From the NCBI GenBank assembly GCA_902793195.1, contig CADBCS010000013.1, positions 1 to 64,000 of the forward strand: 64,000 bases of DNA, in the 5' to 3' direction. The notes under the pieces are model-generated. The model saw only the letters and a list, made by a program, of their open reading frames with translations, did not search any database and was not told where the DNA came from. Position 1 is the first letter of the stretch. Every line of letters starts with the position of its first letter. This stretch comes from an uncultured Coriobacteriaceae bacterium (GTDB taxonomy: Bacteria > Actinomycetota > Coriobacteriia > Coriobacteriales > Atopobiaceae). The position numbers and the translations under genes are program-made. Of this stretch, positions 1 through 64,000 are shown piece after piece.

Positions 1-483
1 GTACGACATAACGCAGCCGGACTTCTTGGCCAGCTTGAGCGCCTCGATGGTTGCCGTGCGTGCGGGCTCGTCGGTAAGGGAGAGCGAGCCAACATGGAGC
101 ACGCGGCTGGAAGCGATTACGTCACGCGGGAGCTCGTCGGCGCTCAGCTGCGTGTCGGCACCGGGCTTGCGGGCAAACGAGAAGGAGCGGTCACCCTGCT
201 CGTCAAGAGCAACGAAGGCGAGCGTGGTAAAGAAGTCGGGGTCGCTCACAAGGCCCGTGCAGTCGATGCCGTTCTCTTCAATGGTGGCACGCAGGAACTC
301 ACCATGCATGTCGGTGCCAACCTTGCCAATGAAAGCGGTCTTGTGGCCAAGGCGCTGCAGTGCGACGAGGACGTTGGCGGGGGCTCCGCCGGGGTTACGC
401 TCGAATAGCTTTTGGCCGTTCGCGGAGACTCCGGAGTCGGTAAAGTCGATGAGGACCTCACCCAGCGCGGTTACAGAGAACAT
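1..483 (-). CDS. scrK: Fructokinase, PfkB family (3' part lies outside the window)
   Basis: Cytoplasmic sugar kinase expected to phosphorylate the fructose released from sucrose-6-phosphate. The visible 161 residues begin MFSVTALGEVLIDF and carry the PfkB N-terminal signature NPGGAPANVLVALQRLG, then GKVGTDMHGEFL and the strand-rich region ending KKSGCVMSY at the window edge. The C-terminal catalytic GAGD motif is outside the window. An AAAGGAG ribosome site lies about ten bases before the ATG. The gene lies downstream of the sucrose PTS gene on the same strand but is separated from it by a terminator, so it has its own promoter region with a LacI-type operator. The pathway assignment rests on this neighbourhood; the family alone could also be another PfkB sugar kinase. 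Confidence 0.9.
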   Translation of the reverse strand, partial: MFSVTALGEVLIDFTDSGVSANGQKLFERNPGGAPANVLVALQRLGHKTAFIGKVGTDMHGEFLRATIEENGIDCTGLVSDPDFFTTLAFVALDEQGDRSFSFARKPGADTQLSADELPRDVIASSRVLHVGSLSLTDEPARTATIEALKLAKKSGCVMSY

Positions 484-504
484 GATGATCGTGCTCCTTT
501 CGGG

Positions 505-518
505 GGGAAACGATTCCA
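505..518 (-). promoter_or_regulatory. LacI-family operator before fructokinase gene
   Basis: On the minus strand the site reads TGGAATCGTTTCCC, which fits the LacI-family pattern TGNNANCGNTNNCA except at the last base. It lies between the putative promoter and the ribosome site of scrK and resembles the site before scrA (10 of 14 positions). A catabolite (cre) role is an alternative because cre sites share this core. Confidence 0.6.
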
Positions 519-523
519 TAAAA

Positions 524-540
524 GTGTATTCAGCATACAC
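524..540. promoter_or_regulatory. Perfect dyad GTGTAT-N5-ATACAC upstream of fructokinase gene
   Basis: A 6+6 base perfect inverted repeat just upstream of the LacI-type site. Its position suggests a second protein-binding site or part of the promoter. No regulator can be named. Confidence 0.4.
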
Positions 541-582
541 CACCAAACGCGCAGTGGCGTGCACGTATAGGTAAGCGAAGGG

Positions 583-616
583 TTTCTGCCACCAGTAACG
601 GTGCTGGTGGCAGAAA
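583..616. repeat. 13-bp perfect inverted repeat beside the scrA terminator
   Basis: Arms TTTCTGCCACCAG and CTGGTGGCAGAAA with an 8-base loop. It overlaps the U-tract of the scrA terminator by three bases. Neither strand has a U-run after this stem, so it is not itself a standard terminator. It could protect the 3' end of scrA mRNA or stop antisense transcription. Confidence 0.6.
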
Positions 617-644
617 AAACAGGCGGCCACGTGAGTGACCGCCT
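614..644 (-). terminator. Rho-independent terminator of scrA
   Basis: On the minus strand AGGCGGTCAC and GTGGCCGCCT form a 10-bp stem (one G-U pair) with a TCAC loop, followed by GTTTTTT. It lies 26 bases after the scrA stop codon. Confidence 0.85.
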
Positions 645-669
645 GCCAAGAGTCGCTATGAAGCAGTGA

Positions 670-2742
670 CTACTTCTTGAGCGTAACGACCTTCTGACCG
701 GCCTTGCAGGCACCGTAGTTCTGCTCGACGGCAGCATAGTCGTCGGTGTTGGTAACGATGACCATGGTGGTCGCGGGCTTGCCAGCGGCCTTGATGGCGT
801 CGAGGTCGGCCTCGATGAGGAGCTGGCCAGCCTTGACGGTGTCACCAGCGGCAACCTTGATCTCGAACGGCTCGCCGTTGAGCTCAACGGTGTCGATGCC
901 GGCGTGGATGAGAATCTCGGTGCCATCGTCGGCCATGAGGCCCACGGCGTGACCGGTGCCGGCGACCATGGTAATCTGGCCAGAGACGGGAGCGTAGATG
1001 CCACCCTCGGTGGGCTCGATGGCAACGCCGTTGCCCATGGCGAGCGAAGCGAACACGGGGTCGGGCACGGTGGTCATGTCGATGCACTCGCCGGTCATGG
1101 GAGCGACGACGGTGTTGGCAGCGTAGTCGGCGGCAACCTCAGCGGCGGTCGCGGGAGCGGCCTCCTTGGCGGCCTCGCGGGCAGCGGCGGCCTTGGTCTT
1201 CTCGTCGTCGGAGTAGAGAACCATGGTGATGACAAAGGATGCTGCAAAGGCCGCAACAATCACGATGGTGTACTTGAGCATGTCAGCAGTGATGAGGTAA
1301 CCGAAGATGCCCGTGATGCCGTAGGCGATGGAGTACAGGCCAAACAGAGCAGACAGAAGGCCACCGACGGCAGCGCCGCAGACGGCGCCGATGAACGGCT
1401 TGACTGCAGGAAGGTTGACGCCGTAGATGGCGGGCTCGGTGATGCCCAGCAGCGAGGACAGGCCGGAGGGAAGCGCGAGGCCCTTCTTCTTGGCGGAGGC
1501 GGTCTTCACGAAGACGGCGAAGCACGCGGCGCCCTGAGCGACGTTGGCGGCCGAAATGATCGGGTTGAAGTTGTCCATGGGAGGCGTCTGTGCGACGAGA
1601 CCGGCCTCAAGCGCGTTGAACATGTGGTGCACGCCCAAAACGACAGTAAACGGGTATATCGCACCTGCTAGTGCGCCTCCGAGTCCAAATGGTAGCCCAA
1701 GCAGGAATTGGAAGAACTTCATGACGTACTCTTCGAAGAGCGAGAAGATGGGGCCAATCACGATCATGGTGGCAAGACCAGTGACGAGTACGGTGCACAG
1801 CGGCGTCACGAAGAGGTCGAGCATGTCGGGCACGTGAGCGTGGAGCCACTTCTCGATTACGCACATGAGGAACACGGCCACGACTACAGGAATGACATGG
1901 CCCTGATAACCCTGGAGAGTAACGGGAATAAGACCAAACAGGGAGACCTGAGGTATACCACCAGCAGCAGTGATTGCCGCCTGCGTGGCATCGACAGCGG
2001 CAACCTGGCTTCCGGTCTGCTGCGTGAGCCATTGTGCCGCGGAATCAGAACCAATTACCTGATAGGGATTGAAGGGAGGCGTGGCCGTTGCTGCAGCCTC
2101 GACCTTGCCAGGGATATCCCATGCGTTCATGAGACCGGTGTGGTTCATGATCATGCCGATGACGCCACCCAGGAACTCGTTGCCGCCGAATACACGGGCA
2201 GCCGAGAAGCCGATGAGGATTTGCAGGAACACGAACGAGGCGTTGGAGAACGTGTGGATGAGGATCCACCAGTTGTTCATCTCAAGCGGGTGAATCTTCG
2301 TGACACCGTCTGCGGCCATAAAGAAAATGGCGTTGTTGAGACCCTCGGTAAGACCCATCATGAGACCGGAGGCCACGATGGCGGGGATGATGGGGACGAA
2401 CACGTCGCCCAGGGCTTTGATGGCGCGCTGGAACGGATTGCCCTTGGCGGCCGCAGCAGCCTTGGCGTCGTCGGTCGAGCCAACGGTGATGTTGCCCTGC
2501 TTGCAGAACTCGTCAAACACCTTGTTGACGGTGCCGGTGCCATAGATCACCTGAAGCTGACCGGCGGCCTGGAAGTTGCCCTTTGCGAGTGCGGCATCCT
2601 CCACGGCGTCCATGTTGACCTTCGAGTCATCTGCGATGACCAGACGAAGGCGCGTGGCGCAGTGAGCGGCGGAGACGACGTTCTCGGGGCCACCGATCGC
2701 TGCCAAGATTTCTTTTGCTGCTTGCGCATGCTCAGCTGCCAT
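670..2742 (-). CDS. scrA: Sucrose-specific PTS permease, EIIBCA fusion
   Basis: Membrane transporter that takes up and phosphorylates sucrose with PEP-derived phosphate. Domain order over 690 residues: EIIB (1-80, phosphorylated Cys28 in AAHCATRLRL), EIIC (about 105-510, many membrane helices, with GITEPAIYGVNLP typical of the glucoside/sucrose branch), an Ala/Glu-rich linker, then EIIA (about 540-690, with the phospho-accepting His613 in ILIHAGIDTVELNG). Because all three modules are fused, only HPr and EI are needed from elsewhere. The start has AAAGGGAGG seven bases before ATG. A LacI-type operator lies about 100 bases upstream and a strong terminator follows. Sucrose rather than trehalose or beta-glucosides is favoured by the flanking fructokinase and ScrR-like repressor. 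A sucrose-6-phosphate hydrolase gene is not visible in the window. Confidence 0.93.
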   Translation of the reverse strand: MAAEHAQAAKEILAAIGGPENVVSAAHCATRLRLVIADDSKVNMDAVEDAALAKGNFQAAGQLQVIYGTGTVNKVFDEFCKQGNITVGSTDDAKAAAAAKGNPFQRAIKALGDVFVPIIPAIVASGLMMGLTEGLNNAIFFMAADGVTKIHPLEMNNWWILIHTFSNASFVFLQILIGFSAARVFGGNEFLGGVIGMIMNHTGLMNAWDIPGKVEAAATATPPFNPYQVIGSDSAAQWLTQQTGSQVAAVDATQAAITAAGGIPQVSLFGLIPVTLQGYQGHVIPVVVAVFLMCVIEKWLHAHVPDMLDLFVTPLCTVLVTGLATMIVIGPIFSLFEEYVMKFFQFLLGLPFGLGGALAGAIYPFTVVLGVHHMFNALEAGLVAQTPPMDNFNPIISAANVAQGAACFAVFVKTASAKKKGLALPSGLSSLLGITEPAIYGVNLPAVKPFIGAVCGAAVGGLLSALFGLYSIAYGITGIFGYLITADMLKYTIVIVAAFAASFVITMVLYSDDEKTKAAAAREAAKEAAPATAAEVAADYAANTVVAPMTGECIDMTTVPDPVFASLAMGNGVAIEPTEGGIYAPVSGQITMVAGTGHAVGLMADDGTEILIHAGIDTVELNGEPFEIKVAAGDTVKAGQLLIEADLDAIKAAGKPATTMVIVTNTDDYAAVEQNYGACKAGQKVVTLKK

Positions 2743-2839
2743 AAAGAAACCTCCCTTTCCTTTCCTTGTAGTGCCTGTCCTATACCTTCCGTACTGCTGC
2801 GTGGGACATCATCTCGCAGGTGAACGGCCAGATCGTCTG

Positions 2840-2853
2840 TGAAATCGTTCCCA
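2840..2853 (-). promoter_or_regulatory. LacI-family operator before scrA
   Basis: On the minus strand TGGGAACGATTTCA, an exact fit to TGNNANCGNTNNCA. It lies about 100 bases before the scrA start, where a repressor would block transcription. Likely bound by the LacI-type protein encoded nearby; CcpA-like binding is the alternative. Confidence 0.65.
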
Positions 2854-2941
2854 CACGGCTTTCAATACTACTACCATGACAGTCAAATCTGGTTGTGAAT
2901 CAGGAATTCGGTGGAAGGCATTCCTCGGTGCGGGGATGGTG

Positions 2942-2981
2942 ATAAAAGAGGCACGTCTGGCCCAGCGGAACCAGACGTGCC
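2942..2981 (-). terminator. Terminator of the L,D-transpeptidase gene
   Basis: On the minus strand GGCACGTCTGG and CCAGACGTGCC form an 11-bp perfect stem with a 10-base loop, followed by TCTTTTAT. It lies 31 bases after the stop codon. Confidence 0.85.
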
Positions 2982-3012
2982 CAACAATACGTTTTAATGT
3001 TATCTCGGCTTC

Positions 3013-5226
3013 CTACCAGTGCACGACCACCGGATCGCCCTTCTCGACAAGGCCATACAGCACTGCGGCGGAGTCGTAGGGGAGGTTGATGCACCCGTGG
3101 CTTCCGCTGTACTGGAAGGTGTTTCCGCCAAACGTGTATCGCCATGGGGCGTCATGCAAGCCATAACCGCCGGAGAACGGCATCCAGTAGGTCACGTCGT
3201 TCTCGTAGTCCGGCATGCCGTCTCCGTCGTAGTCCAGACCGATGAGGGTCATGGGAGACTGCTTGTACTCGATGGCGTACACGCCGGTGATGGTGCCCTG
3301 GTCGGCTGTGGTGTCACCCGAGACGCAGTACTCCTCCCAGATGGATTCCCCGTTTTCGTCGTACATGCGCACGTACTGCTCGGCGAGGTCGACGTCTATG
3401 TAGCGCTTGCCCCAGTCGGGCGTCCCCTTTGCCAATACCTTGCCCCTGCTCTGCAAGGGCACCTCGATGGGGTCGGTTGACGACTGCTCGATGTGCTCGA
3501 CGATTATGCCGGCAAGAGCCTGGCCGTCGACGCTCCAGCCATATGAGCCCCCCTCGACGGTCACTTCCTTGCCGTCGGGTCGCGTGTAGACCCTCTTTGT
3601 GCCAACGGTGTCGATCTTCGAAGAGAACTCGCCACGGGTCCATTTGGTGATCGTCTCGATGTCGCCGGTGATCTTGCCCGTGTCGTCCACGGTCACCCAT
3701 TCCGCAAGCAGGCTCTGGTCGATTATGGCGATGCGCTTACCGTCGATCTGCAGGTCAAGCTTGAGGTTTGCGCGCGTGTTTGCCTGCTGGAGGATTTCAT
3801 CGAATTTGCTGTCGTCGAGCGTCACCTCGGGCTGGAGGATGTCCTCCTCTCCCAGGGTCACCTCGTGGCGAAGCGTTGCCGCAGCATCCGAGGCCTTTTG
3901 CTTTGCGGCATCCTCGCTGACGGCCGTTCCATACTCCTGCTTCACACCGCTGAACTGCTTGCTCTTGGCATCGTAGGTGATGGAGGCGCTCTTGGGGAAG
4001 GTGGCCGACTTGTTGGCCCACGTGACGGCGTTCGACACCGCCTGATCGAGCTTGGCCTGATCGTACGCGATGCCGTCGCGTATCTCCCAGTTCTGGTTTA
4101 CTATCGCGTCGATGGGCCAGCCCCAGCCCGACACCTTGGACAGCGTGGCGTCCACGAACGCGGTCTCGTCGTATGTGAGGTCGATGTCAGCGGCTCGAAG
4201 GTCGAGGTCGACGCCATCTCCGTCAATCTTCAGGACGTAGTCCTGAGCGTATCCCTTGGCCTGCTCGGCAAAGGCCGACTTGGACAAGCCTGACACGTCG
4301 TGACCGTTTACCCACACGTGCGCCGGCAGGTGGAATGCATAGAAGAGCGCTCCCACGCCATATATGAGCAACAGCAGCAGACATACGTAAGCGATTATGA
4401 AGTTGCGCGTGTGGGGGAGCGACGCGATTCGCTCCTTGAGCCTGAGCCCCTTGAGCGGGTTCTCCTCGGGCATCAGGTCCTTTGCCTTGTCGTATGCGCC
4501 ACGTGCCGCGTCGGGCAGGTGGGAGATGGCGTTGCCGGCCGCGTTGGCCACGACCGAGGCGGACTCCACGACCACCTCCTTGGCCTGCTCGAGCTTCGCG
4601 CCCGCATCCGTGACGCTGGGCGTGTTGTCCAGGCGTGCCGTATCGGATGCGTTCGCCGTGTCATTCGCGACGGGTGCGGAGGCCTTTCTCTGACCGCCGG
4701 AAGCGGCTTTTGCCCGCTTGTCAACTTCCGCCGAGCCCTTTGTGGGTGCGGGGCGCCCCTTGGGGCGACGCCCAAACGGATGTAACCTGTTGGCATCGTA
4801 GCGTTGTATCGCCCTGGTGCCCTGCCTTCTGCGCACGATCTGTCGCGACCCATGACTCTGGACCTGCGCGTCCCTTGCACCCGACAGGTCTGCGGTCGTC
4901 TGCGCACTCTCGTATTCAACGGTGGCGGCGGGCTCGCTGGCTATCTCATCCGTATAGAATTCGGCGGAATCGTTTGCCATCTCATCCGCGTAGAGGTCGG
5001 CGGGCCCGTACGCCTCCTCCCGCAGGCTCGTTGCGCGCCGATCGTCCGCAAGATCGTCGTGAGCTGCCACGACGTCGGCCTCCTCGACCGCGTCGCCTGG
5101 CAGGACGTCCTCGTACCACTCGTTGGTCTCGAAGTCGTCGTGTTCTGTTGATTGTGCCAAGTCGTTGCCCCAGAATGAACGGCTGGTGGCCTTGGCTTCC
5201 TTTTGTTCATCCATATGCTCTTGCAT
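3013..5226 (-). CDS. Membrane-anchored L,D-transpeptidase (YkuD domain)
   Basis: Cell-wall enzyme expected to form 3-3 peptidoglycan cross-links or attach proteins to the wall. Over 737 residues: an acidic then basic, low-complexity cytoplasmic region (about 1-270), one membrane helix near residue 275 (IIAYVCLLLLLIYGVGALFY), an extracellular region resembling peptidoglycan-binding YoaR-type domains (about 300-600), and a C-terminal YkuD domain ending with the catalytic SHGCINLPYD motif (nucleophile Cys). The long charged cytoplasmic part is longer than in most family members and may bind a cytoplasmic partner; this is inference. The gene is monocistronic with its own terminator. ATG at residue 1 has a poor ribosome site; Met5 is a possible alternative start. 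Confidence 0.88.
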   Translation of the reverse strand: MQEHMDEQKEAKATSRSFWGNDLAQSTEHDDFETNEWYEDVLPGDAVEEADVVAAHDDLADDRRATSLREEAYGPADLYADEMANDSAEFYTDEIASEPAATVEYESAQTTADLSGARDAQVQSHGSRQIVRRRQGTRAIQRYDANRLHPFGRRPKGRPAPTKGSAEVDKRAKAASGGQRKASAPVANDTANASDTARLDNTPSVTDAGAKLEQAKEVVVESASVVANAAGNAISHLPDAARGAYDKAKDLMPEENPLKGLRLKERIASLPHTRNFIIAYVCLLLLLIYGVGALFYAFHLPAHVWVNGHDVSGLSKSAFAEQAKGYAQDYVLKIDGDGVDLDLRAADIDLTYDETAFVDATLSKVSGWGWPIDAIVNQNWEIRDGIAYDQAKLDQAVSNAVTWANKSATFPKSASITYDAKSKQFSGVKQEYGTAVSEDAAKQKASDAAATLRHEVTLGEEDILQPEVTLDDSKFDEILQQANTRANLKLDLQIDGKRIAIIDQSLLAEWVTVDDTGKITGDIETITKWTRGEFSSKIDTVGTKRVYTRPDGKEVTVEGGSYGWSVDGQALAGIIVEHIEQSSTDPIEVPLQSRGKVLAKGTPDWGKRYIDVDLAEQYVRMYDENGESIWEEYCVSGDTTADQGTITGVYAIEYKQSPMTLIGLDYDGDGMPDYENDVTYWMPFSGGYGLHDAPWRYTFGGNTFQYSGSHGCINLPYDSAAVLYGLVEKGDPVVVHW

Positions 5227-5331
5227 GCGCGATTCTCACATGCCTCTCGACTCTGTTTTACAAATGCGGCGTACCATATAATACTCTCGGTGATGCCCAA
5301 AAGAGAACGACTCACGTAAGAACGAGAAAAA

Positions 5332-6315
5332 TCACCGCATTGAGTTTCTTGTGTAGACCTCGAAGCCCATTCGGTGTTCCGAGACCTCGTTGTGCTTGCC
5401 CTTGATGCTGTCTATCAGCAAGCGGGCGGCCATGTTGCCGCTTGACCTGTAGTGCAGGTGGGCCGTGGAGAGGGAAGGTCGTGCGATGCGGCTGAGCAGA
5501 CTGTCGCCGACGCCTGTGACCTGTATGTCATCTGGCACGAGGTACCCATACTCAAACGCGCACATCATTGCCCCAAAGGCGATGTCGTCCGTGGCGCAGA
5601 CGATGGTGTCGATGCCTTTTACGGTATCCAGGAGCTTCTCGGCGCCAAAGTATCCGGAGTCCGCGTCGAAGTCCACGACGAGCTGCGCCTCCGGCGGCGA
5701 GAAGACCCCTGCCCGCTCACATGCGTCCACAAAGCCTTGGTGCCGCATCTTGCCGGCGGCGACGTCCTGTTCGAACACGCCCAGGTAGCCAGGCACCTTT
5801 GCCTTGCGAAGTGCGAACGACGTGAGCTCAAAGACGGCGTGGTAGTCATCCTGATAGACGCAGGGGTTGATGCTTACGCGCTGTCCAAGCACCACGCAGG
5901 GAACCCGCAGTCTTCGCATCAGCCGATGGTGCGCCGGCGTGAGCACCGTGGCTATGAGGATGATGCCGTCTACGCGGTTCTGCGTGCCAAACAGATTGAG
6001 AAAGTCAACTTCGAGGTCCTCGTTGTTGTTGGTGTTCGCGAGGATGACCTGGTACCCGTTCTTGTTGAGCTCGTCGGTTATCCCGGCAACCATCCGCCCC
6101 ACGGACTGCGAGTTGATCTTGGGTATGATGACGCCGACCAGCTGCGTCTTTCCCGTACGGAGCTGCTGTGCATGTTGGGAGGGGACGTAGCCGGTCTCGT
6201 CTATGATGCGGGCAATGAGCTCCCGCTTCTCCTTGGAGACGTAGCCATCGTTGAGATAGCGCGAGATGGTCGCGCGAGAAACTCCAGCGCGTCGTGCTAT
6301 ATCGTTGATGTCCAT
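5332..6315 (-). CDS. scrR: LacI-family repressor, probable sucrose operon repressor
   Basis: DNA-binding repressor of 327 residues. The N-terminal helix-turn-helix is MDINDIARRAGVSRATISRY with the hinge LNDGYVSKEKRELI, followed by a periplasmic-binding-protein-like sugar domain (LVGVIIPKINSQSVGRM, and DDIAFGAMMCAFEYG near the C-terminus). The reading frame stays open further upstream, but the start at MDINDI is chosen because TAGGAG sits six bases before it and LacI proteins begin this way. A perfect LacI-type operator in front of the gene suggests autoregulation. Similar CG-centred sites precede scrA and scrK. Sucrose (or fructose) as inducer is inferred from the neighbours. Confidence 0.85.
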   Translation of the reverse strand: MDINDIARRAGVSRATISRYLNDGYVSKEKRELIARIIDETGYVPSQHAQQLRTGKTQLVGVIIPKINSQSVGRMVAGITDELNKNGYQVILANTNNNEDLEVDFLNLFGTQNRVDGIILIATVLTPAHHRLMRRLRVPCVVLGQRVSINPCVYQDDYHAVFELTSFALRKAKVPGYLGVFEQDVAAGKMRHQGFVDACERAGVFSPPEAQLVVDFDADSGYFGAEKLLDTVKGIDTIVCATDDIAFGAMMCAFEYGYLVPDDIQVTGVGDSLLSRIARPSLSTAHLHYRSSGNMAARLLIDSIKGKHNEVSEHRMGFEVYTRNSMR

Positions 6316-6363
6316 GTGACTCCTATGGGGGCAGAACGTGACCGTTGTTCGTATCGTAGCGTG

Positions 6364-6377
6364 TGGTACCGATACCA
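6364..6377. promoter_or_regulatory. LacI-family operator before the repressor gene
   Basis: TGGTACCGATACCA, an exact fit to TGNNANCGNTNNCA on both strands, about 50 bases before the repressor start. Its flanks differ from the scrA and scrK sites, so affinity may differ. Confidence 0.65.
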
Positions 6378-6480
6378 GAGAACCGTTAGGCAGGGAGATA
6401 CCCATATGGCTTCACAAAATGTCAATGACTATCTGTAGACCTGTTTGTAATCTATTTGACTCTCTGCGGCATGCGCATAG

Positions 6481-6524
6481 GCGTTCCCCCGAGCCTCAAC
6501 GTGCACTGTGACTCGGGGGAACGC
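6481..6524. terminator. 13-bp perfect hairpin between glgA and scrR
   Basis: Arms GCGTTCCCCCGAG and CTCGGGGGAACGC with an 18-base loop, 35 bases after the glgA stop. There is no U-tract, so it may be a processing or weak termination structure. Confidence 0.5.
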
Positions 6525-6558
6525 GTGGTTTACGTGCTTGCGTGCGTGATGCTAGGTG

Positions 6559-8511
6559 CTAGGTGAGTTGCAGGTACAGCTCGCGGTACTGCTGAGCGGA
6601 CTTGGCCCACGACACGTCCTTCTCCATGTCGCGGATGACCATGCGGTCCCAGCCCTCGCGGTTCTCGAAGTAGAGCGTCTTTGCGCGGTTGACGGCGTCA
6701 TAGAGCAGACCGGCCTCGTAACGGTCGAACGTGAAGCCGTTGCCGGTGTCCTCGAACATGTTGTAGGGCTCGACGGTGTCCTTGAGGCCGCCGGTCTCGC
6801 GGACGATGGGCACGGCACCGTAACGCATGGAGATGAGCTGCGTAAGGCCGCAGGGCTCAAACCTCGAGGGAACGAGGAAGGCGTCGCAGCCGGCATAGAT
6901 CTGGTGCGAGAGAGCCTCGTCGTACGCGATGTAGGCGCAGACCTCACCCTTGTGATCGTTCTCGAGGGCGCGGAAGGAGTTCTCGTACTCCGCGTCACCC
7001 GTGCCAAGTATCACGAGCTGGGTATTACCGTCGATGAGGCCCGGTGCCACGGCGCTCACGAGGTCGAGGCCCTTCTGGTTGGTAAGGCGCGAGATGAGGC
7101 CGATGACGAACTTGCTGGCGTCCTCCTGCAGACCGAGCGCCTTTTGCAGCGCGACCTTGCTGCCCTTCTTGCCCTCGATGGCGTTCTCGGCGCTGTAGGG
7201 AACCTCAAGCAGCTTGTCGGTGGCGGGATTCCAAATGTCCACGTCGATGCCGTTTACGATGCCATGCAGCTTGCCGCTGTGGTGGCGCAGGTGCGCGTCG
7301 AGGCCCTCGCCGTACTCCCATGTCTGGATCTCGCCGGCATAGGTGTTGCTCACGGTGGTGATCATGTCGGAGTAGGCAAGGCCTCCCTTGAGCATGTTGG
7401 CCTCGGTCCACTCCTCCTGCAGGGCGCCCATGTTGAAGGCGCTGTCGGGCAGGTTGGACCAATACTTGAGCGTGGGGATGTTGTACTTGCCCTGGAAGCG
7501 CAGGTTGTGGATGGTCGTAACGACCTTGGAGCGCGAGAGCGGGGTGTCGGCGAACATGGTGCGCAGATACACGGGGACCAGACCGGCCTGCCAGTCGTGG
7601 CAATGGATGATGTCGGGAATCCAGTCCATGTAGTTGAGTGCCGCGAGCGCCGCCTTGCCGAAGTAGCAGAACTTGGGAATGTCGTCCACGAGGTTGGTGT
7701 AGGGATTGCCGCCCGCGAAGAACTCCTCGTTGTCGATGAAGTCGTAGACGACGCCGTCCCACACGTACTCCATGATGCCCACGTAGAACGTGCGGCCGTC
7801 GGAGCACAGGTCCATGTCGAACGAGCCGCGATAGACCATCTTCTCCTTGTGCTCGGGCTTGATGATGCCGTAGTTGGGCAGGATGACCTTAACGTCGCAG
7901 TTGAGCTTGACGAGCGCCTTGGGCAGGGCGTACATGACGTCGCCAAGACCGCCGGTCTTGACGAACGGGTAGCACTCGGAGCCGATGAAGGCGATGCTGC
8001 GCCTGGGCTGCGGAAGCTCGGGCTCGGGGGCCGGAGCCGGAGCGGGCTCGGGTACGGGCTCGGGGGCCGGAGCGGGCTCGGGTACGGGCTCGGGGGCCGG
8101 AGCGGGCTCGGGTACGGGCTCGGGAGCCGGAGCGGGCTCAATGACCTTCTCCGCCTTCTTGGCGGGGGCTGCCTTCTTCGCAGGAGCGGCCTTCTTGGCG
8201 GGCGCGGCCTTCTTTGCGGCCGGCTTCTTCGCGGGGGCGGCCTTCTTTGCGGCCGGCTTCTTGGCGGCGGCCTTCGGCTTTGCGGGTGCCTCGGCCTCGG
8301 GCGCCTTGACCTCGGCTGCCTTGACCTCGGCCTCGGCCTTCGCGGCTGTGGTTGCCTTCTTCGCAGGAGCGGCCTTCTTGGCAGTGGTCTTCCTTGCGGG
8401 TGCGGCCTTCTTGGCGGCCGGCTTCTTTGTCGCTGCCGCGGGCTTTGCGGGTGCCTCGGTCTCAGTTGCCTTGACCTCGGCCTCGACCTTCTTCGTCTGT
8501 TTTGTTGCCAT
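6559..8511 (-). CDS. glgA: Glycogen synthase with an Ala/Lys/Pro-rich histone-H1-like N-terminal tail
   Basis: Transfers glucose from ADP-glucose to growing glycogen chains in the cytoplasm. The GT5 catalytic part occupies residues 171-650: the substrate-binding KTGGLGDV at about 185, HCHDWQAGLVP, and the C-terminal GT-B part with RFEPCGLTQLISMRYG and VRETGGLKDTVEPY. Residues 1-120 consist of PAAKKAAPAKK-type repeats like bacterial H1/HupB tails, then EPAPAPEPVP repeats (about 125-170). A normal GlgA is about 480 residues and starts directly with the KTGGLGD region. The tail is in one frame with a good AAGGAGG site before its ATG, so it is probably translated. The gene stands alone; no other glg genes are in the window. 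Confidence 0.93.
   Translation of the reverse strand: MATKQTKKVEAEVKATETEAPAKPAAATKKPAAKKAAPARKTTAKKAAPAKKATTAAKAEAEVKAAEVKAPEAEAPAKPKAAAKKPAAKKAAPAKKPAAKKAAPAKKAAPAKKAAPAKKAEKVIEPAPAPEPVPEPAPAPEPVPEPAPAPEPVPEPAPAPAPEPELPQPRRSIAFIGSECYPFVKTGGLGDVMYALPKALVKLNCDVKVILPNYGIIKPEHKEKMVYRGSFDMDLCSDGRTFYVGIMEYVWDGVVYDFIDNEEFFAGGNPYTNLVDDIPKFCYFGKAALAALNYMDWIPDIIHCHDWQAGLVPVYLRTMFADTPLSRSKVVTTIHNLRFQGKYNIPTLKYWSNLPDSAFNMGALQEEWTEANMLKGGLAYSDMITTVSNTYAGEIQTWEYGEGLDAHLRHHSGKLHGIVNGIDVDIWNPATDKLLEVPYSAENAIEGKKGSKVALQKALGLQEDASKFVIGLISRLTNQKGLDLVSAVAPGLIDGNTQLVILGTGDAEYENSFRALENDHKGEVCAYIAYDEALSHQIYAGCDAFLVPSRFEPCGLTQLISMRYGAVPIVRETGGLKDTVEPYNMFEDTGNGFTFDRYEAGLLYDAVNRAKTLYFENREGWDRMVIRDMEKDVSWAKSAQQYRELYLQLT
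8041..8130. repeat. Three tandem 30-bp units inside glgA
   Basis: Three head-to-tail copies beginning AGCGGGCTCGGGTACGG; the third differs at one base. They encode the (E)PAPAPEPVP repeats of the GlgA linker. Such repeats can change copy number by slippage without breaking the frame. Confidence 0.9.
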
Positions 8512-8750
8512 GTGTCCTCCTTAGCTGGCGCGCGTTATACGCGTTCCCATCCACGATATAACAAACTGCCGTTTATTGCGAATGCACCTCGGTGAACATC
8601 GCCAATATGCCTACGAACGCGCATCAAACGACCTGCCCAAGGCAACGGTCTCCTCGATCTGCCCGGTTTCCAATCCATCGAATGGGAGCCGGGCGTTCGG
8701 TTGCGTAGCCCATGCGGGAGCTTTGCCGTCGTGGGACTGTCGGTGATGCA

Positions 8751-8784
8751 AACGGGGAGTGTATGGGTGGCACTCCTCCCCGTT
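8751..8784 (-). terminator. Hairpin after the membrane protein gene
   Basis: On the minus strand AACGGGGAG and CTCCCCGTT form a 9-bp stem, eight bases after the stop codon. No U-run follows. The rest of the stretch up to the glgA promoter shows no gene. Confidence 0.5.
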
Positions 8785-8791
8785 GGGCGGC

Positions 8792-10225
8792 TTAATAGTT
8801 GGATGTAATGAGGTATCCATCGACAAAATATGCGCGTTCGCAATCCGTAATGTCGATGCCAGGGATGGTGGCTCCGGACGTGTCGATACGTACCTCGGCA
8901 TCCTCGCCTGGCTGTAGATCCATCATCAAGAGCTTTTTAGCGTCAAGCGTCAGTCCATTGGGTGTTTTAACCAGCATGGTCACCTCACCTATGTAAGCCT
9001 CCTGTCTCCCAATGTTCGAGATGCGAATGTCGGACTTTTCGTTGTCGACCTCGAGCTCTTTGACGCGGACGCCCCCTTCCAAATTGGCGAAGTGCTCATA
9101 TTCCTTTGTCGACTCGATGGTATAGCTCACGCTTGAAGGGGCGATGTCGGAATAACACCGTATGCCTGCGAAGCAGCCAGTCTCTCCTGGCGCGATGGCG
9201 TGTAGGTGGTCCGTGGCGTCTGCTATCTTGCTGCCGGAGCTCACCTTGAAGGAAGCGCTAAGATCCATGCTCAGCGCGACGTTGGAGTTGTTCTTGACCA
9301 GGATCACGAGACCGGTGTTCTCGGCATCCCAGTCGTCAACAGTTTCGGTGATCTTGCCTTCGGCATTAACGGACGTCTCCACAACGCGTGCGCCCTTGGA
9401 CAAGACGGTAGGAGCACTCGTTTTGCGCGGTTGAGAGAACGGTGTCGTGGGACTGGAATTCGTCACGATTGCGACGATGATGGCGACGACGGCAATGACA
9501 ATGAAAAGTCTCACCCACTTTCCCTTGCCTTTGGACTTGCTGTCGCCCGCGTTGGGGGCCGGGGTGCTGGGAGTCTGGGACCGAGGGGCCTGGTAATGGA
9601 GCGAAGGAGCCTGGGCCGTGGGTGCTGGGGTATTGGGCACGGGTCTTCCTGCCGTCTGGGGCGCGCTCGTTGCCGACTTGGCGACAGGTGACTGGGTGGT
9701 TTGCGGCTCGACGGAGGGGGAGTGGTGCGCGGTCTGCGCGCTTGGCGCAGGATCGTTCTTGGGCGACGACGCGGCGGCCGGCCCCGCGGAAGGGGCTTGA
9801 TCTACCGGCGCATTATCGTCCTTGGGCGATTCGCCCAGAACGGGCGCCGGGGCCGGACCGTCAAGGCGGTTGGTCTGGGCAAGATACTGGCTGATGCCTC
9901 TCAAGAACTCATTTGAGAACGACTCTGCTGCGTTACTGGCAATCATACGCTGATCCGTGAGGATCCGGCATGTGCTCTTAGCGGCCTGTTGCAGGCTTGC
10001 GTTATTTACGGGGTCACTGGACAAGGCGCGATTGAAGCGCTCGAACAGATCCTCGTCACAGTTTCGTACAAGTATCTGCATCTCCGCGGTCGTACATGAA
10101 GGATCGTATATGTCGCACATCACGGAGATAAACCTCTTGGGTTCGTGCAGGATTTCCGTACCATATTCCATGAGGACAAGCGATACGGCTTCCGAAAGGG
10201 AATTGGCAGGTTTGGTGCCCAACAT
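8792..10225 (-). CDS. Single-pass membrane protein with Pro/Ala-rich linker, unknown function
   Basis: Not recognised. The 477 residues show a helical cytoplasmic domain at 1-115 (starting MLGTKPANSLSEAVSLVL, with EYGTEILHEPKRFISVMCD), a long Pro/Ala/Ser/Gln-rich linker (about 120-230), a basic stretch then one membrane helix near 240-258 (VRLFIVIAVVAIIVAIV), and an outside beta-rich domain of about 210 residues with phrases such as NTGLVILVKNNSNVALSMDLSASF that resemble Ig-like or FxLYD-type domains. A TTGGAG ribosome site supports the start. The topology suggests that a cytoplasmic sensing or binding domain is coupled to a surface domain; this is inference. Confidence 0.75.
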   Translation of the reverse strand: MLGTKPANSLSEAVSLVLMEYGTEILHEPKRFISVMCDIYDPSCTTAEMQILVRNCDEDLFERFNRALSSDPVNNASLQQAAKSTCRILTDQRMIASNAAESFSNEFLRGISQYLAQTNRLDGPAPAPVLGESPKDDNAPVDQAPSAGPAAASSPKNDPAPSAQTAHHSPSVEPQTTQSPVAKSATSAPQTAGRPVPNTPAPTAQAPSLHYQAPRSQTPSTPAPNAGDSKSKGKGKWVRLFIVIAVVAIIVAIVTNSSPTTPFSQPRKTSAPTVLSKGARVVETSVNAEGKITETVDDWDAENTGLVILVKNNSNVALSMDLSASFKVSSGSKIADATDHLHAIAPGETGCFAGIRCYSDIAPSSVSYTIESTKEYEHFANLEGGVRVKELEVDNEKSDIRISNIGRQEAYIGEVTMLVKTPNGLTLDAKKLLMMDLQPGEDAEVRIDTSGATIPGIDITDCERAYFVDGYLITSNY

Positions 10226-10493
10226 GAGTGCTCCAATCGGCGGATGTCAATGGATAAGGATTCTATCAGATGTCGTAACCATGCGCGTAGGTCTCTGAAT
10301 CTAGACGACGCACATGTATGTTATCGTTGCGAGGGGGGACAGGGGTCCATCCACATTCAGGCGGGGTTGAGACGAGCATCATCAATGCGAGGACTTGTGC
10401 GGAAAAGACCCCGAAAGCCTGTTTAGGTCTTGGCTGGAATACTTTTAGTTGATGTATAGTGTCGAGGGCTACATCGAGTGGAAGGGAGGTGCC

Positions 10494-11261
10494 ATGCGGC
10501 AAAAGCGCAACATGCGTGAGCTCGTTGTCCCCGTCGTCACGCTCGCCCTGTTGTTGCTCGTGTGGGAGCTGGCGGTACGTCTGGGTGCGGTGCCTGCGTA
10601 CCTATTGCCTGGGCCCAGCGATGTGGTGCGTGCGTTCATTGCGGATGCGCCGCTTTTGGCCACGCATGCGGGCACGACGCTTCTGGAGGCTGGTCTTGGG
10701 CTTCTCATCGGCGTGATGGTGGGCTTCGTTTTTGCCGTGCTCATGGACCGTTTCGAGACGCTCTACCAGGCGTTTGGCCCCATCATCACCGTGAGTCAGA
10801 CCATCCCTACGGTCGCACTCGCGCCGTTGCTCGTGCTGTGGTTTGGCTATGGGCTTGCTCCGAAGGTGCTGCTCATAGTGCTCACCACGTTCTTTCCCGT
10901 TACGGTTTCGTTGGTGAGTGGCTTTCGCTCGGTGGACCCCGACGTGATCGACCTCATGCGCACGATGAACGCCTCCAACCTCCAGATCTTTGTCTACGCA
11001 AAGCTTCCGCTTGCGATGGAACAGTTCTTCAGCGGACTGCGCATAAGCGCGACATACGCCATCGTAGGCGCGGTCATCGCGGAATGGCTTGGCGGCTTCT
11101 CGGGGTTGGGGGTGTACATGACGCGCGTGCGCAAGTCGTTTAGCTACGACAGCATGTTTGCCGTCATCACCCTCATCTCCCTGCTCTCACTGGCGCTGAT
11201 GAAGGGGATAGATCTCCTGGCCCGTGCCTGCATGCCGTGGCAGCGGGATGGCCGCGAGTGA
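10494..11261 (+). CDS. ABC transporter permease, ThiX/SsuC-like
   Basis: Integral membrane subunit (255 residues, about six helices) of a nitrate/sulfonate/pyrimidine-type importer. It has the BPD_transp_1 coupling region: EWLGGFSGLGVYMTRVRKSFSYD matches the EAA loop that contacts the ATPase. ALAPLLVLWFGYGLAPKVLL is typical of the ThiX/SsuC/TauC group. The reading frame extends upstream, but GGGAGG five bases before MRQKRNM fixes the start. No binding protein or ATPase gene adjoins it. A thiamine-precursor binding protein and ATPase without permease are found at 60.5-62.3 kb, so this may be their missing partner. No THI box is visible in front of it. Confidence 0.85.
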   Translation: MRQKRNMRELVVPVVTLALLLLVWELAVRLGAVPAYLLPGPSDVVRAFIADAPLLATHAGTTLLEAGLGLLIGVMVGFVFAVLMDRFETLYQAFGPIITVSQTIPTVALAPLLVLWFGYGLAPKVLLIVLTTFFPVTVSLVSGFRSVDPDVIDLMRTMNASNLQIFVYAKLPLAMEQFFSGLRISATYAIVGAVIAEWLGGFSGLGVYMTRVRKSFSYDSMFAVITLISLLSLALMKGIDLLARACMPWQRDGRE

Positions 11262-11271
11262 TGGCGACTCG

Positions 11272-11817
11272 CTAACAGAACCACTTGTCTGCGATGGTGG
11301 GCTCGCTGTATCCCCAATCCTCCTCGACACCTCGTGCGGTGCGAATGAAGCCGCTCTTCTCCAGTACGCGCGCCGAGGCCACGTTTTCCACCATGGTGCT
11401 CGCCGTGATGAGCTCGATGTTGGTTTGGTCGTACAGATACTCAACCATGAGACGCACCGTCTCGGTGGCGATGCCTTGTCCCCACCATCGTTCCAGGAAA
11501 CGATAGCCAACGCTGATCTTGTCGAGCTCCTCGCGCAGGCCATAGAACTCCGCGAGGCCGCAGATGGCCCCCGCGCCCCTATGACGCACGCCAAGGATCA
11601 AGGACTCCTTTTGTGCGAAGAGGTCACCATACATAAGGCGTATGGCCTCCTCCATGCTGTCGTATTGCTTCTCGAACAGGAAGGTTGGCAGATAGCGATA
11701 CACGTTCTTATTGTCCACCAACTCCCTCAGCGCCGGCGCATCACCTTCCGTGATGCGCTCGAGCACGATGCGATTCCCACGAATGCGAGGCACCTCGTCG
11801 AACAGCCTAACCACCAT
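11272..11817 (-). CDS. GNAT acetyltransferase, RimJ/RimL-like
   Basis: Cytoplasmic N-acetyltransferase of 181 residues. The fold is shown by RGNRIVLERITEGDAPAL at the start, the acetyl-CoA loop in SVGYRFLERWWGQGIATETV, and VENVASARVLEKSGFIRTARG near the end, all typical of the family acting on ribosomal protein N-termini or small molecules. The substrate is unknown. The start MVVRLFDE has GGGGG close upstream; the longer open frame adds 23 residues without family similarity. It converges on the ABC permease gene with ten bases between stops. Confidence 0.8.
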   Translation of the reverse strand: MVVRLFDEVPRIRGNRIVLERITEGDAPALRELVDNKNVYRYLPTFLFEKQYDSMEEAIRLMYGDLFAQKESLILGVRHRGAGAICGLAEFYGLREELDKISVGYRFLERWWGQGIATETVRLMVEYLYDQTNIELITASTMVENVASARVLEKSGFIRTARGVEEDWGYSEPTIADKWFC

Positions 11818-11997
11818 ACCGCCCCCTAATCCATAAGGTGAAGTCGCCACGCGCCCAATCGCACGGGAAAGCGCTCGGAATGCCATCGTGCCAACACCGG
11901 TGTCGAAGGTACATTATGATGGGTATTCGTTCTCAGTCAATTGCGGGAAGTGCCCAATTGTTCTGCGGGCTGCGATGGGGTGATGGGGAGGTTCAGC

Positions 11998-12639
11998 ATG
12001 GCACAGCCGTCTTTGGTGATGCGCGATGAGGGGCTTACGCTTGTGGGCGACGGTCTCGAGGTCCGGGGTGACTTTTTGCGCATGCTGCCCAGAGTCAGGC
12101 GTGACCGTCTGGCCAGGGAGCTCCTTGTGCGCGCCGCTCGCATTAAGGGAGTGCCAAGGCCCGTGGCGGTTGATGGGACAGCGGGCCTTGGCGAGGACTC
12201 GCTGCTTTTGGCCGCTGCAGGTTTTTCCGTCCTGATGTTCGAGAAGGATCCCACGATCTGCGCGCTGCTGAGCGACGCCCTGGCTCGTGCGGCGCGCCAA
12301 CCCGAACTCGCGGACATCGTCTGCCGCATGAGGCTGCTGGAAGAAGACAGCGTCGAGGGGATGCGCAAACTGGGCATAAGGCCCGACGTGGTGTTTTTGG
12401 ACCCCATGTTTCCCGCACGTCGGAAGAGTGCGGCGGTAAAGAAGAAGCTTCGGCTCATCCAGTCGCTTGAGCGCCCGTGTGAGGACGAGGCAGGGCTCAT
12501 GGCGGCGGCGCGGGAGATTGGCCCTCGTAAGATCGTGGTCAAACGCCCGCTCAAGGGACCATATCTGGCAGGGGTAAAGCCCAGCCACTCCCTTGCGGGA
12601 AAGGCCGTGCGCTACGACGTGATTGTTATTCCCCGCTAG
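11998..12639 (+). CDS. rsmJ: 16S rRNA guanine-1516 N2-methyltransferase, RsmJ-like
   Basis: SAM-dependent methyltransferase of 213 residues that would modify the small ribosomal subunit. Motif I is VDGTAGLGEDSLLLAAAGF. The catalytic/target-base motif LDPMFPARRKSAAVKKKLR is characteristic of RsmJ, as is KIVVKRPLKGPYL near the C-terminus. GGGAGG lies six bases before MAQPSLVM. The gene shares no operon with its neighbours and converges with the B3/B4-domain gene. Confidence 0.85.
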   Translation: MAQPSLVMRDEGLTLVGDGLEVRGDFLRMLPRVRRDRLARELLVRAARIKGVPRPVAVDGTAGLGEDSLLLAAAGFSVLMFEKDPTICALLSDALARAARQPELADIVCRMRLLEEDSVEGMRKLGIRPDVVFLDPMFPARRKSAAVKKKLRLIQSLERPCEDEAGLMAAAREIGPRKIVVKRPLKGPYLAGVKPSHSLAGKAVRYDVIVIPR

Positions 12640-12695
12640 CGATGACGCCGCAGTTTGCCACAGGGGGATACGCCCTTGCGTTGCGAAGCGGCGGC

Positions 12696-13394
12696 TTATG
12701 CTTGGGGGCAGTCGGCCCAGACGAGATGCGTGCTCGCCGTTGCACAAAAGACGTCCCTAAGACGTGCGGCAAGCTCGTCGCATGCGGCGCGCACCTGGTC
12801 CTCGTTCGCGTCGGTAAAGCCGTCTATGGGCACGACCACCTCGCGCGTGCGGGGCGTGACCTTGCCGTTCTCGCTCTGCCGCCAGGTCCAACGACGTGTT
12901 TGGACGAGGTCCCCCACGGCGTAGACGAGCTCGCCCGGTGCGAGCGTGGGATCGGCCGCTGTCTTTCCAAGCTCCACGAAGCGGTCTCCCTTGCGCGAGA
13001 ACCGCAGCTCGAGCGTCTCGCATGCGAGGTCGACGGCATGCACGCCAAGAGGCAGCCCGTAATCGATGGAAATGGCGTTACCGAGGTCCACCAGGGGGTT
13101 AACGCGCCATACGCCCTTCCCCTTGGCGATGCGGCGCAGAAGCGCGATGTTTGATGAGGGGTATCGGCTGGGGCTCATGCCGAGTGCGGAGAATGCCGTG
13201 CGGTAAGGCTGCACGCGGGGATCCTCGCTTGCGTTGATGCCAGACAAGCGCGCCTCCGCAGTGCGCACGGCATCGTCGAGCAGCACATCAACCTCGGGCC
13301 GCGCGCGAGCGTTGTCGATGTCCGACGCGACCACCAGACCCACGCAGAGCGTGGGGAGCTTGTCGAGAACTGACTGGTCAATGCAAAAGATCAT
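12696..13394 (-). CDS. B3/B4 (tRNA-editing-like) domain protein
   Basis: A 232-residue stand-alone version of the B3/B4 module that hydrolyses mischarged tRNA in phenylalanyl-tRNA synthetase beta. Family features seen are YRTAFSALGMSPSRYPSSN, LVDLGNAISIDYGLPLGVHAVD and GELVYAVGD. Free-standing members are common in Gram-positive bacteria; editing of a tRNA is presumed but the substrate is unknown. AGGAGG five bases before the ATG supports the start. Confidence 0.8.
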   Translation of the reverse strand: MIFCIDQSVLDKLPTLCVGLVVASDIDNARARPEVDVLLDDAVRTAEARLSGINASEDPRVQPYRTAFSALGMSPSRYPSSNIALLRRIAKGKGVWRVNPLVDLGNAISIDYGLPLGVHAVDLACETLELRFSRKGDRFVELGKTAADPTLAPGELVYAVGDLVQTRRWTWRQSENGKVTPRTREVVVPIDGFTDANEDQVRAACDELAARLRDVFCATASTHLVWADCPQA

Positions 13395-13482
13395 ATGAAC
13401 CTCCTTTGTGAGGGATTTAATTTATATACCACGCATGCGACAAGTCGACGCTCCATCTTACGCAAGAAGCTGAAGTTCGGCC

Positions 13483-13656
13483 ATGGCACGCTCCCACAAC
13501 GCTACGCCAGCAGGCGTGGCAGTTGGCTTTTTTGGCGATGCCAACCATCCAGAGGACATGTACGACACGTTGGCATTCGACTATGCCGGGGCGCTGGCCC
13601 AATGGGAGTATAATCGCGTGAGTCGGAGTGCGTCTTGGTCGGTCCAAGGTGCATAG
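13483..13656 (+). CDS. Possible small protein or gene remnant, 57 residues
   Basis: An open frame MARSHNATPAGVAVGFFGDA ending SWSVQGA whose composition looks protein-like (for example DANHPEDMYDTLAFDYAGAL). It has only a weak ribosome site and an in-frame stop three codons before its ATG. The promoter of the lipoprotein gene seems to lie inside it. It is either a small protein or the end of a deleted gene. No family is recognised. Confidence 0.3.
   Translation: MARSHNATPAGVAVGFFGDANHPEDMYDTLAFDYAGALAQWEYNRVSRSASWSVQGA
13609..13614 (+). promoter_or_regulatory. Putative -10 element of the lipoprotein gene
   Basis: TATAAT 57 bases before the start codon. No good -35 hexamer is seen at 16-18 bases, so this is tentative. 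Confidence 0.4.
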
Positions 13657-13670
13657 CAAAGGGAGGATAT

Positions 13671-14321
13671 ATGCAGTACAGCAAATTCGTAGCACCTATC
13701 TTGGCTGGCGCGCTTTCGCTCACGCTTGGTCTTGTTGGTTGTGGTGGCAACAACGCTGCCAGCACCAGCATGAGCACGACCGAGGAGACGAGCTCGGCAC
13801 CTGCGGAAACGGACACGACTACGACCACTGACACGACTGCGACGAGCGCTGACGTGGAAGAGGACAAGGTCGTGTACTGGCAGGGCGAGACCGACGAGGG
13901 CGACACTATTCTTTACAGCGAGGATGACGCTGACAAGACCACAACCATCCTTGTGTTTGGCGAGCATGACGAATCGGGCGAGATCCTTGGGTACAGCGGA
14001 CAGGCAAAGACCGAGGGCGACGAGGTGACCATTTCCGATACCGAGAGTGGCACGGAATTTACGTTTACCCTCACCGACAAGACGGCCGAGAGCATGACCG
14101 TGGACTTGGGCGAGCACGGCAAGGGCACACTCAATGCGGTCACCCAAAAGGAGTTTGAGAAGGAAGTTGACGAAATGGTCAACGCGGCGAAGGAGATCGG
14201 CGAGGCGCTGGAATCTCTCGACGAGCAGGACATCGAGGATCTTGTCAACCTGCTGGACGCTGTGGCCCAGGAGGTTGACAGTGCGGAGAGCGCAGACAGC
14301 GCTAACAGCACGACTAAGTAG
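13671..14321 (+). CDS. Lipoprotein of unknown function
   Basis: Secreted, lipid-anchored protein of 216 residues. The signal peptide MQYSKFVAPILAGALSLTLG ends in the lipobox LVGC (lipidated Cys). It is followed by a Thr/Ser/Glu-rich tether (about 24-65), an acidic beta-rich domain (VVYWQGETDEGDTILYSED to MTVDLGEHGKG) and a helical, very acidic C-terminus ending SADSANSTTK. AAAGGGAGG precedes the ATG; the longer frame upstream would break the signal peptide. It is a single gene followed by a strong terminator. Confidence 0.8.
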   Translation: MQYSKFVAPILAGALSLTLGLVGCGGNNAASTSMSTTEETSSAPAETDTTTTTDTTATSADVEEDKVVYWQGETDEGDTILYSEDDADKTTTILVFGEHDESGEILGYSGQAKTEGDEVTISDTESGTEFTFTLTDKTAESMTVDLGEHGKGTLNAVTQKEFEKEVDEMVNAAKEIGEALESLDEQDIEDLVNLLDAVAQEVDSAESADSANSTTK

Positions 14322-14343
14322 GTTGCATAGTCTTTGCGCATTC

Positions 14344-14390
14344 AGGGGGCACGGCTGGGGCCATCACACTCAGCTGCGCCCCCTTTTTTT
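14344..14390 (+). terminator. Terminator of the lipoprotein gene
   Basis: AGGGGGC with inner GGCTG pairs with CAGCT and GCGCCCCCT, and is followed by seven T residues, 22 bases after the stop codon. Confidence 0.85.
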
Positions 14391-14492
14391 GCTACCCCGA
14401 ATGAGTTCTAATCGTATTTGGACGAGGTGCATCGGAGTCCTTCGCTCAACAAAGCTCGAGGCTACCGTATCTGGAGCGCTCGACATACGTAC

Positions 14493-16973
14493 TCACTCCC
14501 GCCGCAGCCATCGCTCCGGATAGCAGACCTCCACGGCGTTGCAGACCAGACCCGCCAGGTCGTCGTTCGCCCCGAAGAGGGATGCGTATCCCTCGAGGCC
14601 CCTGGCCTTCTCGCGCAGCATGCCCCGTCTGTCGAGGACGAACATGTGACACTTGCGCTTTCCGTTCTTGGCATCTTGGATCATGTTCGCGCCGGACGAG
14701 TTGCCGTCGAGGGCGACGAGGACCGAGGGCCTGCGCTTGAAGACCTCGTAGGCCACGCTCTTGTAGATGCCCATGGGGCTGGGCTCGATGGAGACGCGTA
14801 TGCGAACCCCGGCACGCACAAGTGCCTCGGCCTCCCTCGATCCGATGCGGGCCGGCACGAAGGCAAACAGATCGAACCTTCCCCGGTTCCGCTCCGCCAG
14901 ATACCGCTCGTAGCCAGAGAGGCTGTGTCCTATGACCAAAAACATCTTGCTTGGGTCCCCCTTGTCGAGGACATCATCGAGCAGAGCACAGACGTCCCGG
15001 CGTCGCCTGGTCACATGGCGGTCGTTGTTGAAGGACCCACCCACGAGGATCACCGGCACGCGGTCGCAGGGAAGCTCCTCGACTCTGTCCGCAAAGACCG
15101 CGGAGCTGTCCTTGGTGTCTGGGAGGTCGAGCAACACCTCCTCGGGCAGTCGCTGCGCCGACATCCGTGCGGTATAGAAGGCCTCGACGTCCTGCTCGCC
15201 CACCTCCTGCGCGAAGGCGCGCATCTTCTGGTCGAGGGCGGCAAGGCCCCCGCGCCGGACCGCGTCCTCCGCGCAATGCATGGCGACGAGCTCGGCGTCC
15301 GAGAGGTTGAGGGTCTTCTGCAGTGCAAGCTGTTCGTCTATCGAGTCCGTACCGTATATGGCGCCGCCGTCCGTGCCCTGCACGCAGGGCACTCCCGCCG
15401 CCAGGTACTGGCGCAGGGGATGGCGCTCCAGTTGGCTCAGGTTGTTCAACCTGACGTTGGAGGTTATCTGGAACTCCAACACGGCGCCGCTGTCCCTTAG
15501 GTCCTCCAGCAGCTGGAGTCCCTTGTTGGACGTGAGGTTTCTGGTATAGAGTCCGTGGCCGATTCGGACGAGGGGCATGGGCTGACCGGGCGCGAGCCCC
15601 TCTCGCACGCACTTGATCGCGTTGGCCACGTTGTCCCGCAACCCGTCGTTCTCGCCGGCATGGATGCGGATCGTAAAGGTGGGGTGGTCTGCCGCAATCC
15701 GGTCGAGCTCCGCCAGCAGTGGCGCGAGGTCTCGTATGTCGTTGATCTCCTCCCCAACGATGTCGCTGCCCGCCACGTACGGGTCTCCCGCCACCGCTCG
15801 AATGGCTATCAGGTTCTTGCGCATAAAGTCGCCAGAGGCGATTTTGTCACGTACGATCGTGAGTGGCGTTCGCCGGACCGCCGCCAAGAAGCGCAGCGTG
15901 ACTCCGGTCTCCTGCCTGATGGTCGGCATCACGGCATGGACCTCGGCCAGCATGCGCGGCGCATCCTCGGGCTTTGCCAGCGTGGTGTCCGAGATCTCCG
16001 CATAGTCGACGCCGCATGCGGCGTAGCCCCGCGCGATCCATAGCAACTTGTCCTGGAAGACGCTGTTTTTGGAGAAGACCGGGTGACTGCTATCGGCCTC
16101 CATCGCGGTTAGGGCATGGACTATCTCCCGGTCGGGGATGCGCTTTATGCCGTCGGCTTGGATCGGGTCGTCGGCGGGCACGCCCTTGCAAAAGACGTAG
16201 CGGTACAGATAGACCTTCTCGAGATTGGTAAAGACGGCTTGCCCGTCCTTCATGATTGCCAGGGACGCTCGGATCCTGGGTATGTTCCATGCGGCGTTCT
16301 CCAGGTTCTCGAGCACGAGGGAGGCGAAGTTCAAAAACGTCCCATCATTTATCCTACGTTCCAGGTACTTGCCCCTGAGCGGTGAGCCGCGAAGCTCCGT
16401 TGCCGTCTGGGTTCGTCGCGTGGCGAGGATCCGCTCCTGCTCGGGCGACAACCTAAGCCCCAGCTTGCGGATGTAGTAGAGCGGGTAGCGGATCTGGTGG
16501 TGGATGCCCAGGGCAATGAGGACGTCTGGGTCGAGGTTGGCGTTCATGTGGGTGTGCAGGTCTGTGTTGAACTTGCACTCGCGCAGGATGTAGGTCTTTA
16601 CGACGGTCTTGCGAAAGTCCTGCCGGTAGTCCTTGGTCTGGCTCATCAGGGTCTTTGCGATGGCGGGTATGGATGCCTTCCGCTCGATTCTGCCGTCCGG
16701 GTAGATGTTAGCCACCTTCGTGTCGAGCAGTCGGAAGACGTAGACCACGTGGTTGTTGCCATCGATGTAGCAGGGCAGCGTGCCCCTAATCACCCTAAGG
16801 CCACCCTCGTCGGTCCCAAGCTCCAGGTCACACAGGGAGGCCAGGTTGGCAATGAGGTTGCCTGTCCCGTGGTTTGGCGTCCTAAGCACGTAGTGCAGCT
16901 CGTCTCCATCGCGAAGGAGGTCGACGACGAGGTCCTTCTCTTTGTCTAGGTAGAAATGCCCGAATTCCGCCAT
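14493..16973 (-). CDS. Large adenosine-deaminase-like enzyme with a C-terminal Rossmann (SLOG-like) domain
   Basis: Cytoplasmic 826-residue protein. An N-terminal beta-rich domain (1-130) begins MAEFGHFYLDKEKDLVVDLL. The central metal-dependent deaminase domain (about 145-580) has DLHTHMNANL (metal-binding HxH), IRIHAGEND (H-x-GE, metal and acid residues) and QGTDGGAIYGTD in the place of the usual TDDP. A C-terminal domain (about 640-826) starts VPVILVGGSFNNDRHVTRRR and continues with LVIGHSLSGYERYLAERN and VLVALDGNSSGANMI, resembling Rossmann-type SLOG/LOG nucleotide-binding folds. Ordinary adenosine deaminases are about 340 residues. Whether the substrate is a nucleoside, a nucleotide or RNA is unknown. 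The start is set by GGAAGG before MAEFG. It is a single gene, with no ATPase partner of the RADAR type nearby. Confidence 0.75.
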   Translation of the reverse strand: MAEFGHFYLDKEKDLVVDLLRDGDELHYVLRTPNHGTGNLIANLASLCDLELGTDEGGLRVIRGTLPCYIDGNNHVVYVFRLLDTKVANIYPDGRIERKASIPAIAKTLMSQTKDYRQDFRKTVVKTYILRECKFNTDLHTHMNANLDPDVLIALGIHHQIRYPLYYIRKLGLRLSPEQERILATRRTQTATELRGSPLRGKYLERRINDGTFLNFASLVLENLENAAWNIPRIRASLAIMKDGQAVFTNLEKVYLYRYVFCKGVPADDPIQADGIKRIPDREIVHALTAMEADSSHPVFSKNSVFQDKLLWIARGYAACGVDYAEISDTTLAKPEDAPRMLAEVHAVMPTIRQETGVTLRFLAAVRRTPLTIVRDKIASGDFMRKNLIAIRAVAGDPYVAGSDIVGEEINDIRDLAPLLAELDRIAADHPTFTIRIHAGENDGLRDNVANAIKCVREGLAPGQPMPLVRIGHGLYTRNLTSNKGLQLLEDLRDSGAVLEFQITSNVRLNNLSQLERHPLRQYLAAGVPCVQGTDGGAIYGTDSIDEQLALQKTLNLSDAELVAMHCAEDAVRRGGLAALDQKMRAFAQEVGEQDVEAFYTARMSAQRLPEEVLLDLPDTKDSSAVFADRVEELPCDRVPVILVGGSFNNDRHVTRRRRDVCALLDDVLDKGDPSKMFLVIGHSLSGYERYLAERNRGRFDLFAFVPARIGSREAEALVRAGVRIRVSIEPSPMGIYKSVAYEVFKRRPSVLVALDGNSSGANMIQDAKNGKRKCHMFVLDRRGMLREKARGLEGYASLFGANDDLAGLVCNAVEVCYPERWLRRE

Positions 16974-17078
16974 GTGCCCGCCTTCCAATGCCCAGCAGTA
17001 AGGGCATGATAGCAAACACGGGCACCTGCGATTTTTATAATGCCGGGACGATCGACCCGATGTTGCTTCGCTCCTCGT

Positions 17079-17615
17079 TTAGGGATTGCGGGTCCGTAGG
17101 TACCGCAGGAGGGGCTTTGCGATGACGTCTGCCATATATAGCTTATACGCCCAGCGCGAGGTCTGCTCGGGCACGCTGCAGTGATAGCAATCGACCCCGC
17201 CGTCCGTGGCGAGCGCGAAGTAGACCTCACCGGGAACGCTGTCGGCATTGTTCGGGTCCACATTGCCAAAGCTCCCCGTGACCCCCACCCCAATGTCTGC
17301 GGAGTACGTGGCGCGGCAGGTCTCGGCCATGGCGACGGCTGTCTGGGCAGAATACACGCCGTACGTCTCTATCACCTGCGCCGGCACGCCCTGCAACACC
17401 TTTGCCTCGTTGCTGTAGGTGACGAACGCCCCCTTGAAGATGGCGGACGAACCCTCGGCGTCTGTAATAAGCGAGGCGATGAGTCCCGACGTGCAGCTCT
17501 CCATCGTCGTTATGCATGTGTCATGCTCGATAAGCAGATGCGTAAGCTGCCCGTACTGCTCGCGAACGCGCGATTCGTCGACTTCGCCCTCAACACCATA
17601 GACCTCGATCGCCAT
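17079..17615 (-). CDS. pncC: Nicotinamide-nucleotide amidohydrolase, CinA C-terminal family
   Basis: Stand-alone CinA C-terminal domain (178 residues), expected to deamidate NMN in the pyridine-nucleotide salvage cycle. Family motifs seen are TTMESCTSGLIASLITDAEGSS with the catalytic Ser, VTYSNEAKVLQGVP, and GVTGSFGNVDPNN. The ATG encoding MAIEVYG is preferred because GGGAG is nine bases upstream; a GTG three codons earlier is possible. A very stable hairpin lies about 95 bases upstream. Confidence 0.85.
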   Translation of the reverse strand: MAIEVYGVEGEVDESRVREQYGQLTHLLIEHDTCITTMESCTSGLIASLITDAEGSSAIFKGAFVTYSNEAKVLQGVPAQVIETYGVYSAQTAVAMAETCRATYSADIGVGVTGSFGNVDPNNADSVPGEVYFALATDGGVDCYHCSVPEQTSRWAYKLYMADVIAKPLLRYLRTRNP

Positions 17616-17711
17616 GTGCGGCACTCCCTTCCTGGTCCCATACCCGTCGCCTATTCTACGACCGTCTCCCCATCATGCGAGAAAAGGGATTTGTCCCGTT
17701 TTCCTCACGAC

Positions 17712-17771
17712 GTCGGGGATGCCCTCCCTTGCGCCATCGTGAGCGTTGACGCAAGGGAGGGCATCCCCGAC
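17712..17771. repeat. 22-bp perfect inverted repeat
   Basis: Two perfect 22-base arms (first GTCGGGGATGCCC..., 17712-17733; second 17750-17771) around a 16-base loop. It lies 35 bases after the end of the STAS-kinase gene and before pncC. No U-run follows on either strand. It can act as a termination or mRNA-stabilising structure. Confidence 0.85.
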
Positions 17772-17806
17772 ATGGTGCCTGTTACGGCGAAATCATATGG
17801 AATACT

Positions 17807-18991
17807 CTACATCGTCTGGTAGAGGGCCTTTATCGTCTCCACGTTGGGTACCACGGTCTGCCGCAGAAGGTTGTTCATGATTCGGTCAGCCATCTTGCGG
17901 GCGTTCTCGCTGCCCGTGCCGGCAATGAGCGTGACGTTGAAGGCATAGAGGAGCCCGAGCTTCTTGAAGTATGTCGCGAGCTCCGCAGGGTCCGTGATGC
18001 CGGTGTACCTCGCGAAGAACATGTTGCCCGCCTGGACGATCTGCTGCGCGGGCATGCCGACGCTCTTCTCGATGACGGACGCCGAGGTCTGGGGGGCGCT
18101 AATCATGTCGCGGAAGATTGCGGTCATGTCGCACACGGGCGGCGCCATGGTGACCTCGGGCATGTCGATGAGCAGGAGCTCGCCGTCCTGCACCATGATG
18201 TTGCCGGGATGCAGGTCGTTGTGGGTGAGGGTGTCTGCATGCGGGATGGCGTCCACGATATCGTGCAGGAGCGCAATCTCCTCGGCCGAGCACCACTCGT
18301 CCAGCTTGTCGGTGCGCTCGTGCAGGATGTCGTGGATGTCCGAGAAGGTGCCTTTGGCCACGTGCGTGTTGTGGAGCGTCTTTGCAAGCTCCACGTACTT
18401 GTCCACGTACTCGTCGAGCTTCTCTGGATGGTCGCGCATGGCGTGACCCAGGGTGTCGGACTTGATCATCTCGAACACCACGCCAAGGCAGTCGTCGACC
18501 TTCACCACGTCGTAGGCGATGACCGAGGGAACGCCATTTACGAAGGCCGTGCGGGCGAAGTCGCGCTCGCGCTGGATGGCGGGAAGCTCCATCCACGGCT
18601 TGTACACCTTTACGATGGTATCCTCGTCCAAGCGGTACACCGTTCCGTTGCCGCCCTGGCCCACGACCTCGCAGCCTTCCACGGAGACCTCGCGCAGGCG
18701 CTTGCGCACGTCCAATATCTCGGTGAAGCCCGTCACCTCAAAGATACCGTAGACGTCGGGACTGGCGTTGATGACGGAGAGCTTGCCCTTGATGCGTTTT
18801 GCGAGCTTCATGAAGACCCTCAGCCCCGCGCTTGAAACGTACTCGAGCCCGTTCACATCCGCGACGATTTGCGCGACCTGCGCCGCATCGGCCGCCGCCA
18901 TCGCCTCCCGCTCGAAGTCGGCGGCGTTGGTGGAGTCGATGTGCCCCTCGGGGTACAGGGTAAGAACGCCATCTGCGAGTTCTGATCTCAT
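17807..18991 (-). CDS. STAS domain fused to an aminoglycoside-phosphotransferase-like kinase
   Basis: Cytoplasmic 394-residue two-domain protein. Residues 1-105 form a STAS (anti-anti-sigma) domain: EGHIDSTNAADFE, then VNGLEYVSSAGLRVFMKLAK with the serine that is phosphorylated in SpoIIAA-type proteins. Residues 110-394 are a protein-kinase-like fold: GQGGNGTVYRLDEDTIVKVYKP (nucleotide loop and Lys), THNDLHPGNIMVQDGELLLIDMPE (catalytic HxDxxxxN and metal Asp). The substrate may be the STAS serine itself or a small molecule; this is inference. No sigma factor or anti-sigma gene adjoins it. Confidence 0.8.
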   Translation of the reverse strand: MRSELADGVLTLYPEGHIDSTNAADFEREAMAAADAAQVAQIVADVNGLEYVSSAGLRVFMKLAKRIKGKLSVINASPDVYGIFEVTGFTEILDVRKRLREVSVEGCEVVGQGGNGTVYRLDEDTIVKVYKPWMELPAIQRERDFARTAFVNGVPSVIAYDVVKVDDCLGVVFEMIKSDTLGHAMRDHPEKLDEYVDKYVELAKTLHNTHVAKGTFSDIHDILHERTDKLDEWCSAEEIALLHDIVDAIPHADTLTHNDLHPGNIMVQDGELLLIDMPEVTMAPPVCDMTAIFRDMISAPQTSASVIEKSVGMPAQQIVQAGNMFFARYTGITDPAELATYFKKLGLLYAFNVTLIAGTGSENARKMADRIMNNLLRQTVVPNVETIKALYQTM

Positions 18992-19071
18992 GCGGTTTCC
19001 TCTCGGACTCTTGATTCCGGTGGCGAGCGTTGGACGCGCCGCACCTGCCTGACAGACTGATGTCGCAAAGT

Positions 19072-19077
19072 ATTATA
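19072..19077 (-). promoter_or_regulatory. Putative -10 element of the STAS-kinase gene
   Basis: TATAAT on the minus strand about 80 bases before the start codon. The -35 region is weak. Confidence 0.35.
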
Positions 19078-19100
19078 GGACAAGGCCCATAGAAGAGGGT

Positions 19101-19141
19101 GTGGAACAGGGGACGTGGAACAGGGGACGTGTTTTTCGTTC
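19101..19141. repeat. Dispersed GGAACAGGGGACGTG repeat
   Basis: Two tandem 14-base units GTGGAACAGGGGAC followed by GTGTTTTTCGTTC. The 26 bases at 19116-19141 match, in reverse and with one mismatch, the core of the 36-bp tandem repeat at 35829-35900. Confidence 0.7.
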
Positions 19142-19196
19142 CAACTGTGCCACGCATGTTGCCAAGTCACAATGATGTAACGAACCCGAGCCACAT

Positions 19197-19225
19197 TTGC
19201 CGAGCCATTGCATACCGCCTACAAT
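19197..19225 (+). promoter_or_regulatory. Promoter of the Nudix gene
   Basis: TTGCCG, 17-base spacer, TACAAT, ending 33 bases before the start codon. Confidence 0.55.
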
Positions 19226-19258
19226 GGCGGGCAGCGAAAAAGACGAAGGGATGACGCC

Positions 19259-19786
19259 ATGCAAGAGATGATCGACCTATACGACAGCAACAAACAGCCC
19301 ACGGGCGAGACCATAGCCCGCGAAGGGGCCTTCTTGCACGAAGGGCAGTACATGCTCTACGTACTGGCGCTCATCGAGGACGCGCAGGGACGGTTCCTCA
19401 TTACCCAGCGTTCACTCGACAAGCATTGGGCTGCTGGTTGGTGGGAAGTGACCGGCGGTGGTGTCCGTGCGGGCGAGACGTCGGCTCAGGCAGTGAAGCG
19501 CGAGGTTCCCGAGGAGGTTGGTCTGACGGTTGCCGGAGAGGTGCCCGCACCGATCTATGGATACAAGAACGTTGACCTCAAGCGTGGCGACAACTACTTT
19601 GTTGATATCTATCATCTGCATCTAGACTTCTGCGAATCCGATGTGCGCCTTGTAGACGGCGAGGCCGTGGGCTTCCGCCTGGCGAGCTGGGAGGAGATCA
19701 CCGAGCTTGCCGACCAGGGCATCTTCCTGCACTATGAGCGCCTGTGCCAGGCGCTTGAGGCAGAGGGCGTGGTGATGGAGCAATAG
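19259..19786 (+). CDS. Nudix hydrolase
   Basis: Cytoplasmic 175-residue pyrophosphohydrolase. The Nudix box reads GGGVRAGETSAQAVKREVPEEVGL, with the metal-binding REVPEEVG; the preceding QRSLDKHWAAGWWEVTGG is typical of the IDI/YfcD-like branch, which acts on nucleoside or isopentenyl diphosphates. The substrate is not known. The start with GAAGGG upstream is preferred to an upstream GTG or ATG that lies within the promoter spacer region. Confidence 0.85.
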   Translation: MQEMIDLYDSNKQPTGETIAREGAFLHEGQYMLYVLALIEDAQGRFLITQRSLDKHWAAGWWEVTGGGVRAGETSAQAVKREVPEEVGLTVAGEVPAPIYGYKNVDLKRGDNYFVDIYHLHLDFCESDVRLVDGEAVGFRLASWEEITELADQGIFLHYERLCQALEAEGVVMEQ

Positions 19787-19882
19787 GTGTCTGCGGCGCC
19801 ACGCTGATCCGAAACGCGTAACCACTTCGCAAGTCGCGCACAAAACGTCGGTTCTCCCAAAAGGGCAACGACCGCAGCCCGC

Positions 19883-20554
19883 CTATCGGTTGAGCCTGGC
19901 CATGGACGTTATGATGGAGATGCCCATCGGGCAGACGTCCATGCAGGCGAGCGACTTGGAGCATGCGTTGCCGAAGTGGCGCGCGTACACCTTTCGGACG
20001 TCGCGAGCCTTCTGGTGGTTCCTGGCATGCACCAGGTAGCAGTCGTTGGCGAACGCCGCACCAAAGAAGCTGTTGCCGTTGGTGTAGTTAGGGCATATCT
20101 CGAGGCACAGGCCGCACTTGAGGCACTTGGCCGTCTCGTACTGGTGGGCGAAGTCCTCACCGGCCTTGGGCTGGTACTCCCCGATGGAGACGTTGGTGCG
20201 CCTGAGGTTTTCCTGGATCGAGGTCCGATCGGTCGCCAGGTCGCGAATCGTGGGGAACTTGGTGAGCGGCGCCAAGATGACCTCGTCGCAATTGAGGTCG
20301 CGCACGAAGGTGTCGCACGCCAGGACCGGCATCCCGTTGATCACCATGGCGCAGGCGCCGCACACGCCCTGCAGGCACGAGCATTCCCAGGCGATCCGCC
20401 GCGTGGGCCGCCCGTCGGCGTTGACGATGTCGTCGTGGTAGTTGAGGTAGTCCAGCATGCCGGCCACGGACGTGTCCCTCGGCCCGTCGTAGTCGAAGGA
20501 CTCCCAGTACGGCTCGGTGGTGGGGGATTCCTGACGCAGGACCCTAACTCTCAT
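19883..20554 (-). CDS. frdB: Fumarate reductase iron-sulfur subunit
   Basis: Electron-transfer subunit (223 residues) on the inner face of the membrane. The ferredoxin-like N-terminal part has CSCLQGVCGACAM and LAC for the [2Fe-2S] centre. The C-terminal part has CLKCGLCLEICP and CSKSLACMDVCP for the [4Fe-4S] and [3Fe-4S] centres. Its ATG overlaps the end of frdA by 11 bases, with GGAG inside frdA, so the two are translationally coupled. It is the last gene of frdCAB. Confidence 0.92.
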   Translation of the reverse strand: MRVRVLRQESPTTEPYWESFDYDGPRDTSVAGMLDYLNYHDDIVNADGRPTRRIAWECSCLQGVCGACAMVINGMPVLACDTFVRDLNCDEVILAPLTKFPTIRDLATDRTSIQENLRRTNVSIGEYQPKAGEDFAHQYETAKCLKCGLCLEICPNYTNGNSFFGAAFANDCYLVHARNHQKARDVRKVYARHFGNACSKSLACMDVCPMGISIITSMARLNR

Positions 20555-22178
20555 ATGCGCGCTCCTTGTCTGTCCACACGCGGTAGGCGCCGTCGTCGTA
20601 GGAGACCAACGTGGCGCAGGCGAAGTCGTCCAAGGTCTGTGGCGCGTCGCTGCGCCAGTGCGAGCCGCGGCTCTCCCTCCTCGCGAGGGCACAGGACAGG
20701 GAGGCGTGGGCGCAGGCGAGCATGCCCTCCAGGCTGTAGTTCTCGTACGCCGACACGCTGGCGTCGTAGTGGATGCTCCCCGCGAACGACTGGTAGTACT
20801 CGATGCTCTGCAGGCCCTCGACCAGGCTCTTCTGGGACCGGACGATGCCCATGTGCTCCCGCATGGCGTCGGCAAGCATGTCGCGCATGTAGGCAACCGG
20901 GAAGGGGCTCTGGACGTCGAAGCTTGCCTCCAGCTGTCGCTGCTCACGTGACACGACGCGCGAGAAGTTGGGACGCGGCCCCGGGTTCTCCCTGTTGCAG
21001 AGGTCGTCCGCCGCGACGCGCCCGCCATAGAGCGCCGCGAGCAGCGAGTTTCCGCCCAGGCGGTTGGCGCCGTGATACATCGACGCGCACTCGCCGACGG
21101 CATACAGGCGCTCGATGTTGGTCTCGTGGTTGAGGTGCACGGCAAGGCCGCCCATAAAGAAGTGCACCGACGGCGCCACGGGAATGGGCTGGGCGCAGAC
21201 GTCGATGTCGCGGTACTTCCGGCACAGGTCGCGCACCTCCTGCAGGCGCTGCCCGATAAACCCCTCGTCGAGGAACGAGATGTCCAGGAACACGTCCCGG
21301 CCGGTTTCGTGCATCGTGCGAGACACGACGTCGCGGGTCGAGAGGTTGCCCTTGGGCCCGAACTTGTCCTCCATAAAGTAGACGCGCCGGTCACCGTCCT
21401 CAAAGAAGAGCCGGCCGCCCTCTCCGCGCGCGGCCTCGCTCACGAGCATGCGCTTTTGGTCGGTCTCGAGCGTGGTGGGGTGGAACTGGATGAACTCCAG
21501 GTTCTTGAGCAGGGCCCCCTGCATAAAGAGCCGTCCAGCGGCGTAGCCGTCACACAGGACCGATCCGGTGGTCTTGCCAAACAGAGCGTTCTGCCCGCCG
21601 ACGGCCATCACCACCGCGTTCGCGTGCATGGGAACCAGCTCGCGCGTTCGCTCGTCGAACAGCAGCGCGCCGTGGCACACGCCGTCGGCGATGAGCGCGG
21701 AGTGGAAGTGCATGCGGAGCCTGCGGACGATGGTGCCGGTCGCCTCGTGGCGACGGACCTCCATCACGAGGGCCGATACGATCTGCTTGCCCGTGGACGA
21801 CCCGCAGAAGTAGGTCCGCTTGTGCGACTGTCCGCCAAAGGCCCGGCGCATCGGGCGCCCCTGGCCGTCGAGCGAGAAGACCGTTCCGATGCTCTCCAGG
21901 TACCCGATGATGTCCGCCCCGTGCGCGCAGAGCCCCGTGACGGCGTTCCTGCCAGCAATCCATGAGCCACCCCTCAGCGTGTCCTCGACGTGGCTGGCCA
22001 CCGAGTCGCCCTCCTCGCACCGCTCGGTCACGGCGTTGATGCCGCCCGCCGCCATAACGGACTGGGAGCGCTCGGAGGGATATGGGGAGACGAGCGTCAC
22101 GCGCACGTTCTGCTCGGCGCAACGCACGGCGCAGGCCATGCCCGCGATGCCACTGCCGATTATCAGCACCTCTCTCAT
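20544..22178 (-). CDS. frdA: Fumarate reductase flavoprotein subunit (flavin-linking His replaced)
   Basis: Catalytic FAD subunit of 544 residues that reduces fumarate to succinate, using electrons from FrdB. It shows the FAD-binding IIGSGIAGMACAVRCAE, the active-site region FIQFHPTTLETDQKRML, SEAARGEGGRLFF, and GANRLGGNSLLAALYGGR. The histidine that carries covalently bound FAD in E. coli FrdA and most SdhA/FrdA proteins (R-S-H) is glutamine here (SERSQSVMAAGGIN, Gln39), so FAD is probably not covalently bound. GAGGTG precedes the ATG, eight bases after frdC. Succinate dehydrogenase direction is less likely given the missing covalent link. Confidence 0.9.
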   Translation of the reverse strand: MREVLIIGSGIAGMACAVRCAEQNVRVTLVSPYPSERSQSVMAAGGINAVTERCEEGDSVASHVEDTLRGGSWIAGRNAVTGLCAHGADIIGYLESIGTVFSLDGQGRPMRRAFGGQSHKRTYFCGSSTGKQIVSALVMEVRRHEATGTIVRRLRMHFHSALIADGVCHGALLFDERTRELVPMHANAVVMAVGGQNALFGKTTGSVLCDGYAAGRLFMQGALLKNLEFIQFHPTTLETDQKRMLVSEAARGEGGRLFFEDGDRRVYFMEDKFGPKGNLSTRDVVSRTMHETGRDVFLDISFLDEGFIGQRLQEVRDLCRKYRDIDVCAQPIPVAPSVHFFMGGLAVHLNHETNIERLYAVGECASMYHGANRLGGNSLLAALYGGRVAADDLCNRENPGPRPNFSRVVSREQRQLEASFDVQSPFPVAYMRDMLADAMREHMGIVRSQKSLVEGLQSIEYYQSFAGSIHYDASVSAYENYSLEGMLACAHASLSCALARRESRGSHWRSDAPQTLDDFACATLVSYDDGAYRVWTDKERAYES

Positions 22179-22186
22179 GGCGCACC

Positions 22187-22750
22187 TCACGCAAAGACGA
22201 ACATGCCCAGCTGGCCCCGCACCACGACGATGGCGGCGACGAGGAACAGACAGGCGCAGACGGCGTAGGCGACGCGGTCGACACGAACCTGCGTCTCTTT
22301 GCGGGACAGCAGGCCGAGCGTGATGAGCGCGCGCGAGAAGGACGTCGCCACGTGCAGGGCGATCACGGCGTAGAACGCGACCTGGGCCAAAAGGACGAGG
22401 CCGAACACGAACCAGGTCCCGCTCTGCGACGCGTCCTTGAGGATGTTGAAGATGTTGAGGTGCACGATGAGGAGCGGAAAGATGAGGGCGGCCGACACAC
22501 GCTGGACCACCGTCCGCCGGTTCTGCCGTTGGTAGGGGTCGACGCGCGTCCCGTCGCCCAGCAGGAAGACGGTGCACATCCCCGCAACCGCATGCAGGCA
22601 GGCGAACACAATTACGGGCGCCGCCGTAAGCGTCTTGAGCATAGGGTTGTAATAGAACGTGAGGTAGCAGAAAACGCTGTACCCCACGTGCGCGAGCAAG
22701 GCGAGTATGGTGAGCAGTGCGAGCACGGCACTGGCCTTCTTGAGTCCCAT
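22187..22750 (-). CDS. frdC: Fumarate reductase cytochrome b subunit
   Basis: Membrane anchor of 187 residues with about five helices that passes electrons from the quinone pool to FrdB. Four histidines within helices (21, 53, 97, 133) fit the two-haem-b type B enzymes of Wolinella and Bacillus. It is the first gene of the operon, in the usual C-A-B order. It starts MGLKKASAVLALL. The promoter region upstream holds three CCAATGG-type motifs. Confidence 0.88.
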   Translation of the reverse strand: MGLKKASAVLALLTILALLAHVGYSVFCYLTFYYNPMLKTLTAAPVIVFACLHAVAGMCTVFLLGDGTRVDPYQRQNRRTVVQRVSAALIFPLLIVHLNIFNILKDASQSGTWFVFGLVLLAQVAFYAVIALHVATSFSRALITLGLLSRKETQVRVDRVAYAVCACLFLVAAIVVVRGQLGMFVFA

Positions 22751-22806
22751 GGTCCCTCGGATTCCTTCCCGTCGACATTCCCGTCCATACTAACGCATCA
22801 TTTCGT

Positions 22807-22856
22807 CCATTGGGACGAGGGCCAATGGGCAATGCGGGCGAGCGCGTGGCCAATGG
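22807..22856. promoter_or_regulatory. Three CCAATGG motifs upstream of frdCAB
   Basis: CCATTGG at 22807-22813 and CCAATGG at 22822-22828 and 22850-22856, upstream of the frdC start. They could be operator half-sites. A TAGTAT -10-like element lies closer to the gene. The remaining bases up to the next terminator show no gene. Confidence 0.35.
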
Positions 22857-23015
22857 CCGAGGCGCACCCGTTCCTGGCTGGTGTCGCATGTTGTAGTCCA
22901 AGTCATCCCGGCAACCCGGAACCGAGAAAAAGGGTCAACCTCCTTTACTCGGCCGACCCGCGTCAGGTGCACCGCGTCGGCTGCGCCTCCGACTGGCGTG
23001 TCGCCCAGACACAAT

Positions 23016-23046
23016 CCAACCGCCAAGGGACAGCCCCGGCGGTTGG
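23016..23046 (-). terminator. Hairpin after the subtilase gene
   Basis: On the minus strand CCAACCGCC and GGCGGTTGG form a 9-bp perfect stem with a 13-base loop, about 30 bases after the stop. The U-tract is weak (ATTGTGTC). Confidence 0.55.
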
Positions 23047-23074
23047 CTCGGAATCTAGGGGATGTTCCCAGTGG

Positions 23075-26000
23075 CTACTTCTTTGCGAACGCCTTGGCAT
23101 AGGTCTGGGTCGCGCCCTTGAAGGCCTTGGCCGGTGCGGGGCCTCCCTTGGCCACGAGCACGACCTGGATCGCCTCGGCGCGCCGGCTCATGCCCTGCGT
23201 GCCGGTGGACTGGCCGTTCTTGGCCCAGGCCATCCAGCCGTAGCGCTGCACGTGGACGCGATACCACACGTCGTACTTTTTTGCCATGTCGCCCCAGAGC
23301 CGGATCTGCACGGCCTCGAGCCGGCGGCTCTTGCCCTCGGTGCCCGAGAGCTTGCCGTTGCGGATCCAGGACTTCTCCCATCCCTTGCGCTGCACGTGGC
23401 CGCGGTACTCGATGCCCCCAGAGACGGGCGCACCGTCCACGGTGAGCCTGAGCGACTCCATGCGCAGCGACTTGCCCGTGGTGCCGGCGACCTTACCGCC
23501 GAAGACGGCAGGCTGCGTGCCCCTGCGCTGCACGTGCGCGGTCACGCTCACGGTCGGCTCGGGCTCTGGTTTTACGTCGCAGGGAATGTCTCCAGGGTAC
23601 TCGGGCACCTCCATGGCGGTCGCGCGGAAGAGGCGATTGTTGGGTTCGAGCAAGGAGGCGCCAATCACAAAGAGCCTTCCGCGGTAGGTGCACGCTGCCT
23701 GCGAGTACACGCAGTCGTCGGACGAACGCTTGGCATGCGGTTCGAACTTGTCCGAGTCGTTGCGCAACACGTAGGTGTCCGACGAACCGTCTGCGGCGGG
23801 CGGGCCAACGAGCACGAAGCCGTCGCTCGCGGGTGCAACCACGCTACGGAAGGGGATGTCCTTCTTGGTGGGAGAGAATACAAGCTGATTAATCGACTCT
23901 GAGTCTGCCACAAACTCTGGCAACGCTCCCATAAGCTGGGTGGCCTGCCCTCCTTGGATGCGTATGACTTCGGCAGCTAAGGTGGCGGTCATGCTATTGC
24001 TGTAGACGAGCAGCGTGCCTTCATTCGCGGCGACTTGAGGATTGTCGTATGCGGCGGGCATGCTGCAGAGCTCCTCGCCCGCACCCGACGAGAGGTCGTA
24101 GCTCGTCACTGGGGCGGGTGCCGTCGGTCCCATGGAGCCTCCCACCAGCTTGAGCTGACCACGGTCATTCACGACGGTCTGGTTCAGACGAACCCCATCC
24201 GAGGATGCCTGCGTCCACGAGTTCTTTGTGGGGTCGTACACATACACGCGCTCCTCGGCCGACGTGCCTGCGGGGAACGTCGTCGTATGTTCGCCACTCT
24301 CCAGCATGTGTACGGTGGCACCTTCCACAACGATCTTGCCATCAAACATGACGGCAGAGACGCCGCTCAGCCACTCGGGCAGCTCGCAAAGCTCCGACCA
24401 CTCCTGCTTCTTGAGGTCGAAGCAGAGCATTCTCTTGTGGCCAAACTGGATTTCGTCGGCCCCCCCGTACCCGGGCAGGTAGTACAGCTTGCAGCCACAA
24501 CCCACAAGCGGACCCGTGGTCTCCCAGTCACCCTGCCCGTCACCGCTAACAAAGACGTTGCCCACCGAGGCGTCAAAGGGCAGGTCCTGCTCGTAGACAT
24601 CCGACCCCTTGCTCGCAAAGCGGTAGTGCGTGTCGTGCTTGCCGGGCACATTGGTGAGCACGACACGCAGGATTCCCTCGAATGGGGCCTCGAGGGAGAG
24701 CTTCACCGTATCGTCGGACCAAGACGCGACGGTGGCGGCGACCGGTTGAAGCTCGGCCCCCACTACGTAGCGAGAGAGGTCCACCGACCCTGGGCTCGCG
24801 CCAAAGTTGGCGCCCGTTATGGTTACGGTCGTTCCGTCAACCACGACGTCGGTGATGTCGGGGGCTAGGGCATGCGAGCCCGTGGGTTCGGTCGAGCCAT
24901 CAGCCGAGAAGTCAAAGACGCCGCCCGACTTCACCTCAAGTGGGGAGTTGGGGATGCGCACCTTGGAACGTGTGAGCGACGCAAGCTCGGTGCCGCTATG
25001 TCCCTGCGCGGCAAGCACGGCGGCACTGCCAGCAACGAGCGGGGTGGACATGGACGTGCCTGTTCTAAAGCCGTATGGCACGACCTTAGTCCCCAATCCC
25101 AGCGAGTCGATGCCGAACGTGGTGCAACCTATGGGAAGCGCAACGCGAAGCTTGATGACGAGGTGGTCGTCTGCGGGATGCAGTGCCGCCCCCGTTGGAG
25201 CGGCTTCGCCCTCAATGGCCTTGCCGTTTGAGCCGACCTCCGTGACAACCTTGTCAAAGTCGAGCCAGTCGGCGTTCCCCGACGTTCCCGTGCCAAGGTT
25301 GAACTCGATGTTCGCAAGATTCGTTGCGCACGACCACACCAGCGCACCAACTGATTCCGTGCCACCCGTGAACATAAAGCCAAGGTGAAGGCCCGTTTGT
25401 CCCTCGATTTTTGCGGTGATATCCGTATTGGTAAGGTCAATGTCCAGCTTGAGGTCATAGAACTTGTACTTCCCGCTTGCGCTCGTGTCGACGGCGTGCT
25501 CGGGGTCGACTGAAATTTTGAGGCCGCCCGTTCCGTATGCACGGACGGTGTTGACGTATGCTCCAGCATTTTGCGCTACGACGTCGTTGTCATGCCAGAG
25601 GTCGGGCTTGCCATCTTCGTAAAGCTGGGAGACGGTCACTGGGGGTTCGCCAGGCTTGCCATCGAATCCCACATAGAGAGGGTCGGACGATTCAGCTACC
25701 AATCCAGTCGCGTCGGCAAGGTAATGGGCCTCCGACTCGATAACGGTCGACAAGACAGTCGTTCCGGGAGCCGCCAGGTCAACGCTCGCGACACCGTACT
25801 CGCTGGTTGCGTCAAGGGCGTCGGTACCATTTGTGTTTGCGACGATGATGGCGTAGGGGTTGTCTTGGAGATACGAGTTGGCCCTCTCCAGGTGGTCGTT
25901 GCTTCTGCCAAGGTTGCCCGAGGAGAAGACGCTTACGATACCCCACCTGTCTCCCAGCTCGCGCACGGCAGCGTCTATGGCGCGGCTCGACTGCATGAGG

Positions 26001-26983
26001 CCCCATGAATTGCTCGTGACCCGAACGCGCTCACCCTCCTCGGACGCCTGCCCGTTGAACTGGTCGACAAAGCTGAAGGCGCACAGGACGTCTGCAATGG
26101 AACCGCTCTCAATCTCGTTAAGGAAGTCGATTGACACGATGCGCACGTTCGAGGCAACGCCGCTCGTGCCAAAATCGTTCCACTCCGCCCCGATGATGCC
26201 CGCCGTATGCGTGCCGTGCCCGATCGCAAGGGATTTCGGGTCGTAGAAGTTTCCCTTGAGCCCCTTGTCCCCCGACTTGTAACCCCACTCGTGGCAGCCG
26301 AGCGCGGCCTGCTGCTCGGCAGAGAAATGGTACATGACTTCGTCCAGGTCGGGATGCGTGTGGTCGACGGCCGTATCGATGAGTGCCACCACGATTGGTT
26401 TGTCCATGTTTGCGCCGGATTGAGTTGAGCCAAAGCCGGGTACGTTGATGGATGGATTTGCCGCGAATGCCTCCGTACGCATGGTCTGGTCGGTTGCCCA
26501 GTTACCCCATTGCATCGGCGTTAGGTCGGTGACATCAGAGATGTTCGCTACCTGGGTGGCTGCGAAGTCATCCGAATTCGCACCCTCCAGCGAGAAGGTG
26601 TAGTTTGGCTCGACAAAGCCGACGTTGGGATCGTCGGCCAGCATGCGCAGGAGTTCCTCGGTCGTGAGGGAATCGGACGCAACGGAGGTGAGTGTCAGAT
26701 TCTCCGCTGATTGCGTTGTCAGCCCGTCGTTGGCCGCGGCTCGCGCCGCCGACGAATCCACCGTAATGAGCGGCGTGACCTCATAAGGCGCAGTTGAATG
26801 TGCCGTGAGTTGGCCGTCCCGCGCACGGAATGCCGCAACGACCTCGCCCTCAACGTAGTCGCCAGCGGACAGCATGTCATCGACTTCGTCCGCTTGGGCG
26901 ACTAGCGGGAAGAAGGCCATGCATAACAGTACGACGACAAGAGAAGCAATTTGCTTTCGTAAGATCATGCGGCACGAATCCAT
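23075..26983 (-). CDS. Secreted subtilisin-like serine protease with C-terminal ChW repeats
   Basis: Surface protease of 1302 residues. It has a signal peptide (1-31, SLVVVLLCMAFFPLVAQA), an inhibitor-like propeptide (about 40-140), and an S8 catalytic domain. The triad is Asp203 in LIDTAVDHTHPDLD, His256 in GHGTHTAGIIGAE, and Ser near 644 in GTSMSTPLVAGSAAVLA; a long insertion separates His and Ser. An IPT/TIG-like Ig domain follows (about 700-790), then a Kelch-like region with repeated FVSGDGQGDWE/KLVGGSMG phrases, then three ChW-type repeats from about 1170 (GHVQRKGWEKSWIRNGKLSG, VHVQRYGWMAWAKNGQSTG). ChW repeats are thought to hold proteins on the Gram-positive cell wall. GAGGGA six bases before ATG supports the start. 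Confidence 0.9.
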   Translation of the reverse strand: MDSCRMILRKQIASLVVVLLCMAFFPLVAQADEVDDMLSAGDYVEGEVVAAFRARDGQLTAHSTAPYEVTPLITVDSSAARAAANDGLTTQSAENLTLTSVASDSLTTEELLRMLADDPNVGFVEPNYTFSLEGANSDDFAATQVANISDVTDLTPMQWGNWATDQTMRTEAFAANPSINVPGFGSTQSGANMDKPIVVALIDTAVDHTHPDLDEVMYHFSAEQQAALGCHEWGYKSGDKGLKGNFYDPKSLAIGHGTHTAGIIGAEWNDFGTSGVASNVRIVSIDFLNEIESGSIADVLCAFSFVDQFNGQASEEGERVRVTSNSWGLMQSSRAIDAAVRELGDRWGIVSVFSSGNLGRSNDHLERANSYLQDNPYAIIVANTNGTDALDATSEYGVASVDLAAPGTTVLSTVIESEAHYLADATGLVAESSDPLYVGFDGKPGEPPVTVSQLYEDGKPDLWHDNDVVAQNAGAYVNTVRAYGTGGLKISVDPEHAVDTSASGKYKFYDLKLDIDLTNTDITAKIEGQTGLHLGFMFTGGTESVGALVWSCATNLANIEFNLGTGTSGNADWLDFDKVVTEVGSNGKAIEGEAAPTGAALHPADDHLVIKLRVALPIGCTTFGIDSLGLGTKVVPYGFRTGTSMSTPLVAGSAAVLAAQGHSGTELASLTRSKVRIPNSPLEVKSGGVFDFSADGSTEPTGSHALAPDITDVVVDGTTVTITGANFGASPGSVDLSRYVVGAELQPVAATVASWSDDTVKLSLEAPFEGILRVVLTNVPGKHDTHYRFASKGSDVYEQDLPFDASVGNVFVSGDGQGDWETTGPLVGCGCKLYYLPGYGGADEIQFGHKRMLCFDLKKQEWSELCELPEWLSGVSAVMFDGKIVVEGATVHMLESGEHTTTFPAGTSAEERVYVYDPTKNSWTQASSDGVRLNQTVVNDRGQLKLVGGSMGPTAPAPVTSYDLSSGAGEELCSMPAAYDNPQVAANEGTLLVYSNSMTATLAAEVIRIQGGQATQLMGALPEFVADSESINQLVFSPTKKDIPFRSVVAPASDGFVLVGPPAADGSSDTYVLRNDSDKFEPHAKRSSDDCVYSQAACTYRGRLFVIGASLLEPNNRLFRATAMEVPEYPGDIPCDVKPEPEPTVSVTAHVQRRGTQPAVFGGKVAGTTGKSLRMESLRLTVDGAPVSGGIEYRGHVQRKGWEKSWIRNGKLSGTEGKSRRLEAVQIRLWGDMAKKYDVWYRVHVQRYGWMAWAKNGQSTGTQGMSRRAEAIQVVLVAKGGPAPAKAFKGATQTYAKAFAKK

Positions 26984-27087
26984 GAGCTGTCCCTCATTTT
27001 GCTTGCGTTTGCCTGTTCAACGCCTCACGTGCATTCGTACCCATTGTATGATATTGAGACGATACTCGTCCATCGACAAGGGGGAGC

Positions 27088-27294
27088 TCATATCGTGTGA
27101 CGGTATTTTTCGCCCGCGTATGCGCGCCCTTGCTCGCCCGAGGCGTCGTCCTGCAAGCTCCGCTGCACGGCGTCCCACGCCGGGTCGCAGGTGATGGCGT
27201 CGTAGAGCGCGTCCTGCTCGGCGCCAAAGAGGAAGAACTCGCGCGTGACCTCGGCGATGTCCTCCGGCATACGCACGCCCGCACGGCTCTCCAT
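27088..27294 (-). pseudogene. Possible fragment of an unidentified gene
   Basis: Minus-strand frame MESRAGVRMPEDIAEVTREF to AGEKYRHTI looks protein-like and differs in style from the shadow frames around it, but lacks a ribosome site. It is antisense to the start of the aldo/keto-reductase remnant and may be the tail of a gene cut at the same junction. No family is recognised. Confidence 0.3.
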
Positions 27295-27472
27295 GGCGTG
27301 GATGCTGGCCAAGTGGCCCAACGTGGTGCCCATCCCCGGGTCGAAGAACAAGGGTCGCATACTGGAGAACCTAAGGTGCGCGGAGGTCGTGCTGACTGAG
27401 GACGAGCTCGCACAGCTTGAGGCCGCGCTTGACGACATTACGGTGTACGGACATCGAGGATTCACGCGCTAA
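27245..27472 (+). pseudogene. C-terminal remnant of an aldo/keto reductase
   Basis: The translated end ARLSMAWMLAKWPNVVPIPG, then SKNKGRILENL and LTEDELAQLEAALDDITVYG is the typical C-terminus of NADPH-dependent aldo/keto reductases (cofactor-binding SKNKxRILEN). The first 240 or so residues of the enzyme are missing; sequence before about 27285 is unrelated. It therefore cannot be functional. It sits just before a MerR-type promoter, whose regulons often include such reductases. Confidence 0.75.
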
Positions 27473-27543
27473 GGCGCACGGGAGAAAGGGAACGCCATAA
27501 TTCTGGACTTCATGACTGCTCGTCGACGGTGGCACGTGGGCAT

Positions 27544-27574
27544 TTGACTTAAACCATGGTTTAAGGCGCACAAT
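27544..27574 (+). promoter_or_regulatory. MerR-type promoter with 19-bp spacer and central palindrome
   Basis: TTGACT and CACAAT separated by 19 bases. The palindrome CTTAAACCATGGTTTAAG (27548-27565) fills the spacer. A 19-base spacer holding a dyad is the signature of promoters untwisted by MerR-family activators. An identical palindrome in an equal promoter lies before the flavin reductase gene at 34.5 kb. Confidence 0.8.
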
Positions 27575-27675
27575 ACCAGCTACCAGGCGTCGAGGGCCAG
27601 AGCACACGAGATCGTCCTAGGCGTGCGCTCGGCATCGACGCGGTTCGTCTCGAAGAAGGGAGAGTGACGGCAGCT

Positions 27676-28758
27676 ATGGAACGCATGCAGCACAATGGGG
27701 ACGTAAGCAAGCTGGCTCACATGACGAGAAGGTCATTCGTCGGAGCGGCGGCCGTGGCCAGCGGCATGGCGGCGTTGTCGGGCCTCGCCGCATGCGGCGC
27801 ACGTCCGTCGCCCTCTGGGTCCGGGCCAGCATCCACTACGAGCGAATCCGTCGACGAGACAGGGGAGACGACGGCGGGTACGGGCGGCGCCTCTGGCGGG
27901 ACGCCTGCAGTCTACTTCACCCATGCGGTCGAGCCCGCGGCGTTGCAGGCGGTGTTCGATGCCATAGGCAAGGGGCTTGCGGGCAGGATCGGCGTAAAGC
28001 TCTCGACGGGCGAGCCGGGTGGCGATCACTACCTCAAGGCCGACCTCATCTCGGGGCTCGTTTCCGCCGTGGACGGAACGATCGTCGAGTGCAACACGGC
28101 ATACGGCGGCTCTCGCAGCTCGACCGACGAGCACTACCAGGTGGCTTCCGACCACGGGTTCACGGGCATCGCGGACTTCCAGATCATGGACGAGGACGGG
28201 TCGCTCTCCCTTCCCGTCGAGGGAGGCATTCACTTGAGCGAGAACCTCGTCGGCGCTCATTTTGCGGACTACGACGGCTTTCTGGTCCTCTCCCACTTCA
28301 AGGGGCACGCGATGGCAGGTTTTGGCGGTGCGCTCAAGAACATCTCCATCGGCATGGCGTCACGAGAGGGAAAGCTGCTCATCCACTCTGCGGGACAGAA
28401 TCGCACCAGCTGGTCGAGTGCGGCAACTCCCGACTTCCTCGAGTCGATGGCAGACGCCTGCAAGGCCGTGCTCTCGTCTCAGCCCAACATGCTGTTCGTG
28501 AACGTGATGAACAACCTATCGGTGGACTGTGACTGCGACTCCAACCCCGCGCCGCCAAAGATGGCCGACGTCGGCATCCTGGCTTCCGCGGACCCGGTGG
28601 CGCTCGACCAGGCGTGCGTCGACCTGGTCTATGCCAGCGACGACGACAGTGCGGACCTCATCGCGCGCATTGAGGAGCTTGACGGTCAGCACGTTCTTGA
28701 GGCGGCCGAGCAGCTTGGCATCGGAAGCCGAAAGTACGAACTCGTGGAGATTGACTGA
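27676..28758 (+). CDS. Tat-exported lipoprotein with DUF362 domain
   Basis: Secreted protein of 360 residues. The signal MTRRSFVGAAAVASGMAALS has the twin arginine and ends in the lipobox LAAC, so it is probably exported folded and lipid-anchored. A Ser/Thr/Gly-rich tether follows. The main domain (about 85-355) fits DUF362: GVKLSTGEPGGDHYLKADLI, VLSHFKGHAMAGFGGALKNI and DVGILASADPVALDQACVDL. DUF362 proteins often accompany ferredoxin-type redox systems. Conserved Cys (DCDCDSN) might bind metal. The start is uncertain: ATG (MERMQHN) or the GTG four codons earlier. It is controlled by the MerR-type promoter upstream. Confidence 0.78.
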   Translation: MERMQHNGDVSKLAHMTRRSFVGAAAVASGMAALSGLAACGARPSPSGSGPASTTSESVDETGETTAGTGGASGGTPAVYFTHAVEPAALQAVFDAIGKGLAGRIGVKLSTGEPGGDHYLKADLISGLVSAVDGTIVECNTAYGGSRSSTDEHYQVASDHGFTGIADFQIMDEDGSLSLPVEGGIHLSENLVGAHFADYDGFLVLSHFKGHAMAGFGGALKNISIGMASREGKLLIHSAGQNRTSWSSAATPDFLESMADACKAVLSSQPNMLFVNVMNNLSVDCDCDSNPAPPKMADVGILASADPVALDQACVDLVYASDDDSADLIARIEELDGQHVLEAAEQLGIGSRKYELVEID

Positions 28759-28895
28759 CGGTACCTCGAACGCACACACTATACGAGAGTTGGCGGATTG
28801 TGCCCCAGTTCCGCAGACGTTGGGCACCTACACGTATGCCGTGAGGAAACCCAGCAGGACGGCTGATCCATGCGACGAGCCCTGTCCGCTCGTCC

Positions 28896-29369
28896 TCACC
28901 GCAGGATCCTGAGAGCCTGCGCGACGTGGCTTGCACGAATGCCGTTGCTGTCCTCTATAAGCACGAGATGTCCGTCCGCCACCTCGGGACGTAGCTCGAA
29001 GCGCGCGCGGTCGTCAATGATCACATATGCCTCGCAGGGATGCTCGTCGAGCCAGGCGCCTATCTCGTACGAGCGGTCCGTTCCCCCAATCATGGGGGTC
29101 GCGTCGCTGATGGGGGCGCCGGCTGCCGACAGCTGGTCAAGCAGGTTGTTCACGATCGCCTCGATAAACGCGCTTCCCGAGTTGAGGTCCGCTCTCCAGC
29201 TGGACGAAAGGACCACGATGGCGCCCGTCTGCTTGACGATGCAGCCCAAATACGTCAGCGATCGGCGGTCGTACTCAATCTCATGGGGCTCGAGGTCCCG
29301 GTCGAAGCTTGCGACCATGCTGTCCCGCGTCGCGATGACGCCGTCGATATCCAGAAATATTGCCTTCAT
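28896..29369 (-). CDS. HAD-like hydrolase
   Basis: Small cytoplasmic HAD-fold protein of 157 residues. Motif I is FLDIDGVIATRDSMV with both catalytic aspartates; motif II is VVLSSSWRADL; the C-terminal YVIIDDRARFELRPE carries the metal-binding acidic pair. The WR motif and size match the HAD_SAK (RNA-repair-like) group, but the substrate is unknown. It is divergently transcribed from the TetR gene. Confidence 0.75.
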   Translation of the reverse strand: MKAIFLDIDGVIATRDSMVASFDRDLEPHEIEYDRRSLTYLGCIVKQTGAIVVLSSSWRADLNSGSAFIEAIVNNLLDQLSAAGAPISDATPMIGGTDRSYEIGAWLDEHPCEAYVIIDDRARFELRPEVADGHLVLIEDSNGIRASHVAQALRILR

Positions 29370-29391
29370 GGTCGCTCTCTTTCGCTTGGCG

Positions 29392-29420
29392 TTGACATAT
29401 GTACATGCCTATAACATAAT
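29392..29420 (+). promoter_or_regulatory. Promoter of the TetR-type gene
   Basis: TTGACA, 17-base spacer, CATAAT. The 8-base palindrome ATGTACAT lies in the spacer and GTTGACA/TGTCAAC arms bracket the region, as expected of an autoregulated repressor gene. Confidence 0.7.
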
Positions 29421-29476
29421 GAGGCTGCGGGTCCCTGTCAACGTGTAAAGCCCCCGCGAAAACAAAGGAGCGACAT

Positions 29477-30034
29477 TTGTCTACGCCGAACAAAGAAAAA
29501 CGATTGGAAAACCTGCGGAAGGCAAATGAGGAGTCACACCGCGTCATCGTGGAATCGCTGCGTGAGGCGCTCTATCGCTTGCTGGTGACAAAAGACATAC
29601 GCGACATCAAGGTGGTGGACCTCATCCGGTCTGCCGGGGTGTCGCGTGGCGCCTTTTACAAGAGCTACTATTTGGTGACCGATGTACTCGCAGATGATAT
29701 TCGCGCGATTACCGAGGACGTGAGCGCGGCCATGGGGACAGACATCGCGCTCAACTGGCATGTTATCTTGCGCACCGTCTACCTTCACCGTGACAAGATA
29801 CCGCTGCTCCTCAAGGCGGGCATGGGTATGGAGATGCTGGACCAGATTAATCGCAGCATCGAAGCCGTGGATGGCGAGGAGCAAGCCCTGCGCATAATGG
29901 CATGGAACGGAATCATCTTCAATTGCATCCAGCACTGGGCGGCACATGGCTTTGCGGACAATCCCGACGAGCTCGCCAATCGCATGGCTGCCATCACGAC
30001 GCCGCTCTTCGAAGAGGAGGTCGTTCGGCAGTGA
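29477..30034 (+). CDS. TetR/AcrR-family regulator
   Basis: DNA-binding protein of 185 residues. The helix-turn-helix is IKVVDLIRSAGVSRGAFYKSYY (about residues 43-65), and the rest is a helical ligand domain ending EEEVVRQ. It uses a TTG start: AAAGGAG lies six bases before it and no other start fits. Its target is unknown; the divergent HAD gene and its own promoter are the nearest candidates. Confidence 0.85.
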   Translation: MSTPNKEKRLENLRKANEESHRVIVESLREALYRLLVTKDIRDIKVVDLIRSAGVSRGAFYKSYYLVTDVLADDIRAITEDVSAAMGTDIALNWHVILRTVYLHRDKIPLLLKAGMGMEMLDQINRSIEAVDGEEQALRIMAWNGIIFNCIQHWAAHGFADNPDELANRMAAITTPLFEEEVVRQ

Positions 30035-30165
30035 ATGACGGCAACAAGGAATCCTCTGACACCGCCGGGCACGAAAGGCCACGTATGGTTACTCACGGGC
30101 AGGACACGTCCGGGTAAGACTCTCGGGAAAAAAGCCCTACAAGGAGGAGTGCTGTAAGTATTGCG

Positions 30166-30190
30166 GTGCCACGAAGTGGGCTTGGTGATG
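30166..30190. repeat. Dispersed 25-bp repeat, copy 1
   Basis: GTGCCACGAAGTGGG followed by CTTGGTGATG. It matches 24 of 25 bases at 35623-35647. It lies in the gap before the GNAT gene. Confidence 0.7.
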
Positions 30191-30253
30191 ACTGGGTGCC
30201 CGATCGTGCAGGGCGGCCTGTGGGTCGCCCGAGTGACGAAGGGGGGGCGGGCG

Positions 30254-30805
30254 ATGGAGTTTTGCAGGGTGATAGAGCTGCGGGACGGCAGGCGATGCGT
30301 CTTGCGTAACGGAACGGCCGCCGACGCGCGCGCCGCGCTCGACAGCTTCAACCAGACGCATGAAGAGACGGACTATCTGCTCACCTATCCCGACGAGGGC
30401 GGTCTGACCGTGGGAGACGAGGCAAGGTACCTGCAGGGAAGGGCGGAGAGCGACGATGAAGTAGAGGTCCTTGCCGAGGTTGGTGGTGTCATCGTGGGCT
30501 CGGCGGGTGTCGGTCGCGTCGGATCGAAGGAGAAGCTCAGGCATCGGGCCGAGTTTGGCATCAGCATCGAGCGGGAGTATTGGGGGCTCGGTATTGGACG
30601 TGCTCTCGTCGAGGCATGCGTCGAGTGCGCGAGCGTCGCAGGTTACGTCCAGCTCGAGCTGGAGGTGGTGGCGGACAACGAGCGTGCCCTTTCGCTCTAC
30701 CGAAGCGAAGGGTTCGTCGAGTACGGCAGGAACCCGAGGGGCTACCGCTCGCGCCAATCTGGATGGCAGGAGCTGGTGCTCATGCGGCTCGAGCTTGACG
30801 GGTGA
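30254..30805 (+). CDS. GNAT acetyltransferase
   Basis: Cytoplasmic N-acetyltransferase of 183 residues. The family core is ISIEREYWGLGIGRALVEAC (acetyl-CoA binding Q/GxGxG/A equivalent) followed by LELEVVADNERALSLYRSEG and FVEYGRNPRGYR. The substrate is unknown. The start MEFCRVIEL has GGGGGG eight bases upstream; the frame extends 31 codons further but that part includes the dispersed repeat and is unlikely to be translated. Confidence 0.82.
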   Translation: MEFCRVIELRDGRRCVLRNGTAADARAALDSFNQTHEETDYLLTYPDEGGLTVGDEARYLQGRAESDDEVEVLAEVGGVIVGSAGVGRVGSKEKLRHRAEFGISIEREYWGLGIGRALVEACVECASVAGYVQLELEVVADNERALSLYRSEGFVEYGRNPRGYRSRQSGWQELVLMRLELDG

Positions 30806-30809
30806 ATAT

Positions 30810-30850
30810 GAATGTGTCGACCTATCGAGGGGGGGTAACCCATTGATAGG
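30810..30850. repeat. GAATGTGTCG-CCTATCG repeat, left copy
   Basis: GAATGTGTCGACCTATCGAG with CCTATC/GATAGG arms forming a small hairpin. A similar copy lies at 33288-33329, on the other side of the DUF4143 ATPase gene. Confidence 0.6.
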
Positions 30851-30933
30851 TTACTGCCCGCTATCGATTTACGTGGCTTGTGGCCTCCGTTCCCCTCTCG
30901 GACGACAGTCTTATGGACTGTCCTGTCTAGGAG

Positions 30934-31050
30934 TTAGACCTTTTCGCCGTTGGTCTCGATGACGCGCTGGTACTACTCGAAGCTCTTCTTCCTGTAGCGC
31001 CTGCCGCTTCCCTCGCCGCCGTCTTGGATGTCCACGTAGATGAATCCGTT
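30934..31050 (-). pseudogene. C-terminal remnant of a GH1 6-phospho-beta-glucosidase
   Basis: Reads NGFIYVDIQDGGEGSGRRYR, KKSFE, an in-frame TAG, then YQRVIETNGEKV and stop. This is the characteristic C-terminus of family 1 phospho-beta-glucosidases (FIYVDxD... RxxKKSFxWYKxVIxxNGE). The amber codon sits where Trp or Tyr is expected. Only about 38 codons survive. Confidence 0.75.
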
Positions 31051-31125
31051 GAATCCTTGAACAACAGCCCAAGAGCCAGCGTGACGATTTCGATCGCCAC
31101 CGCGGCATCGTTCGCGACGCGCCCG

Positions 31126-31176
31126 TTTTGGAGATGTGAACTCAGGCCGGGGGGACGCGAGTTCACATCTACAAAA
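31126..31176. repeat. Palindromic element AGATGTGAACTC, hairpin 1
   Basis: Arms TTTTGGAGATGTGAACTC and GAGTTCACATCTACAAAA pair except for one base; loop of 15 bases. It belongs to the same family as the elements at 31231 and 33145. Confidence 0.8.
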
Positions 31177-31230
31177 GATTGCGAATTAATGCCCTCGCCA
31201 ACTGGTGTTTTTTCACTTTTGATGATCTGT

Positions 31231-31353
31231 TTTTGTAGATGTGAACTCGGAACGCGCGCCGCGAGTTCACATCTACAAAACCGCGTCTAGGTGCGCCGCC
31301 GCTAGCAGGGGTTTTGCCGCGCGGGAGTCAGAATTGGCGGAGATGTGAACTCG
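31231..31353. repeat. Palindrome plus half-site element, left of the ATPase gene
   Basis: A 19-bp perfect hairpin (TTTTGTAGATGTGAACTCG and its complement, 12-base loop), a 60-base spacer, then a half-site AGATGTGAACTCG followed by CCATGCG. The same arrangement with the same 60-base spacing recurs at 33145-33268. Nothing protein-like is seen between here and the iterons at 31519. Confidence 0.85.
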
Positions 31354-31518
31354 CCATGCGTGCGGTTGCGGGCGGGGATCCCAGCGCTTCCTCGGTGGGG
31401 GTGACAGCGCGGAGTCGGGGCCGCCTGGACCGTACGTCGAATCGGCCAACGGCCGCTTGGCCATTGCGAACTTAAACACCTATGCATGAAGCAGTTCACC
31501 TCGCCGAAGGTTTTCCTA

Positions 31519-31599
31519 GGATTGCGTAACGTGATGCAAGATCTAACAATGGATTGCGAATCGTGTAGAATACAGGCAACAACGGATTGCGAAACGTGA
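31519..31599 (+). promoter_or_regulatory. Three iterons before the DUF4143 ATPase gene
   Basis: GGATTGCGTAACGTGA (31519), GGATTGCGAATCGTGT (31551) and GGATTGCGAAACGTGA (31584). Spacings of 32 and 33 bases put all three on one face of the helix, directly before the start codon. A fourth, weaker GATTGCGAA lies at 31178. Probably an operator for the ATPase gene. Confidence 0.7.
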
Positions 31600-31610
31600 A
31601 AGAAGACCTT

Positions 31611-32972
31611 ATGCTCAGACGCAAGGCGTATAGCAGGATGCTCGAGTGGAAGCGTGAGTCCAACGGCTCGACCGCCCTTCTCGTGGAGGGTGCGAGGCGC
31701 GTGGGCAAGAGCACCCTCGTGGAGGAATTCGGGCGCAGTGAGTACCGCTCGTGCCTCGTTGTCGATCTCTTCCAGGCGCCAGCGGAGGTCAGACAATACT
31801 TCGAGGACAACCGTAACGACTTCGACACGCTATTCCTGCTGCTGTCCACCTACTACCGTGTGGAGCTCTTCGAGCGTGACACGCTCGTCGTGTTCGATGA
31901 GGTGCAGGCCTATCCCCAAGTGCGCGGTCTCATCAAGTACCTCGTTGCTGACGGGCGCTACGACTACATCGAGACGGGCTCGCTCCTCTCGATCAGACAG
32001 AACGTCGACGGCATCGTCATTCCCTCGGAGGAGATCGCGATGAGGCTTGATCCCCTCGACTTTGAGGAGTTCTGCTGGGCGATGGGCGAGGGGCAGCTCT
32101 TCGATTTGGTTCACTCCTGCTTCGAGCGGCTGAAGCCGCTTCCTGACAACCTCCACCGGAGAGCCATGAGGCTCCTGCGGGAGTACGTCCTGGTGGGAGG
32201 CATGCCCAAGCCGGTCGCGACTTACGTGGAGAGAAGGTCTTTCTCGCCAGTCGACGAGGAGAAGCGCCACATCCTCGAGCTCTACCGGAATGACGTCGCA
32301 CGATTCGCGAGGGGATACGAGTTCAAAGTGGTCTCGATTCTCGACGGCATCCCGGGGCAGCTCTCGAAGCACGAGAAGAAGTTCACCTTGGCCTCGCTCG
32401 GCAAGAACGCCCGGATGCGCGAGTACGAGGAGGCATTCTTCTGGTTGGGTGATGCGCGCATCGCGAACATCTGCTACGCGGCGGCGGACCCCAGCGTGGG
32501 ATTCGCCCTCAACATGGAGCAGTCTTCCCTCAAGGTCTACATGGCCGACACGGGCCTGCTCGTGACGCTCGCCTTTTCTGACTCCGCCCAGACCGGAAAG
32601 GAGGTCTACCGGGCCGTGCTCCTCGACGATCTGGGCATCAACGAGGGCATGCTCACCGAGAACCTCGTCGCGCAGATGCTCGTGGCTGCGGGGCACAGGC
32701 TCTTCTTCTACTCGCAGTCGGGCAGGAGGGAGGGGGAGGAGCGCATGGAGATAGACTTCCTTGTGGTGAGGTCCTATGCCAACGCGGCGGGGAAGCCGAG
32801 GGTGAGCCCCGTTGAGGTGAAGTCCCCCAAGCAGTATGGCACCACATCCCTCGACCGCTTCAAGGGGAGGTTCGGGAAGAGAGTCGGGTCGGAGATAGTG
32901 CTCCACGCCAAGCAGCTCAGGGTGGAGGGGGACAGGCTCTACCTGCCGCTCTACATGGCGGGGCTGCTTTAG
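31611..32972 (+). CDS. AAA ATPase with C-terminal DUF4143 (nuclease-like) domain
   Basis: Cytoplasmic 453-residue P-loop protein. Walker A is LLVEGARRVGKSTLVEEFG, Walker B LVVFDEVQAYPQVRGLI, and sensor-type IETGSLLSIRQN follows. The middle has LLREYVLVGGMPKPV. The C-terminal DUF4143 domain has VYMADTGLLVTL, ENLVAQMLVAAGHRLFFYSQ, EIDFLVV and SPVEVKSPK, the E-D-ExK pattern of restriction-endonuclease-like folds. Function is unknown; many such genes occur per genome and behave like mobile or selfish cassettes. The ATG MLRRKAYS is preferred to an in-frame TTG eight codons upstream. Related remnants lie at 34.6 and 46.9-47.8 kb. Confidence 0.88.
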   Translation: MLRRKAYSRMLEWKRESNGSTALLVEGARRVGKSTLVEEFGRSEYRSCLVVDLFQAPAEVRQYFEDNRNDFDTLFLLLSTYYRVELFERDTLVVFDEVQAYPQVRGLIKYLVADGRYDYIETGSLLSIRQNVDGIVIPSEEIAMRLDPLDFEEFCWAMGEGQLFDLVHSCFERLKPLPDNLHRRAMRLLREYVLVGGMPKPVATYVERRSFSPVDEEKRHILELYRNDVARFARGYEFKVVSILDGIPGQLSKHEKKFTLASLGKNARMREYEEAFFWLGDARIANICYAAADPSVGFALNMEQSSLKVYMADTGLLVTLAFSDSAQTGKEVYRAVLLDDLGINEGMLTENLVAQMLVAAGHRLFFYSQSGRREGEERMEIDFLVVRSYANAAGKPRVSPVEVKSPKQYGTTSLDRFKGRFGKRVGSEIVLHAKQLRVEGDRLYLPLYMAGLL

Positions 32973-33144
32973 GGAGGGCTATACCTCAAATTCGTCCCCC
33001 TCTACATGGCTCATCACCTATAGGGCAACCTCCACGCCGCGCGCATGCACCCCCGGCCAAGGGAGCGGTACCAAGCACTTCGGCCCGGCTTCGTGCGCGT
33101 GGTGCTTGGCAAGGAGTGACGTGGCATCTCTCGTGGCGTGCCCG

Positions 33145-33268
33145 TTTTGGAGATGTGAACTCGGTTCGGGGAAGCGCGAGTTCACATCTCCAAAAACGCG
33201 GAAAGGCGCGCCGTCGCTAGCTGGGCTTTTGTCGCGCGGGGTCGAAAACTGCTGGAGATGTGAACTCG
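33145..33268. repeat. Palindrome plus half-site element, right of the ATPase gene
   Basis: 19-bp perfect hairpin (TTTTGGAGATGTGAACTCG and its complement, 13-base loop), 60-base spacer resembling the left copy (GCGCCG-CGCTAGC-GGG--TTTTG-CGCGCGG), and a half-site. Same orientation as the left copy. The stretch 32973-33335 holds no gene. Confidence 0.85.
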
Positions 33269-33287
33269 CCATGCGCCGAACCGGCCA

Positions 33288-33329
33288 GAATGTGTCGGCC
33301 TATCGAAGGAGATAACCCTCATTGAAAGG
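33288..33329. repeat. GAATGTGTCG-CCTATCG repeat, right copy
   Basis: GAATGTGTCGGCCTATCGAA followed by ATAACCCTCATTGAAAGG, resembling the copy at 30810-30850. It adjoins the end of the FMN reductase gene. Confidence 0.6.
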
Positions 33330-33335
33330 CCGACG

Positions 33336-33875
33336 CTATGCCGGCAACCCCTTTCCCAATGCGCGCGCCCGACTGGGATACTCGCTCCTCCGTGTCATGG
33401 CAGGTGTTCCGCAGCCGTATCCGCAGACCATGCCTTGGTCGTCTAGATTGATGTAGCGGACGAGGGTCTGGTAATGAGCCGTGAGGGCGTCAAAGGTCCA
33501 GTTGTCCGCGTTCCACGCAACCGCGAGCAATGCGGATTTGAGATGTCTACTGTTGAGGCTGCTGTTGAAGGCGCAGAACCGATCCACGACCGCCTTGAGC
33601 TGGGCGGTCATACCGTAGTAGTAGAGCGGTGTGGCGAAGACGACCATATCTGATCCAAGCAACTTCTCCCGAATCGTCTCCACGTCGTCCTTCTGCACGC
33701 AAGGACCCTCATAGCCGCAACGAACGCAGCCGATGCATGGGTGGACGTCTGAGCGACAGACGTCGATGACCTCGCAGGTGTGTCCGGCCGACTCCGCGCC
33801 TTGCACGAAGGAGTCGACCAATATGCTCGTAGACCCGTTCCTGTTTGGGCTTCCCATCAGAACGACGATCTTCAT
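33336..33875 (-). CDS. NADPH-dependent FMN reductase / flavodoxin-like protein
   Basis: Cytoplasmic flavoprotein of 179 residues with a flavodoxin fold. FMN phosphate loop: VVLMGSPNRNGSTSILVDSF. CIGCVRCGYEGPCVQKDD is the cysteine-bearing insert of the iron-sulfur flavoprotein-like group. FATPLYYYGMTAQLKAVVDRF binds the isoalloxazine ring. It follows the flavin reductase gene by 56 bases and is probably transcribed with it from the MerR-type promoter. A role in reducing quinones or electrophiles is inferred. Confidence 0.83.
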   Translation of the reverse strand: MKIVVLMGSPNRNGSTSILVDSFVQGAESAGHTCEVIDVCRSDVHPCIGCVRCGYEGPCVQKDDVETIREKLLGSDMVVFATPLYYYGMTAQLKAVVDRFCAFNSSLNSRHLKSALLAVAWNADNWTFDALTAHYQTLVRYINLDDQGMVCGYGCGTPAMTRRSEYPSRARALGKGLPA

Positions 33876-33931
33876 CTTGCTCCCTTATTTGACGGCCGGG
33901 CCCTGTGGGATCGGCCGTTCCTCGCATGTCG

Positions 33932-34474
33932 TCAGTTCATCTTTCCGCAGTTTCCAGCCTTATCGCCGGTCACGAAGTACTCGTAGGTCGGGAACTCGAA
34001 GAGCACGGGCTTGAAGGTGTGGTAGTCAATCTTGCCCTTCTCGTTGAGGACGGCTTCGTCTGCGTAGGTCGCGAGGATCTTGCAGATGAAGTGGTCGAAG
34101 TGCTCGAGCTCGTAGTTGCCGTCCACCTCACACTCGATGGACACCTTCGCCTCGTCGATGAGAGGAGCGCCGTTCTCGCCCATGGTCCAGGCGAACGCCT
34201 GGGACTTGTCGACCTTGTTGCCCGAGGTGGTTCCCATCTTGTCCGCATTTGCCAGCCAGGACTCGTCGACTACGTTGACGGACAGCTTCTTGTTCTCCCG
34301 AATGCCCTGGTTGATGTAGTGCGCCTGCACCAGGGACACCATCAGATGGGTGTGGGCCACGGTTCCGGCATGGGCCACCAGCGTCCAGGTGGGCTTCTCG
34401 TCCACCATCGCGCCAACCACGATAACGGGGCAGGGGTAGAGGGCTAGCGTCGCGCCGATGTTCTTCTTGCTCAT
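33932..34474 (-). CDS. Flavin reductase-like (FMN-binding split barrel) protein
   Basis: Cytoplasmic 180-residue flavin-binding protein, FlaRed/FlRed family. The split-barrel signature is PCPVIVVGAMVDEKPTWTLV and SLVQAHYINQGIRENKKLSV, with VNVVDESWLANADKMGTTSG and the acidic EVDGNYELEHFDHFICKI. It may be a flavin reductase or a flavin-dependent detoxification enzyme. Transcription comes from a promoter with a 19-base spacer filled by the CTTAAACCATGGTTTAAG palindrome, indicating MerR-family control shared with the Tat lipoprotein gene. GGGAG lies upstream of the ATG. Confidence 0.83.
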   Translation of the reverse strand: MSKKNIGATLALYPCPVIVVGAMVDEKPTWTLVAHAGTVAHTHLMVSLVQAHYINQGIRENKKLSVNVVDESWLANADKMGTTSGNKVDKSQAFAWTMGENGAPLIDEAKVSIECEVDGNYELEHFDHFICKILATYADEAVLNEKGKIDYHTFKPVLFEFPTYEYFVTGDKAGNCGKMN

Positions 34475-34547
34475 GTTGCATCATCTCCCTTTTCCAATAG
34501 CGGGTCGCATCGATGCCGCTCTATATAGAGGACTTTCTATGTGAGAG

Positions 34548-34578
34548 ATTCTGACACTTAAACCATGGTTTAAGTCAA
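34548..34578 (-). promoter_or_regulatory. MerR-type promoter, second copy
   Basis: On the minus strand TTGACT, 19-base spacer, CAGAAT, with the palindrome CTTAAACCATGGTTTAAG (34557-34574). The first 22 bases from the -35 are identical to the promoter at 27544. Confidence 0.82.
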
Positions 34579-34586
34579 GCAATGCT

Positions 34587-34661
34587 TTGCTCAGATGCAG
34601 GGCATATTTCAAGATGCTCGAGTGGAAGCGGAAACCCAGTAGGACGGCAGCCCCACGCAAC
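34587..34661 (+). pseudogene. N-terminal remnant of a DUF4143-type ATPase gene
   Basis: LLRCRAYFKMLEWKRKPSRT closely matches the start of the intact ATPase (MLRRKAYSRMLEWKRESNGST), including an identical stretch at the DNA level around AAGATGCTCGAGTGGAAGCG. The match ends before Walker A, so only about 25 codons remain. Confidence 0.75.
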
Positions 34662-34766
34662 AAGCTCAATCCATTCGCCCTCACCGTAGGATGTCATCGT
34701 GCGCAATCATCCTCTTTTCAATGTATTGGGTCGGCACATCGGCACGTGCGCAGGTACCGCGATGTG

Positions 34767-35615
34767 TCAGCCGCTTGCCTCGCGCGGCCTGTGTGCCACG
34801 CATATTCCTGTCAGGGCATTGAGTGCCACGCAGATGGCCAATGCCCAGTGGTATACCGGCAGGTTGAGCGTGCTGACGTCGCGCACGGCGTAGCCGGCCA
34901 TGGCAGCCGAACAATCCCCTCGAATCAGCATCGAGCATACAAAGACGGTGACCATCATCTGCGTCTGCTCGATGATGCTGCCAATTCCGTAGAACTTGGA
35001 GCGTACGAGGCGCCGCTCCTCGGGGACGATGCGCTCGTCGTCGAGGAAGGTCGCAAACGACTCCGCATTCCCCATGGTTACCAGCATCGACGTGAGGCCC
35101 GCTGTCGCGACGTAAAGCTGCGGGACAAGCAACCCACACGATACGATCGCGGCACCCACGATGCATCCCACCTCGTATTGCCTGGGGGAAAACACACTTG
35201 CAATCAGTGGTATGGCGAGGGTGGCAGCCGCGGCACCGGTGCCAATGGCAACGTACACGATGCCGAGCCGGTCCGAGTCGCCAACCGACGTGAGGGTGAA
35301 GAGCGAGAAGACGTACAGGAAGTTGGTCATGGCGCCATACCAGAGTGTATGCCAGGAATGGATGCGATAGGGCGAATTGCGATGGGGTGCGTCCAGAACG
35401 AGCATGAGCACGAGGGCAATGGGCAGCAGCGCGACGAACCATATGCTTGCGGTCTGCCGAAACAGGCGAACGCAAAGCGTGAGCGCAAGAACGCTCACGG
35501 CAAAGAGCGCAGACTCCCGTGATCCTTGGTCGTTCACAATCATGTGAGCTTCTCCATACGGGTTCTTGTCTCGAAGCCGCGTCACGTATACAAGCGAGGC
35601 AAGAACCAGGGCCAT
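34767..35615 (-). pseudogene. Polytopic membrane protein, probably truncated at its N-terminus
   Basis: Not recognised beyond being an integral membrane protein. The 282 residues contain about eight hydrophobic helices (for example ALFAVSVLALTLCVRLF, SIWFVALLPIALVLMLVL, IVYVAIGTGAAAATLAIPLI, VYHWALAICVALNALTGICV). The first ATG has no ribosome site, and the sequence just upstream is the dispersed 25-bp repeat, suggesting the 5' part was lost at that junction. The layout resembles the membrane half of LuxR-type MFS-fused regulators common in Coriobacteriia, but no DNA-binding domain follows; that comparison is inference. It may still be expressed as a shorter protein. Confidence 0.5.
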
Positions 35616-35622
35616 CAAAGGT

Positions 35623-35647
35623 GTGCCACGAAGTGGGTTTGGTGATG
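35623..35647. repeat. Dispersed 25-bp repeat, copy 2
   Basis: GTGCCACGAAGTGGG followed by TTTGGTGATG, one mismatch from the copy at 30166. It adjoins the truncated membrane protein gene. Between here and 35829 no gene is seen. Confidence 0.7.
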
Positions 35648-35828
35648 CGCAAGTCTTCTTCCCCAGGATTCCCGCCGAGTTGATTAGGGCGTTTGGAAGT
35701 CGGGCTGCCTTGGACCTGGGGCAACTCCGAGCGGCATCGGGGCGGGCGAAACTGCCGCGCCCGCCGGATTGAGCGTGAGGCAGACCCAACGTCTGACGGG
35801 GATATCCCCCGGGACCATATCGAGGGTC

Positions 35829-35900
35829 GGCAGGGATTGAACGAAAAACACGTCCCCCGTTCCAGGCAGGGATTGAACGAAAAACACGTCCCCCGTTCCA
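35829..35900. repeat. Tandem 36-bp repeat, two identical copies
   Basis: Two perfect head-to-tail units (35829-35864, 35865-35900) beginning GGCAGGGATTGAACG and ending CGTTCCA. The core is shared, inverted, with 19116-19141. Confidence 0.85.
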
Positions 35901-35942
35901 TATCCATCTAGCTGCAGCTTTTCGCACCGTCGAAAACCAACT

Positions 35943-35972
35943 TTCTGCAAGAGGTGATTTTGTTCGTATAAT
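35943..35972 (+). promoter_or_regulatory. Putative promoter of the giant surface protein gene
   Basis: TTCTGC, 18-base spacer, TATAAT, ending 37 bases before the start codon. Confidence 0.5.
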
Positions 35973-36009
35973 CAAACAGTGTAGGCAGCTGCCCAAATGA
36001 GGAGCCACC

Positions 36010-39000
36010 ATGAATAGACGTACCCCAGCTCTTGCACCCACCATCTTCCTGCTTGCTCTGTGTGCCTGCCTGTTGTCGCTGCCTCGCCCGGCATATGCCG
36101 CATCCATGGTGGACCTCAGCGTGGACGGCGCGAAATCCTACCCCAACTCGCTCGCCGATTTGCAAAAGGCACTCAAGGCGGCGGGCGGCAAGAACAAGAC
36201 GGTGGTCATCGATTTCAACCAAGACGTATACGGCGACCCCTTGGAGTTGCCAAAGAAAACCACGATAACGATCAATCTCAACGGCCACACCATCAACCGC
36301 AACCTCACCTCGCCAGACTCGTCGGGTCACGCCATGCTGGTGGAGAGCAACTCAAGAGTTACCATAAACGGTGGAACCACCACTGCGCAAAAGCAGGTAA
36401 AGGCATGGAACCCCAACGGTACGACGACGTGGCGAACCCTCACCGTGAGCGGTCTGATAACTGGTGGCTACAGCACCAACAAGAGCGGTGGCATCTACCT
36501 GGAGAGCGGCGCGCGCCTGACGCTCAACAACGTGACTATCGCCGGCTGTCGCGCGGAGCAAAAGGGCGGCACGGATGGCTACGGAGGTGGCATCTGGGCG
36601 GGCGGATCCGACGTCACCGTCGCGCTTAACAACTCCAACGTGAGCTACAACTACGCATACAACGACGGTGGTGGCATCGCCAGTACGTCCAAACTGTTCA
36701 ACCTGTTCATGAGCAACTCAAGGGTGGCCAACAACTTTGCCCGACGCGACGGGGGTGGCATCGCCCTCAAGGCGTCCAAGGCTACCGTAACCGGCGACGC
36801 GAACACGACGGTTGCCAACAATTCCTGCGGTGACGAGTACGGCGGCGGCGTGTACGTAAACGAGACGTCCGTGTCCGTCAGCGGCTTTACCGTGGAGCAT
36901 AACCAAGCCAAGTACGGCGGCGGCGTGGCGACGCGCAACCACTCCATCACGCTCTCGTTGCTCAACATCCACGACAATACGGCCAAGTACGGCGGCGGCG
37001 TGTACATTGGCGACTTCACCAATGTCGCGAGCACCGCAACCGACTCCATGGGCGGCTGCACCATAACCAAGAACAGTACGACAGAGGATCGCACGTGGGG
37101 CAGGGGCGCAGGCGTCTATGTGGTCGGCAGCGGCAGGGGATGGCTCGTAAAGAGCTTCTCTTTGGAAATCGGCGGCAAGACCATCATCAAGGACAACGGC
37201 TCTGGGTCCGGAAACCTCATCATGGGCTCTACCGGCGTGCATCCCAACTTTACGCTTACTGGCGACTCCGACGTATACATGGGATACGAGACCATCACCG
37301 AAGATGCCGTCCAGGTGACGCACGACCGCCTCAAGGGCCCCAACTGCATTCGCTATCTTAAGGCCGAGAATCTTGGGTATCACTTTACCTACCATCCCAG
37401 CGGCAGCAAGCGCAAGATCTTCTATGTCAAGAACGGCAAGGACGACGCAGAGAAGTACGGCACGACCTATGGGGAGCGGCAAACGGTGGACAGGATCGCG
37501 TCGGCTGCCGCAGCGCCCAGAACCGATGGCAAGACCTACAAAGGCTATCCCGTAACGCGCGGCTACGTGCGATTCCCGAGCGGCGTGGAAGAGGAAGTTG
37601 ACCTCGCGACGCCGTTCTTCTATTCGGACGGTTACTTCTTCGACGACCCCGAGGTCTACAACCCCCACCTGGCCACCGCGTCCATGTGCATGGCCATGAG
37701 CGGGTTCTACCTCAATTCCGGCAACAAGAACCAAGCGGACGGCTACATAAACAAGCACGCCTCGGCGCGTCAGTTTATGGCCGACATCGGCTGCGACGAC
37801 CAATCGACCTACGTCAACGACTTCAACGTGCAGAAGCCGGGCATCGACACCATTGGCGTGACCATCTCCCACAAGGAGCTCAAGCACGAGGACGGCACGG
37901 GTTCGGACCGCTATCTCATACCGGTGGCCATCCGCGGTTCCAACTACGAGGCCGAATGGACCAGCAACGTTACGCTCAACAAGGCCACAGACGTACCGGG
38001 TGGCGAGGCCGCGGGCTTTGCGAGCGCCGCGAACAAGGTGTACAAGGAAATCCGCTCCTACATGCAGCGCCACAACATCCCGGCATACAAGGCCCGGTTT
38101 TGGGTGGCGGGATACTCGCGCGCGGGCGCCACGACCAACCTCGTCTGCAAGCGCCTTATCGACAATCTGTCCGCGGGCCAGGCGAAGGTGTTCGGCTATC
38201 CCATGGAGGCTCCGCAGGGTGGCGCGAACGCAACGGGCATCGACGACAGAAACTACTTCTCGATTCACAACGTAATCAACCAGGCCGACCTGGTGCCGCT
38301 GGTGGCGCCCTCGGCCATGGGCTTCAAGCGCTACGGCGTGGATCACTACATCCCGGGCACGAACGCATCGACCCCTGAGCTCGTGGAGAACGACGCGGTA
38401 ACGCGCGCAGGCGTCGGCGGTCCCAACAGGCGCTACCTGTATGCCGACAACATCCCCATATACAGCAACGACAGCAACTATGGCAACGAGGGTGCAATTG
38501 CGCAGCTCAAGGCCATAGACCCCAACATAGTGTTCGATGACTACTTCGCCACGTGCAGCATGGACTTCGTTCCGTCGCCGAGCATATTCGAGAAGCCCAC
38601 CGGCAAGACGGTGGTGTATGAGGAGCAATTCCTGCGGGACTTCCTCAACGAGCTGCAGGTGGCGGCGATTTCGAATCGCGACTCTTACGCAAGCGACCTC
38701 GAGCCCACGTTCCGTACGGTTATGGGCATGCTTTTCGGCATGGAGCCTAGCAGGACCAAGGCGTTCATGGATCGGGCCTCCACGACGATGAACCGCTTTG
38801 ACATGCTGTTCGCGTCTTGGGACGAGCACAGCATGTTCCGCATATGGTATTCGCTCATCGGCGATTGGAACAAGTCGAGCGCCGCCAAAAAGAAGGAGTA
38901 CACCGACTACATCTACAAGAAGCTCAAGGAGACGGACGCGCTCGACGTGCTCACCAAGGAAGAGCGCGCCAAGTTCGACGCCGCCTGGCCCAAGCTGCTC

Positions 39001-42000
39001 GACTTCATCATGCGCGTATTGGACCGCGACTACAACACCAAGAGCTACGATACCGCAAAGATGATGATGCTTGGTACCTTTGGGTACAACACGTCGCGCA
39101 TCATGGCCAATCACTATCCCGAGATCACGTTGGCGTGGCTGCGTACGTACGACGATTTCTACACCAACGAGCGCACGGCAACGGCCATACAGAACGCCCC
39201 GTCCGTGTCGACGCCCTCGGCAAGCGTGGGCAAGACGAACCTCAAGGGCGGCGGACAGGTCAACGAAATCCCCAGCGGAAAGCAGACGGTGACGCTGGAC
39301 GTGACCAACGCAACGGGCGAGGCCATCTACTACAAGATGTCTGGTGCCAAGACGTCGGCCAACACCTGCAAGAACGGCTATGACATCTATCGTGGCGGCA
39401 TCGACCTGGGCAGCGTCGCGAAGGACGATACGTATACCATTACGGCATATGCCATCAGCTATGGCACCAAGAGCCCGGAGGCTACGTACCAGATCAGCGT
39501 CACGGGAGCCCTGCATAAGGTCAAGGTGTACAACGAGTACAACGCGCGCCTTAATCGGAAATCCGAAACCTATGAGTGGTCGGAGGGGACGCAGCAAGAG
39601 GTCGAGGCCAAGGAGACCGCGGAGCGGCAGCTCGACAGCTGGAGGGTGTGGGACGAGAAGGGCCGAGACGTTACGAGTCAGGTGCTGGGCGACCAGCAAA
39701 TGAGGAAGAAGACGGCCACGTTCACCATGCCTGCGGGTGGGCAGTACGGCCTCTCCCAGGACTACAAGCTCACCTTCTCGGCATCGTTCAAATGGAAGAC
39801 CAGAGAGTACCCCAAGCATACCTTTACGGTTAAGGTCGGCAGCAGCACCGAGACGTTCCAAGCGGCGGAAAACCAGACCTTCAAGTACGACGCGACCAGC
39901 AAGATTCCGGCGGGCAAGCATTTCAAGGAGTGGAAGGTCACCGACCAGGCTGGCGCCGACGTCACGAGGTTCATGAGGCCCGGATACCGCAACAGCAGGA
40001 CCGAGGACTTCGTGTGGGGGTCAAAGAGCAAGCCCAACCTGTACTGCGAGGTAACCGGCAACAATCAGACGGTCAGCCAAACAAACGAGCCGAGGGCATA
40101 CACCTTCGCCCAGGGCTACAACCTTACGTTTGAGGCGGTGCTCGAAGACGTTGCCACGGTTGACGCCATCAAGATACGGGGCGTCGGCGAGGCGGCGTCC
40201 GGCGCAAACAAGGCGACGATCGAGTATTACGCGGGCTCGAACAAGGTACACGAGCTCAGGCAGTACGCGATCTGGAAGAGCAGCCAAAGCACGGCGAGGA
40301 ACGAGGACGCCACGGTTACCACTACGACCACCTACAAAGCCATGCTCAACTGTCCCGTGGTGCCGGGAAAGCCGTTTGTCGCCGACGACGAGGCTATGAA
40401 GGTGGAGGCCGAGGTCGGCGGCGTGCTCAACAAGGAGGGGTACAAGGTCGAGTGGAGTCGCCAGGGCGACGGTGCCATGCAGGTGACCATAACCAAGGTG
40501 GAGACCCGCACCACGGGCATGCCCACGTTTGCGTATAGCATCACGGCCAACGCATGCGACAAGAACGACGCCGACCGCAACGTGCTGAGCGAGGGAGGCC
40601 AGGAGCTCACCAGCACGCAAACGCTCAATGCGGACGCCGATGGCGTGCTTTGGTTCGTCAACGGGCCGGATGTGCGTGGCGGCAGGTTCTGTGGTTACGA
40701 GGCCGCCACGGACTCCGGTTTGGAAAAGACCAACGCGAACGATCCCTACGACAACACCTTCAAGGTCGTGGACAAAACCAAGCCGCTTACGGTCAACATG
40801 CTGTACGTGCCCGAGATCTCCCAGATCGAGGTCGCAAAGTTCCCGCAGCCGGTGACGGGCGAGCCGCTGGCGAGCAAAGACAGCGAGGGGATCGACCTCA
40901 CGTGCGTCGTCGATGAGGGCTCGGCGTTTGCGGGTGCGTTCAAGACGCAGGTAACGAGCCTCGACTGGCAGCCGACACCGGGTGCGGACCAAAAGGCGGC
41001 GGGTGACACGGCATACGTCGCCGAGCTGGAGCTGGCGTGCATTGATGAGGACGACGGGCCGTACGAGTGCGCCTTCGCGCTGGGCGGCGTGTCGGTCTCC
41101 ACGGGTTCCGAGCATCCCGCCTTCGAGTCCGCCTCGTTCGATTCTGCGACGGGCAAGCTGTGCCTGTACCTCAACAAGACAGAGCGTGACACCAAACACA
41201 AGGTGACGGTGGTTGACTGCCAGAAGGACGACACGGCCGAGGACGCAAAGGCCAAGACCTACTCGTGGAACGAGGGCGAGGCCAAGAGCGTTACGGCCAA
41301 GAGCTACGACGTCTTCGCGTTTAGTGGTTGGAACGTGACCGACGGCACGCACGACGCCAAGGAGGCCATGGGGCTTACCGACGATGACCTCAAGCAGCAA
41401 ACGCTCGCGTTCGTTATGCCAAACAAGGGCGGCACTCTGGGCGACGGCTACGAGTTGCACCTCGAGGCGAGCTATGTGCCCAAGGCCAGCGGCCTGCGCG
41501 CGATCATCGCCGAACCCACGGGCACCGCGCTTGCGGATACGGCCCAAATCAAATGGAGGGCCACGGAGGAGAGCGAGCAGCGCACGGTTACGGTGCCGGT
41601 GGCTTGGGGTGCGAGCGTTCAGTCCGGCGGCGACCAAACCGACTTGTGTACGTACACGGCCACCATGCGCCTGGATGCGGCCGCGGCGGCGGAGTTCACA
41701 CCTGGCGACCTCACGGTTGCGGCGGGGCGGTCCGACGCCGAAGACTACGCAAACGTGACGACGGCCTATAGCCGCAACGCCGACGGCAGCATGACGGTGA
41801 GCGTAACGTTTGCACCCATCCAGACGGCTGCGAACAAGGAAGACGTAACCATCGAGGCGTATGACGCCAACGCCGGCAGCAAGCTTGCGTCGGTGAGCGA
41901 CACAACGCTGACGGTCTCGTGGGACATGGACGACAACGGCGCGTTCGAGCTGCTTCCGCCGGCCATGGACGGCGCGGCCTTTGTTGGCTGGGAGGTGCCG

Positions 42001-45000
42001 GACAATTCCAAGGTCGAGCGCATAGGCACGACGGGCAGCAGGTTTAGGCTCAAAGATGCCGTCGCCGGAGACCCCTGCAACGTGCGTGCGTTGTATGTGC
42101 CCGAGGTCACCTCGGTAACCATAGCCGGCGTCGCCGCGCCCGTGGCCGGGCAGCAGCTCACCGAGCTGTCGAACAACAACGTAACGGCAACCCTGGGCTT
42201 CTCGGATGCGACCAAGACGCTGTTTGGCGAGAACGCCCTGCCAGGTGGCGCGGACGCCACGTCACGCATAAGGGTAGCGAACCTTGCGTGGACGCCCGAG
42301 GCGGCTGGCAATGAGGCCGACTTCGAGACGGCCTACACGGCGGCGGCGAAGGTCGTTGCGCGTCGCGTCAAGATGAAAGGCGGTCAGGAGGTGGAGGACG
42401 GCGTCTGGCGCTTTGTGTATGCGAGGGGAGCGAGCGTGCGGGCGGACGGAGCCTCGACCACACGCCTGAATGCCGCCGCAGACACCGCCGTTCTGCACTT
42501 CCCGCAAACGGGACGCGACAAGTACCACCAGGTGAACATCGCAAGGAGCACGTACAACACGAACGGTGAGGAGTACGTAACGAGCTGGCACGAGGGCAAC
42601 ACGTACGTCGTTACGGCTCGCGGCATCGACGACAAGCTGTTCTTCGGCTGGACGATCGTGGACGGGAGCGGTGCGGACGTTGCTACCGGGCTGGGTCTCT
42701 CTGCAGACGACCTCAAGAGCGAGACCATCCGCGTTACCATGCCGACCTACGTGGAAGGCGGAGCCTTTGCCAAGGACTACCGCCTTGCGATTGCGGCCAA
42801 CTACGCCGACAAGCTCAACGCGATAACCGCCACCGTGCCGCAGCCCGCCCTCGATGCCGAGCAGCTACCCACCAAGGCCACGCTCACGTGGGGAGAAGGG
42901 CAGGACCAGACCGCCGAGGTCGACCTCTGGTGGGATTGCGAAAGCGAGGTCACGGAGGGCGAGGGCAAGACCGTTACCGAAAGCTACACGGCCGCCATGC
43001 AACTCGACGCCCAAAGGGGGCAGGCGTTTGCGCGTGCCGTGACCGTTACGGGCGCCACCACTTCCGTCGACGGACCGCAGGTTAGGGAGAACGGCGCCAC
43101 GTGGACTTGGAATCCCGATGGCAGCGCCACCATTACCGTGGCGTTCGACCCCATCGTCACCCACGTGGAGGCGCGCAGGGTCGTGGTACAGGCCTGCGAC
43201 GTCAACACGTCCGAGCAAGCAAAGGTCGCGGGTACGGAGGACGAGGAACTCACCCTGCCCGTGGACGGGGAGAACACGTTTGCAGCCTACGCACCCGAGG
43301 TCGCAGGCGCCGAGTTCGTTGACTGGGTCGTGCCCGACAAGGTTGCGAAGGTGAATGCGCCCCAACCAGATTCGCAGCATGGCGCCGACGCCTTGGAGGA
43401 TGGCCGTGCGGTGGGCTTCTTCCAATTCGAAGGCGATGCACCCGCCGGCGCTACGTACACCATAAAGGCGCTGTACAAGCCCGTGGTCGACGTCGTCCAG
43501 ACCGTGTTTGCCGCACCGAAGGCCGGCCAGGCGATGGCCACGAAGGACGACGCGACCGCCAACTTTACGCTGCAGAACGACGGGTTCTCTCCCGTGACCG
43601 TTGCGGTAGGCGCGCTTGCGTGGGATCCCGCTGCCGAGGCGGGCGGCACGGCTGCCTACGGCAGGAAATACGACGCGACGGTAACGCTTGCGCCTGCCGA
43701 GGGCAAGCAGTTCGCATATGCCGACGACCTGCTGCCCGACTACGAGGTAGCGGGGGAGGGTGACGAGGACGACGCGGCCATGGTGGAATACGCCGTGGAG
43801 GACCCCGCGCACACGATGTACGTGAGCTTCTACCAAACGGAGACGCCTGGCCTGCAGAGGATTGTGGATTCCTATCCCATAGTTGCCACCAACGACAAGA
43901 ACAGCGCGGCAGTCCTCAAGCTGCTGCTTCCCACTCAGGTGGACATTGAAGTCGTGGGCAACGCCACAAAGAAGGCGAACGTGACCTGGGACGACCCCGT
44001 TTGCGACGAAGACGGAGGCAAGGCATACGAGTCCTTCTGGTATGCCGAGGGCACGATCACGCTGCCCGACGGCGTGACCCTTCCCGACGACGCGTCGCCG
44101 GATGCCCTTAGGGTGTGCGTTCCCATATACGTCATGGCCTCCGACACCCTCAACCTGCTCGACGTGGAGCAGCCAGCCGACCTTACGGACGTGGACCCGA
44201 ACAGCGACATAGCGCAGCAGCTGCCTGCCACCACGACCCTCACGATGGAGGACGGCGTGCAGGAGGACGTTGCGGTCGAGTGGGGCGAACCCACGCTCGT
44301 GGAAGACGGCGAGGATATGAGCGAATCCGTCTGGACGGTAACGGGTGCGGTAAAGACGCCGCTGCCGAGCTGGATCGTCAACCCCGAGGGCGCGGGTCAC
44401 GTGGACCTTACGCTCGCCCTCAACGCGTATGTAAACCCGCCCGACCGTCAAAGGGAGCCGGCTGATCCGCCCTACGCCACGCTCGACGATGGCATATTCG
44501 ACCTCTCGCAGGTAATCTATCTGGACGCCCACAATCCGAATGCGCGCATCTACTACACGACCGACACGGGCGCCGGCCTCGCGGACTTCGAGGAGTACGT
44601 GCCCGGCACCCCCATCTACCTGGATCGCACGACGGTCGACGAGGACAGCCTGATGGCGATACAGGCATACGCCACCGAGGAGGGCAGGGACCCAAGCGAG
44701 GTCGTGTCGTACCTGTACATGCTCGACGAGGCCATAGACGTCCCGGAGGGCATGGAGCTTGTGTACAACGGCGAAGAGCAGCTGGGCGTGTGGAGCGGTG
44801 ACGACTATGCGCTCATGGGCCCCAGTTCCGGCTCTCGCATCGACGAGTACGGCGATGCCGTGGCGACGAGCGCGGGCACCTATACCGTGCGTGCTCACAT
44901 CGCGGACGGTCTGCAGTGGCAGTTGGGCGAGCCCGACGAAGAGGGCAACGCCGAGACGACCACTGACGACCAGACGGTTACCTTCAAGATTCTGCCCGCT

Positions 45001-46101
45001 TCGATCACGGAGTGCTCGGTGGACGGCATTGCCGCGCAGACCTACGCGAAGGGCGGCGCCAGGCCAAAGCCCACGGTCAGGCTCAACGGCCACGAGCTGG
45101 TGGAGGGGCGCGACTACACGCTGTCGTACGAAGACAACCTTGGCATAGGCAAGGCGCGGGCAATCGTGACCGGCAAGGGCAATTTCAAGGATAGCCTCAC
45201 GGTTGAGTTCGACATCGTCGGTGGCGACACGCTTCCCGTGACCTATGCAGGCCACGCGCAGAAGAAGGGCGATGTCGCAGCGTCCGGCAACGGCAAGACG
45301 CTCGGCACGACTGGGCAGGGCCTCAGGCTGGAAGCGCTGAGCGCAACGGTGGAAGGTGGCTCGATCGAGTATCGCAGCCACCTGCAAAAGACTGGCTGGG
45401 AACCGAGCTGGTCAAAGGACGGAGCGCTTTGCGGCACTACGGGAGAATCGCGGCGTATGGAGGCCGTGCAGATGAGGCTCTCCGACAGGTTGACCGAGGC
45501 TGGCTACCATGTGTGGTATCGCGTCCACAGCCAGACCTACGGCTGGCTTGGATGGGCGAGCGACGGTGCGCCTGCCGGCACCTCTGGCATGAGCAAGCGT
45601 CTCGAGGCGGTGCAGATCGTGGTGCTGCATGGTGACGCAAGGCCTAAGGGCTACGATGCGGCCAAGCCGGCATTCTACTCACATGTTACGGTGAACGCTC
45701 ACGTGCAGCGCGATGGGTGGCTCGGGTATGCGCCCGCCGGTGTGTTTGGCACGACGGGAGAGAGCAAGCGACTGGAGGCCATGTGGGCAAAGGTCGGCTT
45801 GCCGTACGCGGGAGGCGTCGAGTACCGGACGCACGTGCAGCGAATCGGTTGGCAGGATTGGGTCGCAGACGGAACGATTGCCGGTACCACGAGGCAGGCC
45901 AAGCGCATCGAGGCCATCCGCATGCGGCTTACGGGCGAGAATGCCAAGCACCTGAGCGTGTGGTATAGGGCGCACGTGCAGGGCATCGGTTGGACCAAGT
46001 GGGTGCACGACGGTGCCTTGGCCGGTACCACGGGACGAGGCCTGAGAACCGAGGCCGTGGAGGTGGTCGTTCTCACTAAGGGTGCCGTTCCCAACAAGTA
46101 G
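36010..46101 (+). CDS. Giant secreted multidomain protein: beta-helix, lipase-like domain, Ig/InlB-like repeats, ChW repeats
   Basis: 3363-residue surface protein. Signal peptide 1-30 (TIFLLALCACLLSLPRPAYA). A right-handed beta-helix (about 35-440) has repeated YGGGVYVNETSV, KYGGGVATRNHS and KYGGGVYIGD turns. An alpha/beta-hydrolase region follows (about 530-900): RFWVAGYSRAGATTNLV carries the GxSxG nucleophile, and SIHNVINQADLVPLV a likely catalytic Asp and YGVDHYIPG a possible His. A chitobiase-like Ig unit comes near 1100. Several long InlB/Bacteroidetes-type repeats follow (HKVKVYNEYN, KHTFTVKVGS, DKYHQVNIAR), each with a 'W-EG...KSVTAK' core and a 'TMPAGG'-like end. Big_4-like Ig units follow near 2700 (DSDI-QQLPATTTLTMEDGV). 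At the end are a Gly-rich Ig unit and about six ChW repeats (HLQKTGWEPSWSKDGALCG and so on). No LPxTG motif is seen, so ChW binding is the likely anchor. GAGGAG precedes the ATG. Confidence 0.9.
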   Translation: MNRRTPALAPTIFLLALCACLLSLPRPAYAASMVDLSVDGAKSYPNSLADLQKALKAAGGKNKTVVIDFNQDVYGDPLELPKKTTITINLNGHTINRNLTSPDSSGHAMLVESNSRVTINGGTTTAQKQVKAWNPNGTTTWRTLTVSGLITGGYSTNKSGGIYLESGARLTLNNVTIAGCRAEQKGGTDGYGGGIWAGGSDVTVALNNSNVSYNYAYNDGGGIASTSKLFNLFMSNSRVANNFARRDGGGIALKASKATVTGDANTTVANNSCGDEYGGGVYVNETSVSVSGFTVEHNQAKYGGGVATRNHSITLSLLNIHDNTAKYGGGVYIGDFTNVASTATDSMGGCTITKNSTTEDRTWGRGAGVYVVGSGRGWLVKSFSLEIGGKTIIKDNGSGSGNLIMGSTGVHPNFTLTGDSDVYMGYETITEDAVQVTHDRLKGPNCIRYLKAENLGYHFTYHPSGSKRKIFYVKNGKDDAEKYGTTYGERQTVDRIASAAAAPRTDGKTYKGYPVTRGYVRFPSGVEEEVDLATPFFYSDGYFFDDPEVYNPHLATASMCMAMSGFYLNSGNKNQADGYINKHASARQFMADIGCDDQSTYVNDFNVQKPGIDTIGVTISHKELKHEDGTGSDRYLIPVAIRGSNYEAEWTSNVTLNKATDVPGGEAAGFASAANKVYKEIRSYMQRHNIPAYKARFWVAGYSRAGATTNLVCKRLIDNLSAGQAKVFGYPMEAPQGGANATGIDDRNYFSIHNVINQADLVPLVAPSAMGFKRYGVDHYIPGTNASTPELVENDAVTRAGVGGPNRRYLYADNIPIYSNDSNYGNEGAIAQLKAIDPNIVFDDYFATCSMDFVPSPSIFEKPTGKTVVYEEQFLRDFLNELQVAAISNRDSYASDLEPTFRTVMGMLFGMEPSRTKAFMDRASTTMNRFDMLFASWDEHSMFRIWYSLIGDWNKSSAAKKKEYTDYIYKKLKETDALDVLTKEERAKFDAAWPKLLDFIMRVLDRDYNTKSYDTAKMMMLGTFGYNTSRIMANHYPEITLAWLRTYDDFYTNERTATAIQNAPSVSTPSASVGKTNLKGGGQVNEIPSGKQTVTLDVTNATGEAIYYKMSGAKTSANTCKNGYDIYRGGIDLGSVAKDDTYTITAYAISYGTKSPEATYQISVTGALHKVKVYNEYNARLNRKSETYEWSEGTQQEVEAKETAERQLDSWRVWDEKGRDVTSQVLGDQQMRKKTATFTMPAGGQYGLSQDYKLTFSASFKWKTREYPKHTFTVKVGSSTETFQAAENQTFKYDATSKIPAGKHFKEWKVTDQAGADVTRFMRPGYRNSRTEDFVWGSKSKPNLYCEVTGNNQTVSQTNEPRAYTFAQGYNLTFEAVLEDVATVDAIKIRGVGEAASGANKATIEYYAGSNKVHELRQYAIWKSSQSTARNEDATVTTTTTYKAMLNCPVVPGKPFVADDEAMKVEAEVGGVLNKEGYKVEWSRQGDGAMQVTITKVETRTTGMPTFAYSITANACDKNDADRNVLSEGGQELTSTQTLNADADGVLWFVNGPDVRGGRFCGYEAATDSGLEKTNANDPYDNTFKVVDKTKPLTVNMLYVPEISQIEVAKFPQPVTGEPLASKDSEGIDLTCVVDEGSAFAGAFKTQVTSLDWQPTPGADQKAAGDTAYVAELELACIDEDDGPYECAFALGGVSVSTGSEHPAFESASFDSATGKLCLYLNKTERDTKHKVTVVDCQKDDTAEDAKAKTYSWNEGEAKSVTAKSYDVFAFSGWNVTDGTHDAKEAMGLTDDDLKQQTLAFVMPNKGGTLGDGYELHLEASYVPKASGLRAIIAEPTGTALADTAQIKWRATEESEQRTVTVPVAWGASVQSGGDQTDLCTYTATMRLDAAAAAEFTPGDLTVAAGRSDAEDYANVTTAYSRNADGSMTVSVTFAPIQTAANKEDVTIEAYDANAGSKLASVSDTTLTVSWDMDDNGAFELLPPAMDGAAFVGWEVPDNSKVERIGTTGSRFRLKDAVAGDPCNVRALYVPEVTSVTIAGVAAPVAGQQLTELSNNNVTATLGFSDATKTLFGENALPGGADATSRIRVANLAWTPEAAGNEADFETAYTAAAKVVARRVKMKGGQEVEDGVWRFVYARGASVRADGASTTRLNAAADTAVLHFPQTGRDKYHQVNIARSTYNTNGEEYVTSWHEGNTYVVTARGIDDKLFFGWTIVDGSGADVATGLGLSADDLKSETIRVTMPTYVEGGAFAKDYRLAIAANYADKLNAITATVPQPALDAEQLPTKATLTWGEGQDQTAEVDLWWDCESEVTEGEGKTVTESYTAAMQLDAQRGQAFARAVTVTGATTSVDGPQVRENGATWTWNPDGSATITVAFDPIVTHVEARRVVVQACDVNTSEQAKVAGTEDEELTLPVDGENTFAAYAPEVAGAEFVDWVVPDKVAKVNAPQPDSQHGADALEDGRAVGFFQFEGDAPAGATYTIKALYKPVVDVVQTVFAAPKAGQAMATKDDATANFTLQNDGFSPVTVAVGALAWDPAAEAGGTAAYGRKYDATVTLAPAEGKQFAYADDLLPDYEVAGEGDEDDAAMVEYAVEDPAHTMYVSFYQTETPGLQRIVDSYPIVATNDKNSAAVLKLLLPTQVDIEVVGNATKKANVTWDDPVCDEDGGKAYESFWYAEGTITLPDGVTLPDDASPDALRVCVPIYVMASDTLNLLDVEQPADLTDVDPNSDIAQQLPATTTLTMEDGVQEDVAVEWGEPTLVEDGEDMSESVWTVTGAVKTPLPSWIVNPEGAGHVDLTLALNAYVNPPDRQREPADPPYATLDDGIFDLSQVIYLDAHNPNARIYYTTDTGAGLADFEEYVPGTPIYLDRTTVDEDSLMAIQAYATEEGRDPSEVVSYLYMLDEAIDVPEGMELVYNGEEQLGVWSGDDYALMGPSSGSRIDEYGDAVATSAGTYTVRAHIADGLQWQLGEPDEEGNAETTTDDQTVTFKILPASITECSVDGIAAQTYAKGGARPKPTVRLNGHELVEGRDYTLSYEDNLGIGKARAIVTGKGNFKDSLTVEFDIVGGDTLPVTYAGHAQKKGDVAASGNGKTLGTTGQGLRLEALSATVEGGSIEYRSHLQKTGWEPSWSKDGALCGTTGESRRMEAVQMRLSDRLTEAGYHVWYRVHSQTYGWLGWASDGAPAGTSGMSKRLEAVQIVVLHGDARPKGYDAAKPAFYSHVTVNAHVQRDGWLGYAPAGVFGTTGESKRLEAMWAKVGLPYAGGVEYRTHVQRIGWQDWVADGTIAGTTRQAKRIEAIRMRLTGENAKHLSVWYRAHVQGIGWTKWVHDGALAGTTGRGLRTEAVEVVVLTKGAVPNK

Positions 46102-46143
46102 GGGCGAGCGCTACAATCGGCTTGGGACAAGAAAGGAGGTGGC

Positions 46144-46338
46144 GTGGGTAACTATCTGAGTCTAGGCCCATATGGGTTCGAAGAGATTCGAAACGGCACG
46201 TATGTTGACAAGACCGGGCTCATCGGGCTCGTCAACTCCGTTGTGGCGCACGCCGAAAAGCTCGTATGCGTGAGTCGCCCCCGCCGCTTTGGCAAGTCGT
46301 TCGCGGCCAAGACGCTGTGGCAAGACTTCGAGCCGTAG
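46144..46338 (+). pseudogene. Truncated AAA-ATPase-like gene (first 64 codons)
   Basis: Begins with a GTG after AAAGGAGG and reads GPYGFEEIRNGTYVDKTGLI, then VCVSRPRRFGKSFAAKTL, which is the N-terminus of the predicted AAA-ATPase_like family (full length usually over 500 residues), with its P-loop. It then stops at QDFEP. The expression signals are intact but the ATPase core is gone. Confidence 0.8.
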
Positions 46339-46349
46339 GAGGGTCCAAG

Positions 46350-46907
46350 ATGAAGGTAATCGATCCGCGCACGATGCACCACCTCGCGACTGGCGTGCCC
46401 GAGGGCGAAAACGTGACGAAGGCGGTCAAGCATTACCGGGATGTCGCGAGCCTATACCAAAGCCCTCGCGACGACGATCCCGTGGTGTACGAGATCTACA
46501 CGCACGACGAGGGGCCGGCGCGGCAGGGCAACCTGCTCTGGGGTCTCACCGTCATGAAGCCCGTCGATTCCAACGGCGAGTGCAACATGACGCGCGGCCA
46601 CTTTCACGAGGATCGCGATTGCACCGAGTATTACTTTTGCCTGCGCGGAGAGGGGCTGCTATTGCTCATGGACGATGACGGCAAAACGTGGGCCGAGCGC
46701 ATGTGCGAGGGGTCGCTCCACCACATCGACGGGCACCTCGCGCACCGCTGCGTGAATACCTCCGCGACCGACGAGCTGTGGATTGGCGCATGCTGGCCGA
46801 CCGTTTCTGGCCACGACTACGCCGCCGTTGAGCAGCGCGAGTTCGGCTTTCGCGTCAAGCGCGTCGGTGACGACATCGTATTTGAGAAGCGCTTCACGAA
46901 CAAATAG
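46350..46907 (+). CDS. pgiA: Cupin-type glucose-6-phosphate isomerase
   Basis: Metal-dependent phosphoglucose isomerase (185 residues) of the archaeal/bacterial cupin family, linking glucose-6-phosphate and fructose-6-phosphate. The metal and substrate residues are in GHFHEDRDCTEYYFCLRGEG (H-x-H and Glu) and HHIDGHLAHRCVN (third His). LYQSPRDDDPVVYEIY is also typical. GGAGGG before MKVIDPR fixes the start; it lies 11 bases after the truncated ATPase, so it may have lost or borrowed a promoter. It is unrelated to the canonical Pgi; an extra copy of the ordinary enzyme may exist elsewhere. Confidence 0.88.
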   Translation: MKVIDPRTMHHLATGVPEGENVTKAVKHYRDVASLYQSPRDDDPVVYEIYTHDEGPARQGNLLWGLTVMKPVDSNGECNMTRGHFHEDRDCTEYYFCLRGEGLLLLMDDDGKTWAERMCEGSLHHIDGHLAHRCVNTSATDELWIGACWPTVSGHDYAAVEQREFGFRVKRVGDDIVFEKRFTNK

Positions 46908-46909
46908 GG

Positions 46910-47764
46910 GACCGCTCCTTCTCCGTCTTCATCACGGGGTCGAACTACAACCTGCTCTCCGGTGAGCTCGCGACCATATAGTAGTTGCTCCAACGAACGA
47001 TGGCTCCGCGAGGTCGCGAGACGGGGAGCAGACACGTCCTTGGGCCTGCGTCGTCCGTTGCTTCTCCCCATAGTTGCGTCTCGGGTCGGCACACCGACCC
47101 GGCGCGGTTCTATCGCAACTACCAGAAGACCTACATCGAGCGCGACGTGCGCGAGGTCGACGGGGCCGCCAGCCTCGTGGACTTTTCCCGCTTCATGCGC
47201 GCGGCCGCGGCTCAGGTTGGCCAGCTCCTCAACGTGGAGTCGCTCGCGCGCGATGTGGACGTCCCACGGCGTAAGGCCCAGGAATGGCTCGGCATCCTCG
47301 AGCGCTCCGACGTCGTCTTCCTGCTCCAGCCCTACTCCAACAACGCCCTCACGCGCGCTGTCAAGACGCCCAAGCTCTACTTCACTGATACGGGTCTTGC
47401 CGCCTGGCTCGGGCGATGGACGAGCCCTGGCTCCATGGCCGCCGGCGCCAAGGGCGGGGACCTCTTCGAGAACTATGTGGTCTCGGAGATCCGTAAGTCG
47501 CTGAACAACGCGGGGCAGGATGCCGAGCTGTGGTTCTACCGCGACCGCGATGCGAGGGAGATCGACCTCGTCATCGAGCGTGATGGCGCGCTTACGCCCA
47601 TCGAGGTGAAGCGCGGCGCAAGCCCGAGGAGGTCGGCGTCATCGGCGTTCGGCCTGCTCGACCGCTCCGGGCTCGAGCGTGGCACCGGCGCCGTGGTGTG
47701 CATGAAGGAGCGCGTGGGGTACGCCAGCCGCGACTGCGTCTACGTACCAGCCTGGGTGTTGTAG
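46910..47764 (+). pseudogene. Broken DUF4143-type ATPase gene
   Basis: Two pieces of one family. The first (46910-46981) reads DRSFSVFITGSNYNLLSGEL, the sensor region of the ATPase, and ends in a stop. The second, in another frame (from about 47095), reads FYRNYQKTYIERDVREVDG, LLNVESLARDVDVPRRKAQE, KLYFTDTGLAAWLG, GDLFENYVVSEIRKS, EIDLVIERDGALTPIEVKRG and ends VYVPAWVL, a nearly complete C-terminal half including DUF4143. The Walker A half is missing and about 110 bases between the pieces are unrelated. It is of a different subfamily from the intact gene at 31.6 kb. Confidence 0.85.
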
Positions 47765-47953
47765 GACCGACAGCATCACTGCAAGTCTGTTTGGGTAGTG
47801 CTTGGATTGTTGCTGCGAGGCTGCCGCAGGAGAGCAATCATGTAGAAGATGAGTGCCGCCATTGCGATTTGACGGGGCTTGCGTGGGTCGTCCTTGCACC
47901 TAACAGGGGTTAACATAATGGCGTTGGGACAAACCCCTACCCACGGAGGAGCC

Positions 47954-48637
47954 ATGGACCTCTTTGCCGGACTGCGTGAATTCAGCTTTGCCGCCATCGC
48001 CTTGCGCCTGCTGGGTGCCTTGGTGTGCGGCGCGATGGTGGGCCTCGACCGCGAGATGCGCAGCAAGAAGGCGGGTCTCAAGACGCACGTGCTGGTCTGC
48101 CTTGGCGCGGCCCTCTGCATGGTCGTGTCGGAGTGCATCATCCTCGGGCGCGAAGGCGTCACCACCGACGCCACGCGCATCGCGGCCAACGTGGTCACCG
48201 GCGTGGGATTCCTCTGCGCAGCCACGCTGATGAACCGGGGCAACGGCTCGACGCACGGCTTCACCACGGCGGCGGGCCTTTGGGCCACCGCCATCATCGG
48301 GCTTGCCTGCGGGACGGGCTGGCTTGAGGTGGGCCTGCTTGCAGCTGCGATCATGCTGCTGGTGTTCGCACTGCTCGGACGCGTGGACGACTACGTCACG
48401 GGCATCTCGCGCGGCTTTGGCATCTATGGTGAGCTTGCGAGCTACGACGACGTGGCGACGCTGCTCGAAATCCTGCGCGAGGCGGGCGTGCGCGTGAGCG
48501 ACTTGCATGTGGCGAAGAGTCCCGTGGACACGGCCATCGTGCAGCTCCGTGGCGTCACACCGCATCTGTGCGAGAAGCAGGCGCTGATAGAGCGCCTGCG
48601 GTCGATGCATTGCGTGCGCTATTTGGAAGTGGTGTAG
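47954..48637 (+). CDS. MgtC/SapB family membrane protein
   Basis: Inner-membrane protein of 227 residues. Four or five helices in the N-terminal half carry the family signature LVCGAMVGLDREMRSKKAGLKTHVLVCLGAAL and TDATRIAANVVTGVGFLCAAT, then GFTTAAGLWATAIIGLACG. A soluble C-terminal ACT-like part (GIYGELASYDDVATLLEIL...) follows. Members adjust Mg homeostasis or P-type ATPase activity; the exact role is unknown here. GGAGGAG precedes MDLFAGL; the longer frame is unlikely. A CGATCG-AGTA-CGATCG element lies just after the stop. Confidence 0.88.
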   Translation: MDLFAGLREFSFAAIALRLLGALVCGAMVGLDREMRSKKAGLKTHVLVCLGAALCMVVSECIILGREGVTTDATRIAANVVTGVGFLCAATLMNRGNGSTHGFTTAAGLWATAIIGLACGTGWLEVGLLAAAIMLLVFALLGRVDDYVTGISRGFGIYGELASYDDVATLLEILREAGVRVSDLHVAKSPVDTAIVQLRGVTPHLCEKQALIERLRSMHCVRYLEVV

Positions 48638-48778
48638 CTGGCGATCGAGTACGATCGAATTGCCTCCTTCGGTGCCTTGGCGACGTGGGACGCGGAGCAC
48701 ATTGTCTGTGTGCACAAACGAGCCGGCCTTCCGTCGGTCATCAGATGGGGAAGGCGGGCAGGCTAAGTCCCGCCCTTG

Positions 48779-48901
48779 TCCAAGGCGTTCAACGGCATGT
48801 ACGCTGTGGATAACCTCGACTTGCACGTGCCCGAAGGGGCCATCTACGGCTTCATCGGCGAGAACGAGGCGGCTGACGCTCAGACCTTCACCAACGCCTA
48901 G
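48779..48901 (+). pseudogene. Remnant of an ABC exporter ATPase
   Basis: Reads SKAFNGMYAVDNLDLHVPEG, AIYGFIGEN, the start of a bacteriocin/lantibiotic-type ABC ATPase. Walker A (normally GPNGAGKST) is replaced by GENEAADAQT and a stop follows after 40 codons. Confidence 0.75.
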
Positions 48902-48904
48902 CGG

Positions 48905-49148
48905 GTGCTGGAGATGGTGCAAGGTGGTGCCGATGGCATGGACCTCATGGCGCTCGCGCTGCTCTGCAATACCAACATGGTGTTCATCTTCACCGCCCTC
49001 CTCGTGAGTATATTTGTCTCGCACGACTACGGCTCGGGCTTTATCAAGTCCATCTTCACCGTGCATGCTAGGAGGGTGGACTACGTGATCTCGAAGACGC
49101 CGGTGGGCGTGTTTGCCGGTAGCTGCATGGTGCTCGCCCACTTTGGGG
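48905..49148 (+). pseudogene. Remnant of an ABC-2-type permease
   Basis: LLVSIFVSHDYGSGFIKSIF, TVHARRVDYVISKTPVGVFAGSCM is characteristic of lantibiotic-immunity ABC permeases (membrane helix, then the SHDYGSGFIKxI loop). Only about 80 codons remain; the match breaks at the helicase remnant. It forms a degraded exporter locus with the preceding ATPase piece. Confidence 0.72.
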
Positions 49149-49149
49149 G

Positions 49150-49501
49150 GTCTCCGTGGAGGTTGTGCTCAGGGAGTCGAGGAAGCCCTCTATGGAATGG
49201 CGACAGGTGCTCGCGGTGCTGCGCGACCTGGGCTGCGAGGTGCGGCTCGCGAGCGGGGGAGAGCCGCTCAACGTCGTTGTGATAGACGGACCACTGGTGT
49301 GGTGCGGGGACACAGCGCCTCTGGCGTACCCCCCGGAGGGACGACTGTGCGCTGCGCTTGGTGAGCCGCGGGGTGGCCGCGGAGCTTGTGAAGGCACTCA
49401 AGGCCAGAGGGACTGGACGGCTCTCCATGATGGGCCTCTGCTCCGCAACCGGTCCTGTGGAGGTGGGCCGATGGCGACGTCAGATCCGTCTTCGCAAGCT
49501 T
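49150..49501 (+). pseudogene. Remnant of a helicase C-terminal PLD-like domain, frameshifted
   Basis: Reads VEVVLRESRKPSMEWRQVLA, LGCEVRLASGGEPLNVVVID and GPLVWCGDTAPLAY, then continues after a one-base shift near 49340 as DDCALRLVSRGVAAELVKAL. The 'VIDxxLVWxGxxxxLxYxxxxD' pattern is that of phospholipase-D-like modules at the end of some DEAD/DEAH helicases. The helicase body is absent. Confidence 0.6.
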
Positions 49502-49516
49502 GCGGGCTGGCCCTGA

Positions 49517-49557
49517 TTACCCTACAATCAACTTGATTTGAAGTATTTGTAGGGTAA
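49517..49557. promoter_or_regulatory. Operator-like inverted repeat TTACCCTACAA ... TTGTAGGGTAA
   Basis: Two perfect 11-base arms 19 bases apart, directly before the two-gene nucleotidyltransferase locus. The position fits an autoregulatory site of a toxin-antitoxin pair. A TTGATT hexamer lies between the arms. Confidence 0.7.
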
Positions 49558-49569
49558 GGAGCACTAATC

Positions 49570-49893
49570 GTGTCGATTCTCGAAGAGGTGCTCGTCGAGG
49601 AGTACGAGCGGTCGGAGAGGGTGTCACGCGCCCTCACGGCCGAGCTCGCCGGCCTCCCGCGCGGCAGCGTGCGCGAGCGCACGATCAACGGGCGGCCCTA
49701 TTACTACCTCCAGTACCGGGAGGGGAGCCACGTAAGAAGCGACTACGTCCCGCGCGAGGACGTCGAGGCGCTGCGCGAGGGGCTAGCACGACGCAAGGAG
49801 GTCGTCGCCGCGCTCAAGGAGCAAGAGCGGTCGCGCAGGCAGATCGAGAAGGCGCTGGGAAGGGGGTTCGCGGATGAACACGCAGGAGCGTGA
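49570..49893 (+). CDS. Small DUF6788-like protein, probable partner of a nucleotidyltransferase
   Basis: 107 residues, no membrane segment. The conserved core is RERTINGRPYYYLQYREGSHVRSDYV, found in small proteins encoded next to MNT-type nucleotidyltransferases; this naming is from memory of the family and moderate in certainty. The C-terminal half is a charged helix (LARRKEVVAALKEQERSRRQIEKAL), possibly coiled coil. It uses a GTG start with AAGGAG upstream. The 3' end overlaps the next gene by 20 bases, indicating coupled translation. It may act as the antitoxin and bind the palindrome upstream; this is inference. Confidence 0.7.
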   Translation: MSILEEVLVEEYERSERVSRALTAELAGLPRGSVRERTINGRPYYYLQYREGSHVRSDYVPREDVEALREGLARRKEVVAALKEQERSRRQIEKALGRGFADEHAGA

Positions 49894-50092
49894 GCTGGTA
49901 AGGTTCCTACGCCTTCTGGACGGGCTCGGCTGCCTGCAGCACGTGATGCTCATCGGCTCGTGGGCCGAGCTCCTCTACGAGCGGGCAGGTCTGCTCGAGG
50001 GGTTCGAGCCGAGCAAAAAGACGATGGACATCGACTTCCTCGTGCGCAACGTCGGAGGAACAAGTCAGGGACCTTTTCTTTGTTACCGGTAA
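49874..50092 (+). pseudogene. Truncated nucleotidyltransferase (MNT-like)
   Basis: The N-terminal part MNTQERELVRFLRLLDGLG, VMLIGSWAELLYERAG and KKTMDIDFLVRN has the G-S-x-A loop and the D-x-D metal motif of the nucleotidyltransferase superfamily. After VRN the frame runs into sequence belonging to another protein and stops. Nearly the whole C-terminal half is missing, so the expected toxin is probably inactive. Confidence 0.78.
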
Positions 50093-50450
50093 GCGGCGCA
50101 ACCTCGTACGCGGAAATGCGTTGTCAAGCCTATGGTGGAAGGGAAACCTGACCTTCGATTCCGCCGCGAGCAACCCCTACTGGATCGCTGAGAGGCTGGC
50201 AACCACGACAAACTTTGCCGACTTTCTCGACACCTTCAACTCTTACAGCATCAAAAGGGCTAGAGGCATCGCAAAAGCGGTGGCGGAAGTCATTGACGAG
50301 AGGGGTCTGGGCTTGCTCCAAATGAAGCCCTTTCGCGCACTCAACAAATACCTGAACCGCTTCTCGGCGGTGGCGCCGCTCGACTTTCTTACTGAGGTAG
50401 AGATTCACGACATCGCCAAGCAAGAGTTCGAGAGAATTGTGAGCCCATGA
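50052..50450 (+). pseudogene. C-terminal remnant of a DUF6339-like protein
   Basis: In another frame from the junction at about 50055: EEQVRDLFFVTGKRRNLVRG, LSSLWWKGNLTFDSAASNPY, and a helical tail ending KQEFERIVSP. The W-x-G-x-x-x-x-D...PYW core resembles a small family (DUF6339) seen beside HNH endonucleases; this match is tentative. Its own start codon is gone, and the ATG at 50121 lies inside the domain. It ends 86 bases before the HNH gene. Confidence 0.6.
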
Positions 50451-50536
50451 AATCCCATGGCGCCAATCATCGCTAAGCAGCCAACGTCTGCCAACGCGCT
50501 CTTGCGCAAAATCGCTTCGTACGAGATCATCGTCTC

Positions 50537-51583
50537 ATGGAGTTGATTGTGTTCTCATCGCTTGAGGGCAAAGCGACGGTTGACGACTTCCTTCCCTGGA
50601 CTGACCTCACCGTCGAGCGGGCTACGTCTGTCCTGCCAGAGGCCATTCGTGACAACTACGGGGCAACCTATCAGTGGTTCATGGACCACAGCGGGACCGT
50701 GGGGTCCAGGATGTGGGGAGAGAGGATTCCAGGGGTCGACGAAGCCTTCTCGATCTCAGCCATGCGGGGGATTCACGTGCCTGCGGGATCTTGCTATGCG
50801 GTCAGCGTTACCGTCAAGCGGGGTAGCATCTACAGCGGCTCGGACCAGCCCCTCGTGTACCTGCCAGACGGCACATGGCTTTTGGAGTACGCAGCGCACC
50901 GAAACAACACGGGCGGCATCACGACGAGCCGTTGGAATAAAGGGCTGTTGAGGTGCATGGAGGACGGCATTCCCGTTGGCGTATTCTTGGAGCGGAGGCA
51001 GAGCAGGTACGAGCGCTTCTTGGCGTTCGTAGAGGAGTACCACCCTGGCAGAGAGGTATTCACGCTTCACGGGCCAGTTACCGAGACGTCCATGTTCCGA
51101 TTCTCGTCAAACAAACCTGCTGACGGGCCCATAATGGCAACGCTCGAGTACAACGGAGATGATTTTGCCGCATTTGAGGAAGACCGTCGTAGGTACGTCT
51201 CGGCGCGAAGGGTCGAGCGGGAAGGCCAAGCCCAATTCCGAAAGGCGCTCATGGAGGCGTATGACGGACGTTGCGCCTGCACGGGCTGCAACGTAAAAGA
51301 GACGCTCCAAGCGGCTCACATCATCAACTACCGCGGCAACCAGTCAAACGTCGTCATAAACGGAATCCTCCTAAGGGCCGATATGCACCTCCTCTACGAC
51401 AGCTCGCTTATCTCAGTTGATCCTGACACATACAGGATATGCACAAGCATACGGCTGCGCGGTACAGGGTACGTGCGATTCGAATCAGAGGAACTGATCC
51501 TGCCCCGCGACAAGAGCCTATATCCAAGCGAGAAGTGCCTTGCAGTCCATTATGACAAGTTTCTCAGGCTTGAGGCCGCGTGA
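50537..51583 (+). CDS. HNH endonuclease with N-terminal recognition-like domain
   Basis: Probable restriction-type nuclease of 348 residues. The C-terminal HNH_2 domain (about 230-310) has CACTGCNVKETLQAAHIINY (HNH histidine and zinc-like Cys), NVVINGILLRADMHLLYD. The N-terminal half (1-190) has AMRGIHVPAGSCYAVSVTVK and DGTWLLEYAAHRNNTGGITT, with SRWNKGLLRCMEDGIPVGVF, resembling the base-recognition half of McrA-type, modified-DNA-dependent enzymes; that is inference. No methyltransferase adjoins it, consistent with a type IV role. The ribosome site before the ATG is poor. It stands at the edge of a group of broken defence genes. Confidence 0.8.
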   Translation: MELIVFSSLEGKATVDDFLPWTDLTVERATSVLPEAIRDNYGATYQWFMDHSGTVGSRMWGERIPGVDEAFSISAMRGIHVPAGSCYAVSVTVKRGSIYSGSDQPLVYLPDGTWLLEYAAHRNNTGGITTSRWNKGLLRCMEDGIPVGVFLERRQSRYERFLAFVEEYHPGREVFTLHGPVTETSMFRFSSNKPADGPIMATLEYNGDDFAAFEEDRRRYVSARRVEREGQAQFRKALMEAYDGRCACTGCNVKETLQAAHIINYRGNQSNVVINGILLRADMHLLYDSSLISVDPDTYRICTSIRLRGTGYVRFESEELILPRDKSLYPSEKCLAVHYDKFLRLEAA

Positions 51584-51980
51584 GGCTCGAACGAGCGGAT
51601 GCCGTGCCGCGTATCAGTCACGTAACGAGTTTCAACGACGCAGCCACGGCACGCCGCCGCTTACCTTCTGGCTGTGGTCCTAGTCTCCGTCCAAAGTCCA
51701 TGTCGTCACTTATGGTAATCAAATTGGTGGGGGCAGAGGCCGAGAACGTCTGCGGGAAGTTTGGGCAGAGATAAAAATCATCACATTACGCGGCTGACAG
51801 CGTTGAGCACAACACCGGCTTGGAGAGGCCGTTGCTCGGCTTGGAGAAGCCGAGCAACGGCAACGTCATCAGCGCTAAACTCGAATCAGCTCCTCATCAT
51901 CCATGCTCAAGTTCCCGTAATGCTCGTGTCTACCGATGCCCTCATGATTAGCTCTTTACTAGCATGACGCCCTCTTGTCA
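51584..51980. other. Intergenic stretch without a gene
   Basis: Between two convergent genes. The short open frames in it do not look coding. It holds one strong hairpin, listed separately, and nothing else recognisable. Confidence 0.6.
51828..51861. repeat. 15-bp perfect hairpin with a GGAG tetraloop
   Basis: Arms GCCGTTGCTCGGCTT and AAGCCGAGCAACGGC around GGAG. No U-run follows on either strand. It may be a 3' stability structure or a small-RNA fold. Confidence 0.75.
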
Positions 51981-52394
51981 TCACCAAGGGCGGTCGCCGT
52001 CAGCCTCCCAGTTGTGGTCCGCGTCACCGTCGGCATCGAAGTCGTGGCCGTCCGCCCAGACGCGGCGGCTGTGGTCGGAGCGGACGTCGGGGTACCTGTC
52101 GGCCCGCGGTCCGCTGCCGGAGGCCGTCGAAAGCAACGCGATAACGATGACGGCGAGGACGGCTCCGGCCACGAGCACGCCCCCGAGGAGCGCGCCCGCC
52201 GCGAGGGCGAGCAGCCCGACGGCGGCGACGGCGGCGCGTGCGACGCCCCTCTTCCTGCCCGCTCTCGCGCTGGTGGCCTGCGTGGCGCTGTTCGCGCGCC
52301 CGCTCCCGCCACGTGTGAGCAGCCTGTCCGCGTCGCCCGCGTAGCCGAGGTCGTCCAGTATCGCCTCGGCGTCCCAGCGGGTCAGGTCGCTCAT
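51981..52394 (-). CDS. Small membrane protein, unknown function
   Basis: 137 residues. The N-terminal part is a short helical domain (MSDLTRWDAEAILDDLGYAG). A basic stretch then leads to two close hydrophobic segments (about 60-100: AAVAAVGLLALAAGALLGG, VLVAGAVLAVIVIALLS), and the tail is acidic and His/Asp-rich (DGHDFDADGDADHNWEADGD), possibly metal-binding. Its ATG overlaps the stop of the upstream frame as ATGA, so translation is coupled. No family is recognised. Confidence 0.6.
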   Translation of the reverse strand: MSDLTRWDAEAILDDLGYAGDADRLLTRGGSGRANSATQATSARAGRKRGVARAAVAAVGLLALAAGALLGGVLVAGAVLAVIVIALLSTASGSGPRADRYPDVRSDHSRRVWADGHDFDADGDADHNWEADGDRPW

Positions 52395-52779
52395 GCGCAC
52401 GACCTGCTGTGCAGAGCGTCGTCGGCGTCCGCGAGGTGGTAGTCGCAGAGGCGGTAGGCGTCGTCGGACGAGAGGCGCCCGCCCGTGCCCGCCAGCAGGC
52501 TCCGTGCCATCGCGGGCGTCACGACCTCGCAAACGCTCGGGGTACCCATGGCGGGTTGAGCTCGGCAAGCGTGTAGGGCCCCCGTTCCGCCACGCGCACG
52601 GCGACGAGCTCGTCCATGAGGGCGGGCATCTGCAGGTAGTCATCGACGGCGCAGATAGCCCCGTCGGAGAGCGCGAGCCGCTGGTTCTTGGCGCGACGCG
52701 CCAGTTGCTCCACCCACGCCTCGGAGTGCTCCTCCATGGCGTCAAGTATCTGCCGCTCCGTGACCGGTCTCTGGGGCAT
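52391..52779 (-). pseudogene. Frameshifted small gene (or two overlapping frames)
   Basis: The first frame begins MPQRPVTERQILDAMEEHSE and runs to NPPWVPRAFARS and stop. A second frame, entered near 52545, reads GTPSVCEVVTPAMARSLLAG, RLSSDDAYRLCDYHLADADD and ends just into the next gene. The two look like one protein of about 130 residues broken by a single-base indel, but ATG at the start of the second frame would also allow separate translation. Function unknown; a zinc-free, helical, regulator-like fold is plausible. Confidence 0.55.
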
Positions 52780-52905
52780 GATGGGGCCTTTCCTCCTGTT
52801 GTCACGTCAAATCCAAGTGCACATGCATGCTAACACGCGCGTGGGACAATGATGGGCTGCCAGTGCGACGGGGCGGCGCGGATGGGTCTTGGCGCGCGCC
52901 TCCCG

Positions 52906-53151
52906 TCAGCAGTCCCGGTCGGGCGCGCCGACCACGCGCTTGGCCTCCACGAACCACGCGCGGCGGCGGTGGTCGTCGTACTAGAGGTGGGTGCTCGTGC
53001 CTCCCACGCGCGCGGCGTGGCGCATCCCCGCGCCGCCGGCCCTGGGGCTGTGCGCCTGGCGCCTGTCGGTGACCTTTTCGACGTGGAAGCGCCTCCCATC
53101 GACCCAGCGAACCTCCAGCGGGGTGACGAGGTCGTCGGCGGTTGTGAGCGT
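52906..53151 (-). pseudogene. Remnant of a small conserved protein, with an in-frame amber codon
   Basis: Starts directly after the stop of the TPR/OB gene and reads LVTPLEVRWVDGRRFHVEKV, RAGGAGMRHAARVGGTSTHL, TAG (52981-52983), then YDDHRRAWFVEAKRVV. This resembles a small beta-rich family with 'W-DGR-F-V--V-D-R-A-----GG-G-R----V----T-L----' and a final 'WFVE'. A start codon and ribosome site are missing. It may be dead, or be the rest of a fifth gene of the operon. Confidence 0.55.
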
Positions 53152-55014
53152 CTACGCTTGCCCGCCGCGCGGTTTTACGATTCCGACGCCTGTTGGCAAC
53201 GATGCGTCATCGGTCGCGTCCGCGTCGATGCGGTCGACGATCTGGTCTACAGCCCAGCTCCATTCCCTTTTCTTCTTATTCCATGATTTCACCGCAGTGC
53301 CCCTTATTGCATCGCCATCTTTGAGGCCGCATTCCACGACCAGCCTTGGTGGAATGAAGAGGTTGTCAGAAACGAACCCGAATCCGCCACGTGCGATTCT
53401 TACCACGCCTTCGACCTCTTTTTGCCCATCTCCGGGTGACGGGGGAGTGACCTCGATGATTCTTGGCTCACGCGTCCACTCGCCATCCTTCGCTCCCTTC
53501 CTCTTCCTAAACGACGCCACGGTCTGCCCCGTGACTCTAGCAAGCGCGACAAGGCTGTGCTTTTTAACGAGCCGCTCGGGAATCCACACGTCGTCTGATT
53601 TGGTATGGACGAAACCGTACGATTTCACAGCCTCAAAAACTCCCTCGAAGCCTTTTACGAACACGCATTCCATCCTCTTGTTGTCTGACGGGACGGCATT
53701 GCCATACATGCGCAACCCGTTCTTGTCGAGCGAAGCGGAGTAAACCCTGCCAGGCTCGTAGTTCTTCGCAAGATTGGCGTCGTGCAAGCACAGCCTCTCC
53801 GCCCTTTCCAAGGTGTAGATTGGCGACTGGAAGGTGACTATGCCCGCGAGCCCCTTTTCCGGCGCCGTCCATTCGAGGTAGAAGTCCACCTTCGGCACGT
53901 ATGCCTCTAGGGTGGCTTCCGCATTGGCGCCGAGAGAGCGGTATTTGGGCGAGTTGTCTTCACTTGTCGCGGAACTCGAGTACCATGGCTCGTGCTGCGC
54001 TCTTAGCACTACCGGCGATTGCGACCAGCCGTTCTCGTATCTGCATCTTGCAACCGTGTCCGCCTCGAGTTTCGCGGCGGCGTAGTCGCCCATCTGGGCG
54101 AACAGATTTATGGCCGCCTCATGGTACGAAAGAGCGTACTTGGGGTCATTCGATAGCTGCAGGGCGCGGAATATGCAGGCGGCGTATAGCTCGGGCCGCT
54201 CCGGCAGGAACGTCTCGCCGTACGTCGCCCATGCGTACGCTTCTTTCGACTTCCGCAGCACGAAGGGAGCCAAGACGTCGCGCGCCTCGGCGTTCCTCCC
54301 CATTGCGATGAGCAGCTTTCCCAGCTTGTATTCGAGCCACTTCCAGCGGGCGCACTCCTGCCTTGAGGTCAGCGGCCTTATCGCAAGGACTGCGTCTTCC
54401 TGTGCTGCAGTCGGGAATGCCGGGTTGCCATCACGGTTCTTTTTCACCATGCAGTCGAGGTACCCGTTCGCCATCGACTCGGCGAGGCCGGGTATCTTCC
54501 TGCCCTGATACTCCTCGTCGATATAGTCTTCGTGCGAGAACGAGCTGAAGCCATACCATCTGATGGCGTCGACCAGGTAGAGCGGCGCCTCGTCGAAGCC
54601 CTTCAGGAACGCCTTCATAAGGATGCCGTTGCGAAACCTGGCGTCAATGGCGCTCAGGTCGACAGTGGCCTCGAACACCTTCCGGAGGTCTTCGACCCTC
54701 TTCCTTTTGACGAGGTCCCATGACACCGAGCCAACTGACCTGACGAGGTTCTCGTAGAACATGTCGTTCTCGCGGGGGTCGAAACCGTATCGGGCGATGA
54801 CCCTGAGGCTTTGCGCATATGCCTCGCCGTTCCCGAAATACTGGCTGCCATTGGCCTTGTATCTCTTAAGGCAGTCGTAGAGTACCCATGTCAGCTCGCC
54901 GGCAATGTACTTGTTCCCAGGCTCGGACCGATACGCCTCGACAGCGAGGCGATAGGCACCTTGGAGGTTTCCGCTCTTCCTCATCTCGCGAATCTGTTGT
55001 GATACGTATGCCAA
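53152..55014 (-). CDS. TPR-like protein with C-terminal cold-shock/OB-fold domains, last gene of the four-gene operon
   Basis: 620-residue cytoplasmic protein. The N-terminal 350 residues are helical repeats resembling tetratricopeptide repeats (LQGAYRLAVEAYRSEPGNKY, LGKLLIAMGRNAEARDVLAP, AAINLFAQMGDYAAAKLEAD). The C-terminal part has OB-fold/CSD-like units: GIVTFQSPIYTLERAERLCL (weak), FEAVKSYGFVHTKSDDVWIP with a basic tail (VASFRKRKGAKDG), and GVVRIARGGFGFVSDNLFIP, like the RNA-binding CSD of RNase R and cold-shock proteins. RNA or single-strand DNA binding is inferred. The ATG follows the helicase stop by 19 bases. TPR-plus-OB proteins occur in nucleic-acid conflict systems, but this one is not identified as a named family. 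Confidence 0.75.
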   Translation of the reverse strand: MAYVSQQIREMRKSGNLQGAYRLAVEAYRSEPGNKYIAGELTWVLYDCLKRYKANGSQYFGNGEAYAQSLRVIARYGFDPRENDMFYENLVRSVGSVSWDLVKRKRVEDLRKVFEATVDLSAIDARFRNGILMKAFLKGFDEAPLYLVDAIRWYGFSSFSHEDYIDEEYQGRKIPGLAESMANGYLDCMVKKNRDGNPAFPTAAQEDAVLAIRPLTSRQECARWKWLEYKLGKLLIAMGRNAEARDVLAPFVLRKSKEAYAWATYGETFLPERPELYAACIFRALQLSNDPKYALSYHEAAINLFAQMGDYAAAKLEADTVARCRYENGWSQSPVVLRAQHEPWYSSSATSEDNSPKYRSLGANAEATLEAYVPKVDFYLEWTAPEKGLAGIVTFQSPIYTLERAERLCLHDANLAKNYEPGRVYSASLDKNGLRMYGNAVPSDNKRMECVFVKGFEGVFEAVKSYGFVHTKSDDVWIPERLVKKHSLVALARVTGQTVASFRKRKGAKDGEWTREPRIIEVTPPSPGDGQKEVEGVVRIARGGFGFVSDNLFIPPRLVVECGLKDGDAIRGTAVKSWNKKKREWSWAVDQIVDRIDADATDDASLPTGVGIVKPRGGQA

Positions 55015-55033
55015 GATATCTCTCCAAAATGCG

Positions 55034-57952
55034 CTAATCGTTGCCTAGGCGGTAGTAGGCTTTGACCATGCTGACCGCCTCCCAATACTCTGGCTCCTGG
55101 CCGCACAGCAGCTTGAAGCCGCTAATCGCGCCGCTCTTCTTGTGGTCCACGCGCACCGTGAACGACTCGCCGCCCGCCTCGAGGCGCAGCACGTCGCGGT
55201 ATTCCGACGAGGATTCAACCCGAACGGCATAGCCGGGCAGGACCTTATCCTGGATGAACGAATAGAGCCAGTCGATGCCGCTGGACTCGCTTGCCAAGTC
55301 CCGTGACGCGGCCTGCTCCACCGACTTCCTGAAGTCCGAGAAGAGGTCCTTGTCGCCCGTCGCGAGCCTCGGAGGCTTGACCTTTGCGTCGCCGCCATAG
55401 TCGAAGATCACCTTCGCGACCGACCCGCCGCGCTCGATCTCGAAGATCTCCTGGTAGTTTGCGGACTTGCTCGAGGCCACGCTCGCGCCTGGAGGCAGCG
55501 AAGCCTGCACGAGCTCGTTTATGTCGGAAGACACGTTCTCCCGTGTCGAGGCGAGGGTCGAGGCGAGGATGGAGGGCCTCTTTCGCATCGCTGTTGCGCC
55601 TTCCTCAGCCTTGCCGAAGTCGGTCTTCTCGAACGGGGATATTGGGACCCAGCGCACAAGGTTGACGCGCTCCTGGGCCCTGCTTATGCCCGTGTACAAG
55701 AATCTCAGGTAGCCCTCGTTGGTCCTGCCTCCGTCTGTCCTCGGGGAGAACGTGACCTCGTTGAACGTGTAGGACATCGACTTGTGGACGGTCATGCACC
55801 AGCCGTACCTTATCCTGGCGGCGTTCACCCATCTCGAGTACTCCGTGTCGCCCGAAAGCAGCGATCTTTGCATCTCGGCGCGATATCGCCTCTCATATAC
55901 CGTGAGGAAGCGCGCGTCGTCTTTGTCCATGGGCCTGCCGTTCTTGTTCAGCCGGTAGTCGCCTTTGTCCATCATCTCCGCGTACTGTGGGCTGCTCTCG
56001 AAGGGGTACTCTGACGCCGCGGCGTCCATCAACGCCTTGAGGTGTATCTGCAGCGCCGCTTCTTGCCGGAAGTCGAGCTTGGGGTCGTCTGACTCTAGAA
56101 GCTCCTCGATGTAGTAGATCTCGTACTCTTCGCCCAGCCGCGAGGACTCGAGCCTTACGGTCGCGGGGACGAGCGTCAGGACGACCGGTGTATCCGAATG
56201 GGGTATGCGCTCCGACAGCACGATCCGCGAGTTTGACGACCCGCCTAGGCTCGTTATGGTCGCGAACTCGCCGGTGTTTATCCTGCGCGGCTCCTGGTCC
56301 CCGAATTGGGGGACGAATCCCTGGTCGGCCTTCGTGGAGTCGCTCGGTGGAGCCGTGACCTGGTTGTCGAAGATGACGACATCACCAACTGCGCATCGGA
56401 TTCCGCTGCCCGTGATCCTCCGCTTTATGTATCCGTTCAGTCCCTGAGACTGAGCATTGGTGTACGAAAGCACCTTGTGCCTGCGCCAGTTTTCCGACGC
56501 GTCCCTCAGGAGCTGCGCCTCATCCTGTGGCTCGCAGATGCGGACCTGCTCGTTATGCTCAAGGACCAGGTTCGTCATCCTGCCGGTTCGTATCGCATTT
56601 GCGATATCGAGGCATGCCGCCTGGATGCCATTGGGGTTCGCGGTGTCCGGGAGCTCGATCTCCTCGGTCGCTATGCTGCCGCGATACCAGTCTGGATTCA
56701 GGCAGGAATCGGACCACGAACCGAAACTGAGCTCGTACTTGTCGCCCACGAAGACGACCTTGTTGCCGCTGTCCTTGTCTATCCCGAGGTGGCTCAAGAG
56801 GTCGCTGAGCAGCCTGCCCGATCCGAACTTGAGCATCTCGTCTTCCCTGAGCGCGTCGGTCACCATCTGCGCCTCGCACACGATGAAGACGCTCTTGCCT
56901 TCCTCCTCGGGAGCCTCTGCTAGGTCCTCGAACGGGCTCTCGTTCACGAGGTCGGCCAGCGGTATAAGCTGGGCTCCGTTTTCCTTGACCTTTGTCGCGG
57001 AGAAGTCGAAGAGGGCGGAATAGAGGCTCTCGACCTCGTCGACGGAGGAAAGAAGGTTGGCGATGACCCTGTTCGACAGGCCAAATATGCGGGCAGATGA
57101 GAAGCCGGTCTCCAACGCCACGCTTCTGATGAGCGGCACCAGCGAGGTCTTTCCCGAGCCTGTCGTTCCGCTGACGATCATTACGGGGGAATCGCCATCG
57201 AAGAACTCCCTCAGGCGGTCTTCGTAGGGCGTTGCGGGAGCGGCCTCGACTGGCTCGGCCGCCTCTTGCGTCACCATGCCTTCGGTAGTGCGCTCGTACC
57301 TCGAAATGCCGAGCGACTTGGGAGTGACGCTGAGGTCGTAGTCCGTTGCCTGGAAGACCTTCTTGTTGAAGTAGCCAATGAACTTAGGCTCCAGCAGGCC
57401 GGCGTCGTCGCGGCCGGCGCTGACGATGTCGAACAGCTTTTCCAGGAACGTGTCCGCATCGGCGATGTGGAAGTAAGGACGGTATCTTCCCGGAATGGAA
57501 CCCCGCACCTCGACGGGTTGCTGGAAGCAAACCAGCGTCGAGATGTGGTGGGGGTCGAACGTGCTGAGGTTCCTGCAAGTCAGCTCAAGGATCTTCATCA
57601 GCCTGTCGCGCTGCAGGCCGGTCTGGTAGAAGGGGTTCGGGCTGCTTCCGCCCTTCACCTGCAGGCCGCTGTCCATCATCCACGAGCCCCTGCGGAACTC
57701 GCCCTCATCGGGGAGCAGAAGCCGTCCACTGTAGTCCTTGAAATCAATGATGGTCAGCGTCTTCGACGTTATGAGCAGCGCGTCGATTTGCAGCCTGTCG
57801 TTCACCAAGCAGGTCGGCATGCCTAGCAGGCAAGCGCGGATTCCCTTCTTGTCGAAATAGGCTTTTACAGACTTGGCGAAATACCTAAAGAACTCGTTCT
57901 CGTGGGCCTTGTCTGCCTGTCCGTATTTCACCACAGCACCGTCATCGAACAT
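55034..57952 (-). CDS. NERD-domain SF1 helicase, third gene of the operon
   Basis: 972 residues. The N-terminal NERD nuclease-like domain (about 15-190) has NDRLQIDALLITSKTLTIID and FKDYSGRL, fitting the D-x(n)-D/E-x-K pattern. A RecD/UvrD-like helicase (about 245-800) has Walker A MIVSGTTGSGKTSLVPLIRS, a DE-poor motif II in VFIVCEAQMV, VVFVGDKYELSFGSW (motif III region), and motifs V/VI in CMTVHKSMSYTFNEVTFSPR and FLYTGISRAQERVNLV. A C-terminal region (about 820-972) is unassigned and contains a DUF-like end (VRVDHKKSGAISGFKLLCG). The Walker B Asp-Glu is CE here, so hydrolysis may be atypical. It probably unwinds and perhaps cuts nucleic acid. It starts 45 bases after the upstream gene. Confidence 0.82.
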   Translation of the reverse strand: MFDDGAVVKYGQADKAHENEFFRYFAKSVKAYFDKKGIRACLLGMPTCLVNDRLQIDALLITSKTLTIIDFKDYSGRLLLPDEGEFRRGSWMMDSGLQVKGGSSPNPFYQTGLQRDRLMKILELTCRNLSTFDPHHISTLVCFQQPVEVRGSIPGRYRPYFHIADADTFLEKLFDIVSAGRDDAGLLEPKFIGYFNKKVFQATDYDLSVTPKSLGISRYERTTEGMVTQEAAEPVEAAPATPYEDRLREFFDGDSPVMIVSGTTGSGKTSLVPLIRSVALETGFSSARIFGLSNRVIANLLSSVDEVESLYSALFDFSATKVKENGAQLIPLADLVNESPFEDLAEAPEEEGKSVFIVCEAQMVTDALREDEMLKFGSGRLLSDLLSHLGIDKDSGNKVVFVGDKYELSFGSWSDSCLNPDWYRGSIATEEIELPDTANPNGIQAACLDIANAIRTGRMTNLVLEHNEQVRICEPQDEAQLLRDASENWRRHKVLSYTNAQSQGLNGYIKRRITGSGIRCAVGDVVIFDNQVTAPPSDSTKADQGFVPQFGDQEPRRINTGEFATITSLGGSSNSRIVLSERIPHSDTPVVLTLVPATVRLESSRLGEEYEIYYIEELLESDDPKLDFRQEAALQIHLKALMDAAASEYPFESSPQYAEMMDKGDYRLNKNGRPMDKDDARFLTVYERRYRAEMQRSLLSGDTEYSRWVNAARIRYGWCMTVHKSMSYTFNEVTFSPRTDGGRTNEGYLRFLYTGISRAQERVNLVRWVPISPFEKTDFGKAEEGATAMRKRPSILASTLASTRENVSSDINELVQASLPPGASVASSKSANYQEIFEIERGGSVAKVIFDYGGDAKVKPPRLATGDKDLFSDFRKSVEQAASRDLASESSGIDWLYSFIQDKVLPGYAVRVESSSEYRDVLRLEAGGESFTVRVDHKKSGAISGFKLLCGQEPEYWEAVSMVKAYYRLGND

Positions 57953-57997
57953 AAGAACTCCTATGGTCGCATTCCGTCCATACTCCTCCGCACATAC

Positions 57998-59527
57998 TCA
58001 CTCCGATTCTGCCACTGCCGAAAGGGGGGCGAACCTGCTAGCCCCTTTCAGGTTGGCGAGCTCCTGCTGCAGAGCCCATATCCTCTCGTCGATCGAGCGC
58101 TCGTGGCGCACTGTCTGTTCCATGACCTCGTCGCTGAGAATGGGGACCGGGAGGCTCGCGAGGGTTGCCTTCGACAGCATCTTGCCCCCGTTGTGCAGCC
58201 AGGCCCTCGCATATAACCCGCTCAGCCAGCATGCGAGGTAGTCCCTGCTGATATCCGAATGGAGGCGGATCACGAACACGCTGTTGCCGATCAGGGTCGG
58301 TCGTACGGCGCGGTACGTGGCGTGCTCCTTGCTGTTCCTCGACACGAGCAGCACCTCGCCGTCGTGGCTGTCGACGATGTAGCGCCCCTGGCCCTTCGGC
58401 ATCGAGCCGAGCACGGTCGGCCAGACATTGCCGTCCCTGAAGCTCATGCCGTTGACGTAGTACAGGTCGTCGTCTTTTGCGGAGGCCCGGGGGTCCGAGG
58501 CGATGCGGTCGGCCTGCGCGAAGGCCTCCGCGGGGAAGGGCGTGTTCAGGCCGAGCGTCGACCACGCCTCCCTCGCAGCTTCCAGGGAGGCCTCTTCGGC
58601 CCTGCTCCGCAGCTCCTCCCTGACGTCGAGGTTCTTCTCGCTCAGCGTCGTGCCCCGGCTGATTCTCGAGGCAAGCTCGCCGAGCGTCGTCTCCTTAAGC
58701 ACCCTCACGCCGGACCGGACCACGCTGGGGGTTATGCAGCCGCAGTTGACGGCGGCGGCCAACGTCGTTGCCTCGAACTCCCAGGGGTCGTCTGGGTCGC
58801 TGAGGTCTTCCAGGAGGAATGCCCCGGTCGACTTTCCGCGTGCCAGCACGACGTACCCGCCCGGCAGCTCCGTGGCGCTGACGAAGCCTTTGGTGTCGTA
58901 CAGGTCCTCGACTCCGTGTGACTGCGGGAACGGGGCCACGAACGGTATGTCCAGAATCGACGCGTCCTCGCTGAGGTACAGCTCCGTGGCTCCCCGGCAG
59001 TCGGCCGGCGCGTATATGACGGCGCCCGTCGCCCCCTCGGTGTTGAGCATGTCGATCCAGTGCTTGTTGTACAGCGGCCACTCGGTCGCGGGCTGGTCGT
59101 CGGTGACGTGCTGCGTCGTGACGAGCAGCTTGAAGGGGAGGGCGGGCGTGGAGTAGGTGAGGCCCTTGAAGGCGCCGTATCGGCCCGCTAGCGCATCGAC
59201 CGTCTCGCCGAAGGTCTCCCTGAACGCGGCCCAGAAGGCGTCGAGCATCCCCTCGGACGGCTCGTCGCCTCCGAACCGGGGCGGGACGAGCCAGACCTGC
59301 CCCGCCCCGCCCTCGAGCGCGTGCTCCGCATACGCCAGGCACGTCGTCTCGCAGACCAGGGCGTCGCCCTCCCCGAGGCCGACGCGACGGTCTATGGCGT
59401 CGAGCGACGCGCCCGTCAGCTCGACCTGCCAGGAAGCTTTCCCCAGCCATTCGGATCGACGCCTTGCCGCGAACTCCGCGTAGCTCTGACCCTCCGCGCT
59501 GTTTCGTCCCATGTCCTGCCCTTCCAT
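57998..59527 (-). CDS. Restriction-S/TRD-like protein without a methylase core, second gene of the operon
   Basis: 509 residues. The N-terminal 300 residues are unassigned: LGEGDALVCETTCLAYAEHA, GGAGQVWLVPPRFGGDEPSE. The C-terminal 140 residues resemble target-recognition halves of type I S-subunits and IIG enzymes: GRYIVDSHDGEVLLVSRNSK, GNSVFVIRLHSDISRDYLAC, LSKATLASLPVPILSDEVME, then a coiled-coil-like helix ERSIDERIWALQQELANLKG. No N6-adenine methylase motif (NPPF/NPPY with a SAM loop) is seen, and no HsdM/HsdR gene is present. It may give DNA-sequence recognition to the helicase. The start MEGQDMG is preferred (GAGGA upstream); MGRNS is possible. Confidence 0.65.
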   Translation of the reverse strand: MEGQDMGRNSAEGQSYAEFAARRRSEWLGKASWQVELTGASLDAIDRRVGLGEGDALVCETTCLAYAEHALEGGAGQVWLVPPRFGGDEPSEGMLDAFWAAFRETFGETVDALAGRYGAFKGLTYSTPALPFKLLVTTQHVTDDQPATEWPLYNKHWIDMLNTEGATGAVIYAPADCRGATELYLSEDASILDIPFVAPFPQSHGVEDLYDTKGFVSATELPGGYVVLARGKSTGAFLLEDLSDPDDPWEFEATTLAAAVNCGCITPSVVRSGVRVLKETTLGELASRISRGTTLSEKNLDVREELRSRAEEASLEAAREAWSTLGLNTPFPAEAFAQADRIASDPRASAKDDDLYYVNGMSFRDGNVWPTVLGSMPKGQGRYIVDSHDGEVLLVSRNSKEHATYRAVRPTLIGNSVFVIRLHSDISRDYLACWLSGLYARAWLHNGGKMLSKATLASLPVPILSDEVMEQTVRHERSIDERIWALQQELANLKGASRFAPLSAVAESE

Positions 59528-59576
59528 AGTGTCCTCGATTCCCGCTTCGGTCTCATTCCGCCTGCCGGCCTGGGGC

Positions 59577-60050
59577 CTAGGCCGCCAGCTCGGCCGGCGC
59601 CAGCCTGACTCCCGTGCAGCTGAACGCCAGGACTCGTGCGAGCTGCCGCGCGCGGGCGTCCACCGTGACCCTGACGCCCAACGACCTGAGCCGTGCGGCC
59701 TGCCTCGCGAAAAGCCCGTCCCCCGAGACGATGACCACCTCGCCGAACCGGTCCTCGACGTTCTCGTTGGAGAGGACGCCCTCGAGCGCGAGGTCCGCGC
59801 CGTCGTGGCCCTCCTTGTGCACGAGCCTCGCACCATCCCATGAGCCGGCGGGGAAGAGGTTGTTCTTGTGGCTCACCCCGATGACGGTGAGGTCGTTCAG
59901 CCCCGGCAGGTAGTCCCTCTCGATCCTGCTCCTCACCAGCATGCAGGACTCCCCGTCGATCCTTCCGGACCCGACCGCGATCTCGATGTCCACCACGAAC
60001 AGCCTCCGTGCCGACCTGTCGCTCTTCCTGACCTCAATCCGCCTGTTCAT
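59577..60050 (-). CDS. NYN-domain (PIN-like) nuclease, first gene of the operon
   Basis: 157 residues with the NYN/LabA pattern: VVDIEIAVGSGRIDGE, an acidic GADLALEGVL region, then VVIVSGDGLFARQAARLRSL and VRVTVDARAR (third strand). The aspartates in VDIE, GAD and SGDG are the expected metal-binding set of PIN-fold RNases. RNA (perhaps tRNA) cleavage is known for the family; a defence or regulatory role is inferred. It is followed by the S-like gene after 49 bases. Promoter and operator are clear upstream. Confidence 0.72.
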   Translation of the reverse strand: MNRRIEVRKSDRSARRLFVVDIEIAVGSGRIDGESCMLVRSRIERDYLPGLNDLTVIGVSHKNNLFPAGSWDGARLVHKEGHDGADLALEGVLSNENVEDRFGEVVIVSGDGLFARQAARLRSLGVRVTVDARARQLARVLAFSCTGVRLAPAELAA

Positions 60051-60068
60051 TCTCTTCGCCTCTCATTC

Positions 60069-60121
60069 TTGGATAGATGGTATCCAAACTCTCTAATTGC
60101 AGTCTAAAGGAGTCTTGGATA
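60069..60121. promoter_or_regulatory. Operator of the four-gene system
   Basis: TTGGATA-GATGG-TATCCAA, a perfect 7+7 inverted repeat at 60069-60087 just after the expected transcription start, and a further half-site TTGGATA at 60115-60121 between -35 and -10. ATTCTTGG (60065) and CCAAGAAT (60130) form an outer pair. No regulator gene adjoins. Confidence 0.7.
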
Positions 60122-60129
60122 ACTGTCAA
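60101..60129 (-). promoter_or_regulatory. Promoter of the four-gene system
   Basis: On the minus strand TTGACA, 17-base spacer, TAGACT. It drives the NYN gene and, by spacing, the three following genes. Confidence 0.7.
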
Positions 60130-60374
60130 CCAAGAATTTGAAAACAGATTGACAGAGCTTTGGCGAGTGCGTGACTTTGGGGTTCGGCGTTGCAAAATAG
60201 ACGGCTCCTGGGTGGTGTCGCTGCATGGGCAGGCAACGCAGGGACATGGGATAGAACATCAAGTATTGTCTTAACCTGACGGTTAACGTGCATGGCGCAA
60301 TCGAGCGCAAGCCTGTCAATTCGCCCCGCTCTTTTGGTCCATCTGGATTGGCGGTGGAACAATTTGGTCCACAT
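60130..60374. other. Intergenic stretch between the operon and the TPP locus
   Basis: No gene is seen. It holds a TTAACC-TGAC-GGTTAA palindrome (60271-60286) and TTTGGTCCA-type direct repeats (near 60332, 60363 and overlapping the next promoter), whose role is unknown. Confidence 0.5.
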
Positions 60375-60403
60375 TTGGTCCACCCCAGCAGTCGTGCTAC
60401 AAT
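60375..60403 (+). promoter_or_regulatory. Promoter of the thiamine-precursor transporter genes
   Basis: TTGGTC, 17-base spacer, TACAAT, about 12 bases before the riboswitch. Confidence 0.6.
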
Positions 60404-60414
60404 CGGATTTGCAA

Positions 60415-60505
60415 AAGGGGAGCTAGGAGCATATGGCCTGGCTGAGAGGAGCGACCAAATCGCTCGACCCAAGAACCTGATCTGGGTAATGCCAGCGTAG
60501 GGACC
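60415..60505 (+). promoter_or_regulatory. TPP riboswitch (THI box)
   Basis: Contains the two conserved pieces GCTGAGAG (60441-60448) and CCTGATCTGGGTAATGCC with AGCGTAGGGA (60476-60503). Between them GAGCGA/TCGCTC forms the variable P3 stem. A GGGACC/GGTCCC hairpin overlapping the 3' end (60500-60527) is the likely switching element; it has no U-run, so control may be on translation start. Confidence 0.92.
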
Positions 60506-60550
60506 ATAGCCGTGCGTGCGCGGTCCCAAAGAGAGAGGAGCGTGATACGC

Positions 60551-61585
60551 ATGAGCGTATTGTCACGACGTGGCTTCATTGGCGCAGCGAGCGCCTTGGC
60601 CGTAACTACGGGCCTTTCGGCTTGTGCGAACAAGCCGGCGAACGGCGACGGGGGTGAGCCGTCCGACGCAAACGGCCCAACGGACAGCACCAAGCTCACA
60701 CTTTGTCTTGACTACACACCAAACACCAACCATACGGGCATATACGTGGCTCAGGCCAAGGGCTTCTTCGACGAAGAGGGACTTGAGGTGGAGATCGTGC
60801 AGCCTGCCGAGGACGCCGCCGAGGCCATCGTCGGCTCGGGCAGTGCCCAGCTGGGGATTAGCTTCCAGGACTACATTGCCAATTCGCTCGTTGCCGGCAA
60901 CGCGAACATCGTCGCGGTCGCAGCCATCGTCCAGCACAACACCTCGGGCATCATGAGCGCCGCCGATAAGGGCATCACGCGTCCCGCCGCCATGGAGAAC
61001 CATACCTACGGCACTTGGGACCTTGCCGTCGAGAAGGCCACCATCAAGCATGTCGTGGAGAAGGATGGTGGCGACTACTCAAAGATCAAGCTCGTGCCCA
61101 AGACGGTCGACGATGACGTTGCGGGCCTGCAAGCCAACATGTTCGACTGCGCATGGGTCTACGAGGGGTGGTCGGTGCAAAATGCCCACATCCAAAACAT
61201 GGCGGTCAACTACTTCAGCTTTATCTCGATTGACGACGTCTTCGACTTCTACACGCCCGTGATCATCGCCAACACGGAGTACGCCTCCACATCACCCGAC
61301 ACCATCAAGGCGTTCTTGCGAGCCACGAAGCGGGGATATGAGTTTGCCATCAAGCAGCCGCAGGAGGCGGCGGACATGCTGTGTGCCGCTGTTCCCGAGC
61401 TCGACGCAGCCCTTGTAGCCCAGAGTCAGGCGTTCCTCTCCGAGCAGTACCAAGCCGATGCCGCGAGCTGGGGCGTGATTGAGAAGGATCGCTGGGCCCG
61501 GTTCTACCAATGGCTCAACGACAACAAGCTGGTGGAGCGTCAGCTGGACGTAGATGCCGGCTGGACCATGGACTACCTCGCATGA
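60551..61585 (+). CDS. thiY: Thiamine-precursor ABC transporter substrate-binding lipoprotein, ThiY-like
   Basis: Lipid-anchored binding protein of 344 residues, NMT1/THI5 family. The signal MSVLSRRGFIGAASALAVTT has a twin arginine and the lipobox LSAC. The core has LCLDYTPNTNHTGIYVAQAK (ligand-binding start of the family) and the C-terminal FYQWLNDNKL. Expected ligand: hydroxymethylpyrimidine or a formylamino precursor. The TPP riboswitch upstream confirms thiamine control. GAGAGGAG precedes the start. The stop overlaps the next gene (ATGA). Confidence 0.9.
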   Translation: MSVLSRRGFIGAASALAVTTGLSACANKPANGDGGEPSDANGPTDSTKLTLCLDYTPNTNHTGIYVAQAKGFFDEEGLEVEIVQPAEDAAEAIVGSGSAQLGISFQDYIANSLVAGNANIVAVAAIVQHNTSGIMSAADKGITRPAAMENHTYGTWDLAVEKATIKHVVEKDGGDYSKIKLVPKTVDDDVAGLQANMFDCAWVYEGWSVQNAHIQNMAVNYFSFISIDDVFDFYTPVIIANTEYASTSPDTIKAFLRATKRGYEFAIKQPQEAADMLCAAVPELDAALVAQSQAFLSEQYQADAASWGVIEKDRWARFYQWLNDNKLVERQLDVDAGWTMDYLA

Positions 61586-62274
61586 CACCCGCCCTGGAGG
61601 CAAGGGGCCTCTCGCTTTCGTGGGATGGTGGTGCCACGCTTATAACGCGTGACGTCTCGCTGAGCGTGGGCAGGGGAGAGGTCGTCTGTCTTGTGGGGCG
61701 TTCGGGCTGCGGAAAGACCACCATCCTGCACGCGCTCTCCGGGCTTTCCACGCCAGTTGCGGGACAGGTCCTCTTGCATGGCGAGGACGTGACCGGCATT
61801 TCCGGGCGCGTGAGCTACATGCTGCAAAAGGACCTGCTCCTGCCTCACATGCGCATCTTGGACAACGTCTGCCTGCCCCTTACGCTCTCGGGGTTGAGCA
61901 AGCGCGAGGCGCACGAGCGTGCGCAGGGACTCATGGAACGGTTTGGGCTCTCGGGAACGGAAGGGGCATGGCCGGCGCAGCTGTCGGGAGGCATGCGACA
62001 GCGCGCCGCCTTTCTGCGCACCTACCTCATGGGCAACGACGTGGTCCTGCTCGACGAGCCGTTCTCGGCGCTTGATGCGCTCACGCGGGTCGAGCTTCGG
62101 GAGTGGTATGTGAGCATGGCACGCGACCTCGGCCTTGCGTCGGTGGTCATAACCCACGACGTGGACGAGGCCGTGGCGATGGCGACGCGGGTGTACGTGC
62201 TCGAGGGCTCGCCGGCAACCGCCGTTCGGATTGAGCCCAACAGGGAGCAAATACTCAAGCTGCTGGGATTCTAG
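61582..62274 (+). CDS. thiZ: Thiamine-precursor ABC transporter ATPase, ThiZ-like
   Basis: Cytoplasmic ATPase of 230 residues. Walker A is CLVGRSGCGKTTILHALSGL, the signature LSGGMRQRAAFLRTYL, Walker B VVLLDEPFSALDA, and the H-loop VVITHDVDEAVAMA. ThiZ/SsuB/TauB-type by sequence. It is translationally coupled to the binding protein gene (ATGA overlap). No permease gene follows; the next gene is convergent. A permease of the right type lies at 10494-11261. Confidence 0.9.
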   Translation: MTPALEARGLSLSWDGGATLITRDVSLSVGRGEVVCLVGRSGCGKTTILHALSGLSTPVAGQVLLHGEDVTGISGRVSYMLQKDLLLPHMRILDNVCLPLTLSGLSKREAHERAQGLMERFGLSGTEGAWPAQLSGGMRQRAAFLRTYLMGNDVVLLDEPFSALDALTRVELREWYVSMARDLGLASVVITHDVDEAVAMATRVYVLEGSPATAVRIEPNREQILKLLGF

Positions 62275-62280
62275 TCGACC

Positions 62281-62339
62281 AGCCTCTTGGGGACCGTCCC
62301 TGCACGACCGGTCGCAACGGGTCGGTCCCCCAAGAGGCT
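62281..62339. terminator. Bidirectional hairpin between thiZ and the MFS gene
   Basis: AGCCTCTTGGGG-ACC pairs with GGTCCCCCAAGAGGCT (one bulge), 28-base loop. The second arm includes the stop codon of the convergent MFS gene. No U-run on either side. Confidence 0.6.
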
Positions 62340-64000
62340 AGTCCTGAACCTCCTTTGGGGCGAGGGGCGAGTTGCGCGTGGTGAAGTGGAGCATCACCGC
62401 ACAGAACAGGCTTATGGATCCGAGCAAGATTACGGGCCAACGGGAGTCGAGCGCCAGAAGCAGGCCGAGCAACAGCGGTTGCACAACAAGAAGTACGCTG
62501 CGCACGGCGAACATCTCTCCGGTGGCAAGCCCGGTAGAGACGCCCGTGGCCTTTGCAGACCTTACCCAAAGGGCCTTCCACCCGTCGGACGCCTTGCACA
62601 GCACGCCCACGAGCGCGATGGTCACCACTGCCCAAACCATCGTGTTGTTGAACGAGAACACCAAAAAGACTATCGAGAGCAAGGATATGGCCGCCAAGGA
62701 CACGCGCCACTTGTCGAATCTCTCCTCCAAGCGCTCCAGCAAGGGGATCGAGGCAAAGACGACCAACTGTCCCAGAACGAACAGGTTGTTGATCACGTCG
62801 GTTTCCACGCCAAGGTTGGATGAGAACAGCGGGAACATAAAGGAGTTGTATCCGGCAGCGAGGATGGCGGGCAACATGATGAAGAGGATGATGGGCAGGG
62901 TCGTCTTGCTCGTAAGCAGCACGCGCAGGGCCTCCCGCTCCGTCTTCGTTCGCTTGCTCTCCTTTTCCAGGGGATGCTTCGTGCGAGGAAGCAGATGGGA
63001 CGCCATCACAAACACGATCAGGCTCACGATCGCGACCACCACATAGACCCACGCATTGCCAATCTGCTGCGCCACCGTGCCGCCAAGCACGGTACCCAGC
63101 GCTGCGGCCGAAGTGTCTGTGCGCTTGATGCCGCCCGCCGCCAGGGCGCGCACATCGTCCGTGTCGGCGCGTCGTGGCAGCGAGTAGCTCAGCGTGTAGA
63201 GCAACCCAAATGGTATGGCCATCAACAGCTTGGCTAGGCAGTAGAGCCAAAAGTTGCCAATGAGGACCACGGCTCCCGTGCAGATGGCGCTAAACGTCAT
63301 AAACAGGGCGCCTCGCCTCATGAGCTTTCTTATGACCACGCGCGAGCCCAAGAGGGCGTAGGTCGCCTGTCCCAGCACCAGGCCCAGACCCAGCATGATG
63401 GAAGGCAGCGCCAACATGAGGCCAGAGCTCTCCATGCCCGCGGACTTGAGCAGCGCGCGGGCAATGAGGGTCGTCATAACGGCATCGACGCTCGAGAGCA
63501 GGGTCACGAAGAACGAGAACGGGCGCGTGAGAATGGCCATCGCGTCGTGGTGGTGACGCATCTGGGTGAACGACATGAAGCAATGCGCACAGGCCCGTAG
63601 CTCCACGTAGGTGAGGTATACGACCAGGACCATCACCAGCAGCGTGATGATGCGAAGGGTGATCTCGCTCATGACGGCCGACTCAAAGGTCCTCAGGCGG
63701 CTTCCGATCTCTATAACGCCCACCGTGCTCTTGCCGTCGCTCGAGGCGATGCGCACCAATTTGTACTGAGTCGCGTCGTAGCGGCTCCTGCCAATGTGAA
63801 TCTCGTCATCTGTCTCGTTCGTCTGGAAGACCCTCTCGACCGCGTCTTGGGTCATGGAGGAGAGCGCACCCGTGCCAACGACGTGCTCGCCAACGCTGTC
63901 ATAGAGGTAATAGATGCCCTTGCTGTCCTTTGCGTAGATGATGGCGTAGGTTCCGATGCCGTTTTGGGTGGCTGCGTCGGCAATGCTCACCACGGGGAAT
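62338..64000 (-). CDS. MFS-type membrane protein with N-terminal extracytoplasmic sensor part (5' end outside the window)
   Basis: At least 553 residues; the frame is still open at the window edge. The first 95 visible residues (YAIIYAKDSKGIYYLYDSVG, IHIGRSRYDATQYKLVRIAS) look like an extracytoplasmic Cache-type sensor, followed by a helix near 110 (IITLLVMVLVVYLTYVEL) and a 12-helix MFS core (MLALPSIMLGLGLVLGQATY, LMAIPFGLLYTLSYSLPRRA, IILFIMLPAILAAGYNSFMF, LVVQPLLLGLLLALDSRWPV). The transported substrate is unknown. Sensor and MFS in one chain suggest a receptor-like transporter. It converges with thiZ. Confidence 0.75.
   Translation of the reverse strand, partial: FPVVSIADAATQNGIGTYAIIYAKDSKGIYYLYDSVGEHVVGTGALSSMTQDAVERVFQTNETDDEIHIGRSRYDATQYKLVRIASSDGKSTVGVIEIGSRLRTFESAVMSEITLRIITLLVMVLVVYLTYVELRACAHCFMSFTQMRHHHDAMAILTRPFSFFVTLLSSVDAVMTTLIARALLKSAGMESSGLMLALPSIMLGLGLVLGQATYALLGSRVVIRKLMRRGALFMTFSAICTGAVVLIGNFWLYCLAKLLMAIPFGLLYTLSYSLPRRADTDDVRALAAGGIKRTDTSAAALGTVLGGTVAQQIGNAWVYVVVAIVSLIVFVMASHLLPRTKHPLEKESKRTKTEREALRVLLTSKTTLPIILFIMLPAILAAGYNSFMFPLFSSNLGVETDVINNLFVLGQLVVFASIPLLERLEERFDKWRVSLAAISLLSIVFLVFSFNNTMVWAVVTIALVGVLCKASDGWKALWVRSAKATGVSTGLATGEMFAVRSVLLVVQPLLLGLLLALDSRWPVILLGSISLFCAVMLHFTTRNSPLAPKEVQD

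Follow-up and report, generated by a model that had tools for sequence, protein, structure and literature searches.

Palindromic repeats flanking a DUF4143 ATPase gene belong to a dispersed family of intergenic DNA elements in a genus of rumen Coriobacteriaceae

The repeats on either side of a DUF4143 ATPase gene in a 64,000-nucleotide stretch of DNA from an uncultured Coriobacteriaceae bacterium (the window) belong to a family of nested-palindrome DNA elements that are dispersed through the intergenic regions of one genus of rumen Coriobacteriaceae and have sparse relatives elsewhere in the family. This element family is previously unnamed, and a search of titles and abstracts in the literature returned no recognised description of such elements in Coriobacteria. 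We favour, with moderate confidence, the reading that the elements are REPIN- or MITE-like arrays of putative DNA-binding sites that are copied occasionally and then held by selection, and to which the ATPase is incidental. The features around the gene, in window coordinates, are as follows.

31101-31125, + strand: sequence to the left of array a that recurs at 33120-33144, within the 76-nt repeat D2 (83% identical)
31126-31354, + strand: array a, an element of arm class W with all five sites: two hairpins, two spacers and a half-site
31126-31176: hairpin 1 of array a, followed by spacer 1
31200-31223, + strand: long spacer core of array a, AACTGGTGTTTTTTCACTTTTGAT, a word common to the arm classes of the genus
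31231-31280: hairpin 2 of array a, followed by spacer 2
31301-31316, + strand: short spacer core of array a, GCTAGCAGGGGTTTTG, within spacer 2
31339-31354: half-site of array a
31587-32972, + strand: AAA_14 and DUF4143 ATPase gene, 461 amino acids, with a match to PADLOC PDC-S01; probably a bystander of the element
33058-33144, + strand: left flank of array b, with homology in the relative G015 to the sequence left of its single full array (L054, 3616-3755)
33145-33269, + strand: array b, a shortened three-site element
33145-33195: hairpin of array b, followed by a 60-bp spacer with the short core
33216-33231, + strand: short spacer core of array b, GCTAGCTGGGCTTTTG
33254-33269: half-site of array b

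The sites of array a start at 31132 (+), 31159 (-), 31237 (+), 31263 (-) and 31341 (+), a layout of 0/27/105/131/209 that is also that of arrays elsewhere in the same genome (G000), and those of array b start at 33151, 33178 and 33256. The exact 12-mer AGATGTGAACTC occurs eight times in the window, against a mean of 0.02 in 100 dinucleotide shuffles. A preliminary description of this DNA had reported two direct copies of a hairpin followed by a half-site, and we confirmed the hairpins at 31231-31280 and 33145-33195, with perfect 19-bp arms, as well as the interval of exactly 60 bases to the next AGATGTGAACTC, with the half-site in the same orientation, at both copies. The extra hairpin that it placed at 31126 is real (31126-31176) but is not a separate feature, being the first hairpin of array a. 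The hairpin of array b together with its left flank matches hairpin 1 of array a and its left flank, and the right part of array b matches hairpin 2 and spacer 2; on this pattern one 105-bp unit would have been lost from array b, which has the appearance of a local copy of array a lacking that unit. The outer pair of repeats noted in the same description was also found (30810-30831 and 33288-33309; 22 bases, 20 of 22 identical). Each copy of this pair is followed by a short inverted repeat around CCTATCGA, and among 356 loci the 22-base motif was present only in seven overlapping loci from the same window region.

Counting the palindrome across the genome, as the preliminary description had proposed, gave 47 exact 12-mer cores in G000 (24 forward, 23 reverse), against about 0.17 expected from base composition and none for a reversed-pattern control. 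Eleven arrays hold 45 of these cores; one of the two lone cores (C7:79791) sits in a decayed element that still shows CTAGCTGGGATTAT, and the other is at a contig start. Eight of the G000 arrays keep all five sites, with at most one mismatch per site, at 0/27/105/131/209 or the mirror of this spacing. Homology among the arrays is mostly confined to the element, and the flanks differ.

Across the genus, the general form is a nested palindrome of about 160 bp in which one arm occurs four times, with an AACTGG..TTTTACC..TTTGAT word and a TAWWWTA centre. One element reads R-spacer-R'-loop-R-spacer-R', where R is an arm of about 14 bp and the spacing is exact; the spacers share either the AACTGG..TTTTACC..TTTGAT word or an AGCTGG..TTTTG word. 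With a 14-base arm, the sites R>, R'<, R> and R'< lie at offsets 0/58/85/143 in classes X and Y, and the offsets of classes Z and U equal these once arm length is allowed for. Class W has a longer unit plus one extra R'-loop in front. Its hairpin centres are about 104.5 bp apart and neighbouring dyads in class Y are 42.5 bp apart, both of which are arithmetically near whole helical turns. We counted about 20 arm sequences, which outside classes W and V mostly start AGTG or AGTT and are usually preceded by TTA or ATA. All arms within one element agree, and R differs between lineages and often also between elements of one genome (at least four arm classes in G013, two each in G004 and G007). In several elements (L227, L228, L297 and L301) the two halves match almost perfectly, including at positions that otherwise vary, with an inner-arm identity of 0.92-0.96 in a range of 0.59-0.96 over 26 elements, which suggests that one half may be copied from the other. 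Y elements in G010 and G014 are polar, carrying ACCA in one half and ACCG in the other; in 24 of 28 scorable elements a TATGCA-N6-GNTATA flank is found on the side of the ACCG half.

Exact cores were found in 4 of 40 genomes (G000, G015, G002 and G008), all within the genus. A scan of named genomes for the core returned ten stretches, from the Coriobacteriaceae MAGs RUG12554, RUG14867 and RUG11163, the RUG names denoting rumen genomes. With the whole element as the query, other species matched only at the AACTGG..TTTTACC..TTTGAT spacer word, and these matches, when read, had the same architecture with different arms. As a pattern, this word occurs in 9 of 396 genomes of the class, namely six of the genus and three with single matches that do not have the architecture. 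A covariance model built from 17 elements matched every one of the 16 genomes of the genus. Of 105 further genomes sampled from the family it matched 6, in two cases with a single hit; elements were inspected in most, not all, of the model-matched genomes.

Comparison of elements at orthologous places revealed which of their parts are constrained. In comparisons between species, 2% of arm sites differ in W and 10% in Y, against 28% and 44% of other element positions. In the W set, which comprises five ortholog comparisons at four loci (one compared with two species), differences fell on 7 of 336 arm positions, 14 of 117 positions in the CTGG cores and 175 of 636 in the rest (arms versus rest, Fisher P about 1e-27). 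The Y set compares G010 with G014 at 10 of 14 pairs, the other four having a member that is cut by a contig end or was unscored in the four-site scan. Here, 54 of 560 arm positions, 72 of 540 core positions and 21 of 130 loop positions differ, as do 149 of 340 in the variable spacer and 270 of 600 in the 30-bp flanks (Fisher P for the arms about 5e-32). The variable spacer and flank in Y are equally diverged, whereas arms, core and spacing are kept, and in many loci the spacing is identical, with no indels. Neutral decay of dead insertions does not yield such retention. Repeated copying from one master does not fit either, because the variable spacers stay locus-specific.

In the reading we favour, each element would be a phased array of predicted sites for a sequence-specific DNA protein, with one protein per arm class. 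The candidate binder is probably a transposase- or nickase-like protein or a domesticated descendant of one, although a structural protein fits the sequence evidence equally. By analogy with REPINs and MITEs, elements may be copied now and then to new places, where they would persist under selection for protein binding, and the arms within an element might be kept in register, perhaps by copying between the palindrome halves. Counting against this reading, the several classes found in one genome (G013, G004 and G007) would require several proteins. The usual explanation for REPs and MITEs invokes a transposase together with neutral decay, whereas here the arms and spacing appear to be selected in old orthologous copies, and one arm class appears to take the place of another at matching positions. 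Were a binding protein to be found, the elements would provide a natural system in which DNA-binding specificity changes together with all its genomic sites, and rumen Coriobacteriaceae would gain a genome-architecture element that has neither an Rfam family nor a description in the literature searched.

To relate position to arm class, we took the 840-bp segments adjoining the elements and compared them between genomes and between classes. There were 26 proximal-proximal and 23 proximal-distal matches, whereas proximal-distal matches should outnumber proximal-proximal ones about 1.8-fold if position were unrelated (the matches are clumped); the proximal-proximal excess is modest, and cross-class positions are few. 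Downstream of a GyrI-like gene, a class T element lies at 129 bp in G015 and class Y elements lie at 134 and 125 bp in G014 and G010, and at a second gene class T lies at 222 bp and class Y at 219 and 222 bp; overall, T and Y positions span 122-134 bp at one gene and 219-222 bp at the other. With seven T and 33 G014 elements, these two coincidences have a P of about 0.003, a rough value that assumes random placement among about 3,000 intergenic regions and that target preference would weaken. Beside a gene of the SHxSALxxTR type, the G008/G009 class lies at 178-184 bp and class Y at 173-177 bp; beside a further gene, the distance is 172 bp for class Z in G000 and 181 bp for the G007 class (possibly paralogs, at 69% identity); and beside a GNAT gene, class Y lies at 76 bp and class Z at 156 bp. 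The G000 W element near the GyrI gene is on the opposite side and so does not occupy the same place. It is possible, and we propose it only tentatively, that the positions are older than the sequences, with the array network staying at the same intergenic places and the recognition sequence being exchanged between lineages. If so, a DNA-binding protein family would repeatedly reset its specificity, and tens of genomic sites would follow.

Paralogs at unrelated sites are 77-93% identical, and their similarity stops near the outer arms or in some cases takes in 40-90 bp of flank; their ends are sharp, as in a query match of 1142-1313 for an element at 1148-1305. No clear target-site duplication was seen in 34 Y elements (2-10 bases, all offsets, against shuffled pairing). 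The preliminary description had also proposed looking for genomes with an empty site holding a single element, and no clean one emerged from 16 genomes searched with the flanks of the C4 array and of the G014 element beside uvrB. These searches met either broken synteny or a differing gap, the gap being 57 and 187 bp in G007 and G003 and 705 bp in G014. With neither a target-site duplication nor a clean empty site, it is dispersed similarity only that points to movement. At one G015 element (L057) synteny with G000 is interrupted: the two sides of this element lie on the G000 contigs C2 and C12, both of which end at or carry an element. The elements resemble bacterial MITEs (RUP, ERIC, Correia/NEMIS) in being short (<250 bp), non-coding and dispersed between genes, with terminal inverted repeats and sharp ends. 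They differ from MITEs in the lack of a target-site duplication among the 34 tested, in their four or five internal arm copies, in the strong constraint on arms at old orthologous sites and in that a parent insertion sequence was not found. As regards a parent with the same terminal repeats, 45 of the 47 W cores in G000 lie in arrays, and draft assemblies may miss repeated insertion sequences. A phage or plasmid origin was rejected: 14 single viral-contig matches of the W arm were judged to be chance, two other patterns gave none and plasmids gave none.

That the palindromes are REP-like, as had been suggested from the window, holds in so far as they are a family of palindromes dispersed between genes, but none of the REP-type transposase genes located has an element in the flank of about 1.5 kb that was read. 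The classical REPIN/BIME account, in which a REP-associated Y1 tyrosine transposase (RAYT) is responsible for both the spread and the upkeep of the palindromes, seems unlikely to apply here. Matches to Y1_Tnp (PF01797) do occur in 15 of 16 genus genomes, many of them RAYT-like frames of 250-300 amino acids, and alternating, regularly spaced palindromes with lineage-specific arms resemble REPs as described in a published account (PMC2817692). However, the search for a REP-associated transposase that had been put forward with this suggestion covered 30 Y1_Tnp loci and gave no convincing element nearby, the sole element-model match in flanks of about 1.5 kb having an E value of 0.4, whereas published RAYTs are always REP-flanked. 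G011 has no Y1_Tnp match yet 13 element-model matches (model matches only). Like REPs, BIMEs and REPINs, the elements are extragenic palindromic repeats, paired or arrayed in regular alternating orientation, with lineage-specific arms, several groups per genome and long persistence. They differ in their copy number (10-35, against a usual >100), in a spacer word that is constant across arm classes, in keeping position while the arm class differs and in that no element-flanked transposase was found. Nor is there a general GTAG (or GTGG) head outside the palindrome across arm classes; GTAG lies within the palindrome of W and V arms and is absent from X, Y, Z, T, U and other arms.

We think it quite unlikely that the elements are chromosome-architecture sites, bound by a host protein at a domain boundary or in segregation or replication. 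Their intergenic, strand-neutral placement, conservation in place and tens of copies are consistent with such a role, as is the orientation bias of Y elements with respect to GC skew (24 of 34, P 0.024), but W elements have no such bias (8 of 21, P 0.38), the distribution is clumped with no periodicity seen and there are several arm classes per genome. Known protein-bound chromosomal sites such as matS and parS are short, palindromic, sequence-constrained and strand-neutral to genes. Unlike these, the elements are fixed multi-site arrays with several arm classes and tens of lineage-specific variants.

A role as operator arrays for a transcription factor acting on adjacent genes is very unlikely. 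Arms and helical spacing are kept in place, with W hairpin centres about 104.5 bp apart, as such arrays might require, but the strands of neighbouring genes show no relation to the elements: in a set of 92 elements (three entered twice), 71 have a neighbour on each side no more than 1 kb away, and for these the neighbour strands were ++ in 23, -+ in 21, +- in 15 and -- in 12, and oriented Y elements split 17 versus 17 and 19 versus 15 for neighbour strand. We considered the TATGCA-N6-GNTATA motif on one side of Y elements as promoter-like and rejected this, as it is unrelated to gene strand. Scans of selected neighbour genes with Pfam, NCBIfam and PADLOC gave no recurrent partner. A family of about 400 amino acids that starts SHxSALxxTR recurs beside W, X and Y elements (L159, L179, L186 and L057); the members scanned had no match in Pfam, NCBIfam or PADLOC.

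The preliminary description had proposed that the DUF4143 ATPase gene moved in as a cassette, with the two repeats acting as boundaries, an explanation that we regard as very doubtful. The gene matches PDLC04792 (PADLOC PDC-S01) at 1.2e-103 and PF13635 at 2.8e-18, and this likeness to PDC-S01 and to Pfam DUF4143 concerns the flanked gene only, not the repeats. PDC-S01 is a phage-defence-candidate model, and a rumen survey reportedly encountered it more often than any other individual locus (PMC13356809). Two loci do lie between direct duplicates: the DUF4143 gene, flanked in G000 and, with one copy decayed to a single site, in G015, and a PF09820 ATPase gene in G010 and G014, where the element duplicates around it are 92-93% identical. 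Moreover, in G015 a W array lies no more than 2.5 kb from 3 of the 16 DUF4143 genes, where 0.25 would be expected (P 0.002). However, only 1 of the 12 in G000 is near an array (0.22 expected). In G015 the orthologous ATPase gene (97% protein identity) is preceded by a full array and followed by a single surviving site, which places the flanking pair before the split between G000 and G015; this age counts against the cassette, as does the lack of a clean empty site. PF09820 ATPases number 9, 9, 23 and 16 in four genomes; at one orthologous locus elements lie on both sides in G010 and G014 and on one side in G000 and G015, and G010 has one further such locus with an element, but as we read it these genes show no general proximity to elements. 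Few of the elements examined adjoin an ATPase, and most have none. Taken together, these observations argue weakly for a cassette. In our reading, the ATPase is mostly incidental to the elements, which undergo local duplication in variable regions and have no general carrier role, although this leaves the excess in G015 unexplained.

We give almost no credence to the elements being a structured RNA gene family: strong palindromes and compensatory changes across classes would fit, but G-U is as frequent as A-C among non-pairs (43 of 225 against 42; in Y, 63 against 58), so neither strand is favoured as RNA, 22 of 34 Y elements have a mismatch in the innermost pair of the arm, no Rfam family matched above its gathering score, and compensatory changes with G-U intermediates on one strand were not found. 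Covariation within class Y is limited to pairs 57/99 (P<0.0005) and 5/151 (P 0.003-0.009), and arms covary across classes; both kinds of covariation would also fit a constraint at the level of the hairpin and to that extent count against the binding-site reading.

Downstream of array b in the window, 66 bases at 34588-34653 that start another open frame share 74% identity with the DUF4143 gene at its 5' end (31612-31677) and resemble what would be left of a second such gene. At 35829-35900, 36 bases are perfectly duplicated in tandem (GGCAGGGATTGAACGAAAAACACGTCCCCCGTTCCA twice), followed at 36010-46101 by a 3,363-amino-acid secreted adhesin-like frame; a similar region adjoins the C19 array (L049).

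Follow-up and report, generated by a model that had tools for sequence, protein, structure and literature searches.

How do four closely spaced genes in a 64,000-nucleotide stretch of DNA from an uncultured gut Coriobacteriaceae bacterium (hereafter the window) belong together, if they do? They encode a NYN-family RNase, a protein resembling the specificity subunit of type I restriction systems (the S-like protein), a helicase with a NERD nuclease domain and a TPR protein, and a preliminary description read them as one undescribed four-gene system with a single promoter and a dedicated operator. The four minus-strand open reading frames are present with the intergenic gaps claimed (49, 45 and 19 nt; Table 1), the domain calls (NYN, NERD, TRD/S-type, and TPR plus OB) are correct, and a scan of positions 52800–60450 revealed no second promoter-like site on the operon strand. 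Purifying selection acts on each of the four, with dN/dS values against a second species (G321) of 0.07–0.25: 0.25 for the NYN gene, 0.23 for the S-like gene, 0.07 and 0.12 for two parts of the helicase gene, and 0.11 for the TPR gene.

Table 1. Features of the operon, in window positions.
Feature	Position	Strand	Details
TPR gene, PDC-M16B	53152–55014	minus	620 aa; TTG start; TPR/DUF7017 + S1/CSD-TOTE
Helicase gene, PDC-M16A	55034–57952	minus	972 aa; NERD + SF1 helicase + tandem TBP-like repeats
Two TBP-like repeats (TBP-TOTE)	55052–55540	minus	Pfam; model pLDDT 74.5
SF1 helicase core	55643–57217	minus	Walker A GTTGSGKT; Walker B CEAQ
NERD nuclease domain	57524–57805	minus	Pfam NERD 1.3e-6; QID...DFK motif present
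S-like gene	57998–59527 (alternative start 59512)	minus	Probable MTase-fold domain + single TRD + C-terminal helix
TRD + C-terminal helix	58001–58690	minus	PADLOC specificity models; aa 301–360 hypervariable between operator classes
Probable MTase-fold N-terminal domain	58826–59455	minus	aa 20–229 of the 504-aa form; no NPPF/Y or Gly-rich motif
NYN-family RNase gene	59577–60050	minus	157 aa
Operator 2, TTGGATACCATCTATCCAA	60069–60087	minus	19-bp palindrome; between −10 box and NYN start
Promoter TTGACA-17-TAGACT	60101–60129	minus	−35/−10 scan
Operator 1, TTGGTTGACAGTTATCCAA	60115–60133	minus	19-bp palindrome; overlaps −35 box

The neighbourhood had been described as a region of broken defence genes, which is right in part: fragments there match DUF4143, DUF6339 and, weakly, DUF6788, and they flank an HNH_2 gene (50537–51583) that appears intact. 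The NYN promoter is immediately preceded by a divergently oriented thiamine-type ABC transporter operon with its TPP riboswitch (Rfam RF00059; 60406–60522). A search of six other congeneric species did not find the window's flanking genes, those upstream of the thiamine operon, at the equivalent place, so no empty site can be defined.

The distal half of the operon has been catalogued before. The helicase and the TPR protein match PDC-M16A (8.8e-66, aa 16–947) and PDC-M16B (3.8e-69), a candidate pair listed in PADLOC-DB 2.0.0, and M16B is the next gene after M16A, 19 nt away; the claim of an undescribed system thus stands for the NYN/S-like core, which had no name, and falls for this pair. The QID...DFK motif of the NERD domain is kept in four of four helicase homologues aligned. 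At the C terminus, TBP-TOTE was found in all four homologues (best 5.6e-11) and, in the window helicase taken alone, at 3.8e-4, under Pfam's cut-off. A predicted model of this region (pLDDT 74.5) contains two α/β repeats, the first of which resembles the N-terminal part of RnlA (Z 8.4, 84 residues, 2.6 Å), an RNase toxin and anti-T4 factor; RnlA is among the fold matches of the model and TBP itself is absent from them. The TPR protein matches DUF7017 (3.3e-34) and S1CSD-TOTE-2 (3.9e-27), with a sub-threshold match to TPR_19 (4.5e-4). PMC12458937, citing Aravind, Iyer and Burroughs (2022), gives TPR, OB, TBP and Effector as the defining parts of TOTE conflict systems. The pair has a TPR protein with an OB (S1/CSD) domain, a TBP-like domain and a predicted effector (NERD), and the window locus thereby puts PDC-M16, a listed yet uncharacterised candidate, in the TOTE class. 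Literature searches on PDC-M16 returned nothing, and those on TOTE gave passing mentions only.

The Cys-Glu that the preliminary description noted at the Walker B position of the helicase is real. A second species also reads CE, on which ground a sequencing error was rejected, and three further homologues read YE; every sequenced helicase of this Coriobacteriia clade, five in all (CE in two, YE in three), lacks the Asp, and three of the five have also lost the Walker A Thr. Plasmid relatives of M16A retain DEAS and GKT. Because the Walker B Asp is missing, motor activity of M16A is doubtful; the helicase part may act weakly or in a regulatory role, alongside an intact NERD motif.

Are the four genes one obligatory set? 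A genome scan and family search recovered the NYN + S-like core in six Coriobacteriia species, a small set with several loci at contig ends, and four types of partner stand behind it. These are the NERD-helicase and TPR pair (the window and G321), a 765-aa Schlafen-group-3-like helicase (G316; weak Pfam match, 1.2e-3), a 720-aa UvrD helicase (G353), and a 649-aa protein with no family match (G293 and G313). G321 is therefore a second species with the full set, there spread over two contigs, one ending at helicase residue 255 and the other starting at residue 269, whose adjacency we infer, and the NYN + S pair occurs without the NERD-helicase in the four other genomes. The helicase + TPR pair is likewise found apart from NYN/S, in three Coriobacteriia genomes (G297, G215 and G252) whose helicases are 52–53% identical to that of the window; a related helicase with a TPR partner is carried by plasmids from several phyla, in Escherichia, Acinetobacter, Shewanella, Sulfurospirillum, Chryseobacterium, Hymenobacter and Rhodothermus. 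On the Shewanella plasmid the M16 pair is embedded in a type I restriction–modification (RM) operon, between hsdS and hsdR. Co-occurrence of the four families is thus borne out in G321, but each pair also occurs without the other, which makes them two recombinable modules.

Several details accompany these loci. The 649-aa protein (L033 3530–5479, also in L034) has a possible C-terminal coiled coil, and the S-like gene of G313 (L034 699–2145) is split across two frames by a frameshift or an assembly error. The gene order on the Shewanella plasmid (L055 1042–8398) is hsdM (two overlapping frames), hsdS, M16A, M16B, HrgA and hsdR.

That the two modules are also found apart would fit a chance arrangement, in which a TOTE pair was inserted behind an unrelated NYN–S operon and is expressed by read-through. 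We consider this highly improbable: all four genes stand in order in two species with gaps of 18–49 nt, purifying selection extends across them, and several unrelated partners occupy the equivalent position at operonic spacing. The reading we prefer, with confidence a little short of even, is a defence-type operon of two independent modules, a self-regulated NYN/S-like core and a TOTE-type M16A/B pair.

Within the core, the window NYN protein matches Pfam NYN below threshold (8.5e-4); a 46%-identical homologue passes (2.8e-6), and the alignment reveals that the acidic (D/E) site residues are retained. The VDIEN motif reads VDIEI in the window, and its Asn is kept in the five other core NYN proteins. 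More distant NYN relatives are the first genes of two type I RM operons (L027 and L028), and others neighbour an ISP-like RM gene (L029) or the Wadjet gene jetD (L026); in L029 (6283–8387), two NYN genes adjoin a 1415-aa protein with ResIII and Eco57I/N6-methylase parts. The literature search on NYN together with type I restriction gave no result.

The S-like protein had been said to lack a methylase. Catalytic motifs are indeed missing, as the NPPF/Y motif and the Gly-rich SAM loop are absent from all five S-like sequences read from the alignment; the window protein matched no Pfam family, methylases included, and its homologues likewise gave no methylase match. A methyltransferase fold, on the other hand, is probably present at the N terminus. 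Foldseek ranks class I methyltransferases highest for this part (E 6.7e-4, probability 1.00); VIA-align, over residues 20–229, lists methyltransferases in essentially every row, the top rows at Z about 8–9. The assignment is probable and unproven because part of residues 20–229 is at low pLDDT; full-length AlphaFold2 prediction with four S-like homologues gave a mean pLDDT of 43.7, with the N terminus alone usable. Kinship with HsdM specifically is not established, since comparing S-like and HsdM profiles gave no significant match. PADLOC specificity models match the C terminus weakly but repeatedly, Specificity_I from 1.8e-3 (window) to 3.7e-5 and mad5 from 4.4e-5 (window) to 1.7e-6, and the low-confidence S-like model (mean pLDDT 43.7) gave no structural confirmation of a TRD fold. 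No S-like protein was found in viral contigs, plasmids or phages. An orphan HsdS serving an unlinked HsdM was rejected, as the assembly contains no strong type I HsdM match, and neither the operon nor its flanks contain HsdR.

These features bear on whether the operon restricts DNA without methylation. Such a complex would use the S-like protein in place of HsdM/S to bring a motor and nuclease to DNA sites, with M16A in the role of HsdR, and three of the four partner types are indeed SF1 motors, M16A carrying a nuclease as well; the Shewanella pair, between hsdS and hsdR, is in keeping with this. A dead enzyme, however, cannot protect by methylation the copies of its site in the host, which exist in the assembly, and because host sites would be left unprotected, site-directed restriction by the S-like protein and the helicase becomes less likely. 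Since, moreover, M16A lacks the Walker B Asp and a motor domain is not seen in one of the partner types, we regard this alternative as improbable.

A function for the S-like protein closer to home is suggested by the promoter. The dedicated operator claimed for the operon is real and larger than described, consisting of two 19-bp palindromes in an arrangement that none of 20,000 shuffles reached. Adjacent, paired and palindromic matches to TTGGN9ATCCAA occur in the assembly at the window locus only; the five other matches are scattered, single and non-palindromic. The promoter is equivalently placed in the other five core loci, and at all six loci two or three TTGG...CCAA palindromes, equal in length within a locus, sit at the promoter: 19/19 bp in the window, 19/19/19 in both G316 and G321, 18/18/18 in G353, and 28/28 in both G293 and G313 (mononucleotide shuffles matched each arrangement at a frequency of 5e-5 or less). 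Palindrome length follows the S-like clade; it does not follow the partner, nor clearly the NYN protein. Operators of 19 bp are common to the window, G321 and G316, the last of which has a different partner. S-like proteins are 71–75% identical within operator classes and 49–55% between them, whereas NYN identity does not separate the classes (G316 and G353, 82% with different operators; the window and G321, 76% with the same). Within the recognition domain, S-like residues 301–360 are only 13–23% identical between classes, with conserved stretches on either side.

The simplest reading of this correlation, across just three operator classes, is that the S-like protein binds the operators. A half-HsdS with one TRD is expected to dimerise on a palindrome, as established for truncated HsdS. 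An unlinked repressor could also co-vary with operators by descent when there are three classes only. The operator evidence points first to self-regulation by the S-like protein, ahead of its guiding the helicase to DNA as had been proposed.

Self-regulation is also expected if the NYN protein is a toxin and the S-like protein its antitoxin and autorepressor, together a toxin–antitoxin-like module that guards or stabilises the downstream gene while the TOTE pair works independently. The two-gene core stays constant while partners change, its tandem palindromes are autorepressor-like, and NYN relatives beside RM systems are reminiscent of PrrC, which accompanies a type I system. Antitoxins, however, are usually small, and the S-like protein has about 500 aa with a recognition domain; we find this account doubtful, if worth keeping in view.

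Returning to the two-module operon that we prefer, we envisage the following course. At rest, S-like homodimers would occupy the tandem palindromes over and after their own promoter and hold expression low, the protein acting as both repressor and sensor of the operon. Phage takeover would release the operon, whether because other DNA competes, the S-like protein is lost or repression fails. The NERD + SF1 + TBP-like protein, guided by its TPR–S1/CSD nucleic-acid-binding partner, would then cut DNA via NERD, and the induced NYN RNase, as a second arm, would arrest growth by cutting RNA. All of these steps, operator binding by the S-like protein, the trigger, the targets of the nucleases and any effect on phage included, are proposals. 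In other species the core would control a Schlafen-type helicase, a UvrD helicase or the 649-aa protein, and so be a reusable control unit, and the S-like protein would control, and perhaps license, whichever effector follows. We tentatively go a step further, to a possibility that we hold with distinctly less than even confidence: that a dead methyltransferase-specificity autorepressor and sensor, with a NYN RNase, forms a plug-in platform for interchangeable motor or nuclease effectors, its TRD and operators co-evolving. Such a core with swappable partners was unmatched in the libraries and literature searched, which is weak evidence, subscription literature lying mostly outside the search. 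Should the S-like protein prove to bind its own operators, recognition domains of the restriction type would have been co-opted as sensors coupled to transcription, and a single core could serve unrelated effectors; this would explain part exchange in modular defence operons, and the series of 19, 18 and 28 bp allows TRD sequence to be matched to DNA target.

Among known systems, the closest to the distal half is PDC-M16, both of whose models are matched over most of their length and in the same gene order; the models include no NYN or S-like protein, whereas the window has the NYN–S core ahead and has lost the Walker B Asp. Relative to TOTE systems, the pair has the TPR + S1/CSD-TOTE protein, the TBP-TOTE repeats and a nuclease/helicase effector, but its TBP part is fused to the NERD–SF1 protein and a NYN + dead methylase–S core is attached. 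TALON, found largely in Chloroflexota (PMC12458937), shares the NERD nuclease, TPR–CSD and TBP parts and appears to differ in its YprA-type helicase: the window motor looks to be of the RecD/UvrD_C_2-type SF1 kind, with UvrD_C_2/RecD-type Pfam matches and no YprA-type match. The likeness to type I RM lies in a single TRD resembling half an HsdS, in a partner with motor plus nuclease, and in the NYN relatives and the M16 pair each found inside type I operons; the window differs in having no HsdR and a probable methyltransferase fold without catalytic motifs, in an assembly without a strong HsdM. Finally, in the RptR-controlled type I RM island (PMC12255303) a defence promoter is repressed, as we propose here, through repeated palindromic-core sites, but RptR is a small separate repressor and the window operon encodes none.
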